From the NCBI GenBank assembly GCA_015680905.1, contig CM027383.1, forward strand, positions 86,275,001 to 86,339,000: a stretch of DNA of 64,000 bases. Reading direction: 5' to 3'. The notes under the pieces were generated by a model that worked only from the letters and a program-made list of their open reading frames with translations, made no database searches and was not told where the DNA came from. Source of the DNA: Coptis chinensis. Taxonomy: Eukaryota; Streptophyta; Magnoliopsida; Ranunculales; Ranunculaceae. Numbering within the stretch: the stretch's first letter is position 1; every line of letters begins with the position of its first letter. Shown here piece after piece: positions 1-64,000 of this stretch. Both the position numbers and the translations under genes were made by a program.

Positions 1-2002
1 AGGAGACTCTCTGTTTTTCTTTGTAGACAAACCAAGGCATGAGGGTATATTCAATTCTGGCATACCCCCACAAAGCTTATCATTTCCATACAATCTGATC
101 CCACTTGCATTTCTAAAGACACCTTCCTCTGGTACTGTACCCTCGAGGTCATTGAAAGACAAATTCAAATTCTTCAAGAACGGAAGGTTTCCTAAAAATT
201 GTGGAATTTCTCCTGTCAGCTTATTGTTTGAAACATCCAAAACTTCAATTCCTCTCAAAGCATTCAAAGACTTGGGAATTGCACCTTCAAAGAGATTGTT
301 TTGCATATTAAGCTGCACCAAGCTATCACATTTGCCTAGCGTTTCTGGAATTGTCTCAGACAATTTGTTACCAGAAACATCCAATGAAACAAGATTGTTG
401 AGATTCCCTACTTGAAACGGTAGGTATCCTGTAAAGGCATTGTGATCTAAGCCTAAAGTGGTTAAACGAGAGAGATTATCGAAAAGCTGGCCAGGTATTG
501 AACCATTAAGATTACTATAAGACATATCCAAGTACAACAAGTTTTGGCACTGGGCAAGATTTGAAGGTATAGCTCCATCTATGTCGTTGAAACCTAACAA
601 TAATATATTTAGTAACGTTAAGTTCCCAAGAGAAGATGGTATTCTTCCTGTCAATCATTTTCTATGCAGGCGCAATACTTGCAGCTGTCCGAGCCTACCC
701 AAAACATTTGGTAGGTTTCCTGTAATAAGGTTATCTGCAACACCAAAGTTTTCCAAGCCTATGAGGTTGCCAATCTCTGAAGGGATTTCTCCATATATTT
801 GATTCTCTTCTATGTCAAAACCTTCAATGTAGCAGAAAGATTTCCTGTGGACTTGGGTATTGAACCTCTAAGAACATTTCCACCTACACTTAAGACTTCT
901 AAGTTGGTGCAGTTGGTCAAGGAAGAGAGAAATTCCAAATCATTTCCACCTCTACTTCCCAATCTATTATAACCAGCAGATATTCGAAAAAGTTGTTGCA
1001 GCCTTCCTAAATCTTCAGGTATTGGCCCAGTTAACTGGTTACGTGTAACTAACATAGTAGTGAGTTTTGAACAATTGAGCAAAGAAATGGGGATAGGTCC
1101 TGATAATTCGTTGTACGAAATAGCTAACCACTGTAGATTAGGGAGAGTGTTGCCGATATCCCAAGGAATGCTTCCCTGTAATTGGTTATCTTGGACTCCA
1201 AAGACAATAAGATTGGAGAAATTGTAGAGTTGAGGAGGAATTGTACCGGTCAGCTGATTAGCATCCATAAAAAAAACTTCTAATTTACGGAGTTCAGAAA
1301 GCTCTCGAGGAATTCTTCCCGTCAAGTTGTTCCCACTTAGATCAAGACGAGTTAGAGATGATAAATTACCAAGTGAGGAAGGAATGCCTCTGGTAAAACT
1401 GTTTTTACGGAGGTTTAAATACTCGAGCTTTTGCAAATAGCCAAGCTCAACAGGAACTCTCCCATTGAATTGATTATTGGATAAAAAAAAGTTTCGAAGA
1501 TTTGATAGGTAACTTAGATTGGTGGGAAGGTTTCCCTGGAAAGAATTGTTGGCCAGGGAAATATTCTCCAGACGGTAGAGACGAGTGATTTCTTGTGGTA
1601 CTTCTCCTTGAAAGAGGTTATTTGAAAGGTTGAGTACCCTTAGGAAAGAAAGGTTACCTACAACCGGCGATAGTTTACCCGCCAATTTGTAGGAACCTAG
1701 TTTCAGACTAATGACCCTCTGGTCATGTTTGCGACTGCATGAGACTCCATTCCACATGCAAAAATGGAGCGAATTGTTCCATGAATCTAGTACTCCAAAT
1801 GGGCACTAGTTATCTCTTCTTTGAAGGCAATCAAAGATAAATTATCTGTTTCGTTTGACAAGATTCTAGCAAAGGTAACTGGTCTAAATGACCGACAAAA
1901 TATAACAATGATAATATCGATAATGAGTACCTTGGACTTGATGTTCATAAGCTCCATCGTTTTTGCCTCCAAAGATGAAAAAGCTTTGAGAGCCAAATGC
2001 AA
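1..2002 (-). pseudogene. LRR receptor-like kinase pseudogene, extracellular part (EFR/Xa21-like subfamily XII)
   Basis: Read on the minus strand, this encodes the ectodomain of a leucine-rich repeat receptor kinase of the group that includes the immune receptors EFR and Xa21. Seen: a hydrophobic N-terminal segment (about 1860-1960), an LRR N-terminal cap with the FCMWNGVSC motif (about 1735-1760), roughly 20 LRRs with the plant-specific NLTGxIP pattern, and a C-terminal cap with NDKLCGGMPEL near 70-95. The reading frame is broken near 1800 (frameshift between signal region and LRR cap), near 815-825 (frameshift), and by an in-frame TGA at 655-657. The transmembrane and kinase parts would lie left of base 1. 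Sequencing error could explain one break but hardly three, so I call it a pseudogene. Family assignment is firm; the exact orthologue is not known. Confidence 0.85.
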
Positions 2003-2459
2003 CTCTTCTTCCCTCGAAAATTATCTTTATCCTAAAAAAAAGTCTTCTTCCCTCTTTAAGAGCACAACCTTCCAACTTTGCATTCTAGATTGTGGATTCA
2101 ACTCCAATTATTATGTGGTAGCTAGACAATAAACTCGACTTTTAAATTCGAAGGATTGATCTGAAATTCAAGTCATTCAAGTTTTCAACAAAACTACACA
2201 GTACACCAAACTTAGTGGCCCACAGAGATGACGATCTTAGTGGACAATATCGCCACAAATGATACGACGCCATGTGAAATGATTTCTACGGCATCATCTG
2301 GGTATTCAGTGCCGGCCCGTCCATAAGGCGAAAAAGGCGCGATGGCCTAAGGCCTCACTTTGAAAACACGTAAGTCGTAAGTTGCCAATTTTTATTTTTT
2401 TATGGGAACTAGTTTTCGAATCCGTCTTATGAACGGGCTGTTCGTTATGGAAAGAGAGA
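2003..2459. other. Intergenic, with small imperfect inverted repeat
   Basis: No gene is visible. An imperfect inverted repeat joins GGCCCGTCCATAAGGCG (about 2314-2330) to its counterpart near 2428-2446 (CGTCTTATGAACGGGCT on the plus strand). The left arm begins CAGTGCCGGCCC, reminiscent of hAT transposon ends, so this may be a short decayed hAT-derived element. No target-site duplication was identified. Confidence 0.35.
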
Positions 2460-4515
2460 TTAATGATTTAATGTAGTTGCTGAAATACATACCAAGTTTT
2501 AATGTAATTAAAAGTTATTTGTGAAGAGGTTAGTTTAATGTAATTGTATCTAGTTTGATTTTTGATTTCTAATTAATTATTCTTCTTTGAGGTTAATTCA
2601 ATACATTTGCATTCAATTTCTGATTTCCTATTAATTATTTTTTAAGCTTAGTTTAATGCATTTGCATCATGTTTCTGATTTCTCGTTAGTTATTATTTAA
2701 GGTTAGTTCTATGCATTTGCATCATGTTTCTGATTTCTTATTAAATATTTTTTGAGGTTAGTGCATTTGCATCTAGTTTCATATTTCTCATTAATTATTC
2801 TTTGAGGTTAGCTCCTTTCAGTAACGCCTAGTTTTCGATTTTCTATTAATTATTCTTTGAGATTACTTCAATACATTTGCATCATATTTCTGATTTCCCG
2901 TTAATTATTCTTTGAGGTTAGTTTGATTCATTTGCATTCAGTTTCCGTTGTCCCATTAAATACTCTTTGAGATTAGTTGGATGCATTTGCATTCAGTTTC
3001 CATTGTCTCATTAAATACTCTTTGAGATTAGTTGGATGCAATAGTTGCATCTAATTTTCAATTTTCCGTTAGTTATTATTTGAGGTTAGTTTCCAGTTGT
3101 ATCCAGTTTCCGATTACCTATAGTTAATTATTTTTTGAGTTTAGTTCATGTATTTTCTTCCACTTTCCGATTTTCCATTAATTATTTTTTTTAAGATTAG
3201 TTCAATGCAATTGTATCTAGCTAGTTTTTAATTTCATGTTAATCTTTCTTCTTTGAGATAATTAGTTCAATGTATTTGCACTCAATTTCCTATTTTCCGT
3301 TAATTATTATTCTTTGAGATTAGTTCAATATAGTTACATTCAGTTTCTGATTTCTTATTTATTATTCTTTGAAGTTAGTTCAATGCATTTTCATGTTATT
3401 TTTTATTCATGTTAATTATTCTTTGATGTTAGCTCAATGCAGTGGCTCACAGTTTCTGTTTTTCAATTAATTATTCTTCTTTAAAGTTAGTTCAATGTAG
3501 TTGCATATATTTTTCAATTTTTTGTTAATTATTCTTTGAGTTTAGTTCAATGCATTTGTATCTAACTTTTTATTTCCCGTTAATTGTTCTTCTTTGAGTT
3601 TGTCAACTCAATGCAGTTGCATCAAGTTTCTAATTTTCGGTTAATTTTTCTTCTTTGAGGTTAGTTCAATGCACTTGCATCCTATTTCCAATTCTTTGTT
3701 AATTATTCTTTGAGGTTAGGTCCACGCAATTGCATCAAATTTCCAATTTCCCGTTAATTCTTCTTTGAAGTTAGTTCAATGCAGTTACATCCAGTTTTCA
3801 ATTACATACTTGTACTTAATTATTCTTTAAGTTTAGTTCAATGCATTTTCATCTATTTTCTGATTTCCTGTTAATTATTTTCTTTGAGGTTATTTCAATG
3901 CATTTGCATCCAGTTTCCAATTCCTCATTAATTATTCTTCTTTGAGATTAGTTTAATGCAATTACATCTAGTTTCTGATCGATTTTCCATTTATTATTCT
4001 TTGAGGTTAGTTCAATGCATTTCTATCTAATTTCTAATTTCTCGTTAATTATTCTTTGATGTCATTTCAATGCAGATGCATCCAGTTTCTGATTTTCTAT
4101 TAATTATTCTTTGAGGTTAGTTCAACGCATTTGCATCATGTTTCCGATTTCCTATTAATTATTTTTTGAGGTTAGTTTGATACATTTGCATTCAGTTTCT
4201 GTTGTCCCATTAAATATTATTTGAGGTTAATTGGATGTATTTGTATCCAGATTCCTATTTCCCATTAATTATTCTTTGATGTTAGCTCCATTCAGTTGCA
4301 TTCAATTTTCGAATTCCTACTAATTATTCTTTAAGGTTAGTTCAAGCATCCAGTTTTTTATTTTTCATTAATTATTCTTTGAGGTTAGTTATTCAATCCA
4401 GTTGTATCCAGTTTCCGATTTCCAGTTAATTATTCTTTGAGGTTAATTCAATGCAGTTATATCCAATTTCTAATTTCCTGTTAATTATTTTCTGATGGTA
4501 GCTTATAATGCATTT
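2460..4515. repeat. Diverged minisatellite, about 57-bp period, about 35 copies
   Basis: The stretch is made of head-to-tail degenerate copies of one unit. Each copy contains in order TTCTTTGAGGTTAG, TTCAATGCATTTGCATC, a CAGTTTCTGATTTCC block and GTTAATTA. Spacing between successive TTTGAGGTTAG blocks is about 54-62 bp. Copies differ by substitutions and small indels, so the array is old. There is no coding potential. It directly abuts the broken end of the copia element at about 4515. Confidence 0.9.
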
Positions 4516-5060
4516 GCACCCCCATCTTCTTGTGGCTCAGAAGGATGCACTTCTGCTTGCTCAGATAGTGGTTCATGCACTTCATCTGCATCTTCTATAT
4601 CAATAGGTTCTATCCCATCATGAGCAATAGGATCATCATCATGAGCCTCAAACCCATGGTTCTCTGCAATCTCAATGCCTTATGCACGTTTCACAGTAGG
4701 AACTTCTGGTTCTAAGTCAATAAGATCATCAATGAAAGTATCTAGCTTCTCACCATTCTTAAAGTCTGCTATTGTTTGGTCTTCTAGGAACACAACATCT
4801 CAACTTCGGATTACCTTCTTGTTGATCGGATCATAAAGTGTGTAGCCAAACTTCTCATCCCCATAACCCAGAAAAATGTACTGCTTGGCTTTGTCATCAA
4901 GCTTGGATCTCTCATCTTTGGGAATATGAACAAATACCCTACACCCAAATAGCCTCAAGTATCCATAATCAACATCTCTGCCTGATCATACTCTCTCTGG
5001 ATAATCACTATTCAGAAGCTTCGAAGGCGATAGGTTGATCACATGTACGGCTGTGCACAT
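4516..5060 (-). pseudogene. Copia pol, region after integrase, truncated
   Basis: Minus-strand translation shows the standard copia segment after the integrase core: LFGCRVFVHIPKDERSKLD, then QYIFLGYGDEKFGYTLYDP and an acidic linker. A stop near 4680 interrupts it. The sequence ends within the acidic linker where the minisatellite begins; the reverse transcriptase that should follow is absent. Confidence 0.75.
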
Positions 5061-5065
5061 TGCTT

Positions 5066-6021
5066 CTACCAATAACTCTTTGATAATTTAGAGTGAGACA
5101 ACATGCATCTCATCCTCTCTACAATGGTCCGGTTCATCCTCTCGGTTATACCATTGTGTTGCAGTGTTTTGGGAACCGTCTGCTCATGACAAATCCCATG
5201 ACTCTTGCAATACTCTTCAAACGGCCCAATATACTCTCCCCCATTATCTGAGTGAATACATTTCAAAGGCTTCCCTGTCTCTCTTTCCACCATGCTATGG
5301 AAAGTCTTGAACACACCAAGTACTTCATCCTTGGTCTTCAGACTATATGCCCATATCTTTTTTGACGCATCATCAATGAAAGTCAAGAAGTGCAAAGCTC
5401 CTTCGTACGATCACTTTCATAGGACCACATAAATTTGTGTGTACTAACTCAAGGACATTCTCCTTTCTGTAAGAGGGGAATCTTTGGAAAGACACCCTAT
5501 GTTTCTTTTCAACCAATTCAAATAATGAGTACATCTATTTAAATGCGTACCTTTTATGTTGGCAAAGCCTTTTAATTGGCAAGAACTTCCATGTCTTTTT
5601 CTTTCATATGACACAGTCTCTTATACCATATTTCGGAGGAAGCTTCTTTTTGTGCCGCATTTAACTCTACTTTACACAAACTAGCATGCATCTTGTAAAG
5701 CAAGCAAGTTTTCTTCCTTTTGGCTACTACAATGGAACATTTGCTCAGTTTCCATACCCCGTTACCAAACGAGTTTAGAAAGCCATCATCATCTAACTTC
5801 CCAACGGAAATTAGGCTTAGCCGAATTTCAAAGACATGTCTTACATCCTTGAGTGTCAAGGAGTAGCTAACAATTGTTTCTACATGAACATCCCCAATGC
5901 CTACAATCTTAGAGACGCCACTATTACCCATCTTTACCTCACCAAATTCACCACAGCTGTAGGTAGTGAAGAAACTCCTGTGCGGTGTGACATGATCATA
6001 GGATGTTCCTATATCTATCAC
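5066..6021 (-). pseudogene. Copia protease / integrase remnant
   Basis: The frame at 5572-6021 covers the aspartic protease region; the active site is altered to IDIGTSYDHVTP where DSG is usual. It ends with the pre-integrase motif KRLCHMKEKDM. The frame at 5066-5395 is the integrase core: FIDDASKKIWAY, then IHSDNGGEY with a catalytic aspartate, and NRTIVERMRCML with the catalytic glutamate. Between them an ELVHTNLCGPM stretch marks the integrase start but is out of frame. Integrase would join the DNA copy to the genome; this copy cannot be translated whole. Confidence 0.85.
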
Positions 6022-6033
6022 CTACTATGTATC

Positions 6034-6941
6034 CTAGCATAAGGTACTAACACAACACTCACCACAATCTGACACAATTCCCACTAGACCATTATCTACT
6101 AGTGCGGTAGTATCTCGGCATGTGCTTCCGTTCCTCTTTACCATGTCTTCATATACACAATTATTCTTCTCATCCCTCTTCAGTGTTCTACACTCATACC
6201 TGAAGTGACCCTTGGTAGCACAATAGTAACATTGTCTCTCTGCCTTAGGAGTTCTAGCTTCACCCCCTAGATTTGCTTCTGTCATCACCTCTAGAATGAG
6301 ATGGTTTTCTTCTCTTACCTCTCCCCCGCTTCTCTGTGACAAGGATCTCTGAGTGAGAGGAACTGCTTCGTGAACCCCCTTCTTGTCTCCTCATTCAACA
6401 ATGCCCTGGTAGCCATCTCCATGGAAATGATTCCATCCTTAGTAGCTCCGCCAAGAGAAACTGCTAGAGTCTCCCAACTGTCGGGTAGAGAGTTTAATAA
6501 TAACAAAGCCTCAACTTTATCACCCATATCAATCTTCATCAAATGCAACTGATTTATGGTATTATGTACTTCATTAAGATGCTCAGACATTAAGAAACCT
6601 TTTTTGTACCTCATGTTAGCAAACTTTTTAATAAGTAGTACCTTGTTTCCGGTCGACTTCCTCTCATAGAAGTCTTCGAGTTTCTTCCACAAGCCAAAAG
6701 CGGTAGTCTTTTGGGATACATGGTGGAAGACACTATCATCAATCCACTGTCGAATATACCTAATTGCTTTTCTGTCAAGCTTGCTCCACTCAGCCACCGC
6801 TATTTCGTCTAGTTTTACTCCTCCATTCTCAATAGGTTGTGCCAAGTCCTTGCAATAGAGCAAGTCTTCTATCTTGGTTTTCCAAATAGTATAGTTACCA
6901 CTATTTAGACTAGTCATGCAAGTATTTATAGAATGGTCCAT
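6034..6941 (-). pseudogene. Copia gag remnant (UBN2 type) with CCHC zinc knuckle
   Basis: Two overlapping minus-strand frames together make gag, the retrotransposon capsid protein. The first (6315-6941) starts MDHSINTCMTSLNSGNY and has the LxxxNYxxWKxK and DSWExL motifs of plant UBN2-type gag. The second (6034-6342) holds the zinc knuckle CYYCATKGHFRYEC (CX2CX4HX4C), which binds the element RNA. A frameshift in 6315-6342 separates the two parts. It is the first coding part after the LTR, as expected for copia. Confidence 0.85.
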
Positions 6942-7041
6942 CTTAACAAACTAATTCAATTTAAACTTCCTCTCAGGAATTTTATCAAATACCTTCTGGG
7001 CAAGATTTGGATAACTAACTTCTGTGATTAATCTAACAACG

Positions 7042-7053
7042 GCTCTGATACCA
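7042..7053 (-). promoter_or_regulatory. Primer-binding site for initiator tRNA-Met
   Basis: On the minus strand this reads TGGTATCAGAGC, the standard plant copia primer site complementary to the 3' end of initiator tRNA-Met. It sits two bases inside the LTR end. Confidence 0.9.
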
Positions 7054-7055
7054 CT

Positions 7056-7784
7056 TGTTGGATAAAACGATACCAATCAATCCCAACTAAGATAGCTTGC
7101 ACTTGGACAATCTACTACTACAAACAAAAAATCTAATATTTCACTACAAACAACAACCACAGCCTAAACTATGGATATAACTATCACAAACAAGCAATAG
7201 AAATATTAGAGAAGATAAAACATATCATAACACAATGATGTAACGTAGTTCGGCCAATGATGCCCACTTCCACAAGAGCTAATCATTTTATAAGTGTGGG
7301 AATTGAAGGAAGATTACAATCACTCCTCTCAAGTCTCTCCATCTTACTAGATCTCTTCTCTCTCCTTACAAGATTTTATCTTTGCAAGGGTTTTCTCTCA
7401 ATTTTGATTGCTCTCAAAATTGGGTTTCTATTCAAGACTTGGTTTTCCAAAACCTAACTTTTGTTTTTATAGTAATCTGAAATTTCGGCGCATCTGCAAA
7501 ATTTCGTGTTTACTATAGAAAAATCAGAACCCGACATATTCAGGCATGAGCGCAAGCGCGCTCTTGGCAAGGCCAATATGAGCGCGCGCGTGCTCTTATT
7601 TTTCCATCACAAAACTCTAATAGACATGTTTCGTGAGAGGCTGAAAAAAAAACTATCTTCTTTTTCACGGCAAGGACGCGGGCATGCATTGGGCACGGCC
7701 AATCTAAGCGCGTGCGCGCTCTGGCTTTTTCACATGAACAATACTTGTTTTCTTTTCTTCCTCATGTGAGGGATAACTCCAACA
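7056..7784 (-). repeat. Copia LTR (5' LTR of the minus-strand element)
   Basis: Boundaries are TGTTGG at 7056 and CCAACA at 7784 (TG...CA), 729 bp. The inner end lies two bases from the tRNA-Met primer site. The LTR carries two copies of a GC-rich GCGCGC module at 7543-7596 and 7681-7725. No second LTR is present, so insertion age cannot be estimated. Confidence 0.85.
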
Positions 7785-8322
7785 TTTACCGGTTTCCGGT
7801 TCTTCTTTATTAATACATTTCAGGCCAACTAACATGGAATCTCATTATTAGCTAATTAAATATGGCTATATATTTCCAAGTAATTACATTGTTCAGTCAA
7901 AAATTAATTTTTTGAGAATGGGGTACTTACTTTGCTGCAACATGATCATGTTGTTCTTGCTATATAATTTTAATTGATTTAGGTTTGCTATTTTAAATGT
8001 ATTATATATTTACACATTAATTGTGTGATCCAAGTAAATGCAAAATGATTGATATGCCCTTGATTCAATTGGCATGATACTGGAATAGCGTTGTTGTAAT
8101 GCCTCAACCACAATGGTGTGGGATTATAAATTAATTGTGAAAATTCTGAAAACCATCGAACAATAGAAAATGCCTTCAGTTCTCCATTTGAGAGTAGCAG
8201 GGGCCATGGGGTTATACCACTTATAGTTTGCTTTGGGGCTAGAATTTTGTATCATGGTGATTGAATGGTGGTACCATCATGAGATGGGGTTACTGCTAGA
8301 GATTAGACTGTTTTAAAGTTGA
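7785..8322. other. Intergenic, nothing recognised
   Basis: AT-rich sequence between the copia LTR and the repeat insertion. No ORF with family features and no structured repeat was seen. Confidence 0.5.
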
Positions 8323-8331
8323 ACAACTATT

Positions 8332-8938
8332 TCACTTTTTTTTCTTCTTAAGTGGAAATTTTATTCATAATGATAACGAATTTTACACATAATTAGGACA
8401 AGCATGCAACAAGCTGCGCCGGAAGTCCTTTCTGAATAGCAAATCATATTCTTCGTCTAAAAACAAACTCGTTAGAACCAGCTGTCATAACGTTACTGTC
8501 CATAACTTTCTAAAGACGCTTGAGGAGCTCAACAAACTGTTGTTCCAAAAAACCGAAAGTGTCGAAACTAAATGGAATGAAACAATACTAGTTAGCCCTA
8601 CAAGCTTCCTCATGCTTCTCCCATCTTCCCTGTCGCTGCTCTCTTAGCTGCTTCTCCCACCTCAAAGCCATCATTCCCCAACCATACCAACGGAGAGACT
8701 CCAATTACATCAACACATGCATGTTTTCCCTCAGACCAACTGGGGATCAAGACATCCGCAGGCCGAAGTATCGATCTGCTCTCATTCGAATCAGTAAGAA
8801 AGTTAACAGGAACTTCTTTCTTCACTTGTACTCCAACCCTCCAAAATCCATCACACAAAATGTTTCTAACGTGATCATGTCGGTATTTAAAACTTGGAAA
8901 ATGTCTACAAAATGTCTTTTTTTCTTTTTTTTGAGAAT
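8332..8938 (-). mobile_element. Decayed repeat-encoded ORF between 9-bp direct repeats (retroelement-like)
   Basis: ACAACTATT at 8323-8331 and 8939-8947 brackets the segment like a 9-bp target-site duplication. The minus strand holds CDGFWRVGVQVKKEVPVNF, SRSILRPADVLI and HACVDVIGVSPLVWLG (8610-8942), then, past a stop, IPFSFDTFGFL and FAIQKGLPAQLVACL down to about 8398. This block is familiar from many plant genomes as the C-terminus of a multicopy repeat protein, often mis-annotated as reverse-transcriptase-like or auxilin-like. Several in-frame stops show it is dead. An AATAAA and an A-rich tail lie at the protein's 3' side (plus 8337-8365), which suggests insertion from an RNA copy. The repeat class itself is uncertain. 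Confidence 0.65.
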
Positions 8939-8947
8939 ACAACTATT

Positions 8948-11342
8948 AAACCTTGACATCCACTTACTTACTTTGACATCTAACTATCAAGAGTGAATCA
9001 ACATATATGTTTTAACCAGGGAATCGAAGATATCTCATGTCAAGTAAATTAATGAAAATAATTTATACGGAGATTTGTATTGCTTACACGCATTTTTGGT
9101 GTATCATGCATGTGATAGGAAATAGGAGTTAGCATCTAATGTGGCCCTCTATGATGACCTTAAATTAGCTAAATAGTGTATGTATGTGTTGCCCTCTATG
9201 ACTTATATCGTTTTGTTAGAAAAGTCATAGTATATTTTGTAAGAACTAAGCCCTTCCACAGATATCTATGTTTCTCTACTATTAGCCTATCAATGAGCTA
9301 AATAGGTTTACATTATTTACTGCACTTAAGATTTCAAAAGATTTTCATGCTACATACTTGAACTATTAATTAGAGTCTAATGCCTGACTTCATAGTTCAT
9401 ACATATACTTATCATGTTGTATGCATATTATCATGTTGTATGCATATTAGGTAGATTAACCGTAAGGAAATAAGGCATGGAATTTCGATCATTGGTATCT
9501 TCATGCTTCAGGGACATTGCCTTTTCATTGAATGCACCAACACATTAGAACTACAATATCTTGGTCTGAGTGTGTTTTTCCTTTCGAATTCATTGCTTCA
9601 AATTGTGATTAATGTGCATGGGTGACAGTCCTATATCCATATCAGTTTGAAATTCAGTTAAACTTTAGTTCCATGACTGAAATTGTTTGTAGACTTCTGA
9701 TGATATCAATTAAAAGTTTGTTTCTTCGACGAAATGCACACCCACTTGGGTAGCCTTTGACTTTCGCAAATCTAAATTAGACTTTCATAATAGAAAGTAT
9801 TTGCATTTGGTATGCCATCTTTTTCTTTTTCTTCTTAATTATGATTAGATTTTTGTGTGATTTTGATGTGGTACATTATTGTCTATACAAATAACTTATT
9901 AAAGAGGTTGTATACCTATGAAACGCTACTAGCCAAGATTATAACATTGTTATCCTTGCTATAATGTTGTCTTTGTGGTAGACCGACCAACATTGATTGT
10001 AGTTGATGTAGCTAAACTTCTTATCTTGAATATTTAGATGTGGGTGTTTGGGATGGTGCTTTCGCAAACAGTATGTTCTTTCCTTTCTAAGGTTTCATGC
10101 ACACGAGTTTTGCTTTTCCTAGTATTGTCATTATTGCTCTTCCATCTAGAGCAGTATTTAATATAGTGTTTTCTTTTTTGCCATCTATAACATTGGTAAC
10201 ATCAGCCTTTTATGGATTAGATTTGTTTTGTGGCATAGGATGGGGATTTTCAAGTTGGGTTTTAAGGTTGTGATCTTTACTGGATTGTGAGCAATGGTAG
10301 AATATCTTGAAATTGCTTTTCTGGAGTATTTAGGTATATTTATGTTGGTTTCTGAGATATGGTCATCTTAGTTTTTCGTCTATTTATTATTAGAGTTTGA
10401 GAGGAGTTCTTGACAAGTGATTGAGTCTCTCCCATGTTCTCTCCTTTTTCCATATTCTTTCTATTTGTGGCAATTTCATTTGAATATAGGTAATCATGTA
10501 AGCTATTCTTCAAGCATGACATGGACATATTCATCTCAAGATCTCACAAATAGGTGGAATGTTAAGGCAGTAGTAGAACCACTATACCACACATGTTGAA
10601 GAGGCTTACAAAGTCATTGCTTGCGGTACTAGATTTTCTCAAGACGAGGATAATTTTATGTACAATTAATGTCTTGGGTGGATATATAGTTTTCATTGAC
10701 TGTAAACACGCCTACAAAATTTGACTACATATATATGAAGTGTATATAGTTTTTAAAGTTCATATTGATTCTTTTAGGTTTGAACGACTTGATATTGTGC
10801 TCTCCATATGCTTATGTTGTGTTATTTAATTTGCTTATCTATTTGTTGATAGATAATCATAAATAACCATGGAGAATGTTGGCAGAATGGCAAGGAACTG
10901 CACTATTGCCCATAAGCAAATTTGGATGCAAACTAAAAAAAAAAAAAAAAAAACTACTAGATTGCAACTGCATTTATAATCCATAATGTAAGAAATTGTG
11001 TAGGGAAGCACATATGGATATCGAAATGTGTGGTTTGTGAGCAAACGATCTTCGGTTTGGAGATCACTTTGAAGTATATGTACTTCACTATTTAGTATTA
11101 GCTCCTTTGTATTTCTTTCATTTTATTTGTAATTTTTTTTTAAAATTTAAGAGAATAGAATATCATTAGTGTCTTCCATTGCAAATGTATTTGAATGAAA
11201 TGAGATATTACTAAAGTATTATCTATTTATCTCTTACAAAGTTACAAAACATTGTGTTCAATTAGTAAATGAAGACATTAGTGTGTAGAAAACTAAGTGC
11301 TCAATTGGAAAATAAAGTTCCTAATGGCACGGGGACTAGCCA
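8948..11342. other. Intergenic, nothing coding recognised
   Basis: About 2.4 kb of AT-rich sequence. It contains a short 19-bp tandem duplication around 9408-9447 and a poly-A tract at about 10936-10953. The short ORFs here show no recognisable family. Confidence 0.5.
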
Positions 11343-11350
11343 GTATATAT

Positions 11351-11745
11351 TATGGACCAAAATATCGCCGATATATCCGATATATTGCCGAGATATATCG
11401 GTATTTTGGTACACCGACATCGATATTTCCGACATATATCCACCGAATATAGAACCCTTTTTTTCCGATATATATCGGAATTTCCGATATAAAACTTTAT
11501 ATCGCCGATATAATCGATATATCCGATATTTACGATATATATCGGTTGACTTTTTGACCATTTTTTAATATAAATCCGATATTTCTAATATATTTTCGAT
11601 ATTTCTGATATTATATGTCTGATATATCTGATATTTCCGATATTTTAAATAGTTTGGAATGGTCACCAAAATAATGGATATATCCGATATATATCGGTTT
11701 TTGGGTACACCGATATATTGATCGATATCGATATTTTGGGCCTTG
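11351..11745. mobile_element. CGATAT-rich MITE, copy 1 (hAT-like, 8-bp target duplication)
   Basis: The 395-bp element is flanked by GTATATAT at 11343-11350 and 11746-11753. Its ends are imperfect inverted repeats: TATGGACCAAAATATCG on the left and, on the other strand, CAAGGCCCAAAATATCG on the right (14 of 17 match or nearly so). The interior is packed with CGATAT and its variants. Short ORFs on both strands (11269-11568, 11301-11561) are by-products of this composition. The 8-bp duplication suggests hAT-type mobilisation. A related copy is at 30658-31041. Confidence 0.8.
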
Positions 11746-11987
11746 GTATATATACCGATGAAGCCCGACATTTTCAGCCAGAATATCCGAAATTAGTTGG
11801 ACTTATTAAAAGTGTCGGTAATAACCCTGATCTCGAAACACACAGTAATAAATGCAAAGATCTCGGAACTTCGATTTCAACGAGATTCCTGCAAGTTCCT
11901 TAACAGTCATTACACAATCACTACTTTCAGATACCCCACGTGTCCTTACCAAACCATCCACTTAGCACTTCCATTGGGCTACAACAC

Positions 11988-11994
11988 TATATAA
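11988..11994 (+). promoter_or_regulatory. Probable TATA box of the CBM20 gene
   Basis: TATATAA lies 137 bases before the chosen start codon. A CCAAT-type ATTGG is about 15 bases upstream, and a CT-rich tract typical of plant 5' leaders follows at 12050-12080. Confidence 0.6.
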
Positions 11995-12124
11995 TCTCAT
12001 CGTGTACGCTTAATATGGATTATAGAATCAAGCTAACGACCAAAAACTCTCTCTCTCACGCTCACTCTCACTCTCTCTTGAAAAAAAGAAAAAAGTGGAA
12101 GGAGCTGAAAAGTGGAAAATAATA

Positions 12125-14534
12125 ATGGAAGCATTGATAAGAAGTTCTTCGTGTGCTGCTGCTACTACTACGAAACTTTTATCTATTAACCGAATTACTA
12201 ATGTTCATCGGTTCTTTGCTGAGTGTCCGAAACTTAACAAGATTGTCGATATTTCTTCTTCTTCTTCGCTTTCTGTGCGGTGCTTCAAGCTCAATGATTC
12301 CATTTCTTCTTCTTCTTCTTGGTTCTCATTGAAAACACAGGTAACTCTTTCTTTCTCTCTTTATCTTTTTATATATTGTGTTCTTTTGTTTCTTGGTTTC
12401 TCGAAATGATTCATTAATAGATTCTTTTCTTTCTTTTGTTTTATTGTTGACTTGATTCTTTTCTTCTTCTTGGTATACTTGCTGTTCTAGTTCTTTAGTT
12501 TTGCAGCTTTATTCCAATATTTGTTTCTTTCCCATTTCTTGAAGTGATTATTTTCTTTAAGTGGCTGAACAGTATAAATTTTTGTGATTTTGTGTACTTT
12601 ACAGTTTCTTGCAATTTCACTGAGAAACTTAAGATGAAAATGATTTTGATTGTCGAAGAACTTAAAAGATGATTCATTTATAATGGTGGAATGAATATTT
12701 GTGGGCTTGGGGAAATTAAAAGTTGAACATTACTACTTGGTTTTAAACGATTTGATTCATTGGATTTCAGGCAAATGTGGATAATTCAGAAGCTCTGACT
12801 GATACTAGATGTAAGTTTTTTGCTTGTATTTGTTTTGCAATTAGTGAGGTTACCTTTGATTAAACGATTTAAATGGTGTGTGTGTTTGGTACTCAGATGA
12901 ATCGAAGACTGTCCGTGTGAGATTTCAATTACAGAAGGAATGTGTGTTTGGTGAGCAATTCTTTTTAGTTGGGGATGATCCCATTATTGGTCTTTGGGAC
13001 CCTGAAAGTGCAATACCTTTGGACTGGTCAAAGGAACATGTCTGGACTGTTGAACTGGTATGAAATGATTTACAAGTATCATGAAGTTCTACTTGCCCTG
13101 ATTGCAAGTTTTGATAGATTGGTTCTTTCTTGTTTTTTTTATAGGATTTACCCACTGGAAAACCTGTCCTATACAAGTTTGTTCTCAAAGGAACTACAGA
13201 AGAGGTTTATTGGCAACCAGGACCGGATCGGATTTTGCAGACTTGGGACACTAAGAATACAATCCTTGTTTTAGAAGATTGGGAAAATGCTGAAAATCAG
13301 AAGATAACGGAAGAACCAAGTAAAGACATTGGGCTGAATGTTTCAGGGAATGATTCTTATCCAAAAGGGGAACCAGTGGTAAATACAGACGTGGATACGA
13401 TCACTGAAAATACTACTGCTTATGTTATAGAGGAATCCAAGGCCGAGGTGGTCAGAGAGAAAAAAGATGAACCATTGGCCAAGCTGAAAGAGGAGTCATT
13501 GGTTGCAGAAAATATACTCAAGAGGAACAGCATTGTTGATACTGACAAGAAGCCAGCAACCATTCACGATGAGGAATGTTGGGTTGCTTATGTTGGAGAG
13601 CCTGTTCTAGTACCAGGGCTGACTTCATTGCCAAATATAACTACTGAAGAAGTTCTCTCTGTAGAATCTGAAAACAACAATGTTGTAGATGCCTCGAAAG
13701 AAGCTGATCAAGTTCAAGGCCTTGGCGAGCCCGAGGTAACTGTTTGATGAGATCTGCTTGTTTTTCATCTTTTCCTAATCTTGTCCACTTCCTGTTATTA
13801 TCTTTTTAGCGCACTACCATTGTGTCCTGTTACCCTGACTGATCCAGAATTCAGAGAGATTGTATTTTCAGTTTTAACCTTAATAAAATAGCTTTACTGC
13901 AGTTTCTATACAGTGTCCCGAAAGCAACTGCATGTAATGTCTTTCCGAGATGCACATTGTAAAATTACTTGATAATGAAGTATCATATCCGCTGAACCAT
14001 ATAGTACCTCTATTTCATGCATGAGTTAGAGGGCCTTGTACTTCTCATTTGTATTGAAAATTAATATAACAGAAAATCATGGCTTATTAAAGCAAACAAA
14101 ATACTCAGTAATATGCTGCTTTCTGTTATCAAAGTATACAAGTTTGCCTGTTAACAAGCTCTCTGATCCAAGTTTAAGCTTCAGAAACAAATGCATTCAT
14201 GCTGCATAAGTTCCAACTTGTTCAGTACATATTCAATTCCCTGATAGTGTTTTCTGTCTTTCTTTGGACTGCAAAACCATATCGAAACCAGAAACCTGAG
14301 AAGCAAGAAGTCAGTAGCATCCCAGCTCAGAAGGAAATAGTTACATTATCCGATAGCGCGCCTAAGGAGGAACATCCTGACAGTGGGCTCAAGGGAGAAG
14401 TCCATTCAAATGTAGAAGAGCATCCTGACCACCAAAAAGCTGTAAATGATGTTGTGCAAAATGACTTCCAATGGGGTCGTAAAGCTCTGCAGAAGCTTTT
14501 AGTAAGTCTGGGCTTTCCTATAGACCAGACTTAA
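12125..14534 (+). CDS. CBM20 starch-binding domain protein, probably plastid-targeted
   Basis: Five exons: 12125-12340, 12771-12810, 12897-13057, 13145-13735, 14292-14534; all introns are GT-AG and the phases agree, giving 416 residues. The start at 12125 gives a Ser/Thr-rich, acid-poor N-terminus ([19 protein letters not shown]) that looks like a chloroplast transit peptide; an in-frame ATG at 12095 is the alternative. Residues about 87-185 form a carbohydrate-binding module of family 20: [44 protein letters not shown] and [20 protein letters not shown]20 binds starch or other alpha-glucans. The remainder is an acidic low-complexity tail without a catalytic domain. The closest relative I recall is Arabidopsis At5g01260. 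The acceptor of exon 5 was chosen because it is the first AG after a pyrimidine tract and keeps frame; it is the least certain junction. Confidence 0.85.
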
Positions 14535-14624
14535 AGGTGAGGTGAACTTCAACAGTAAAAAGCACACTGATTCCTTGCAAACAGAATGGGAACATCCAGG
14601 CGTTCTCAATGTTGTTGCTTGCAC

Positions 14625-14925
14625 ATAGTATTTTTACTTTGGTGGCCTGATCTTGTTATACACTAGTCGTTGAGGTAGCATTTTCAATTATAGTACAACA
14701 CGTAGTATTCTTTGCTCCAGTAGCCTGTTCTTGTTGTACGGACACCTTCCGTTGAGGCAGTTTTTTCATGTTTGATACAACACGTAGTAGTATTTTTCGC
14801 TTCACTGGCCTGTTCTTGTTGTACACTATTTGATACAGCATTTTCAGTTATGTTAAATCAGTGTTTCCTTCAGTGACCTGATCTAACTGTACATTGTTAA
14901 TTGAGGCACAACAATTAATGGTAAC
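14625..14925. repeat. Tandem repeat of about 80 bp, four diverged copies, downstream of the CBM20 gene
   Basis: Successive copies share GGCCTGTTCTTGTTGTAC, GTTGAGGCAGCATTTTCA and TACAACACGTAGTATT, starting at about 14630, 14701, 14782 and 14862. The array begins less than 100 bp after the stop codon and so probably lies in or next to the 3' UTR. Confidence 0.7.
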
Positions 14926-15860
14926 CTTCAGTACTTCAGTTGTATCCTGAGTATCTCTCTTTTTCTTTTCGTAGTATGTGATCACGTAAAGAGAAAAATT
15001 AAGTTCTTGTTTTCTACTGTTACATGCATTTATCCTTCCTTTTTTTTCATTACTGCTTCAAGTAAACGTTCAAGTAAACGTTTTCTACTGCTTGAAACCT
15101 CGATTCATTAGATGCAATGATACTGTTTTCGCGAGGGGAAAAAATGTCTACTACGACACTGATGAGTGAGATGACAGCCAACGTCATTTCCTTTGGCTGG
15201 TAAATGGTAAATGGTAAATCAAAATTCTAGAAAGAATTTTTGGCTGAGAAATTACTTCTACAGTGATTAAAAAATTGTGTTTGACTAACGTAAAAACATA
15301 AACATATTATTCTGAAAATTTATTGACAACAACATCTAATCGACTAATCGAAAGTTTAATTATTTGCACATATCAAGATATGGTTATAAATCAGATCTCT
15401 TGCTTCATATCTAGTTGGTTAGCTTATTATTTCAATGGTCGAATCACTCTCTCCGAGTTTTTAATAGTGGAACAGTACTAGCTATCAGGGAAGAGGTTAA
15501 TTGTCGAGGAATCTGCATGAGAAAAAGTGAAAATATTTGTTGTTGTTGTAAAAGATGGAAAATTGGGAGATTGGTCAATTACGGAGCTACAAAATAATGT
15601 TTTGGGGGACGTTGGTGAATGTACGCCAAATGATACCTACTCAATCGGTCAGTAAAACTAAAGCAGGCCTGAGACGCCACGCCAACCAAATAATTCTTAG
15701 AAAAACACTATGCACATCAAGGCTACTTCACCTTTTATTACTTCGAGATATAGTATGGTGCGCTCAATGCAGCATGAAGGGTGGACGATAAGATGCGACG
15801 ACCTGCTTAAACTACTGCACCCGCTCATCTTGTTGGGAGTGCCGATTGTTGGATTGAAGT
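14926..15860. other. Intergenic, nothing recognised
   Basis: No recognisable gene. A triplet of TGGTAAA repeats occurs near 15199-15220 and a duplicated CAAGTAAACGTT near 15059-15081. Short ORFs at 15415-15791 show no family motif. Confidence 0.45.
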
Positions 15861-15869
15861 TTCTAAACT

Positions 15870-16453
15870 GGGTTAATTATACTAAACCTTGTAAAGTATG
15901 TACCAATTTAGACTAAACTCTCTATTGTTTAAATCGTTAGACTTAAATATCCATTCTAGTTGAAGTTTTACTTAATTCTATAACTGTCCCTATTATTGTT
16001 TTCTCGACCACTCTCCTACTCCATTTTTCATACATTACCACCATATTTGTACAAAATTATAACCCAAATATCAAGAATTTCAAATGATACCTATTTGGTA
16101 AACTGTTCAAACTATATTGTAAACCCTTATACTCATTATTCTCCTTTTAATACAATTAGAGGATTTGAGTATTTGAATGTTGAAATTAAGTATTATTGGA
16201 TTTATTTAAGGATGGATATGTTACTGGTGTTGGGATTATGGGATTTGGGCTGTGATTGTTTTGTGCAATCAAGTTGGGGTTGGACCGTTGGGGAGGACGA
16301 GTGATTGGAGAAGAAGATGGAAGGGTCAAATAAGGGTAGCTATGGAAATAATTGAAATGCCAACCATTTTGGGTGTTTAAGTTTAATGATTTAAACAATA
16401 TGGGGTTTAGTCTAAACTGGTATATAATTTGGAGGATTTTGTCTAATTAACCC
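15870..16453. mobile_element. Mutator-type MITE with long terminal inverted repeats
   Basis: The 584-bp element begins GGGTTAATTA and ends with its complement. It is flanked by the 9-bp duplication TTCTAAACT at 15861-15869 and 16454-16462. The inverted repeats extend about 84 bp with roughly three quarters identity, including GTTTAGACTAAAC and ATTGTTTAAATC blocks in both arms. Long TIRs with a 9-bp duplication are typical of Mutator-like elements. There is no transposase, so it is non-autonomous; overlapping ORFs at 15996-16398 are not genes. Confidence 0.88.
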
Positions 16454-16462
16454 TTCTAAACT

Positions 16463-18688
16463 CCATACAACCACGATATTTAGGAGAAAAGGTGGGCAAC
16501 TAGTTCGGGGGCTACAACTAGGTCTCAATGACAATAAAAAGCTTGTTATACACTTGTACGTCTGACTTCTGTACAAGAAAACGGCTTAACGTGCTAAGAA
16601 TTACTATGCCTAAATTCCTAGAAACAACTAACGCAGGATGTAATTGCACATTCAGTGACAGCACTGCATTTCCTACTAAGGCCATTTATGATACCATCAC
16701 ATGTTTCGCCATTACATGTAGCGAAACATCAAACACAACCTGTAGGTTAGATTACATTCGAGTTGAACTTGTGATTGCTCTTTAGGAGGCAGACTTAAAC
16801 TCGCGTCTTTATTTAGTTTGCTAGATTGTGTTTTCTCCCTTCTTTGAAACAAGGTTGCTTGTAATTCAAGCAAACGATTCAAATTTGAACCTTCATTTCA
16901 AAATCTTAATTAAATTTGAACCTACTAGCAACAAAGTAACTGGCCAGTAAATGTTTCGATTTACTTACGAGTTGTTGCAGGGAGGAACATTATCAGAACG
17001 CACATCAAAACTCTCAGCCAACGGATGGATCTAAGAATAATCCTGAACTAACTTACAAGCTGTTGCAATCATCATTCAATGATCGGTAACAGTGTAGGTT
17101 ACCAGATGGATCTCCAGGAGGGGAGAAAATCCCAAAGTAATGAGGCTTGGTTGTATTTGCATCACCTCTAAATCAATCACATGTATCGACCACCCATGCT
17201 TCCAGTTCCTACGGTCCTACTTATCCAAGACGATTATAATCCGTAAAAACAAATACAGTTCCTTATGATGTTGCCAACTAAGATTCCGAGGTATTTAATA
17301 CCCAGGACAAAGAATGTTGCCCAGGGCCTTGACCTCTTCCCATTCCCCATCATCATAATCAAACTAGTGCACATGAATTTCTTTGTTTTGTAAGCTGGAT
17401 CTCTACAGCATGTGCCTTCAATATTTGACTGGTGTCGGGCATTTCTTCTCGTAATGAATCAAATGTAATTAATTTTGCCACTGATTTGGGGATTCCTAAA
17501 ACCTTGACCTATGTTGCGGCAATTTGTTCTACGGTTGGAACCACCTACTAATGGAATCACAACCTGTTTAATTCCTTACTAGGAAATTACAAAAGTGCAA
17601 ACTAAACAAGTAAAGCCTAAAATAATTTCTGTAGCCAAAATGCCAAATGGTCAAAGGCCGCTAAAGCACAGAACTTGGCTGATTCTCACACATACCATGA
17701 TTTCTAGCAGCTGCAGCCGCCAAAATAACAGATCATAACAAAATAATAATTTATTGATACTGAACTGTTTGTTGTCAATACAAGCAACTTCAGATGAGAC
17801 TGTCTTGCCAGTTTAATTATTTTGACAACTTGATTAAAAGTTTAACAATGCCCATCTAACCAAAGGTCTTTAATTTAGACCCTGACTGGCCTGGAAGGGA
17901 CTTGTGTTCTATGCTCTATGGATTCTATGACTCAAATCTCTACGACTCATTTCATTATCATATATTCATATGTAATAATGAACTGCAGCCCAAAGCATAA
18001 TACCCAACGAAACCATAGCTACAAAAATAATGTACAAAGCCAACAGAGAATCTGGAGGAAAAAATCCAAATAAAATGAACTTTACCTTCTGGGACAAGAA
18101 CATGACCTATAAATGGGATGATACAGCAAACTGTCAGACCTCCATCATAATCCTCTCGTCCAGTAAGGAGCTTTCCTTCTAACTTGGTCAGGAAACAGGC
18201 TTCCCATTTCTGTGATATTCAGATCTTTCCCCCTTAAATCGCTTATTTTGAATGCCTTCAGGTCGCCTGGAACCAATGAAGAAAAGAAATGGGAAATTCT
18301 GTTTCTGATAACTGAACAACACTATAGGTGCATTTAACATGGATTTCTCTCCTACACTCTTCCCAATCCTTGTATCACGGGTAATTGAAATAAAAAGTAT
18401 GCGTACAACGTTTTGGGCTTGTGAATATTATTAATGGAGGCCATCAGGGATTCTTTGTAACCCAACATGTCATGAAGATCATGATTCAAAATGAACCCAA
18501 GTAAAACAATGACTGAAATTTATAAAATAAAAATACATCAGGACCAAAATACAAACGTAAACCATCCTGTTTAGGTGGTCTATTCCTGGACTATTCTGAT
18601 AAGAACCTTAACTATGATGCTTTACTAATTCCAACTCCCCCCTCTAAATCTAATGGATGGTAACAAGAATAATAAAAACTGTCGGACC
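16463..18688. other. Intergenic / 3' flank of the CPL2-like gene, nothing coding recognised
   Basis: This separates two convergent genes. I searched the minus strand for extra CPL2 exons and found none that could be supported. The 3' UTR of that gene probably occupies part of it. Confidence 0.4.
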
Positions 18689-21600
18689 TCACCTTGGTGA
18701 ATTAGCTTCTTGAGCTCTCAACGCTTTCAAACCTCCACCAGCCTGCAAAGCGTGCATCATAAGTCGAAAGTGCAAACAGTAAAAAAAAGTCCCTACTTAT
18801 TGCGATACAAAAGCAATTCCACAAATCATAGATACTGAACCTCACAAAACCAGAGTTACTGGTAGCATCCTGATATGTCAGATAATTCTCAAACAAAGAT
18901 GTAAAAAATTCAAGCCTAGTAAGCATGACAATGACTCAGCAACCCACTACAATATGCAGACATAAAAATCCAAGTGGATGGAATCTCTTTTCAATACAAA
19001 TGAGTGATGAAAGCAATGTATGTGCGAGTAAAAGCACATTTCGCTGAGGTGACACAAAAAACAAACTAACATCCCCACCTCAGAAGTACGTGCATCAGGC
19101 AAAGCTTCTTCCTCGTCTGATTCGGCATCATCCCATAAGAATCCGTTTTCATTCTTAGGAGGAAGCATGCTCAAAATTTCATCCACAGATCCAGGATTAG
19201 CTGCCACATATGCATTATATTCATCTGCATTATTGGACAACAGCATCTGAAAAATTGCACTTACAATTTCCGCAAAATTTGTGTTGTGATACTATAAAGT
19301 AGTATACGTATGTGCAATAAATAAAATGAAAACAAGCCTCTACTACATGACACTCTCAAAATTACCCCAAACCTTCATCTTTCATAGCAGTCCAACCCAA
19401 TTCTAGGTTTATGTGATGACAAGACCAGACACGAAAAAAAACATAAGCGATACACAGATACCTTCTTACATATCAAGAAAAGAGTTATCATTCTTCTGAA
19501 GACTTCCAAGTATTCATGTCTTCACAGATTTTCCCTTTTAGTCTACTAAATTTCCTTAACTTGAAACACACCTAGGACTCGACTAACTATATATTTTGTC
19601 ACAAGTAGATCTACTAAGGCCTGAGTCCAGTGGTTCGCTATCCCATCAAATATGAGTAAATATATGATCCAATGATACACTATAACACCAACCTGTCAAC
19701 GCTATCGCTATAAATTTACCTATATACGCATCAAGTTATTGTGGATGGTGTATGCTCTACACACCATTGGCAGTGGCGTGTGGAAAACCACACAATCCTT
19801 TTATAATATTCTCTTTTGTCAATTTACTTTTATATCCCTACATTTTCAAAGAGGGGAGAGAATCAACAGGGGCAAAAGTAAGTGAAAAAATCTAGAGTGG
19901 GTAGAATTTTCTTCCTTAAAATGTGGGAGTGGGTTTTGAACCATTGGTTGGGCTTACTTCATCCCACTACCCCATCACTGTGCTATATTGTTTTAGTGTC
20001 TTAGTGGCCCAAACCATTGGGGGGGCCTAAAAGGCTTGTTTTGGTGAAGAAACAATTCACTTTTGACAAAGTTTAAAATAATCAAATAAGTAAATTTTTC
20101 GCAAAGAAGATCTTCATGGTACAGACATCCTCTTCACCAAAAGTAGCAATTAAGAAAGTGTAAGGAGATGCATCATAGAGTGCTAGTATTTCTGCAAAAG
20201 ATACATGAATAAGTATTGATGCTTTTATGCATGTGGTTTACACATCTTGTATCATTTTCTACCTACCTCGGCAGATTTCTACAAGTTCACCAACACTCGA
20301 TCAGTATATTAGAAACGTGATATAGCAACACTGCCAAAATTCTATACAAACAATTTCTTGGTTTCATGAGGTTGAATTTGATATCTAAATCAAAAATGTT
20401 GTATGGAGCTCTATACTCTAACTTAACATTGCTTAACATTCTTCTACGTTCTACCACCATAGCTCTTCTACAAGATTCAGGTCCAACAAGTTCAATTTGC
20501 CCACAGTTTTCCCCATGCAGAAAACAGCATATGAACACAAGCACACTCCAAAAACAATGTCCAAAGAGAGTATATAAAGTTCTTCCTAAACCAAGAATTC
20601 CTAAAATGATAAAGGAATTCAATCAGATCTTACCAGCCAAGGTGTGAAGGGCATTCTCAGCAGCTTGGTGCTGAGCATCTTTCTTCGTTTTACCCATACC
20701 AGCACCTATCTTCTCACCAGTGAACAAAACCTGAACCAATAAGAGCTCTTGATCATTTTTTGGGTAGTATAAAATAAAATACTCAGGAAAACTAGGACTA
20801 CAATCGCATCAAATAGAGATAAATCCTAAAGCATTTATGAACAAGAGAAGATACATAATTTGCTATGTATTACAGAAAGGATACACATGAGTAGAATTTG
20901 GTTCTCCTTTTCTTTCCACAGTTTGGATTCCGTAAGAAACCATTCTTCTCCTTTTAATAGCAAACAAACAGAAGAAAACTAACGAAAAGATGGGCCACTC
21001 AGCTCTTTTTCTGCTTTTCGATTTCCTAGAACAAATACTTCGATATCTAAATATTCTAGAAGGCCGCATCACTCAATTAGGTACAATACAAATTCAGTAT
21101 ATCATCCCTGTCATATAAGATAAACACTAAGATCACCCTGTGATAGAGGAAATAAACTTCTAAAGGCATTTTTCTTTCAATCAGTAAAACTTTTAGATCT
21201 CATTAATTTGGCAATAAACTATGTGTACGACCCCTAGTTGTTCCCTAGGCAAATATGACTTCTGAAGTTATCAAATATATATAAAAACAAAACAAACATG
21301 GTCAGTACATTTCCAGAAAAATAAGAAAGACAAAGTTCTTACAAACCTCAACAGAAAATTGCAGATCCTTACTGGTGCTTACAACAGATCTAAACTCAAT
21401 CTACACAATAGAAAATTACACAAAGTCAGAAGAATCGCACTAGACATCCAAGGAACAGCTTACTAGTGAATTTCATACCTTTGAGCCACATTTCCGGCCA
21501 ATTTCTTGTAGCACCCCAATAGCTATATAGGGAGGCAGTGGAGCGCCTTTTCCAGCTTCAGATTGATGCTCCTTGTTGACGTTAGATGCTTGATTAATAG

Positions 21601-24600
21601 CTACCTCGCCTTCTACAAAGAGGCAGAAAAGAGTTAAATAATCAATATTCACTAACCATGAAACTTCCATATATAACAATCAAAATACAGAGTGCAAAAA
21701 AAATACAACAGACAAATAGTTATGCAGACTAGTAGATGACGTTAACCATCTTCTTATCATCAACAAAGATGCCCCCCTTCTCATTCGTTAACCATGTCCA
21801 AAAGAGAAATTAAAAAGGGCAAGGCATGCCAAGTTCTAGATCCCTCGAAAAAATAAGTAACTGTCAATCAGTCCCCTCTTTCATTGGTCCCTTCTTATAT
21901 ATCGAAAACTTTCATGAGGCCATATTTTTCTGTAAGAACTATGAAGGTATTCAGCAATATGGCCATTTCTGGTGTTCTGCCACTTGCCATTAGTACAAAA
22001 TGATTAATCAGCGATGCCCCAATTTCATGAATATCAATCTCAAATTAAGTGAACCATCAATTCTACTAAAACAAATGCCCCGTGGTGCCTAAGGTAGAGT
22101 TTTGACAATTCAAAGAAACAAAAAAACGTATAAAACCTGAAATCTCATTTTAGACAAGACTGCCTAATATTTAAATCTGATAACTCAATGAAGCTCTGAA
22201 AATAAATTTACAGATATGTGGTATATGCGAATAAAGAAACAAAACTTTTGAACATCAATTGGCTATACTGAAATACGGCTGATAGATGTTTCTCAAGCAA
22301 ACTAAGAAGTTGACCTAAGTAGAGGTTCAACATAATAACACAGACTATGTGCTCCTGACAGATTCAATGGAATTAGAAAATCAACAACATGGCTTTTGAA
22401 ATTAAGCGGTACTTCAAATCTAAAATTTAAGAGTCCAAAACAATGCCACAATTTCCAATCTAAAATGACAAAACTTTGCCAAAAAACTATACATCAACCT
22501 AATCCTAAAGGACAGATGAAACTATTTTATGTGTACCTTCATCTAATGAATTTTGATTCGGAATTTGGTTCAGATCAACAGAATTGTCCATCTATCAACC
22601 AAATTGTGGTCTCTTTAACCCAGGAAAATCTGTGTTCTTCACCTTCTTGAGACCCACTTCAAGTGCAAAAGTATGCAAACAGAAGGTTGAAAAAGATATG
22701 AAAAAGATGAAAAATAAAGAGCTTTTCTTTGGTTGGGAGACGAGGTTGGTTTAGCAGAGGAAGAGAATGATGAAAGGAGAATCAACCCTTTTGGCTTTTT
22801 AGAGAGGAATTTACAGGCACCAACTACAGGCCCATGTTGTTGGAAACAGATTTGGTATGTTTTGCTACTAAAATGGTAGTAAGAATCTCCAAAAATTACA
22901 CAAAAACTAACTGTACACGTCTTTTCTAGAATAGTATGATCTACTCCCAAAACAGCTATTAACCAAACATAGTCCATATTTAATGGCTAAACATTGAATG
23001 TTTAGAAGGTAGAACGAGACACCTATAACGTCTACTACCATCGAGAATTCAAAGATTAATGGAGAGGTTAGATGAACTTATCTCACCTATTATGTCTTTC
23101 ATGATGGAAATGCTACACAATTTGATGGAGAACTATCAAGCATTATAGATCGATTACGAGTTTACAACGAGGATGAGGATGACAGAACAAAAAAAGCAAT
23201 AATATGGCTAAAGACACAGAGTCACAGACCCAACTAAAATCTATAATAAAACCTTAACATATTGAAATAGTCACTTAGAATCAAATTCTGACAGTCAAGG
23301 AAACAATTAACTATTCATTAAAGTGCAACTAAATTTCTGGATAATGAAGTTGACATTGCAATTTAATTCCTCAAAATAAAAATATAATTGGTAAGTTGAA
23401 TATATTAATGGTGATACGATTTCTAGAATATTACTTACAGTTAGTAACTCAAACAGCTTGTAGACTATTTTTCAGAAAAGATAAAGCGCTAGCCGACTGC
23501 TTGTAAACTATTCTAGTTCAAATATTATGGAAAGGATAAAAGGCGGAGTTAAACTAGAATAAGCATTTCCAAAATTTGAACTGATCAAGGAGGAAAAATA
23601 CCAATGACCCAATACGGAGAAGAAGATCAACTGATCATATCTCGGGAGTGAAAGTAAAATAAAATCGTGCAAAAACAAAGTTCAAAGTTGGGGTCAGGAG
23701 GAGAAACTAGGTAGAAATGGAGGGGCAGGATATGGAGTTCAGAAGGAAGCTTGAAGATCTGAATGAAAACGAAGACGAGTAAAAATCTGTTATCTATCCA
23801 AAAGCAAAGAAATTTGCTAATCATGCCACTCCACGTCTCCACCTTTAAATAAAATAGAATAATGTGATTATAACGAGATGGATGCCTAATAAACAACTAA
23901 CAACTGAGAAGATAATGCAAAGATTAAGTGAAACAAGGCTCACTAGGTGGCTGCACGAAATGCTAAAACTTGGGGGAAATTAAAATTAAGTTTGCTCCAC
24001 AACTGAGCTAGAACCTTATAGTATACAATTAGCCATTGTTTGCTACCTTAACTTTAAACTATCGCAGATGGACTTTGAAGATTTGTATATGCAAGAACCC
24101 AAGTGATTGTTTGTTTTCCTAAAAAAAGAATATGCTAGAAAATTTCATAAAGACAAGAGTCATAGGATGAGATATCCTACAATAAAGACAAAAATAAGAA
24201 CAACAAGACTGAAACAAGAACTCTACAAGAACAAAAGAGTACAATCCATGAACATCAGACCACACAACCCAACACCGAATCCTCTCTGGATAGAAAGCTC
24301 CCGAAAGGCTTGTCTTTGCTTTCCTCCTAGAACTTCAACAATGAAAATGAAGCCTTAGGTTGAGAGAATAAGCTAACATGGATGACTCTATATTAACAAA
24401 GTATTTCCTGTTCCTTTTCCCCTAAAGTACCCAAATGGTCACAAAAGGAATGATCCTCCAAGTTATTTCCTTTTCCTTTAACCGGCCTGGGAACTATTAA
24501 AACCACCCCAGATTGATGAAAAAATAACGCAAACCTCCCAAGAATTCTGACAAGGTATAATGGTGTGACAAACCGACTCCCCGTATGCCATACTCAAATA

Positions 24601-26511
24601 TTTGAAGGACCTACACTAGTTTGACCATTTAAGAAAACTGTAGAAGACAAAAAAAAAAAAAACATGATCTGAAGCAAGCATCTAAAGTTGGTTGCAGAAA
24701 ACAGTTTCTACTAGACAGTGAAAATGAAAATAAATACTGTCATGATAAAGCAAACGTATCAATGATATTTCGTATCAACATCTGATAAGCTTGACATAAA
24801 TTTGCAGGATTTTAATAGAACAAAGTAGGAGAACTATTTCATATCAAGTAGTTTAAGATGTCCAAGGGTGTCAGTCAACAGTCTAGCCAAATTAGTCATC
24901 AGGAGAAGCATATTTAAAGCAGAACTAAATACAATGATCACCTGAGAGTAAAGACTGATTTGACTGTGAATGATTTTGTTTTTTCCCTTCACGTTTAGAA
25001 TATACCTGCACATAAGCAAGTTTTAGTTACCAACACTTCTCTTGTAGGGATGTTAACAGTATATCTACATGAAATGCTGAAATGAAAGTGATTCCTTATG
25101 GAATCTTCAAGAAGACTAACGCACACAAACCTGCTGACTTTTCACTTCAGATAACTGAGAAGATGTTCCAGAGGGCATACTCTCAGTTCTACAAGAAGGC
25201 AGGTTCTGATGAGCCTGCTTCTCTTGTAATGGAATTAATTCTTTAGTCAGTTCAGCAGGTCGGTTGTTACTCTGATCCATATCTGAATCCTCTTCCACCA
25301 ACCATCCCCGACAAGATTGCACTGGTAGTCTTGACAAAAGAGAAGGATCACCAAAGTTTTGTTCCTGAAAATTCTGGCCACGCTGCAAAGTATGGGGCCT
25401 TCTTCTTTGGCCAGGATCTAATTCAGAAGGGTTGACTTCCAGCCTAGCAGAAGCTTCGGACAACCCCAACTCTAAAAAGGCAGAAGGCGGACATGATATG
25501 AGAAGACAATTATCCTTTTTCGGTAAGTAAGAATATCATATTGATGAGAACTACAAAATACAAAGTACAACAGAAGGAGATAGGGCATCCCCATGCATCT
25601 ACATAGTAACTAAGACATCTCGAGTAGCTTGGCACCCCTTAAACCACTACAGAGATACAATTTAGAGATGAGAAGATGATAAAGTAAAGTGAACGAGAGA
25701 GAGAGAGAGAGAATAATTATTGCAAAATATTTTTCTTCTTATCTTGCAGTGCTCTCAGTATATAAAGCAACAAAATATAACAGGAATACAAGAACAGGGG
25801 AGACGGATGAGACAGAGAAAAACGGGCATACTCTGTGAAGCCAAAGATGTTCTAGAAGTTTCATAAGTGACAACATTTGGAGACATATAGACAGGTTTCT
25901 GAGGAGCTTCCAGTCCCAAATCTGGATTGTTTCTGACAAAAGGAGTTGGAAAATCCACCGTTGTATGCTTTTCATCCTGATAATAATACAAAATACATTT
26001 AAATAAATGAAAGTAATAATAATAATAACTTTAGCCAAATAGTTTAATAAACATAAGCATTACATGCTACAACCTTTACAATTGATATCATGTCAATCTA
26101 ATATACCATCTAGCCATAACAAATACAATGTGTAGCAAAAACAACGAATAAAATTGATGTGGAAGTGGATAATCACCAATTTCTCCATTCTTCGTTCCAC
26201 TTCACCACCACCGATACCCTCGGACATGAGAACGTCTCTATTTTCATTTGGTGCAAAAACCGTATCCTGAAATTTACGGCAACAAAAAAGGAAATTAGAA
26301 AGCCCAGCTCTTCTTCAAATGCTCAAGAGAAAACAAGAACGAACTTAATTACCTCCGACATTAAGAAGTCGCTCACATCAGGAGAGTAAGGTAAATTTGC
26401 GATCTCATCTTCATAGCAGAGTTCGAAAATTTTCCGCAGTAGATTCTCATCAAATTCCCTGCAAAATGGCATGTTCGTAGACTCAGCAAAGGAATAATGG
26501 AAAGTTACCTA

Positions 26512-26545
<34 letters not shown>

Positions 26546-29500
26546 AGGGAGCTTATGCTGAAGTATACAGTCAAACTGAATGACTCACTTGAAAAATCCC
26601 GCCCTGACATTGCATGCAACATTTCTGGCTACACATAAAACTGGTACGGCATTTGCAGTCTAACATGAACATGTCAAGTAAAATATGGTTTCAATTTAGT
26701 ACGCCATACAATATCCAGAAGATAACAAATCAGCAAAAACTTCACAAGGTACCTCTGCCTGAGGAGCATAATAAGGAGTAAATGCAGGTACAACATGCAC
26801 TCTAGGCTGGTCATTATCTTCCCAAACCTTTTGTCGGTCATCAATCACCATTGCCATCTTAGGGTGACATATGCCATCTTGGAAGACACTTGGCAAAGAT
26901 TTCCTAGAGCCTACCACATTCAAATAGTAGCAGTGAGATTTTTATATATGTATATATAGATAGCAATAAATTGCTAAATTCAAAACTAGCAAAAATGAAG
27001 AGCGTCTCCAGTGGCGCTGGGAAAGTATTTACTCCACCATAGTTGCACCACAAGTTTCATTACCAACAAGATGTAAAACTAACAAATACACAAAACCTTA
27101 CGCTGACCATTTATTTTTTGCAAGTCCTAAACTATAAGCAGAACCAACACCTCATCTAAACCTTTTGGAATTAAACTGCATATCAGACATGTACAATTAA
27201 ATCCTCGCTAAAGTATGCTTGCCTGGATTTACACACACAATCCGGTTCAAAAGTTTATTTGAGCTTATCAAGTGTGCATCTGGGTCAAGAAGCCTCCACA
27301 TCTCTAAAGCATAATCTCTTTCAGCCATTGTACAAACATAAACTTCAAATCGCTTGCGGCCTTTGGCGTTCAAATAACTCCTTAGATCCTCCCAAGCAGG
27401 TCGTAATCTCACAAGCACACTTGTATCGCGAATCTGCAAGAAATAGGGGGGGCACTAACAGTTATAAGAAACTATGTTAGGTTCTCGTGGAAGAAAGTAT
27501 GAGAATGTAATACCTGATCCTCACCAATAATCTACAAAATATGGATACACTTCGAGACATTCCACATAGAAAAGATTATAGAAGTTCAAACTGAATATTT
27601 TAAAAGATAAGAGAGTACATTAAGTGGAAGAAGTAAGCTAAAAGGTGTACATCCTGACATCCAGAAAAATTGCTAAATTTTATCTCATGACTGCAGCCCA
27701 CATTACAACAGGCTAATAGTCACTGATAAATTTTATTCATTCTGTCTTTCTATGTCAAGAACAGACAAAACATTATTTTCAGTTTCTGCTTTGAAAAAGC
27801 ATATCTCCAACATACCCGTGACTGATTAAAAGGATTGCCTAACTTCCCACATTGAATTTTAGCTGAACACTTTTGTACATATAGATAGTAGCTGAGACAT
27901 CACCATGTGTTACCGACACAAGTGTAGTGTCTGACAAGAAACTTTTTCAGAAAAATAGGGTGTCCACATCACATAATTGATAACAGTGTACGTAATGACA
28001 TGATAACTAGGCATATAATCATTCATAACCACTTTCAGTTTGCTTTAAAAAGATCAGAATACGTTCAAAATTTGGCTCCAAACAATTTCACATCATACGG
28101 ATTTATAAAAATCACATCAACGAAAGGTAGAGAAAAATTACAAAATTCAACAAGAGCATCAGCATAGTTGACCGACGTAATGACATGTAATGTCATGTTG
28201 CCTGCAGTTGTATATGGAAGGGAATAAAAGTCAATCGGTACATAGTACTCTCATCATGTGATGACATTCATATGCTCATAAATGTACCAAAACTCATTGG
28301 AGATGAAGCAAATCTTTGTGATTGAAGATCCTTGGAAAGCCCCAACTCGACCATATTGAGTCAGCTCCACCATTAAACGGATCTTCTATCACCAATCAAA
28401 ACCCAAACACATTCATCAATAGCATGAAAAAGAATTGTCTCAACCAAAGAGCTTAAGGTCTCCAAACATGTATGAGAGAGATGGCGTCCAAAAAATTACA
28501 AAAATAGAGATAAAAAATACATACATGCAAATGACGCATCCTTTCTAATATATTTTTGTATAATGGTCTATCCTTCTTGCCTTCAATATTGTGAACACCA
28601 AAAACAATTCATTTTCATGAGCAAATTACTCCAAACATGTGTGCAAGAAATAGCATCCACAAAAATTACAAAAAAAAAAAGAAATTACATAAATGCAAAT
28701 GACACATCCTTTCTATTACATTTTTCTATAATGGCCTTTCCCTTGTTTCCTTATTATTGTGAACACTAGGACAAAATATTATGTTCCAATTCTATAATGC
28801 TTTTAGATTTAGGCAAAAGTGTTCTCTACGCCAATTTGAAACAAAAGTTTCTCTATTTGTCAAAGAAACATAATGCCTGTTCATTTACTAACTTTAACGA
28901 TAGAAAGAAAGATTTCCATATCAATACATACACTTGGTTACAGCAATTGCTTTCACATTCTACCCTAGAGATTTTAATGCATCCATAAAATCACATTGTG
29001 CATAATCACGCAAGACGGTAAATCTTAATCACGCATAAATAATCAAATAAATCCACTATAAATGAACGGTAACAACAAGAACCATATATAGCAAACAGAT
29101 ATATAACAACAACATAATTATACGATTTGTAAATGCACTAAATACAACAAACAAAGGAAAGGAAATAAATTAACCTCGGGATTAATCCTCGTAAGCACAA
29201 TATTCCTTTCTTTCAATCTAATAACCGGGCGAAAAATTTTCTCTTGCTCACTCCCCACCGACACAACCTCCTCAGGTAAAACCGAATAAAACTTTCCATT
29301 ATCCACAACATTATCATTCTCCAAATACTGTTTCAACAACGATCTATCCTCAACATATCGCCTTAACTCAGCCGACATTCCCGACACTCTCAAAGGATCA
29401 TTTTCAACATCGAGTCTCTTTTGAAGAGAATCAATTCTATCTTCAAATGATTTCATTGTATTTGCAACAATTAATGTCTCATCCAAATCAAACACAATTG

Positions 29501-30007
29501 ACAAACATCTTAAATTCAACATCCGTAAACAAGATTCATATAAACCTAACGGAACTGAACAACACCAAAAACATGGTAACTTTTCTATCTTACTAGGCAT
29601 GGCTACTAAATGCAATTCCTCTCCACCTAACATCACAACAGCTGTCTGCAAATAACCAAAAAAACATAAAAACTCATTAAATTCATCGAATCAGTTATAA
29701 TTATTCTTACTATAAAATCAAGTAATTTTATTTATTATTATTATACCTTGAGATCATTTAAGCAAGAGATGTAAAGTGAATTAAAATGAGATTTTTCATT
29801 TGAAGTGGATTTGATTTTGCAAACAATTGAAAAAGGAGAAATTGTTTGAAGAATTGAAAGAGGTGGACAACGTTCACTTAGTGATGAGATGTGATTGATT
29901 CGTAATTCATTATTTGGGAATTGGAAATTATTTGTTGTTGAAAAGATTTCTACTTCTCCTAAATATAAATCGCCGTGAAACACAGCAGTTTTCAACCCTC
30001 GATTCAT
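18689..30007 (-). CDS. CPL2: RNA polymerase II CTD phosphatase-like protein (CPL2 orthologue)
   Basis: Fifteen exons on the minus strand: 29747-30007, 29175-29645, 27223-27433, 26753-26910, 26589-26659, 26353-26458, 26177-26266, 25832-25976, 25131-25471, 24942-25005, 21479-21612, 21347-21400, 20634-20730, 19079-19224, 18689-18742. All phases agree, giving 800 residues (Arabidopsis CPL2 is about 770). CPLs dephosphorylate the RNA polymerase II C-terminal domain in the nucleus. The FCP1-type acylphosphatase signature DLDET is at D140/D142, and the second acidic site, [10 protein letters not shown], is at residues 338-339. A double-stranded RNA-binding domain covers about 668-745 ([30 protein letters not shown]). 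CPL2 has one such domain and CPL1 two, and the N-terminus ([18 protein letters not shown]) also fits CPL2. Intron 3 uses a GC donor. The end is tentative: CCAAG/GTGAGG overlaps the stop and could be a splice donor. Confidence 0.9.
21613..24941. other. Large intron 10 of the CPL2-like gene
   Basis: This 3.3-kb interval lies between exons whose phases match directly, so no further exon is required. ORFs such as 22639-22977 (minus) and 24107-24358 (plus) show no recognisable domain. No bounded transposon was identified, although the size suggests old insertions. Confidence 0.55.
26515..26542. repeat. GT microsatellite in a CPL2 intron
   Basis: An uninterrupted GT dinucleotide run of about 14 units lies between exons 5 and 6. 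A shorter GA run is at about 25695-25711 in another intron. Confidence 0.9.
28459..28768. repeat. Tandem duplication inside intron 2 of the CPL2-like gene
   Basis: Two units, 28459-28599 and 28629-28768, start with TCCAAACATGT, share CATGCAAATGAC/CACATCCTTTCT and end with ATTGTGAACAC. Offset is 170 bp. The copies have diverged by substitutions and indels. It is non-coding. Confidence 0.8.
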
Positions 30008-30105
30008 TTTGGCAATCAAGAAAAAAAAAAATTTTGCTGTCTCCTCTTTTCTGCTCACTCACTCCTCCCTCCTGCTAAGCGGTTTTGAAATGAGGGCAAA
30101 GTAAG

Positions 30106-30113
30106 TTTATATA
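30106..30113 (-). promoter_or_regulatory. Probable TATA box of the CPL2-like gene
   Basis: On the minus strand this reads TATATAAA, about 100 bases before the start codon at 30005-30007, in an otherwise unremarkable flank. Confidence 0.55.
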
Positions 30114-30649
30114 GAAGTGAGGAAGGTTGGTCCGTACGGTCATCCTGAGTGAGACGTTTTTTTAAGAGTTTGTATTACATGCGTGTATTACGTACTGAAA
30201 ACTATATAGGTGACTACGTGTCAGTTTATTATTAGTTTATTGGTTCACAAGACGACAAGAACGAGATGTCTAGGACAGGTTGTCGTGTTGTGTTTTAATG
30301 GATGAATCTTCGTGTACGCAGTTGTGTAAAATAACGTCATTTGTTTTTCACAATTATATAGTTATGCAGTGCCCTTTTACGGATTTCTTATTGGGCCTCC
30401 TAACAGAATGATGATTGGCCTATGCAGGTTACGCACTAAGATTTAACTCCTCAACAATGTCTCCGCCTCTTTTTTTTTTAGGTTGCACCAATTGTGATTA
30501 AAATTTGAAAGATAGAGAAGATGATGATTAAGGGATTTTTATATCTGAATTAGGACGAAATAAAGCTAAGTGAGTGTGAGTGTAGAGTTTTGATTGAGAG
30601 AGAGAGATTTAATTTGCGGCGGTTAATATACATATGTAATTTGTGGACA
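30114..30649. other. Upstream flank of the CPL2-like gene
   Basis: Promoter-proximal sequence without a recognisable gene. It ends at the second CGATAT MITE. Confidence 0.45.
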
Positions 30650-30657
30650 CTTGATAT

Positions 30658-31041
30658 CATAGTACAAAATATCATGATATGGCAAAATATCAATTTCTAA
30701 TTTTTTATAAATATGTATCGTGGATATATCCTTCTCTTTGGGGATATTTGATATTGTTTCATATACAAATATCGTTGATATATCTAAAATATCGACAAAT
30801 ATCGTGAATATTATGGATATTTATTGATATATCATGATATATAATTTATATTTATTTGAAATATAATGTTAAATATTAAATAAAATTGTTACATACACAA
30901 AATATCGCAATATATCCTAAAATATCGATAATATTATCGATATTTGCAGTTGTAAATATCTCTAAACATATCGCGATATTTATTTATCCTTTACTGAAAT
31001 ATCGATATATATCCCAACATATTGCGATATTTTGTACTATG
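30658..31041. mobile_element. CGATAT-rich MITE, copy 2 (hAT-like, 8-bp target duplication)
   Basis: The 384-bp element has a perfect 16-bp terminal inverted repeat, CATAGTACAAAATATC, and is flanked by CTTGATAT at 30650-30657 and 31042-31049. The interior is dense in ATATCG and CGATAT. Length, TIR (12 of 16 positions shared) and composition match the copy at 11351-11745. It lies about 650 bp upstream of the CPL2 start codon. Confidence 0.85.
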
Positions 31042-31049
31042 CTTGATAT

Positions 31050-31940
31050 CATAATGATTGGATATTTTGTCAATAGTGCAGAGTAGTGGGTTTTTTTTGT
31101 GTGCAGTTTAGATGGCAAATCTTTGTGAATAGTGCAGAGTGGCGTATGTACAGGTCAAAAGGAAACTTTCCTGTCAACAGCTGGAGAGGATTTCACTTAG
31201 GGGTTGCTTGATAACTGGAGAGGATTTCACTTAGGGGCTGCTTGATAACTGGTTTTCCCGTGGCAAATCAACATTTTCTCGTGATAAAAGCCCATTTGCC
31301 GCTGCTTGTTGTTAAATACTGGTCCGGCAAAAAGAAATAACATTTGCCGGCAAATCAGGCACGTGACCATATTTTCTCACTTCATGCGGGAAAAATTTAT
31401 CCAGGTGGGAGCTGGATATATTTTGCTGGAGAAAAACTCTCAAAATTTTCTCGCTTTGACCCTAATTTTGACAAATCAAAATCGCATTCTCTCAACTACA
31501 CACTCTCTCTCTCAAGCCGCCGACAGTTCCTACAAGAGGAGGATCTCTCAAGCCGCCGACAATTCCTACAAGAGGAGAAATATGCTCATCAGGTTTGTAT
31601 ATTCTCTCTTTTTCATATGCATGATCTTTTGAGTAGTTGACTAAATAACATTATGCTTCTCAAATGATTTCAAGTTTTACTTGATCAAAGTTGAAATAAT
31701 GAAACTCAATGCGATGCCTACAACTCTACAAGTGATTATTTAAATATTTAATGTATGAGTGTGTGTTGGTGGAATCATTTTCAAATCACAAACATAGTTG
31801 GTTACTGAATGTTTGAAATGGTGATTAACTGATTATCATTTGTTGATACGAACTAGAATTATCTTTGTTGAATGTTGATACGAACCAGAACTAGAGGGAC
31901 GACCATTACAAATTAAATAACTTGGACGTGATTCCATCTA
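31050..31940. other. Intergenic with two short tandem duplications
   Basis: A 34-bp unit (CTGGAGAGGATTTCACTTAG onward) is repeated twice at about 31180-31251. A unit of about 38 bp with CAAGCCGCCGACA and CCTACAAGAGGAG is repeated twice at about 31510-31582, followed by CAG/GTTTGT, a plausible splice donor. CTCTCTCTC before it resembles a plant 5' leader. Overlapping ORFs at 31306-31640 are not recognisable. TTTGCCGCTGCTTGTT here recurs at 58290-58320 on the other strand. Confidence 0.5.
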
Positions 31941-32867
31941 ATGTTCATGTTCAAAATACAATGCAAGTCTCTTTTCGACATAAGAGACATACACCAACAA
32001 CTTCTATTAAAACAAGATTACTTAACAAAAAATATAGTAATCCAAATCATTAAAACTTACGTAAACTTTCATGCATATACATATTCTGTAGACTTACTAA
32101 AAACCATTCCGCCTTCTTCGAATGCGGTTTATTAGTGGAACCAAATTATTAAAGTTGATGTAAGTAATGGGTATCAGGATAACGCGTTTAATTTATATTG
32201 TTTAATGCTTAGTTTAAACTGGAAACCTGATGGTTTTACTTACCCGTCTGTACTTAAAGCTTGTGGGGAGATTCAGTGTGTCTAGCGTGGGGTTTTGGTC
32301 CATAGTGTTGTTTGTAGAAGTGGGTATGAGTCGAATGTGTTTGTTTGTAATGCTTTAGTGGCCATGTATGCTCGGTGTGGCGAGCTTGATGAGGCGGTAA
32401 AAGTGTTTGATGAAGTGTCTCAAAGAGGGATTAGTGATGTCGTGTTGTGGAACTCTATTATGAGTGCTTTTGTGAGGAGTGGGGAGGTGGGTAAAGCGTT
32501 GAATATGTTTGGTGGGATGAATTCGAGGGTTGTGGGGTTGAGGGCAGATGTGGCGAGTCTTGTTAATATTCTTCTGGCTTGTGCTTCTGTCGGGGCATTA
32601 ATGCAAGGAAAGCAAGTGCATGGGTATGCTGTTCGGAGCTGTTTGTTTAAAGATGTGTTTGTTTGTAATGCTTTGGTGGCCATGTATGCTCGGTGTGGCG
32701 AGCTTGATGAGGCGGTAAAAGTGTTTGATGAAGTGTCTCAAAGAGGGGTTAGTGATGTCGTGTCGTGGAACTCTATTGTGGGTGCTTTTGTGAGGAGAAA
32801 TCTGCGTAGTATGTCGTTTGCTTCGTTGTTAAATTCCTCTGTCGATAGATTTTTCAAAATTCCTTAG
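31941..32867 (+). pseudogene. Pentatricopeptide repeat protein pseudogene (PLS type, At5g16860-like)
   Basis: PPR proteins bind organellar RNA. Seen: an N-terminal part (DIRDIHQQLLLKQDY), WNQIIKVDVSNGY, KPDGFTYPSVLKACGE, SNVFVCNALVAMYARCGELD, VVLWNSIMSAFVRSGEVGKA, VSLVNILLACASVGAL-type repeats with KQVHGYAVRS. These match the start of an Arabidopsis At5g16860-like protein as I recall it. Breaks: a TAG near 32131-32136, a TAG at 32282-32284, and truncation after about 32797, where unrelated residues lead to a stop at 32867. The usual family length is over 800 residues; about 300 remain. Segment 32653-32797 is a near copy of 32335-32479. Confidence 0.82.
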
Positions 32868-34302
32868 CCTGTTTTTCTATTTGAGAGTCCCACAATATAA
32901 AAAAAAAAATCCAATTAAACTTCGTCTTCTTCACTAAAAAAAGAGAAATTACACCATCAATTGATCACAACTAAAAAACGAATTGAATAAATTATGCCAT
33001 CGATTCATTACAACAAATTGTATGGGAATATTAGAAATTTAATGGGTTATTGGATTGCATTACATGACACTAGCAACGTTATGCCATGCTGCTAGTTGCT
33101 ACACACAATTGGTGTTCTTTGCTTCATTGTAATGGTGTTTAGGCCATTAGGTATACTCACGAGTCACAACTCACAACAGCTGTTTCTAAAAAGGGAAAAA
33201 GCCATAATGACGCCAAAAACCACAGAAAATTCTTTTGTGGCTATATATTGAGCAATCAAATCTTTCATTAGATTTTTGATTCCCCTGTAGTTCCGCTTCT
33301 TGCTCCAAAAATGAAGAAAGACTTGTAGGGAATAGCAGGTTGGGTTTGTCCAACCAAGAAAGACATAGGATGCACCCTTTCGAACCATGTCTCTTGGAGA
33401 AGCGCTTTTTTAGCTACCCTCGAGATATGGTTTGAGCCCTGGTGCTGAACTCATTTAGAGATGAGGTAGACTTCAAAACTACGAGAACGAACAGAATAAC
33501 AAAAGTAAGGAGATAAAAGGATAACTGATTGCCTAAAGGTTGCTCAATCATATAAGTTGAAGACTAGTACATTGTTAGAAAGGAAATATATTCCTTTCAT
33601 CTGTGTAAAGCAACTTTTGATAAATTAAAGTAGTATATCAAAAGCATTGTGGCTTATCTGCAGCACAAATGCATAATATAAAACACTTTAGGGACAGAAA
33701 ATTGGTTTGGTCACTCTCCCAGTACTAAAATCACACCTTCCACACAAAAAAAAAACATGTTTCATAAAAGAATGAATGCGAGTAATGGTAAACCATCGTG
33801 TCATCAGATTTATTAGTTTAGGAGAATTGCAGTAAGTTGATCACAATGCAAAAGCATCATATAAAATAAGAATCTGGAATTTAAATCTATAGAACAAAAA
33901 CCATAAGCAGTAAACAGACGTTAATCAAGAATTCGGGGATCAAATATAGGGTTAAACCAGTCTTTAATGTAAAACTAGCTAATAATAAAATGAGTACTCA
34001 TAGAGACACTTACAACACTCTTGAAAAAGAATGGGAAAAGTGTGTTCGTAGTTGTAGCATTCGCTCTAGTAAAGGCTAACATATCTGTATCTTGCTCTCA
34101 AAGTTCGGTTAGAACCCCGACTAGAACCAGTTATTAGAAACGAGAGACAAGAAAACATCTAAAAGTGTGTGTGGAAGCAATAATCTCTTTTTTTCCCGCT
34201 AATGATGGAAGCAATATTCTCTGTCAAGTCCTTTATTGAAACAACATTCAGTCTAAATTGATGCCATTAACTCGGTGAAATTTATAGCTAGAAATATTAG
34301 GT
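32868..34302. other. Intergenic, nothing recognised
   Basis: About 1.4 kb of AT-rich sequence with short tracts of A and T. The ORF at 33164-33388 (minus) shows no family features. Confidence 0.45.
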
Positions 34303-34545
34303 CTTTGGACTAGCAGTTGAATGGTAAAGTCGAGGTGACGAGGTTCGAGTCCAAATTCAGGACTGGAGTTATTGAGGCCGGGTTGGATATTTTGAGACAC
34401 TGGTCTAATTGACCTAGTAATCTGAAGTAATTTTCAAATAGTTGTCGTCTTTCCGAATAAAGTGTCATTCATGTAGCTCACCTTTGTAGGTGCATCCAAG
34501 GGTTTTAGTAGTTAGGCAGACCTTTACCCATCCACCAAACCCACA
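34303..34545 (+). mobile_element. tRNA-derived SINE-like sequence
   Basis: A box A-like TAGCAGTTGAATGGT (34311-34325) and a perfect box B, GGTTCGAGTCC (34342-34352), are spaced as in a tRNA-derived polymerase III promoter. The first 75 bases do not fold into an intact tRNA cloverleaf by eye, and the sequence continues into an unrelated body. The right end is approximate and no target duplication was identified. Confidence 0.55.
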
Positions 34546-35328
34546 ATGTATAAGTCAGTATAGTAATAAACCTTGCATATACTATTTTAGATTAGCAAAT
34601 TGTGGAAGTCAGGCTTGTTAGCGCGTAGGGTACTGGAAAAGGAAATCATGCTTATTCTATTGTTTAAGTTACAATTTATCGGGTTTTTTTTAATGAAGGG
34701 GTTAGGATGTGAATGGTGTGTTTGGCCCTTATCAAATGTTTAGTGTACTTTGTTTGTATTCACCCACTTTCGATGTTGGGGGAGCAGATTGCCAGTGCAG
34801 TTTTTAATGACATTAGGATTTGGTTAATGTTAGGGTGTGCAAAACTGTGGATGCTGCTTGTATGGGAGTTAGTGGTTCTCTACTTTTGCCAGCTTGCATT
34901 TTATATCCTATGTTAGCTTAAGTGGCCTGATCTTGTCTAATTGCTATGTACTTATATATTGTAGATATTTTTTAATATTGTCTTACCATTGCAGTAAGTG
35001 TCCTCACATCACATCATAAATAATTGTGGTCAAGTTTTGATATCAGTTGCATATTGCCAATGAGGCAATGAACCTAGGCGTGCATATATTCACTTTAAGC
35101 TTTTATATGTACGTACATGCTCAAAAAATATGTAAGCTTTTCCCAAAAAATATTTTTGTTAATTCCAAGAAGAAAAAGGATGAAAAAGATATCTCATGTC
35201 TATCTATCGTGAAGCATCATCAATTTGTACATTTTGTGAATAAATTTGTTATGAATAGCTGTTTTGGTAACTAATTAACATATTAGTATAATTAATCTGA
35301 ACATGTTTCTTTTATGTAGAGAGTTATT
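34546..35328. other. Flank 5' of the Harbinger transposase
   Basis: No recognisable gene. It may include the 5' terminus of the Harbinger element, but I could not identify its terminal inverted repeat. Confidence 0.4.
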
Positions 35329-36714
35329 TTGATATTTAGTTGTTACTTATTATTACACTATATGAGTTTGTGTAGAATGATGAGAACTACACGTGAGCGT
35401 AGGGCAGTTGCGACTTTGGTGGTTGTTATTATTGCTCAAGCTGTGATGGCATACTACGATTGGTGGTATAGGAGATATATGACTAGGCATAGGGTTGTTA
35501 GAGCTATACCTACACCCATACCTAGGGCACCGCGTAGAAATATGGATATGCAACGGAGTGTTGTGTTGAGGAGGTTTTACATGGATAGTGACCACTATTG
35601 TCATAACATGTTGAGGATGAATAGAGAAATGTTTTGTCGCTTCTGCCTCCATTTGCACGGACTTGGTCTTAATGACAGCCGGTATCTGTCAGTCGAGGAG
35701 CAAGTCGCGTATTTTTTGTGTACAATCGGGCATGACATGCAACAACAAAATATTGAGTTGCAATTCTTCCGCTCATGTGAAACAGTTCATTGTTATTTCC
35801 ATGTGGTATTGCAAATGGTTTTGAGGTTATATAGAGAAGTGGTCAATAATGCTACCGCTGCAAACTCTCCTCAGCAGTGCTCGGAAACAAAAGAATGGCA
35901 TCAGTATTTTCAGGTTAGAGAGATATCCATCCTATTAAACTTTTGACTTATAAAATTGTCGTTAACAAACGTTTTTGGTTTTAGGACGTTGTGGGTGCTA
36001 TTGATGGTACTCACATTGCTACCAAAGTAGATGTGGAAGACCAGGGTAGATATCATAATAGGAAGGGTGTCGTCAGCCAAAATGTGTTGGTTGCTTGTAC
36101 GTTTGACATGAAGTTTACTTATGTACTTACTGGATGGGAGGGTTCTACCCATGATGGTCGAGTCTTGAGGAGTGTCGTATCTCGCCCTGGGCACAAACTT
36201 ACTTTACCCACTGGTATGTCAAGGTTTATAATTATAATCTATCTTAGCACCTGAAAATGTCATATAGTAAACTTAACATGACACCGTCCCAGGATCGAAG
36301 TACTATATTGCGGATGTTGGTTTCGCATTAGTCCCGGGATTCCTCACACCCTTTCGTGGCACACGATATCATCTCCGTGACATAGGCACAGAGGATGCTC
36401 AAGATTACAAAGAGTTGTATAATTTTAGGCATTCGTCATTGCGTATGGCTGTTGAGAGAACAATCGGGTTGTTGAAGAAACGATCTGCATGTCTTAGGCA
36501 TGCTCCTCATTATGATACGAGTGTACACACGAAAGTAATCCTTGCATGTTGTGCTATCCATAACTTCTTGAGGGAGGAAAACCCAGATAGTATGTTAACC
36601 GACGAAGAATCGAGCTCGGATGAAGAAAATGGGGATGCGGGCATTAATAAGGATGACACTAATAGTAATGAAGACCAACAAGTTCAAATTGATATGGTAC
36701 CTACCCATGATTAG
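35329..36714 (+). CDS. PIF/Harbinger transposase (HARBI1-like DDE nuclease)
   Basis: Three exons, 35329-35913, 35985-36213 and 36293-36714, join in phase with GT-AG introns to give up to 411 residues. In-frame ATGs at 35362, 35377 and 35380 are alternative starts. The protein cuts and pastes its own element. Exon 1 carries the N-terminal helical region ([35 protein letters not shown]). Exon 2 has the first catalytic aspartate in GAIDGTHI and the second in GSTHDGRVL. Exon 3 has [20 protein letters not shown] and the catalytic glutamate in [16 protein letters not shown], then an acidic tail. No stop or frameshift was found, so it may be translatable. The Myb/SANT-like partner gene lies directly downstream. 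Confidence 0.9.
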
Positions 36715-37008
36715 ACAAATTGGAGAGATGCTTTGGCTTTAATGATGTGGCAAGATACCATGGGACCACATTAAATATGTGATAGTGTTTTAATTATATT
36801 TTATAATGGTTCACGTTGTCTTTTTAATGTGAATTTTTATTAGTGAATTGGTGCTTGTATTAATTATGGTTTGTACTGGATAAAATTGAATGGTTATCTA
36901 TGATTTTGTTTAATGAATATTTATTAGAGGTTGTTAATTATTAATGAATGTGATATTACTTTTTTTTTTTATTTATTTGTTTGTATTTTAATGATACTTC
37001 CAACAGTT

Positions 37009-38077
37009 ATGGATAGGCAAGGTCATAACTCATCCAAGGGTAAGCATGTGGTGACTGAGTGTGAGGTGACCAAACCACCTGTCACGAGGCAGAAGCAAGT
37101 CCGCTGGTATCCCTCGATGGATGAGATCTTAATTGAGGTCTTGTTAGAAAAGACTCTAAATGGTTTAGGTAAGAAGTCGGACAATGGGTGGAAGCCCGAG
37201 ACTTTAAAAGAGGTTGCTGAGGCTGTGAATCAACGATTGAATATGTCAATCGGGAGTGAGAATGTACGTTCTCAGCTGAAAACAATGAAAAAAAAATTAC
37301 CTCGCTACCAAGGCGGTTCTCGAGGCTAGTGGTTTTAGTTTTTCGTACAACCAACAAACCAAAGGTATATATATATGCTTATCATGTGGCATGGGAAGAG
37401 TATTGTAAGATAATATATTTTACTATCTTGTAACTCTAAATTACTACGTATTATTATTATATCTTGTAAGCAATTGCTTATTGTTATAGGCCCATCCTAC
37501 AGCAAGGCCCCTACGAAAGAAGATGTTTCCTCATTTTGAGGAGCTTGTGTCGTATTTGGGAGTGATGTGGCAACTGAGGAAGGGGGCAATGCTAGACACG
37601 ACAATGAGGAAGTAGTGATTCTAGATGAAGAAGTTGGAGATGAAGGGGCAGATAATATAGAAGAAGAGTCAAGTCAGCCTCCAAGTCCACATCCTAATGC
37701 AAATGATGTTGATAGTTCTCAAGGTGGTGAAAGCTTTGTAGCTAGCTGGTTGTACCTCACAAGCTGGGAGTCGTCACATTACTACCCCTCCTTTAGTGAA
37801 GCGCAAGAGGTATCGTCTTGGTCTTGAGGCCATGCCTCCACCCCCAAATTTCAAGGAGCTGATAGAGGCAGTGCGTCAACTAACTAGTGCCTTCAATCCT
37901 GTTGAGCCTACCACCTTGTTAGTTGATGCTTTAGAAGCACTTCCTAACATGGAACCTGATATCATGTTGAGGGCCTTTGATTTGTTGGGAGAGAATGAGC
38001 AGTTGCTGAAGGTCTTTTTGGGGATCAATAATCCTCAGTTTCAATATGTATGGCTTATGAGAAAGCTTCAGCAGTAA
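37009..38077 (+). pseudogene. Myb/SANT-like DNA-binding partner of Harbinger (frameshifted)
   Basis: Autonomous PIF/Harbinger elements carry a second gene whose Myb/SANT-like protein binds the element ends and works with the transposase. Exon 1 starts MDRQGHNSSKG at 37009; its trihelix-like domain reads RWYPSMDEILIEVLLEKTL, SDNGWKPETL and VNQRLNMSIG. Frame is lost in a run of A's near 37288-37297, after which the family sequence continues in another frame. Exon 2 begins after the AG at about 37490 (AHPTARPLRKKMF). It shows a second shift near 37560 and a third near 37740, and ends with NNPQFQYVWLMRKLQQ at 38077. With three shifts it is probably dead. Confidence 0.82.
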
Positions 38078-38490
38078 GGGAACTAGATCGAGCAGTCGAA
38101 TGTAGGACTTGAACTTGTGTCTTTTGGATATTAGTGTATGAGTCTTTGAATTAGAGCTTGGTATATGTATGAATGTATGTGGCTTTTGGATACTAGAACT
38201 TGGTATTTTATTCGTTCTATTTAGTAAAATTATTTAATAGAATGTTGTTATACATGTGTATTTGTTTTAATGTTTAAATTCAATTATTATATGCTTTTGT
38301 GTGTGTGCAGGCTGTGTGAGTGTCTGTGGTGGTCTCTGTGTGTGCAGGCTGTGTGAGTGTAGGTGAGTGCTCATTGTGTGAGTGGCCTGTGTGTGTGTGC
38401 TGCTGGTGTGTGTGTGTGTGAGTGTGCGTGTGTGTGTGCTGTTGGTGTGTGTGTGCGCGCGTGTGTGTGTGCTGCTGGTGTTCTAGAGTT
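38078..38490 (+). other. 3' tail of the Harbinger element with GT-rich low complexity
   Basis: The sequence after the stop (GAACTTGGTATTTTAT, GTGTATGAGT blocks) recurs near 42900-43030 and 47130-47260, so it belongs to the element family. From 38297 to 38475 it is an irregular GTGTGTG/GTGTGAGTG repeat. The ORF on the opposite strand (38371-38619) is a by-product of that repeat. No terminal inverted repeat was identified. Confidence 0.6.
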
Positions 38491-39402
38491 CTTTAAGAAG
38501 AAAAGGTAATAATATAATAAAGATCTTTTGCCATGGTGAAACATAGACATCGGGGTAAGCCTACTTGCTCTTGTAGTGCTTTGAGAGCCCTTTCGTCTAA
38601 GCACAAGAGGCTCTATCACTTATGGAAGGGAAGCAATGTAAGTAATGGCCTCTCTTTTTTTATTTTCAATGTCAAATTGTAGAAATGGTTCTTTTTTATT
38701 TCATATATGATTTGGGTTGGTCTATGTTTGTTTCATTTCTTTGTAAATCATGATTTTTCTAGCCTGATCTATTTTGATTGAGATGTTTTTCTTATTTATT
38801 TTTGTTTTTGAGGAAATGAATTATTTTGGTACATTGTGAAATTTGACCTTTTTTATATGATCTCTCAACAGAAATGTGTCTGTATGATCATAAATAGCTT
38901 AAAGATGTTTTTTTTTTGTGAAGAGTACTTTAAGAAACTTTCAGAAGCAAGTAGTGTTGCTGACGGATTTAAGGTCTGTTTCTCCTGACAAAGATTTCTT
39001 TCAGATTTTGTCTCCTTCGTTACGTCTCAGTTCCCTATCTCGGTTTCACAGATTTTCTTGAGGTTCTTGTAACCTTGATCTCTTCTTGACATCACACATA
39101 TTAAACAAGCTAGGCAGGCAATAGAGGAGTGAACTGGAAAAAGAATGAATGTCAGAATTTAGAAACACTTGCAAACCAGCTTCTGGCTTCTGTATTGTGT
39201 CCTCCATCTCTCCTTCTCTCACTTAGTTTTGTTAGTCTTGAGGTTAGAATCTCCAGTAGCTCTGCAACTACTCAACACTTGCTTCCACCTCGTCCCATTT
39301 CACCTTGTAAGAACCACTACCTTCTTTCAGTTTCTCTTTACTATTTTTAGTGATCACATGAAGTGAAGTTAAGGATAGCCCAGCGCTCAATCTGCTTCCC
39401 AT
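38491..39402. other. Intergenic, nothing recognised
   Basis: No gene, tandem repeat or bounded element was recognised in this interval. Confidence 0.4.
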
Positions 39403-39854
39403 CTAAAACAGACCTGTTAATAAGGTTCCACTAACATGAGAAAGTTTCACACCTTCATTATGGTCTATAGCAGTTGTCGAGCTCTGTTCACTTGTATTTG
39501 TCACCTCTACTTGCAGTTTGGATTGCACGAGTGGAAGAATCTGGTTTCTAATGGTAACCTCACTGGAACACAATGCATTTTGGTTTCCTATTGTATGATT
39601 ACCATGATATACTACCATTTCGCCTTCTTTAAGATCTAGAGTGGTTGTCGAACTACGTTCACTTGTATTCGTCCCCTCTATTTGTAAGTTGTCATTAGTA
39701 AGTGCAAGCATTTGATCTACATCAGTAGTGTCAGAGGAATACAACACATTCTGGTTTCCTACAACATGATTCATAAGAAACTTGTATCGTAAACTTGTAC
39801 CTTCTCCAAATAATAAACTTAACACAAACAGAAATAATAACATGAAATTTTTAC

Positions 39855-40117
39855 TGTTAAATTCTATGTTAGTAGTGATGCTAGGAGAGTTGTAACATTG
39901 ATATATTAGAGACACCAAGAAGAAGACCAAAGAAGACTAGAGATTGATTAGGGTTAAAAAGTTATTAGGTTGAGAACGAGTTTGTTCTCTATCCAGAGTT
40001 ACATACTTATACTAACCTAAAATATGATAATAGCAACTACTAGATATGGATGTCCACACTTATAGAAACATGAGACTTTCCATATTGGACATATACTAAT
40101 ACTAACATATTCTAATA
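39855..40117 (-). repeat. 3' LTR of the non-autonomous element
   Basis: The plus strand begins TGTTAAATTC and ends CTAATA; in element sense it starts TATTAG rather than the usual TG, in both copies. Adjacent polypurine tract at 40118-40130. Confidence 0.9.
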
Positions 40118-41695
40118 CTCCCCCTCAAGCTGTAATTACGCAAACTATGCAAATTACAACTTGGATTACAAAAAAACAAAAGATAATAATACTACTCCTC
40201 CTTTTGCATAGAATTGTCTTTAGTTGAAGAACTCGAACAACTGTTGAGATGTTCTGGAGGTGAAACTGTCGGTGTAGGCAATGGCCTAACCTGAATACTG
40301 AAGGTGTGCCACAGTCACAAACTGAAATCATAACACCGATTTAGTGGCGCGCTGCTTGGCTACTACTTACTCCATTCGCTGTTATGGCTGTCATAATATA
40401 AAATGAAAACAATAACATTGACTTGATGTGCGCTTCTTGGCTGCTACTATCAATGTCACTATTAATGTTAACAAAATACTATTATGGGTACTCCTGAAAC
40501 ATACTTGCAGTTGAGGCTTGATCTACACGAAAAACATAATGATAGTTGAGGCTTGATCGCTACTGAATCTTGAAGACCAATAGTGGAGATGTCATATTGA
40601 AGACTGAATAGTGGATATGCCTTGTCATGAAGAGTTCGTCAAGGCTTGCTGGAATATGGAGACATGAGTACTCTTCCTCATACGTCTCCATATTCTCCTT
40701 CCCTCATATACTACTGAATGTCTTCATATCTCCCTATTCCCCCTCTCAAGTTGGAATATACAAGTCTGTTGAAACATACAAAGGCTTGTCTATTCCGACT
40801 TGAACTTGAAACTGAGAAAACTAAATACCAACTTATACAACCAACCAATGCCCACTTCAAAAAACTATACCTCATACTCCAATTCACAAAAAAAAATTCT
40901 AACAGAACATGCATCAAACAATACTCACTATAGAGGATGAAGGGTGAGTCACGCCTTTTTATGACTGCGAACTTCGGGAATAGTGGAAGATGGAAAGAAT
41001 AATTCCTCGTGAGATAGAGGTCATGTGCACCTATAATACTTCAAACAAACAACTTGATCATGTTCTAAAAACTGAGACAGAAGATGGCATCAATACTAAC
41101 TGCACGGAAGCTAGAAACCCAAACATCCATAATGGCATACAAACAATAATACCCCTCCAATCCTGGATGAGAGTGCAAACTACCTTCCAAAGGCTTGATA
41201 CTTCAAAAATCTCGAAAACTTATGTGTGGAGGCATGAGCGCGTGCGCGCCTTCATCAAGGCCAAAGACTCCGGGATACAGAGAGATTGTGCCCCTCTTAT
41301 CAATGCTAAGACAGAGAGATTGCGGAAGACGTAGATTGCAGAAGCGAAACAATACTATGAAACCAATACTGAGAAACTTCAGATCTCTCTTCTAGCATTC
41401 TTCAAACAAACTTTAAACACTAACGGAATCTTTAAAACTTACTTTAACATGACGATGAATAGTACCGTGAACAGTATCGGTGAATAGTACTCGTGAACAG
41501 TGCCGGTGAACAATACCGTGAACAGTAAACTCGCCAGAGAAAAAATTGAAACTTGAATTGAGATATAAAAACTTCTTCTTGTGAGAAATCCTTCTTCTTC
41601 TTGAAACTTGACTTGAATACTATACTGAAAAACTTAAATAAACTTGATTTTGTTTCTTGGTGAGGGATTCCTCTCCTAGCATACCACTGAACCTC

Positions 41696-41707
41696 GCTCT
41701 GATACCA
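41696..41707 (-). promoter_or_regulatory. Primer-binding site for initiator tRNA-Met
   Basis: The minus strand reads TGGTATCAGAGC directly adjoining the 5' LTR end, the plant copia arrangement. Confidence 0.9.
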
Positions 41708-41970
41708 TGTTAAATTCTATGTTAATAGTGATGCTAGGAAAGTTGTAACATTGATATATTAGAGGCACCAAGAAGAAGACCAAAGAAGACTAGAGATTGA
41801 TTAGGGTTAAAGAGTTCTTAGGTTGAGAAAGAGTTTGTTCTCTATCCAGAGTTACATACTTATACTAACCTAAAATATGATAATAGCAACTACTAGATAT
41901 GGATGTCCACACTTATAGAAACATGAGACTTTCCATATTGGACATATACTAATACTAACATATTCTAATA
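41708..41970 (-). repeat. 5' LTR of the non-autonomous element
   Basis: Direct repeat of the left LTR with about six differences over 263 bp, indicating a fairly recent insertion. Confidence 0.9.
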
Positions 41971-42784
41971 TTTACCTAGTCCAGCCTTACTTATTTCGTC
42001 ATTCTGATTGGTTGCTTGTGCTCGTTGTTTTCTCCGACTAACGACTTGCTCATTCATTACATTTCCTCTTTTCCTTTGTTCATACGATCGTCTTCTTTCT
42101 CTTTCTTGAGCTCTTTGTTCCTCATTCATATTTTCCCTCCGTTGCTTATCTCACGGACGTCCGTCTTTCCCTCGCCCTTAGATCTCTGCTCATCATCCAT
42201 ATTCTGTCTATGTTGCCTCTCGCGTATTCTCCGACGTTCCATTTCAACAGCTCTTTGTTCATTATTCATGTTATTCCTACATTGTCTCTCACGTGTACGA
42301 CGTTGTTCTTTTTCTAAAGCTCTTTGTTCATCACTCAAATTTTTTCTTCTCTGTTCGTCACGGATTCTGCGACGCTCCCTTTCTAATAGTCTTTGTTCAT
42401 CAGTCATACCGTCATCTCTGTTTTTACTGAGAGTTGAAAGTTTTCGGCAATTTCCCCCTATAAAAGGACGATCAGTGTAAGGAAAAACAAATGGAGCCCT
42501 GACATGAGAAAGTTTCACAAAAATTGAGATTAACAAGATGAGTGTTAGTGTTACATACCCACATGGTCCATTCTTTTCTTTAACAATGTTGCATATCACT
42601 TGCATTCTCTTTTGCGGTTTAGCCAAAGATTCATGTTTTAAAGTCTGAGCTGCATCCCTAGGTAGATTTTCCTTCGGATACCTCTGCCCCTACAACAACA
42701 CACAAAACTCCAAGCAGGGAAGAAATTTGTACACAAACATCTCTTCTGTTCCTGTTTCTAGCTATGTTTTGTTTCTAGCAAAAT

Positions 42785-43337
42785 GTAGACTTTGTTGAGG
42801 GCCTTTGATTTGTTGGGAAAGAATGAGCAGTTGCTCAAGATTTTTTTGGGGATCAATAATCCTCAGTTTAAGTATGCATGGCTTATGAGAAAGCTTCAGG
42901 ATTCAGGGAAGTAGATCGAGCAGTAGAATGTAGGCCGTTAACTTGTGTCTTTTGGATATTTTAGAATGATATTTTGAATTAGAATTCGCTACATGTATGA
43001 TATTTTGAATTAGAATTCACTATATGTATGAATGCATGTCTTTTATATAGATTAACGTTGGTTATTGTGCTGTCTTTTATATAAGGCTTGATGTCTGGTT
43101 GTTTAAGAATACAGTTTATGTAATTTTCTTTTGATACGAGGATAGGTTTCTACCAGCTCACTAGGAAACTCTTCTGACACGTGGATCGAGTGACGGTGCT
43201 TTTAGCACAAGAACTGGGAATCATGTTAGTTGAGTTAGGAGCAAAGATAGTAAACTTTTTGAAATAATTGTTTGTATATGCGACTTGGGGTTTTGATTTA
43301 AGTTGGTTTAATTCTTGGGTTTACAATAGAGGTATAA
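42785..43337 (+). mobile_element. Harbinger 3'-end fragment
   Basis: The first 150 bases repeat, with few changes, the end of the Myb/SANT-like gene at 37960-38110 (GAGGGCCTTTGATTTGTTGG, GGGGATCAATAATCCTCAGT, AGATCGAGCAGT). The rest matches its 3' flank. It is cut off by the large TG...CA element that starts at 43338. Confidence 0.75.
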
Positions 43338-46300
43338 TGTCACACCCCGAATTTCGACAGAATTCGGAAAAACAATATTTGTTCCCGACTCTTCGATTTT
43401 CGAGGTGTGACGCACTCTCCACTTCCAAAAACCCATAAATAGTTTAAATATGCGGATAATTAAAACCAATAAAAATTTCAACTTAAACAAAAGTCCTCTT
43501 CATTACAAAAATTCACAAATAAGATTAGGTTACAAATCTCTTTTCAATAACTCTTTATTTAAAATTACAAATAAAAATACAAATAACATTGTCTCAATTG
43601 AAAATCTATATCACCTCAAGGGAAAACAAAACATATCCTGAAATGCAACGCTAACGCAAACCACAAGCAGCAACCAACCTTCTTCAACACTAAACCTGTC
43701 AAGACTTATCAACTATGTTCATTTAATGAACACACCCGATAAGCAAACATGCAAATCGGGCCAGCATTATAAAAATGTTGTTGTGAGTAGCTCTAAAATA
43801 GAACATATACTTATATATATACATACACAATCCATAAGGCAGTTAGTTCCTCCACTGAGGCGCCTTAACTCCCAACAACTAATACGACATTCTTAACTAC
43901 AATAAGTAAGGCTTGTAGTTCCTCCACTGAGGCGCCTTAACTTCCCACTAACTACACAACAAACCATATGCATAATAAAAAGGTATTTAGTTCCTCCACC
44001 GAGGCGCCTTAGGTTCTAACTAAACTAATAACCAGCCAACCATTTTCTATACTTACCGTATTTCATGCTCAATTACAGAGTGGGTCGTCTCTGCACAAGT
44101 AGTTAGTTTGACCCACCATTATGCAAAACCCTATACATTTATATATTTAAAGATATTTTATTAACCAACATATTACCATAATTATATTATTTAAGGTTTT
44201 CTTTGCATGTCCCTAAAATCACGTCGTATCTATGTCTTACCTAGTTTCCCTGGCTACCACAATCGCTTCCCAACGCCGAACATGTACATCCACATGCCTC
44301 CCCTCACATAATGAACCACTTCGTGCATAACTACCCGAAATGGGATGCGCGACACCGGTAACCCTCATATGAAAGCCATTATGCAAGTACTGCCACTATT
44401 CGGCATAAAATATCGCGCGTCTCGTTCTAATTTTGCGAACGAAATAATCAAGCCACTATTCGTCTACACCAGAAGGGCCATTCAGATTCACTGAAACGCC
44501 AGAAGGGCCAATCAAGTTACTTACGCCCGAAGGGCCATTCAGATTCACTGAAACGCCAGAAGGGCTAATCATATCACGTACGCCCATCACTAGGGCCAAA
44601 TCACATGAGTTGTGGTATCTAGGTTCTAGGATTTTCGTTACATAATTTATTCAGGTATCATACATTTATATCTCAGAATAATTCTTATACTATCCCAGGC
44701 CAGTAACTTAATTGTACTGAAGGCCAACGTTTCTCGTTATAATACAATCCACATTATCACGTGCCAATACTATTCATTGCACGATATCCAAATATCTCTA
44801 TATCAAATATCGAAACTTATTATTTCACGTGCCAATTATATATTGCACTACACCATATGGGATATCTCAGCCTTCATACATACCACAATTCATTTAAGTA
44901 GCAACTCATAATAATAATCAATCATGAAATCTATTCGTTCAATATATTTATATGAACTCAAGTCACCCTCAAAGCCCAATACTAAAGTCCATGAATCTAA
45001 GTCCGTATGTAGTTTAATACTCATAAAAACATATATATCTAAGTCTTATTATCAGAATTCCCCTCTTGTTACGTGCCAATATATTATATGCTTTACACAC
45101 TACTCACGTCAAATCTTAATTAGATAATGACAAACAATGTTATACAATTTTTGACAATATTTTATTACTACATTTGTCCATATTCTTAAATATGTGAAAA
45201 TCTGGAAAAAAAAATCAACATTCCACAGTCAACGGTCAACTGTCAATGGTCAACGGTCAAAGTCAACACGTCATTTCCATGTTCAACAAGTTCATGGTCA
45301 TAGCCATGGTTCACGGCTAAGGTCAAAGGTGCATGGCTCATGGGCTCATGACTAAAGGTAATGGTTTGGACCCAACTAGCCAAGCCCAAACCCAAACCTT
45401 AGAACCCGGCCCCAAAAGTCTAAACATTTAAAGACCCAATTAGATCTATTTTAAGTTATATGGACCGGCCCAAAACCAAATTAGAAACTGACTCAAAACA
45501 CAAATGGGTTCGCCCCAGAGAATTAAACTGAAACCGGCCCAACACTTAAACTAAAACTGGTCCACAACTTAAACTAAACTGGACCTAAACAAAAGATTAA
45601 TCCGGTCCAACAACTAACTAGTGTTTAGGCCCAAAAACTTATATCAAAACTGGCCCAACCAAAACAAAATAACATCGGGCCCAAATAAACCAACCAAGGC
45701 CCAAGCCCAAGCCCAGCCGGTCATCTTCTCCATCAGTTACCACCACCACCAGCTCACGCGCCGGCCACCACTTCTCCCTTTCCCATCATATCGGTTTTGC
45801 TCCCTGACAAAAACCCAATAACTTTAATACATACAAAAACCTCAAATCCTTAAATCAAAGCCCTTCATCAAATCTAGATCTCGAATTCGAGCCGCCATTA
45901 ATGGCTTCTACAACTTCGACAACACCTTACCACCCATCGAAACAACACTAACCAACCTCAAACTAACAAATCTAACATCACAACAAAAAGTTTAATCAAA
46001 TCAAACAGTTCGAATTGTTTTACTAGAGGATGTCTAGGCGTGCCGCCATTAACGAGTCTTGGGAGCTTCCAACAGCTCTTCTGCCAACCCCCAACCCCCA
46101 CCAAATGGTTGGGTTTTGATCCCCATCAAAACCAAACCTTTGGAGTGAAATCAAAACCCAAACAAAACCTCATTGTTCACAAATGTCAACGCCCTTGCAG
46201 TTTTTTTTTCAAAGTTTCAACAACTCTTCCGCCCAACATTCAATCACCCATCACTAATCACAGTTTAATAGTTCAACCGCATCTACCAACCCAACAACAT

Positions 46301-46937
46301 AATAGTTCATAATAAACATACATAACCGATTTCTAATGGGGCTGTCGCCTCTATTAACGAGTTCTCCGAGCTTGAACAGCTCCCTAATAATGTACCAACA
46401 CAACCCAACGTTCATCCCTAAACCCCGACAGCAGCCAAACATCAAAAACGTATACCCGGTTCAACCCATTTATTGAGCGATATTTTCTTTGGGCTTTAGT
46501 TAAGCCATTGACGCTTTTCGAGCTTCAACAACAGTTCAAATCCAATTTCGAAGTTTCAACAGAGTTTAATCGGTTTAATAACGGCGGTTTAACAATGGCG
46601 GATCTAATATTAATAACAGAATAATTAACATATTTCGTGAAATAGAAAACTAATCTACTCACCTTTATTAACAGCTCGACGAATTCCTCCTAGTCCGAGA
46701 CGTCGCGCTCCAACGCTCGAGCAAACAAGCCGCCTCTATTTTTATTATTTTATTATCTAAGAACCCTATTCTCTAGAACAGTACGAATATATACTTGGGT
46801 TTGAAACCCAAGCCCAACACAGACTCGGGCACAGAAACCAGGCCCATATATCCCAAATCCAATCCAATCAAATTTTAAATAAATAAATAAATTAATTAAT
46901 AAATAGATAAATACGTATTTTAAATACGGGCGTTACA
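43338..46937 (-). mobile_element. Large TG...CA element A, probable solo LTR (3.6 kb)
   Basis: The plus strand begins TGTCACACCCCGAATTTCG and ends GGGCGTTACA. It is a reverse-oriented relative of the element at 50767-54594 along its length. Flanks TATAA and TATGA could be a 5-bp duplication with one change. No gag or pol domain and no direct terminal repeat was found, so I read it as a solo LTR of a large LTR retrotransposon rather than a full element. Internal marks include three AGGCGCCT blocks near 43860-44010, CCAGAAGGGCC repeats at 44470-44560 and GGCCCAAAAC repeats at 45380-45720. Confidence 0.72.
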
Positions 46938-47334
46938 TATGAGGTTTTATATAAGCCTTGGATGTATATTTATTGGATTTTCAGGTTAAGACAGGATGTG
47001 TGCATATGAAATGTCAGAAATACAAAGGAGACTCTGCCGAATTTTTTTCTAGAATGTGATGTTTTATAGTTGGTTTTAGTAAATAGAATATAGTTGGTTG
47101 GTCCATCACGTATCAAGTTTTGAATATAGTGTGTAGTGTATGAGTGTTTGAATTAGAACTTGGTATATGTATGAATGTATGTGGCTTTTGGATACTAGAA
47201 CTTGGTATTTTATCCATTCTAGAACTTGGTATTTTATCCGCTCTTTGATACTAGACTTGGTAGTTTATGTGGCTTTTGATGGTGATAGTCCACGTACATA
47301 TGTTTAGTTTCAAATTTAACATTAGATTTGTGAT
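46938..47334 (+). other. Harbinger-related 3' fragment beyond element A
   Basis: At 47125-47260, TTGGTATATGTATGAATGTA and TGGCTTTTGGATACTAGAAC repeat the 3' flank of the Harbinger element at 38140-38215. It may be the continuation of 42785-43337 interrupted by element A. Confidence 0.5.
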
Positions 47335-47747
47335 ACAGATATAGGGAGGCATTTTTGCTATGTAGTCCTCGAAGGCTTCACTCGTGGAGTTTACAAAGAT
47401 TGGGAAGATTCTAAAACTCAAGTAAATATAATGGCTACAAAGATGCAAAGTTCTATGGATGCCAGTCCATAGAAGAAGTTGAAGAAAAGTTGGCCGCTCA
47501 CCTTAGGCATAGAATGTCTACTACATCTATTCTAAGTAGGTGCATTCGACCCGTCGAAGAGACCCAGACGATGATTGCAACTCCCCAAATTGCTATGAAA
47601 CGTTCTAACATTCCAAATGCACCAATAGAGAAGATAGGACATAATGTGGTTGAGCAACGTGATGATTGGGTGTACATCCGGTATTTGATAGTTGTGTTTT
47701 TAGTTGTTTTAATTGTTGTTATGATTAAGTTACTTTTTGTGTTGTAG
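47335..47747 (+). pseudogene. RNase H1 N-terminal / viroplasmin-like domain fragment
   Basis: The plus strand encodes CYVVLEGFTRGVYKDWEDSK at about 47355-47415, then, after a small insertion that shifts frame, GYKDAKFYGCQSIEEVEEKL. This YVVxxGxxxGVYxxWxxxxxQV...Y.GfxxxEEA pattern is that of the RNase H1 N-terminal domain, which binds RNA-DNA hybrids and is shared with caulimovirus viroplasmin proteins. The open frame continues to 47747 and ends in a hydrophobic segment (YLIVVFLVVLIVVMIKLLF) that could span a membrane. No catalytic RNase H domain follows, so the fragment is probably carried by a transposon. Confidence 0.6.
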
Positions 47748-48129
47748 TCGAATGCGTTGTAATTTAAAGACTTTGAACCAAGTGTTATCTTTGTTCATGT
47801 AAGGTTGTACGTATATATTTTCTTCTTTGTTGATGTAAGGATATTTTACTTCGTATTCGTCTTTGTTCATGCGTTGTAATTTATTAATTAAATCTACATT
47901 TGAACCAAGTCTTGTTCTTTGCGTCGTATTCGAATGTTTTGCATCAGTTTTGCAGGTAAGTGCAAACTGTGTGAGTGCTCTGTGTAGGTGAGTCACGGAA
48001 CAATCGCTTTGGTGGTCTGTGTAATGTTTTGCTAGTTTGTTAATCAGGTGATTGTGTTTTTATGTGTGCATCGAAGACTTGTTATGACTTAACACGAAAT
48101 TTTGTAAATAGACCAAGTACTCGCCAGTT

Positions 48130-48460
48130 TTGCAAAATTTTCCATGGAAGTCACACAACGAACAAGCATCCTCCTAGGATGACAAATCAATTACGAAGGC
48201 CGGGTTGATGGAGCAAATTAATATTACAAGAGATTCTTCTTGGACTATTTGTGGTACTCAACAGAGTGAGTAGTTAAGCCCATCAACACTCTCACTTTAT
48301 CGTTTTAGTTGGTCATCTTTACCTCTAATCCAAAGTCTCCTCTTAGCTCGATGTCAAAATAGACCGAATGAAGGGTTCCTAAGAAATGGAAACTCTCCTA
48401 TGCTCACAGTGCAATCAGCAGGTCATGCTTTGCATGTTTTCATTAATGGTCAACTATCAG
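48130..48460 (+). pseudogene. Captured beta-galactosidase (GH35) gene fragment
   Basis: Two exon-like blocks match plant beta-galactosidase, a cell-wall enzyme. Block one (about 48139-48264) reads WKSHNEQASS, a stop, DDKSITKAGLMEQINITRDS, with the expected DYLWY damaged by a deletion. Block two (48347-48460) contains [20 protein letters not shown] and [12 protein letters not shown], again with a small frame error at its start. An 82-bp spacer with donor GTGAGT and acceptor CTCTTAG lies between them, so the copy came from genomic DNA, not mRNA. The family is over 700 residues; only about 80 remain, without catalytic residues. Confidence 0.82.
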
Positions 48461-48948
48461 GTAGACAGATAATTTTTTGCAAATGCAAACACAAAGTTAC
48501 AATATATAAGCTTTCTCCCTCAAAGTACTGATCCTAGATTCAGTTAAGTACACAAAATGATAGGTGGTTTAGCGTGAAAAAGATCTAATAAAGGTACAAA
48601 CAATCTAAAACAAAGCTCACTTCTTCTGCATATAGGACAAGAGTCTAAACATTCAGCTCATTTTTCATGAAGTCAGAAGGATTAACTACCTCCATTGGTC
48701 TAAAAGATTAGGAAGAACATTAAAAAAAAGAATTCAACAACTATGATTGAAAAATGGTAGCCATTTCTTGCTTTCATTACACATTCAACAACGTCATCCT
48801 GTTGTAGATTCGATTGAAAAGACTGACCAAGTACACTTCACACAGTAGCAGCAGCCACCAATAGCACACTTCACACACTCGCCTACATTTCACACAGTAG
48901 TAGCACACACTTCACACACAACAATACACACTTCAACAAATATGAAGT
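48461..48948. other. Intergenic, CA-rich near the right end
   Basis: After the beta-galactosidase fragment nothing coding is seen. Irregular CACACTTCACACA repeats at 48835-48935 look like the reverse counterpart of the GT-rich tail of the Harbinger element at 38297-38475. Confidence 0.45.
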
Positions 48949-49655
48949 CTACTGCCATGAATACTCCACTGTAGGGAATGAATACTCCACTGAAGGGAGG
49001 GAGGGGGTAGTATCATTAACCACACCAAAAGGTTCACCAAGTCCACCAACTTTTTCAGCACTCTCAACTTGTGTATCACCAAAGCTTTCACCAAGTACAC
49101 TCGCAGCTTGTGGAGTGTCACCAACAACTGGCCCAAAGCTTACACAAACATTCGGAGTATGAAGTAAGTAGTCATTCCCAAAAATTACACAAGCTTCAAC
49201 AAAATAAGTAAACATCCTCCCTTTTAGGTGTCTCGCTGCGGGATGTGCCTACAACAATAAACAATTTCTAACAAGCACGCTATGGTTATAAACATAGTAA
49301 TAATTTGTTACAAGATAGTCAAGTAAATTACCCTAAAATACGCATCCCATGCTTGACGATCAGCGTCAATACACTTGGTTTGTTGGTTGTATGAAAAACC
49401 AAACTCAGTACTCTCGAGAAGTTCTTTGATAGCTATGTAATCTCTTTTCAATGTTTTCATCCTAGAATGTACATTTTCATCCCCAACTGACAAGTTCAAT
49501 CGTTGATTCAACTCCCTAGCCATCATGGACAAGGTCTCACTCTCCCACCCATTATTTGATGTTATGCCCGTACCATTTACAGTATGATTCAACAACAATT
49601 CAATTAGGATCTTATCCATCGTGGGAGACCAACGGGTATACTGACAACTTGCCAT
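48949..49655 (-). CDS. Myb/SANT-like DNA-binding protein of Harbinger type, intact
   Basis: Two exons, 49332-49655 and 48949-49248, join in phase with GT-AG ends to give 207 residues. The N-terminal domain reads RWSPTMDKILIELLLNHTV, NNGWESETLSMMARELNQRL and FGFSYNQQTK, then RQAWDAYFR, continuing over the intron into AHPAARHLKGRMF and FVEACVIFGNDYLLHT. It is homologous to the broken gene at 37009-38077 but keeps its frame, including where the other copy is shifted. No transposase lies next to it. It may be part of a decayed second Harbinger element or a free-standing partner. Start chosen as the first ATG before the domain. Confidence 0.75.
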
Positions 49656-50761
49656 AACTACGAGAAAAAAAAGTTAAATGTGAACTAATTGAACAGCGCA
49701 TTTCACAAGTAATCAAACTAACACTTACAACCATTTTATATATACACTAAACAACATTGTGTATAAATAATGATAATTACTTTTACAACCATTTTATATA
49801 TACACTAATAATTAATTAATAATCTATTAAAATATAAGCCAGATTCACACATTTTGTTAGTAGGCAATGAGAACATATTCATAACATGGCAAAATGTTAT
49901 GGTTATTAGCGGAATGCTTGCATGAAAATGTCATATTAAAACAAAGGAATAACCAACAGCAGAGTAACAATTTCTAAACGCTTTTAAAAATTTAATGCAC
50001 TCCATGAAATTAGGCTACATTTTCAATAACTACTTGTACAAATGGTGGTCGCATGGGGAGTTTAGAGTATTTGATTCTTTTAGAGCTATGCACCTTCCAA
50101 TGCAAACAATCTTGCTCCAACAAGAAATTCATATACACTCAAAAAATTTCATAGTTCAAACTTCTTATTGTTTAAACTCTGAGAACTAGGGTCTCTAAGG
50201 ACAATGTTGGTGGATTAAAATTTTGCTAAAGATAATCAAAGACTAACAGTCCTGACGAGTGGACAGAGATTGGGAAAAGTGGTAGCCTAATTTGAGAACC
50301 GAGGCTTCTTTCTTATGGTGACTTGGAAGTGGAACTAAGCACAGATGATGAACAAGACTAGGGTATGAGACAGAGTAATGCATATTGCCGAAGGTGGAAA
50401 AGTTTGTAAACATACAAATTGTGAAGCATTGAAGCCTAAAACTAATGCTTGTGGTATGTATGCAGGCTAGAAATGCCAAAAAGGAAGAAGCCAATCTCTT
50501 TAACTCTTACAAGGAAAAAAAACAGAAAATGCAGGAGGGAAGGAAAAAAAATGTGGGATGGGGGGTGACTCACTACAACCTTGGAGTATGAAAATTGACA
50601 ACGCAGGATAAGCTTATGCGATGGGGGGGTAATACCGGAGCCTATGTGTGCTTGTGCATCAACTATCTTGTCAGACTCAGTCATGTACTCATATGTATCA
50701 AGACCCTACCAAACATATAGAGATGTACCCTTTATACAATATGATTCATACTATCAATTAC
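49656..50761. other. Intergenic, nothing recognised
   Basis: AT-rich; contains a duplicated block with ACAACCATTTTATATATACACTAA near 49728-49750 and 49785-49808. ORFs at 50243-50684 have no family features. Confidence 0.4.
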
Positions 50762-52861
50762 ATTACTGTAACGCCTGTATTTAAAATACGTATTTATTTA
50801 TTTATTTAATTATTTATTTAATATTTGATTGGATTGGATTTGGGATACGCGGGACTGGTTTCTGGGCCCGAGTCTGTGTTGGGCTTGGATTTCAAACCCA
50901 AGTATATAATCACATTGTTCTAGAGAATAGGATTTTAGAGAAAAAAAAATAATAAAAATAGAGGCAGAGATAAAGCTGGATTGCTGGAGGACTACGAGGG
51001 ATTCGTGAAGCTGTTAAAACAGGTGAGTAGAGTTTATCTCTCACCACTACTAAAACTATGATTTTCGTCTGTTTAGTATTTACGAATTTACTGTCGAGTG
51101 TTTTCGACCAGTTTCTTTTTTATAATTTTAATTCTGTCGATATGTTTTAGATTTTGGTTAAACTGTCGAAACTCTGTTGAGGCTAGAAAATCGACATTGA
51201 ACTGTCCAAGCTTTATGGGCATTAATGGCAGATAAAGCCCAATAGTATGAAATCGTCCTATACCTTTGGTTGAACTCTATTGGGGTGGTCTGGAACCCTT
51301 ACTGATGAGGTTAGAAGTGAATGATGTTGGTTGGGTTATGGGGGATGTCGGGTTTAGAAGCGGGGGATGGTGCTGTCGAAGCTCTGTCGGAGCTCTGTAA
51401 TATTCATGGCGGCACCAAGAAATCGCCAGTCTATGATTTGGAAACGTAGTAGTTGGATCTTGATGTTGTATGTTGGGTTTTGCTTTTTGATTGTTGGTTG
51501 GTTGGTTGAAGTGGGGTAGTGTAGGGTGTATGAGGCTGTCGAATGGGTGTTGGAAAGGGCTGTCAAAGCTCAGAGAAACCATCAATGGCGGCACGCCCAG
51601 ACGTCTCCAGTAAATTGATTCTAACTATTTTTGGTTGATTTGTTGATAATGGGTTGAAGTGGGGTGTGTTTGAGTGGGGGAGGGCGGTCGAATAGGGGCT
51701 GTTGGAAGCTTCGATAGGCGTTAATGGCGGCATGAAGATTCCAGATCCAGTTTTGGTTGAGGATTTTAAATTTAAGAATTGAGTTTTTGGCTTTTAGTAA
51801 AGTTGTAGGGTTTGTATTTAGGAGTGATTTCGGTTGGTTGAAATGGGAGATGGTGGTGGTCGGAAATTTGGGCTGCTGGTGGTGGTAGCTAGTGAGGAAG
51901 AAGACCTGTTGGTCAGCTTGGGCCTTGGGCCCGGTTTTGGATTAAATTGGTTGGGCCAAAAACCTTATTTTGTTTGGGCCTTTTCTAATTGGTTTTCTTT
52001 GGGCCGAACTAAGTTAAGTTTTGGGCTTGGGCCGAAATGGTTAAGTTTTGGTTGGGCCAAAACTCTATTAGTTGTGTTGGGGCCGGGCCGAAATGTTTGA
52101 GTTTTGTTTGGGCCAAAGATCTAACTTTAGTGGTTGGGCCGGATTCATTTCTTTTAATTTGGTTTGGGCCTTCTCCAATTAGTTTTCTTTGAGCCTGTTT
52201 CTAATTTATGTGGGCTGGTCCTTATGTCCCCAATTGGGTCAGGTGGTATAAATAAGTTGGTTTTAGACTTTTGGGTTCTAAGGTTTAGGCTTGGCTAGCT
52301 GGGTCCGAACCATTACCTTAGCCATGAGCCCATGAACCATGCACCTTTGACCTTAGCTATGAACCATGACTATGACCTTGGAACCTGTTGAACATAGAAA
52401 CGACAGTTTGAATTTGACAATGATGTGTTGAGTTTGACTTTGACAATAATGTGTTGACTTTGACTTTGACCATTGACCTTTGACTGTGGAATATTGACTT
52501 TTTCCAGTTTTTCACATATTTAAGAATATGGACAAATGTAGTAATAAAATATTATCGATATTGTATAACCTTGTTTGTCATTATCTAATTAAGATTTGAC
52601 GTGAGTAGTGCGTAAAGCATATAATGTTTGACACGTAACAAAAGGGAAATTTTTATAGGACTTAGATATATATGTTTTTATGAGTATTCCATTATATACG
52701 GATTTAGATTCATGGACTTTGATTGTGGACTGTTGATTGTTTAATCGTGTTACGTTTTTATATATTAAATTGTATGGACAAATCAAATGCTAAAATGTTG
52801 TGGAAGCTTGTATAAATTTGGTTGTCATTATCTAATTAAGATTTGACATTGATATTGTGAC

Positions 52862-52863
<2 letters not shown>

Positions 52864-52951
<88 letters not shown>
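52864..52951. repeat. TA microsatellite
   Basis: About 44 uninterrupted TA units inside element B. The corresponding part of element A lacks it. Confidence 0.95.
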
Positions 52952-52954
<3 letters not shown>

Positions 52955-53244
52955 TGCAATAGTCGTGGAGAAATAAATGTATAGACACTCCATTATTTTA
53001 TCTGTGAGATGCTAGTAGAGTATTTGTGGATATTTTCCACGGGAGTGTGGCGTAATGCAATAATATATTGGCACGTGAAAGAATGAAAATAGTTATGAGA
53101 TATAATTAAGATATTTCTAAATATTGTGGCACAGTGCAATAAGGTATTTGACCTGCACGTGATATAGTGGAATTATTATGAGTCATAAATGGATGACACT
53201 TGAATAAATTACGTAACGAAAATCCTAGAACCTAGCTACCACAA

Positions 53245-53470
53245 CTCATGTGATTTGGCCCTTCTGGCGTTTTAGTGAATCTGAATGGTCTTCGGGCGTA
53301 AGCAATGTGATTGGCCCTTCTGGCGTTTCAGTGAATCTGAATGGCCTTCGGTAAAGTAATGTGATTGGCCCTTCCGGGCGTTTGATGAATCTGAATGGCC
53401 TTTGGGCGTAAGTAATGTGATTGGCCCTTCTGGCGTTTCAGTGAATCTGAATGGCCCTTCTGGCGTAGCC
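53245..53470 (+). repeat. Tandem array of about 58 bp, four copies, in element B
   Basis: Units contain GTGATTGGCCCTTCTGGCG, TTTCAGTGAATCTGAATGGC and CTTCGGGCGTAAGTAAT. Element A has about two units at 44470-44590 (reverse strand), so copy number has changed since the elements diverged. Confidence 0.85.
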
Positions 53471-53919
53471 GAATAGTGGCTTGATTATTCCGTTTGCAAA
53501 ATAGAACGAGACGCGCAATATTTTATGCCGAATAGTCGCAGTACTTACATAATGGCTTCCGTGTGAGGGTTACCTGGTGTGCGGCATCCCGCTCAGGGTA
53601 GTTACGCACGGAGTGGTTCATTATGTAAGGGGAGGCATGTGGATGTACATGTTCGGCGTTGGGAAGCGATTGTGGTAGCCAGGGAAACTAGGTAAGACAT
53701 AGATACGACATGATTTTTAGGGACACGCAAAGAAAGCCTTAATTAATATAATTATGGTAATATGTTGGTTAATGATATATCTTTAGACAGATGATTGTAT
53801 ATGGTTTTGCATAAGGGTGGGTCAAACTAATTACTTGGACAGAGACGACCCACTCAGTAATTGAGCATGAAATGTGGTACGGATATAATATGTTTGGTTG
53901 GTTATAGTTTAGTTAGAAC

Positions 53920-54090
53920 CTAAGGCGCCTCGTGGAGGAACTAAATGCCTTTTTATTATGCGTATGGTTTGTTGTGTGGTTAGTTGGGAAGTTAAGGCGC
54001 CTCAGTGGAGGAACTACCTGCCTAAATTATTGTACTTAAAGATGTTGTATTAGTTGTTGAAAGTTAAGGCGCCTCGGTGGAGGAACTAAC
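53920..54090 (+). repeat. Three spaced AAGGCGCCTC hairpin blocks in element B
   Basis: AAGGCGCCTCGGTGGAGGAA-like blocks near 53930, 53993 and 54065 are 65-75 bp apart. Each contains CCTC-AGTG-GAGG, able to form a small hairpin, next to the palindrome GGCGCC. Element A keeps three such blocks at 43850-44010. Confidence 0.8.
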
Positions 54091-54754
54091 TGCCTTATAG
54101 ATTGTGTAAATATATTTATAAGTATATGTTGTATTTTAGAGCTACTCACACCAGCATTTTTATAATGTTAACCTGATTTGCATGTTTGCTTATAGGGTGT
54201 GTTCATTAAATGAACATAGTTGATAAGTCTTGACAGGTTTAGTGTTGAAGAAGATTGGTTGCTGATTGCGGTTTGCGTTAGCGTTGCATCTCAGGATATG
54301 TTTTGTTTTCCCTTAAGGTGATATAGATTTTCAGTCTAGACAATGTTTTTGTATTTTTATTTGTAAATTTAATTAAAGAGTTATTGAAAAGAGATTTGTA
54401 ACCTAATCTTATTTGTGAATTTTTGTAATGAAGAGGACTTTTGTTTAAGTTAAAATTTTTATTGGTTTTTAATTATCCGCACATTTAAACTGTTTATGGG
54501 TTTTTGGAAGGAGAGAGTGCGTCACACCTCGGAGATCGAAGAGTCGGGAACAAATAATGTTTTTCCGAATTCTGTCGAAATTCGGGGTGTGACAATTACC
54601 ATAATAAGCTAACAACATACTATTGGATCTTACTACCTTGGAGCGAAACTGCAAAAGCACCCGCTACTGTCACCTAAACTCCACACATTTCTCTATTATC
54701 TCCGACATTTGCAGCTCATCTTCCTTCGTTTTTTAGTTCTTTTCCACTGTCACC

Positions 54755-56515
54755 CTTGCATTGACAACCTTGGTGTTTCCAATTCCTGGCTATCAACACC
54801 GGGTTTCTTATGAACGGAAAAGCTTTTTATGCCAAAAACACCAACACCAGGTTTCTTAAACCCGACAAATAAGAGCAATGTCCTTAGACTAATCCTTTCC
54901 TTGGAAATGGAGAGATCGCCGTTTCCCATCCTGAATGCTGCATTTCCCCTAAGTATAGACTTCCCCACGTATCCTTTTTGCTGGAGCTATTGCTAAGGGG
55001 TGGGTTCGGGTTTTTCCTTGGGGTAAGGAGTGATTCCTACTCCCGACAAGGTTACTACGGGTTGGCAGCTCCATTTCAAGTGTCGCCCTTTGTTTCTAGT
55101 CCAAAGAGTACTCATACCTTCGCATCTCTATCACTAAGGTGTGGCGCCTCCCCTTCACTCCATTCCTTAGGAATGGTATGCGGCCGCCCCTCAGCAATAC
55201 TCGAGAAATCCCTTTTGTTATAGTTCCAAAGCGTCCTACCTTTCCTGGTCTTCCAGTTGCCTAAGCCCGTCCTGACTAGCCAATTTATTCTATTGAGAGA
55301 TAGCCTTAGGCTTTCTTTCTCCTGTAGCCTATTGAAAATCGGGTTTTTGTTTTAAAGGATAGAACTAGGTCCCTCCTTCTTTGTACTGACAGGTGAGCAA
55401 AGGAGAACCCTTGGGTTGTAGGAGTCAAGTCTATGTCAGGACCTCTTTCCAGGTATCCTCCTAAGTGAAAGATTAGCTTCTTGGGACTCCTTCCTACGTC
55501 GAACTTCTTCTTCATCTATTTTCCCAAGTCGGGTGTTGGGTTTAAAAGAATAGATCGCCCTTCTTTTTACTGAAAGTTGAGATATGGGGCCGCCAGGTTG
55601 ATCTATTACGAAAAGAGCTCGGCTAATAGGGTCTCGCCCCCATACTACCTAATTTACTAACTAGAAGTAGAGTATATGTTAGGACAAGGCGAAGGGTAGT
55701 TCCCTACCTTCAGGATTACCTTCTATAGAATCTCTCCTGCGGCCTCGTTCTCGTGAGCCCCCCCTAATAAAGCTAAGTCAAGAATATGGAGACTCGGTTC
55801 TTTCTCATGGATCCCAAAGTCGGTGTTAGGTTTTTTCGTATCGAAAAATGTCGCTCCTTTCAGGACACGAAAGGGGCATCGCATCTAGGTCTAGAATAAC
55901 AAAACAAAGATCGAGCTTCGCACTTCGGGAAAGAGATGCAGAAGACGTTCGACGCCCCTTCTATTTCGGTCCTTGCAATCCCTCCAGAAGAAAGTGTCTT
56001 CGCTCTGCTGCGCTTAGACCGCTACCCCAGACATGGGGCCGGAGCTCACTACGAAAGGTCCTACCGATCACGCTTACCTATCGATACACTCACTATGTGA
56101 CCATCTATCTACTAACCAAACTCCCACTTTCAAGAGAGAGAAGAGCTGCAACCTATTATCTGCTTTCGGGCAATTCTCCGCTTTTGGTAAATCAGTTGTT
56201 AGGTCCTTGATTCCCAATAACGAATAGGCTAACTCTATCTCTCAATTGCCTATCCTGTGTGCTCGAGAAGGTCCCCCAGTTCCTTGGCCTCGAGGTGCAT
56301 TTAGTTGTCTCACATGCGACTCGGGATATTCCCCACTCCATGACACCTTTCGCTCATCCATTCCGCTCGACCAGACACGGCGCCCTTTCTCATTATCATC
56401 TACCGCCCTTTCTTTCCTCCCGGCTATTCACGCATGAAGATCATGAAGATCGTCGTATGTATGCTCGACTTCGGTTGCAAGGGAGTCACACTTTTCATAC
56501 ACTTCGATAGCTCCC
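54755..56515. other. Probable mitochondrial DNA insertion (NUMT)
   Basis: Base composition rises sharply to near 50 percent GC with many C-rich and CTTTC-rich runs, unlike the AT-rich flanks. The style is that of plant mitochondrial intergenic DNA. Overlapping ORFs (54978-55223, 55848-56210, 56246-56510) have residues such as LRERDAEDVRRPFYFGP but I cannot tie them to a named mitochondrial gene with confidence. No nuclear gene structure is seen. Both ends are approximate. Confidence 0.55.
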
Positions 56516-58037
56516 AATGTTTTCATACCGTTACCATATAGTCCATATATATGGACTCAATACATTATGTCATTCTAATAAGATAAACCAAAACATATAC
56601 TAAGAACAATATGTAGAAAGGATACATAACAATTAGTCCAGGTCAATTTCCACTCTAGCACAAAGAGCAACTTTCAAAGTAGAAGTATACACCTGATAAG
56701 TGGTCGAAAGCCTGCTAAAAAATTTGTTAACATAAGAGCAGCTGTTTTAGGTATTCTTTAGGTTAGTGCGAAAATTCATATCCATTATTGATTGCTTTAT
56801 TCAGTTATATAAGTTTCTACGAGTTTGCAACCTATAATGGCGATTATGTGAAGTATGTAGAGCCATGGGATTCAATAGTCAAAACAACTTATTTTCGCTC
56901 AAAGAAACTAGTGCCAAACTGCCAATATGTAAATATGGATTTAACCAGCTAACCCGCTAGGTATTTCTCTTTGGGTCATCACGATCAAAACCACTTTTGC
57001 ATAGAGATACATCTAGTAACTGTGCTCCAAGTAATCTCAGAAGGGAAAACTCAACATTTCTCTCATCATCATTGGCTTTACAATTAGATACACTGAAGAG
57101 AAGTAGTTTGAATCCTAAACAGTGCTGGCAAGTTTTGAATACAGGATTGTGATAACAAGTACACAGACTTAACGAAACTAAACAAATTCTCGCCTGCAAA
57201 TAACTTACAATTTGTCATGTCAACACGGACATCCGACATCAATGTTAAACTATTATCCTACGACATACGTCACCAAAGTTGCCTAGCGTAACTCTCACCC
57301 CAAAGTTTCAGCAAGGTCTGCCAATATATGTATTCCAAATCCTGACAACCAGTTTCTACCACTCCTTCCAATCTTTTTGAGTGCGTTCTTACCCTCTACT
57401 CCTCTAGACATGTCTTAGATGAAATTTCTTCCACATCACCTTACTGCTTCTAACTGACAATATGGCACCCAAATAGAACTCAAAAGCATCCTAAGAAAGG
57501 GATAAGGTTGAAACTACTAATCCTCATGTTGAATCTCATCTAATTGAATTAGAGAAATGGCTTATGAGTCTGTACCCAAAGCGCTTCACTCCTAGGATTA
57601 AGAATCCCTTGACCTAATTGAATACGCAGAGTGCCATCCACGACTCCTATGATTCCAAATTGTAACCTAATGTCGCCTAGCCTCTAGGCACGACCCCACT
57701 AGGCAGTGCTTGCGCCTTTAACTGCATAGGAGCTTACTGTTATCATCTATACAATAGCCAAAATATATATATTCTCAACATTGCTTCCCAAGTCTGCAAT
57801 TATACATCATCACGCCCGAAAGAAAAATCAAATGTTTGGGACTTTGAGTTGGTGACTGCAACAATACATATAACCTAAAGGTACACAAATCCCCCGACTT
57901 TTTTGGTGATTAACTAACTACTTAGTCAATTAGCTCGTTAAGAACAACAAATTCATTTAAAAACAGCAAAGAATAAAATACAGAAGAAACATAACTTTTC
58001 AAATGAAGAAAAAATGAGTGAAACCTGGATAATTTCT
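56516..58037. other. Intergenic, nothing recognised
   Basis: AT-rich. A short CGCCTAGCCTCTAGGC inverted motif lies near 57673-57690. No gene was recognised. Confidence 0.4.
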
Positions 58038-58522
58038 CACCTTGATAGAAGAAAGAGATGAACCAAATCTCCTTGCGAAATATGTTAATTCAATCACAGT
58101 TAAAATCCAAGGAGAGAGAGTTGAGGCGGCTAACTTTCACTTCACAGAGAGAGAGAGTGAGAGAAGATAATGATTCAAAACTACAGTTGAATTATTTGAA
58201 AAGTAGATTTGCCGAATGTTGTGTTTGCCAAATTTGTGTTATCAAGCACCGCGAAACCTGACAAATGAAATTTGCCAATCGTTTGCCATTGATGAAACAA
58301 GCAGCGGCAAATTAATATTTTCTCGCTAGTTAGTTTGCCGGTAAATTTTGAAGTGGGAAAATATTTTCCCATTACATATTTGCCCCTCAAGTGGGAAAAT
58401 TTAACAAGCACACCCTTATTGAGTTGAGAAAAATGTGAGAGACCACGTTCCAATGACGGTATTGTAATTTATAATATTTTTGTCATCAAATTTTGCCAAC
58501 ATGTAAATAGTTTAAGGGCCAT
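58038..58522 (-). other. Promoter- or leader-like repeat related to 31240-31600
   Basis: On the minus strand it runs from a TTTCCCACTT / TTTGCCGCTGCTTGTT block through GGTGCTTGATAAC to a CTCTCTCTCT leader-like tract with GCCGCC and then AAG/GTGAGA, a plausible splice donor at about 58040. The region at 31240-31600 on the plus strand has the same order of features. No coding sequence follows either. Confidence 0.4.
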
Positions 58523-58530
58523 TGCTTGGG

Positions 58531-58998
58531 GCAGGGGCGGACCCAAGAGTTTCGTTGAGAGTATTCAAATAATAAATTCAACAACCGAAAATTTTATTTA
58601 GTGTTATGTAAAAAATAAATAAAATCAACAAGTAATTCTGTAAAATTTGGAGGACACTAAAAATAGAAGGTTTAGTATAAACATATGATTTCAAAAGGCA
58701 AAATAATACTCGCGAGAAATTAAATTGAGAACTTGAGATGGTTTGAGAAATGAATCTGAGAAAAAGTCCAAATAATAGAGAAGTGATTGAGAAATCTAAA
58801 ACATTGTAAAGTTTACTGGAAAAAAATGAAATTAATTACTCATTGGAGTAAAAGTAAAAGTGTGGACTTGGCCTACGTTACAGAGTCCATAATCCAAAAT
58901 GTTAAAAATAACTTGTGAATTAATAAGCCATTTTTTTTTTTGGCTAAATACTACTTTTTTATTTGGGCAAACTTGAGGTTATACACTGGGTCCGTCCT
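58531..58998. mobile_element. hAT-type MITE
   Basis: Flanked by TGCTTGGG (58523-58530 and 58999-59006). Short terminal inverted repeats: CAGGGGCGGACCCA on the left and CAAGGACGGACCCA read inward from the right. CAGGGGCGGA ends and 8-bp duplications are typical of plant hAT elements. It is AT-rich inside and non-coding. Confidence 0.8.
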
Positions 58999-59159
58999 TG
59001 CTTGGGTATACTAGTTGTTTTACGTGTCGTGCAAACACATACTTTCATGCTTGTAAAAACGTCTAATAAATACATCTACAAATATAATCAGATCTAAGAT
59101 GAAAAGCTTACTTTCTGGCTAAGATGATAAGTCTTCTTCCTTACATGGTGAGTCACGGA

Positions 59160-59667
59160 GAGAGCGAATTTGTGGACAGACTTGTCCACAAACAGCAGCT
59201 TCTCATTGGTCCAAACACTTTGTGGCCAGATAAACAATTTTTTCGGGCAGATAAACAGTTTTTCTGGGCAACCTCTCCACCAATCAGTAAGGCAGGGAAT
59301 GGAGCGGGTTCGGGTCGGATTCTCACTCAAAACTCTTTACCATATCCGCATCCATCTGGATTCAGGTCGGATTTCGGATATCCATATCCACTAAAAACAC
59401 ACAAAAAAATACACTATTTTAATGATTTTCATATATAAATGTAAGATATAAATTATTTTTAGGCATCAAAATATGAATCTTGTTAAAATAATTCAGGTTT
59501 TTGGATATTCGGGTCGGATAATTTAGATTCGGATATGGTCTATTCGGATAAAAATGAATTCAAATATGGGTCGGATTTGAGTTGATCCCGTACCATTCCC
59601 AGCCCTGCCAATCAGCACATGATGTCTTGTGGACAACAAATAGTTGTATGTCCACAAAATTATTTTG
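59160..59667. mobile_element. Mutator-like MITE containing a nested element
   Basis: Flanked by the direct repeat GAGTCACGGA (59150-59159 and 59668-59677). The ends share an inverted AATTTGTGGACA / TTTTGTGGACA block, imperfect further out. A second inverted pair, GTGGACAGACTTGTCCAC, sits just inside the left end. A separate MITE is inserted in the middle (59288-59607). Confidence 0.65.
59288..59607. mobile_element. hAT-type MITE nested in the preceding element
   Basis: Flanked by CCAATCAG (59280-59287 and 59608-59615). Ends are TAAGGCAGGGAATGG on the left and CAGGGCTGGGAATGG read inward from the right (12 of 15). The interior is rich in GGGTCGGAT and CGGATAT motifs. Confidence 0.82.
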
Positions 59668-59677
59668 GAGTCACGGA

Positions 59678-60424
59678 CATAACCACACAAGCGTCCTTCT
59701 CACACACTATGCCACAATTATATGAAACAAGCAAACAAACATATCGTAGTCAAATCAATAACAAACAAAAATAAATAAAATAAAATAATAAATATGGGAA
59801 ATAGAGACTACCTTTAAGCGATAAACTAGATTAGGGTCATCGATGCCTCCCTGGCTGAAGGCTCTCAATATTGGTGAGTTATACACAGATGCAAACTGTG
59901 AACACATTGTTATCAACCATTTTCGGTGTGGAAGTTCTTTTCTTTGTTCCTCACTTCTTATTCTTTTTTGTGGAAATGTTTTTGATTACTTCCAAAACAT
60001 GTCGGTCTTAAAACACCATGAAAACAACTCGATCATTTACTGACTTAGATACTTCATATTACAATATTATATATTCCATAAAACATATTAGTAACCAACA
60101 TTAAGAGGTTGACCTAAAATTCCACTTCAAAAATAGTACACAACCATTAAAAACAAATAGAACCAAGAGAGGGAGAATATCCTTAACACCATATCCAAAA
60201 AAAAAAAACCCCCCACATAACTCCAATTCCAAATACATGCCACCAATAGTCAAACAAACAAGCCTCGCATTTAATTGGTGTCGTCAGCGTCCTTTCCAAA
60301 CATGAAAATTAACTTCGCTGAAACAGAAAAGATGAAAAATAAAAAAATTAGAATCTCATATGAGTTTTGAAATAACAAATAAAGAAAACAAACTTACAAA
60401 ATGGAGAGCAACATTCAACAAGGC
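59678..60424. other. Intergenic, nothing recognised
   Basis: AT-rich sequence without a recognisable gene or bounded element. Confidence 0.4.
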
Positions 60425-60754
60425 CTTTCACACCTTTTCGTCCTCAACAACAATGAAAGATGTGTTGGAAAATTCTGGAGAAGCAGTTGAATAAGGGCAT
60501 TAATTTTGGAGAGCCTAGGATATCCACCAAGGATCGTTTTTCTGTTGGTGACTACAATAAGCTGAAACATTGCAAGATTGGTCCTTTTCAAGTGGTTGAG
60601 AAGATTAACTCCAATGCCTATCGTCTCCGTTTGCCTAGTCATATCCGAACTTCAGATGTTTTCAATGTCAAACATCTCATACCATTCTGTGGTGATTCAT
60701 CGGATGATGAGGATGGCTTAAATTCGAGGACGAATTCCTTTCATCTAGGGGGAA
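60425..60754 (+). pseudogene. Ty3/gypsy integrase C-terminal remnant and polypurine tract
   Basis: The plus strand encodes the end of a gypsy polyprotein: DRFSVGDYNKLKHCKIGPFQ, VEKINSNAYRLRLPSHIR and TSDVFNVKHLIPFCGD, then an acidic tail with NSRTNSFHLGG. This is the integrase C-terminal part common in chromovirus-type gypsy elements. It ends at CTAGGGGGAA, a polypurine tract, directly before the LTR. Everything upstream (protease to integrase core) is missing. Confidence 0.85.
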
Positions 60755-61114
60755 TGATACAGTGCAGGTTCTTGCAGAAAAGTACCTAGATGCACATGGT
60801 GGTGTCTTGAAAGGCTGAGAGTGTTACTAGTGGAGGTGCGAGGGTGCGCGCGCTCAGTTTTGCCTTCTGACAGGCGCGCACGCGCTCAAGGCTTTTCTGT
60901 GGGCTTTTACGAAGTCAGTCTTTTGTTTCATTTATTTTCTGTAGGATTGATTAAGTGAACTCACCACTTGCTTGTTTTAGGTTTAGAACGCCTATTTAAA
61001 GGCTTAGGAGAATTGTAACAGATTCATTAAGTGATTTTATTAAATTTATTCCATCGTTTCTTGGTTAAAAAGCGATTATTTGATTGTTCGTGTGCTAACG
61101 CACTTAATATTACA
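60755..61114 (+). repeat. Ty3/gypsy LTR (360 bp) shared by two partial elements
   Basis: Begins TGATACAG after the polypurine tract and ends AATATTACA just before a primer-site-like sequence. It therefore serves as 3' LTR for the upstream integrase fragment and as 5' LTR for the downstream gag. It carries the GC-rich module at 60843-60893. Confidence 0.82.
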
Positions 61115-61119
61115 TTAGT

Positions 61120-61129
61120 TGGTATCAGA
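61120..61129 (+). promoter_or_regulatory. Primer-binding site, tRNA-Met type, partly degraded
   Basis: TGGTATCAGA starts five bases after the LTR end; the last two bases of the usual 12 are changed. Confidence 0.75.
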
Positions 61130-61148
61130 TTTAGTTACGATCTAGTTA

Positions 61149-62097
61149 TGCCTTGTCTGGCAGGAAGAGGGCGTGGTAGAGCTCAGAGAGAAGCTACTAT
61201 AGACGATGTGTATGCTTGTGATCGAATGGCTAAACTTTCAAGGTAGGTAGCAGCGCTAACCTGCCAAATTGAGGCCCCTAATCGACAACCCAACCAACCA
61301 CAAGACCGTGAACCACAGCTAGTAGAGGACGATCTGGAGGCAGAGGCCGATAACCCCTTTGCCAATTTGGAGGATATTGACAACTTCCAACACGTTCCGT
61401 TTCACCAAGACAACAGACGCTGGAATCAGGCTTAAAAATTGATTTGCCTGAGTTTCATGGTAGCTTGCAACTGGATGAATTGATTGATTGACTCGGTACA
61501 GTGGAAGAAGTTATGGAGTTCAAAGAAGTGCTCGACAACAAACAAGTGGCGCTTGTGGCAACACATTTTCGTGGTCGTGCTATGGCTTGGTGGCAACAGT
61601 TGAAGGCGACTCATGCACGAAGAGGAAAATCTAAGATTGTTGTTTGGGAGAAACTTAAGAAACATCTCCGTGCTGCATTTTTACCTTTTAATTATACTCG
61701 TGCATTGTATCAACGACTTCAGAACTTGCGCCAAGGTGCTAAGTCTATCGATGACTATACTAAGGAGTTTTACCAGTTATTGGCTCGTGTAGAACTCACC
61801 GAATCTGATGATCAATTAGTGGCACGGTACATTGGGGGTTTTCGTTCTGATCTCTAGGATGCGTTAAATCTGTTTGATGTGTTTTCTATGTCTGAGGCTC
61901 ATCAAAGGGCATTAATTCTAGAGAAACAGTTGAACCAACGAGGTGGTGGTCCTCATACCCGTACCCCAAATGATCCTCTCCCTAGGCCATATGGTGTGCC
62001 GGACGATGTGGCTCGTGGTCCTAATTCAGTTAAGTGTTTTAGATATGGGGAGATCGGTCATTATGCTAATCGATGCTCTAAACTGCCTGCTCCTAGG
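61149..62097 (+). pseudogene. Ty3/gypsy gag, 5' part, with stops
   Basis: Starts MPCLAGRGRGRAQREAT. The retrotransposon gag domain reads DNKQVALVATHFRGRAMAWW, ATHARRGKSKIVVWEKLKKH and SIDDYTKEFYQLLARVEL. The zinc knuckle is CFRYGEIGHYANRC, in which the second cysteine of CX2CX4HX4C is replaced by tyrosine. In-frame stops near 61246, 61435, 61490 and 61857 show it is dead. The frame is cut at the 5-bp duplication of the inserted solo LTR. Confidence 0.88.
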
Positions 62098-63355
62098 TGA
62101 TAGGGTTATATACTAAAAGCATTACTTTTGTAATAACTCTAATTCTTTATATTTTGAATGAGAAACATATGAGCAAATGTTATGCATATTATATATGTTA
62201 TTAGTTATATGCATGTGTCTAATACTTTATGTTGTAAATGATATAGTGTGTGGTGACACACAGAAGATTATATCATCAGTACCTTATAAAGTAGAAGTAA
62301 ACGTTCACAACCTAGATGGATTTGGACAAACTATTGGTACGGTTGTAGTATAATCGGGTATTAATCTATCTTGACTATAGGATTATACTAGTAAACTTTG
62401 TGTGTATTGAACAGGACCAAGTGAGGTTGTTTCTCTTTATACTGACTATATAAGAGAACAAACGCCTCTGTTATTATGGATGCTTGTCCTCTTAATCTGG
62501 ATATAATAACGGGCACTTACATGCATTGTACATTGCTTTAAATCATCAATAAGTGAGATTCATTTGTGAATCTACAAAGTTGATGGATTGGATAATGACA
62601 TTGTATGTAAGGTGTGTTGATTATATAAGGAATTCGTGACCTGCAAGAAGTCGGGCTGATGATGTCCCCTTGAGGAGCTCATAAGGATTGTCATGTAAAC
62701 CCTGCAGGTGGATTTGATCCGACATAACAATGAGGTTGAGTGGTACTACTCAAGGAGATAAGAAGTTGATTAATATAGTTGTCAGTAACTTGACTTAATC
62801 AACGGACATTCGATATCTTAAACACGGGGAGATCAACGAGCATATAATATGGAGCCCATAAACGTAACAAATAATTTGGGATTAGGGTGGTAATGCAACA
62901 ATGACCTTTAGTGGAATAAGCCATTTGTTGACGGACTTGGGCCGTGTGTTCTAGGCGAACATGGGAAGCCCAAGCCCGTCAGGTGGCCCAACCCTAATTT
63001 CTCCTCATGGTCCCTGTTGTAGCCTATAAATATAAACCCTTCTCTCCTAGCCAAATTCACTATTCATCTGGATTGAAAAGAGAGAAAAGGAAAGATAGAT
63101 CTAAAATTGGTTCTAGCTTTGTGAGAAAGAAGGGGGTTGGTAGATCGTTACCTACACAACGTCCAATCTATTGAAACGAATACAATAGAAGATCAAGAGG
63201 TGGTTGCTGATTTCATAGCTATTGGATTCTCAGAGTTATCTTAGCCGATTCTAAAGGTAAATTTCTAACCAAACCGTGACACCCATTATTCCGCTACGCG
63301 TAGGTGTTTTGCGGTTCGTAGTAAATCATTCGGTGAAACCATAACGATTCCTACA
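62098..63355 (+). mobile_element. Solo LTR inserted in gypsy gag (1.26 kb)
   Basis: TG...CA ends (TGATAGGG to TTCCTACA) and the perfect duplication CTAGG at 62093-62097 and 63356-63360 define the insertion. Removing it restores the gag frame. A TATA-like CCTATAAATATAAACCC lies at about 63024. There is no coding sequence. Its family differs from the 360-bp gypsy LTR. Confidence 0.88.
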
Positions 63356-63360
63356 CTAGG

Positions 63361-63945
63361 AAGATTTTATTTGCTGAGAATGAGGATGTTGATGCGAATC
63401 CTGTTGGCGGGGTATCCTAGGCACACCCTTTTTTTATGACGACTCTAAGGATGTGCCTGAAGAGCTCGTACAGGGTGACAGAGGTGAACTTCTTGTTGTT
63501 CGCAGGTTGTGTTTAGCTCCTAAGGAGACTTATGGTGATGGTTGGCTCCGTAACTTTATTTTTCAATCGACATGTACTATACAGGGTAATTAGGTTTGTA
63601 AACTTATTATCGACTCTGGCAGTTCGCAAGCTTGGTTTACCGACTGAGAAACACCCAACCCCTTATTCCTTGTCTTGGCTTAAGAAAGGAACTGAGGTTA
63701 CTATCTCTAAACGCTGCTTTGTTGATTTCTCCATTGTGTCTAAGTATATAGATAAGGTGTGGTGTGACGTCGTCACTATGGATGTTTGTCATTTATTATT
63801 GGGTTGCCCTTGGCAGTTTGATTGTAGGGTATCCCATGATGGTTGGCGCAACACATATAGTTTCTTATTCGGCGATGTTAAAATTAAGTTAGTGCCAAGT
63901 AGAGAATCGGTCCCAATTACTCCTTCAGCACCGAAGGCTTCTTGA
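63361..63945 (+). pseudogene. Ty3/gypsy gag end and aspartic protease, degenerate
   Basis: Continues gag after the insertion (KILFAENEDVDANP) through an acidic linker to the protease with the active site LIIDSGSS near 63600-63625. A frame at 63532-63945 covers the rest: RKLGLPTEKHPTPYSLSWLK, VWCDVVTMDVCHLLLGCPW and DGWRNTYSFLF, a standard gypsy protease C-terminal part. Stops and at least one frameshift, near 63600, are present. Reverse transcriptase would follow beyond the window. Confidence 0.85.
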
Positions 63946-64000
63946 TTGCATATGCATAGTTTTGAGGCTGAATTGCTCGCTGGAGATCGGGTGTTTATTT

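Follow-up and report, generated by a model that had tools for sequence, protein, structure and literature searches.

A short GC-rich module recurs in retroelements of different superfamilies within a single 64-kb window (the whole stretch of DNA that was analysed), and the question raised by this locus is what these elements have in common and what the shared module might do for them. The module has a set arrangement with near-fixed spacing, is present in both copia and gypsy elements, and lies either in U3 before a TATA-like box or in the 5' leader.

Architecture of the module in the window

The preliminary description reported four copies of the module, and all four were found where it had placed them (Table 1). 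The layout of box, core and box is confirmed. Searching the window with GAGCGCGTGCGCGC at up to three mismatches gave 13 matches, several of them overlapping because the box is nearly palindromic, compared with a mean of 0.18 in shuffled sequence. Modules A1, B, C (read over 41231-41285, + strand) and D align without gaps over ~50 bp, while MAFFT opened one gap in module C. The order in the window modules is a box, seven variable bases, AAGGC(C/A)AA, three bases and a box. AAGGC starts 21 bp from the first box in every copy, and A1, B and D have their second box 32 bp from the first. The boxes on either side of the AAGGC(C/A)AA core are GC-rich imperfect palindromes of the form GAGCGC-N4/5-GCGCYC; over the module as a whole the second box starts 32-33 bp past the start of the first, and in the second gypsy group (F2) a CCC interrupts the alternating tract. 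In leave-one-out profiles A1 scored 48.8 bits when omitted, B 33.8, C 37.0 and D 40.8; no second-order Markov window (30 for each set) exceeded 19.6 bits. The degraded copy that had been described upstream of A1 is present as module B, with a decayed first box, and the positions aligned with it are more complete in other LTR copies.

Table 1. Modules of the window and the elements that hold them
Feature	Position	Strand	Remarks
PBS TGGTATCAGA of copia element	7044..7053	-	
5' LTR of truncated copia element (TGTTGG...CCAACA)	7056..7784	-	Read from sequence; 40 further genome matches
TATA-like box of copia LTR	7464..7471	-	105 bp past A1 core start, element sense
Module A1 (proximal)	7543..7597	+	Box, core AAGGCCAA at 7569-7576, second box; antisense to its copia element
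Module B (upstream copy, same LTR as A1)	7669..7723	+	First box degraded; from window alignment
Small non-autonomous LTR element (C), 2.1 kb	39855..41970	-	LTRs 39855-40117 and 41708-41970, 98% alike
Module C	41231..41264	+	Single box and AAGGCCAA, without second box; antisense, internal leader
Gypsy LTR (TGATACAG...TTACA)	about 60755..61114	+	Ends read from preceding purine tract and following PBS
Module D	60838..60892	-	Box, core AAGGCAAA at 60859-60866, second box; antisense to its gypsy element
TATA-like box TATTTAAA of gypsy LTR	60993..61000	+	134 bp past D core start, element sense

The truncated copia element (A) retains its PBS together with pieces of copia gag and of integrase. Module C is not part of an LTR; it lies between the two LTRs, in the internal leader of a small element with a PBS at 41698-41707 and a longest internal open frame of 116 aa. 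The gypsy LTR (D) sits between an integrase end and gag, all in one orientation. Across 60457-61857 the integrase end, LTR and gag follow one another on one strand as if one LTR served two gypsy elements. Element families of this kind point to a plant host.

Other repeats were seen in the window. An AT-rich tandem array with a unit of ~55 bp (2516-4500) adjoins the truncated copia element. Two long inverted arms (43338-45355 and 52318-54594), whose pieces are 77-98% complementary and ~7-11 kb apart, contain 72-bp repeats around AGGCGCCTTAACT and resemble a long-arm DNA transposon. Short open frames at 55300-56500 give the impression of organelle-derived coding pieces.

Element families carrying the module

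The module is not the property of one LTR family; it is common to copia and gypsy lineages. The preliminary description held that otherwise unrelated retroelements carry the same module, and weighed against this a longer shared region of recent origin. Within the window, the A, C and D regions did not match one another in a sensitive comparison at E 0.01, so no longer recent region of common origin joins them. Genome-wide, too, similarity between families is short, and the module is strongly over-represented. We searched one genome of 935,630,033 bases in 116 contigs, and the pattern counts are lower bounds. The pattern GAGCGCNNGCGCGC-N7-AAGGCNAA gave at least 155 matches (82 and 73) versus 0 for the reversed pattern in 936 Mb, AAGGCMAA-N{0,20}-GAGCGCG gave at least 801 versus 2, and the GAGCGCNNGCGCGC box alone gave at least 1327 versus 7. 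GC-rich words stand out easily in AT-rich DNA, and the module might on that account be put down to chance or base composition, but these reversed-pattern controls and the leave-one-out profiles refute this explanation and leave it a negligible probability.

All of the first 30 N7 matches (L009-L038, of which L021-L023 overlap) among the at least 155 fall within retroelement families by flank similarity, in five groups: 11 in copia group A, 13 in the second gypsy group F2, four in gypsy group D, and one each in the small element C and the copia-like C2 (L013). None of the samples, this one included, is random; they were chosen by type or by order of coordinates. Similarity across families extended over 52, 53, 58, 65, 65, 84 and 109 bp in the seven pairs listed, the two longest at 68-70% identity. 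The copia label of group A rests on the copia domains of the window element, and a reverse-transcriptase-like frame in another group A locus (L044) had no Pfam match at 0.01. Relatives of group D contain an integrase end (L039). A TGGCGCC-type PBS-like word, in a pattern written after the sequences had been viewed, is present in 12 of 13 F2 loci and presumably fits tRNA-Asp priming. Three F2 open frames compared with Pfam gag gave one match above the cut-off (L030), one below it (L026) and none for the third (L035). A further LTR-like family, L043, with relatives L084, L095 and L096, shares only 58-109 bp with the others. A C-type copy, L089, has a second box-like word that is absent from window copy C.

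With the group A LTR as genome query, 2738 first-look candidates yielded 41 matches, and 40 of these were scored. Both module positions are covered by the alignment in all 30 LTR copies that were fetched, and each group A LTR has two modules with up to four boxes.

Sampling of the box alone took in its 24 earliest distinct sites along contig 1: known group A copies account for five, one (26167354) was omitted and 18 were fetched. In 13 of these 18 the box lies within a match to another locus (A, C, relatives of L043, and two further groups). At L087 the match to another locus lies only near the box and not across it. The remaining four (L085, L086, L099, L100) were assigned to no group, so we do not claim that the boxes are restricted to retroelements. 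The long module pattern had no match in viral contigs or in plasmids, and a single match in prokaryote genomes (L001, Microvirga) is taken as chance.

Several of these loci have features of their own. L021 (3029 bases) is a tandem of four LTR-like group D units within 3 kb, each with the module. In L042, a group A LTR, a longer imperfect palindrome with a GC-rich centre (GGAATAG...CTATTCC) lies ~255-295 bases past the anchor. L083 and L092, 88% alike over 1.2 kb, represent another repeat family that has a GC box and is unrelated to the other loci. In L079, ~65 bases past the anchor, a CACTA-like transposon end directly adjoins a module-like box pair.

Spacing, position and orientation

When the AAGGCMAA core was placed at N0-6 from the box, no match was found in the whole genome, and at N8-30 there were three, at N12, N21 and N22. 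These patterns are slightly narrower than the N7 pattern, with M in place of N in the core, a position occupied by T in 5 of the 100 N7 matches listed. The linker from the core to the second box was N3 in 53, N4 in 43 and of other lengths in 4 of the 100 matches listed out of at least 801. Linker letters are highly variable in both sets of listed matches, with linker length nearly constant. As a yardstick, 5.2% of 5124 anchored 7-base linkers in the 30 LTR copies fetched by LTR similarity were altered in length, a rough figure given that the windows overlap and that anchors which are GC-rich and intact bias the set towards young copies. The patterns themselves pick intact, hence younger, copies, which weakens the argument from spacing, and common ancestry of the cassette alone could explain the fixed spacing.

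We also considered a captured coding piece of a host gene. A frame is open through the ungapped module in window copies A and C, but the changes show by eye no preference for third codon positions, and a second-box distance of either 32 or 33 bp breaks the frame. A captured exon was dropped on these two grounds as highly improbable.

The module lies in U3 in copia group A and gypsy group D, and in the 5' leader in the small element C, C2 and F2. In 11 of 12 group A rows a TATA-like word follows the core start by 59-105 bp, and in all five group D rows (three loci) one follows by 73-134 bp; of 2709 130-bp pieces drawn at random from these loci, 498 (18%) contain such a word. Rows within a family are related, so the TATA placement amounts to few independent cases.

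The module had been called antisense to its element in all four cases. It is antisense in all four window copies and, at the main position, in every lineage examined (A, C, C2, D, F2 and L043, the direction of L043 being taken from its TATA-like word); as C and C2 are related, these are five independent cases at most. Genome-wide the rule was dropped, because sense cores occur in the leader arrays of gypsy F2. F2 leaders have extra boxes ~0.7 kb further on, more than are found in group A LTRs, and in 5 of 13 loci the core in these arrays is in sense orientation, always 21 bp past the box start. By similarity, L077 and L078 have a sense core of the same kind, and L035 has an antisense core-like word in the leader array region. 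The box of the F2 leader array has 17 nt instead of 16 nt, yet the distance from box to core is still 21 bp, and a DNA element able to function in both orientations would be expected to retain this distance in the sense arrays.

The cassette may instead have spread between families by recombination or by template switching in reverse transcription, in which case its spacing would be mostly inherited and no regulatory role need be shared; GC-rich palindromes perhaps aid such transfer through pausing. The shortness of the block that families share (52-109 bp) is consistent with spread, as is the relation between C elements and their relative L013, which are 87-91% alike up to the module and then diverge. 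Tandem copies also form readily, as in the gypsy leader array and the paired modules of group A LTRs. However, spread of this kind does not account for linker letters that have turned over in many variants at almost constant length, nor does it predict a site upstream of TATA in two unrelated groups, and we consider it rather unlikely.

Folding of the module

The preliminary description noted that alternating GCGC tracts can adopt Z-DNA or hairpins, and found a shared role in transcription, RNA processing or packaging conceivable; the alternating tract of F2 is, as mentioned, broken by CCC. Hairpins in the genomic RNA could act in packaging or dimerisation or be a source of small RNA. In favour of this, the boxes are palindromic, if imperfectly so; a folding z of -2 or lower was obtained for 14 of 38 copies (7 of 12 in group A and 7 of 13 in F2); and the arms of box 1 pair slightly better with their own than with a shuffled partner (shuffle fraction 0.005-0.015, among related rows). 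In maize, small RNAs are drawn to Sirevirus palindromes, and palindromic cis-regions are linked with small RNAs, according to the available part of Martin et al. 2023 (PMC10760457, for the link citing Bousios et al. 2016). Predicted stability, however, is higher for the antisense strand in 26 of 38 copies, for the sense strand in 11 and equal in one. Within group A the box test gave 0.25, the outer arms 0.145 and box 2 (8 pairs) 0.66; covariation across the dyad symmetry of the boxes is weak, and paired changes that were striking by eye were not upheld by permutation tests. The middle hairpin stands out against shuffled letters (0.002) but not when the shuffling is done by column (0.08). Modules in sense orientation exist, and box 1 is missing from some F2 copies. 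With folding, middle hairpin and covariation mixed or contrary, the sense-RNA hairpin was rejected as the main explanation, and we regard an RNA-level element of any such kind as distinctly unlikely.

Comparison with known systems

The RM box is a repeated palindromic motif with a CGG-CCG core, specific to Sireviruses and present in 8-32 copies per element, as described in the available part of Bousios et al. 2010 (PMC2829016). Similar to RM boxes in that account, our module consists of GC-rich boxes, here imperfect palindromes with weak covariation, that occur in LTRs upstream of a TATA-like box and also in a non-LTR region, conserved amid diverged flanks. The clustering upstream of TATA is matched in groups A and D but not in C, C2 and F2. 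Unlike RM boxes as that part of the article presents them, the module is not confined to Ty1/copia, being present in gypsy groups D and F2 (gypsy integrase end, gag), its core is GAGCGC..GCGCYC, and its boxes are paired around AAGGCMAA at a near-fixed spacing common to copia and gypsy. Group A LTRs have at most four boxes per LTR as opposed to at least eight RM copies per element, and F2 leader arrays have more. Since three defining RM features are absent, we do not class the module as an RM box; by analogy, it may work like RM boxes yet span superfamilies.

Sharing across superfamilies has a precedent in maize, where Copia elements and Helitrons are reported, in the part of PMC10760457 referred to above, to have a palindrome in common. 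That palindrome differs in sequence and is single, whereas our module is a spaced composite. The word CACGCGC is given as an FHY3/FAR1 binding site in the accessible text of PMC6000157. It is present in all four window modules and in 15 of 40 main modules (A 4/12, D 3/6, C 7/7, L043 1/1, F2 0/13, C2 0/1). On these counts FHY3/FAR1 was dropped as the sole factor.

The Drosophila gypsy insulator is a regulatory site in the 5' leader of a retroelement. The Copia 5' UTR activator is likewise a regulatory site in a retroelement leader, as noted in the available part of PMC2829016. Both resemble our module in having repeated DNA sites in the leader; they differ in host and sequence, and the function of the module is a prediction. 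A literature search by title and abstract, covering few subscription papers, returned nothing describing the cassette, and five module fragments looked up in paper texts led to 10 papers, none of them titled on plant retrotransposons.

Discussion

A protein-bound DNA composite fits three features: spacing that barely changes while linker letters are free, a site close to the promoter in two groups, and the occurrence of both orientations. The reading that we prefer, with a probability of roughly 0.5, is that the module acts at the level of DNA as a cis-regulatory composite, in effect an enhancer-like cassette predicted from its sequence. The core at 21 bp and the second box at 32-33 bp from the first would stand near two and three helical turns, and one host factor or a small set of factors may bind the boxes cooperatively on one face of the DNA. 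The bound factor would promote transcription of the element, and the success of the cassette in this host would be why unrelated retroelements arrived at it by convergence or obtained it from one another. Against a regulatory role, the module lies in the transcribed leader and not upstream of TATA in C, C2 and F2. Retention of CpG in individual copies was 0.50-0.93 at 18 module sites versus 0.30-0.83 at 12 other LTR sites, with no excess for the module, and because these ranges overlap we make no claim of selection on individual copies.

A host-derived signal acquired more than once is a possible origin of the cassette. More tentatively, the cassette may address a host "regulatory socket", in which unrelated copia and gypsy lineages carry the same composite, with sites within ~1 bp of helical register and in either orientation, and depend on one host factor complex for transcription. 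Regulation in cis would then have become common to several superfamilies through convergence or exchange. Should a single factor recognise the cassette, copia and gypsy elements would come jointly under one host pathway, and one short natural probe could be used to look for the factor. The genome offers hundreds of intact copies of the module and many more decayed ones. Under the same assumption, the sharing of regulation between retrotransposon superfamilies, by convergence or by exchange, would become testable.
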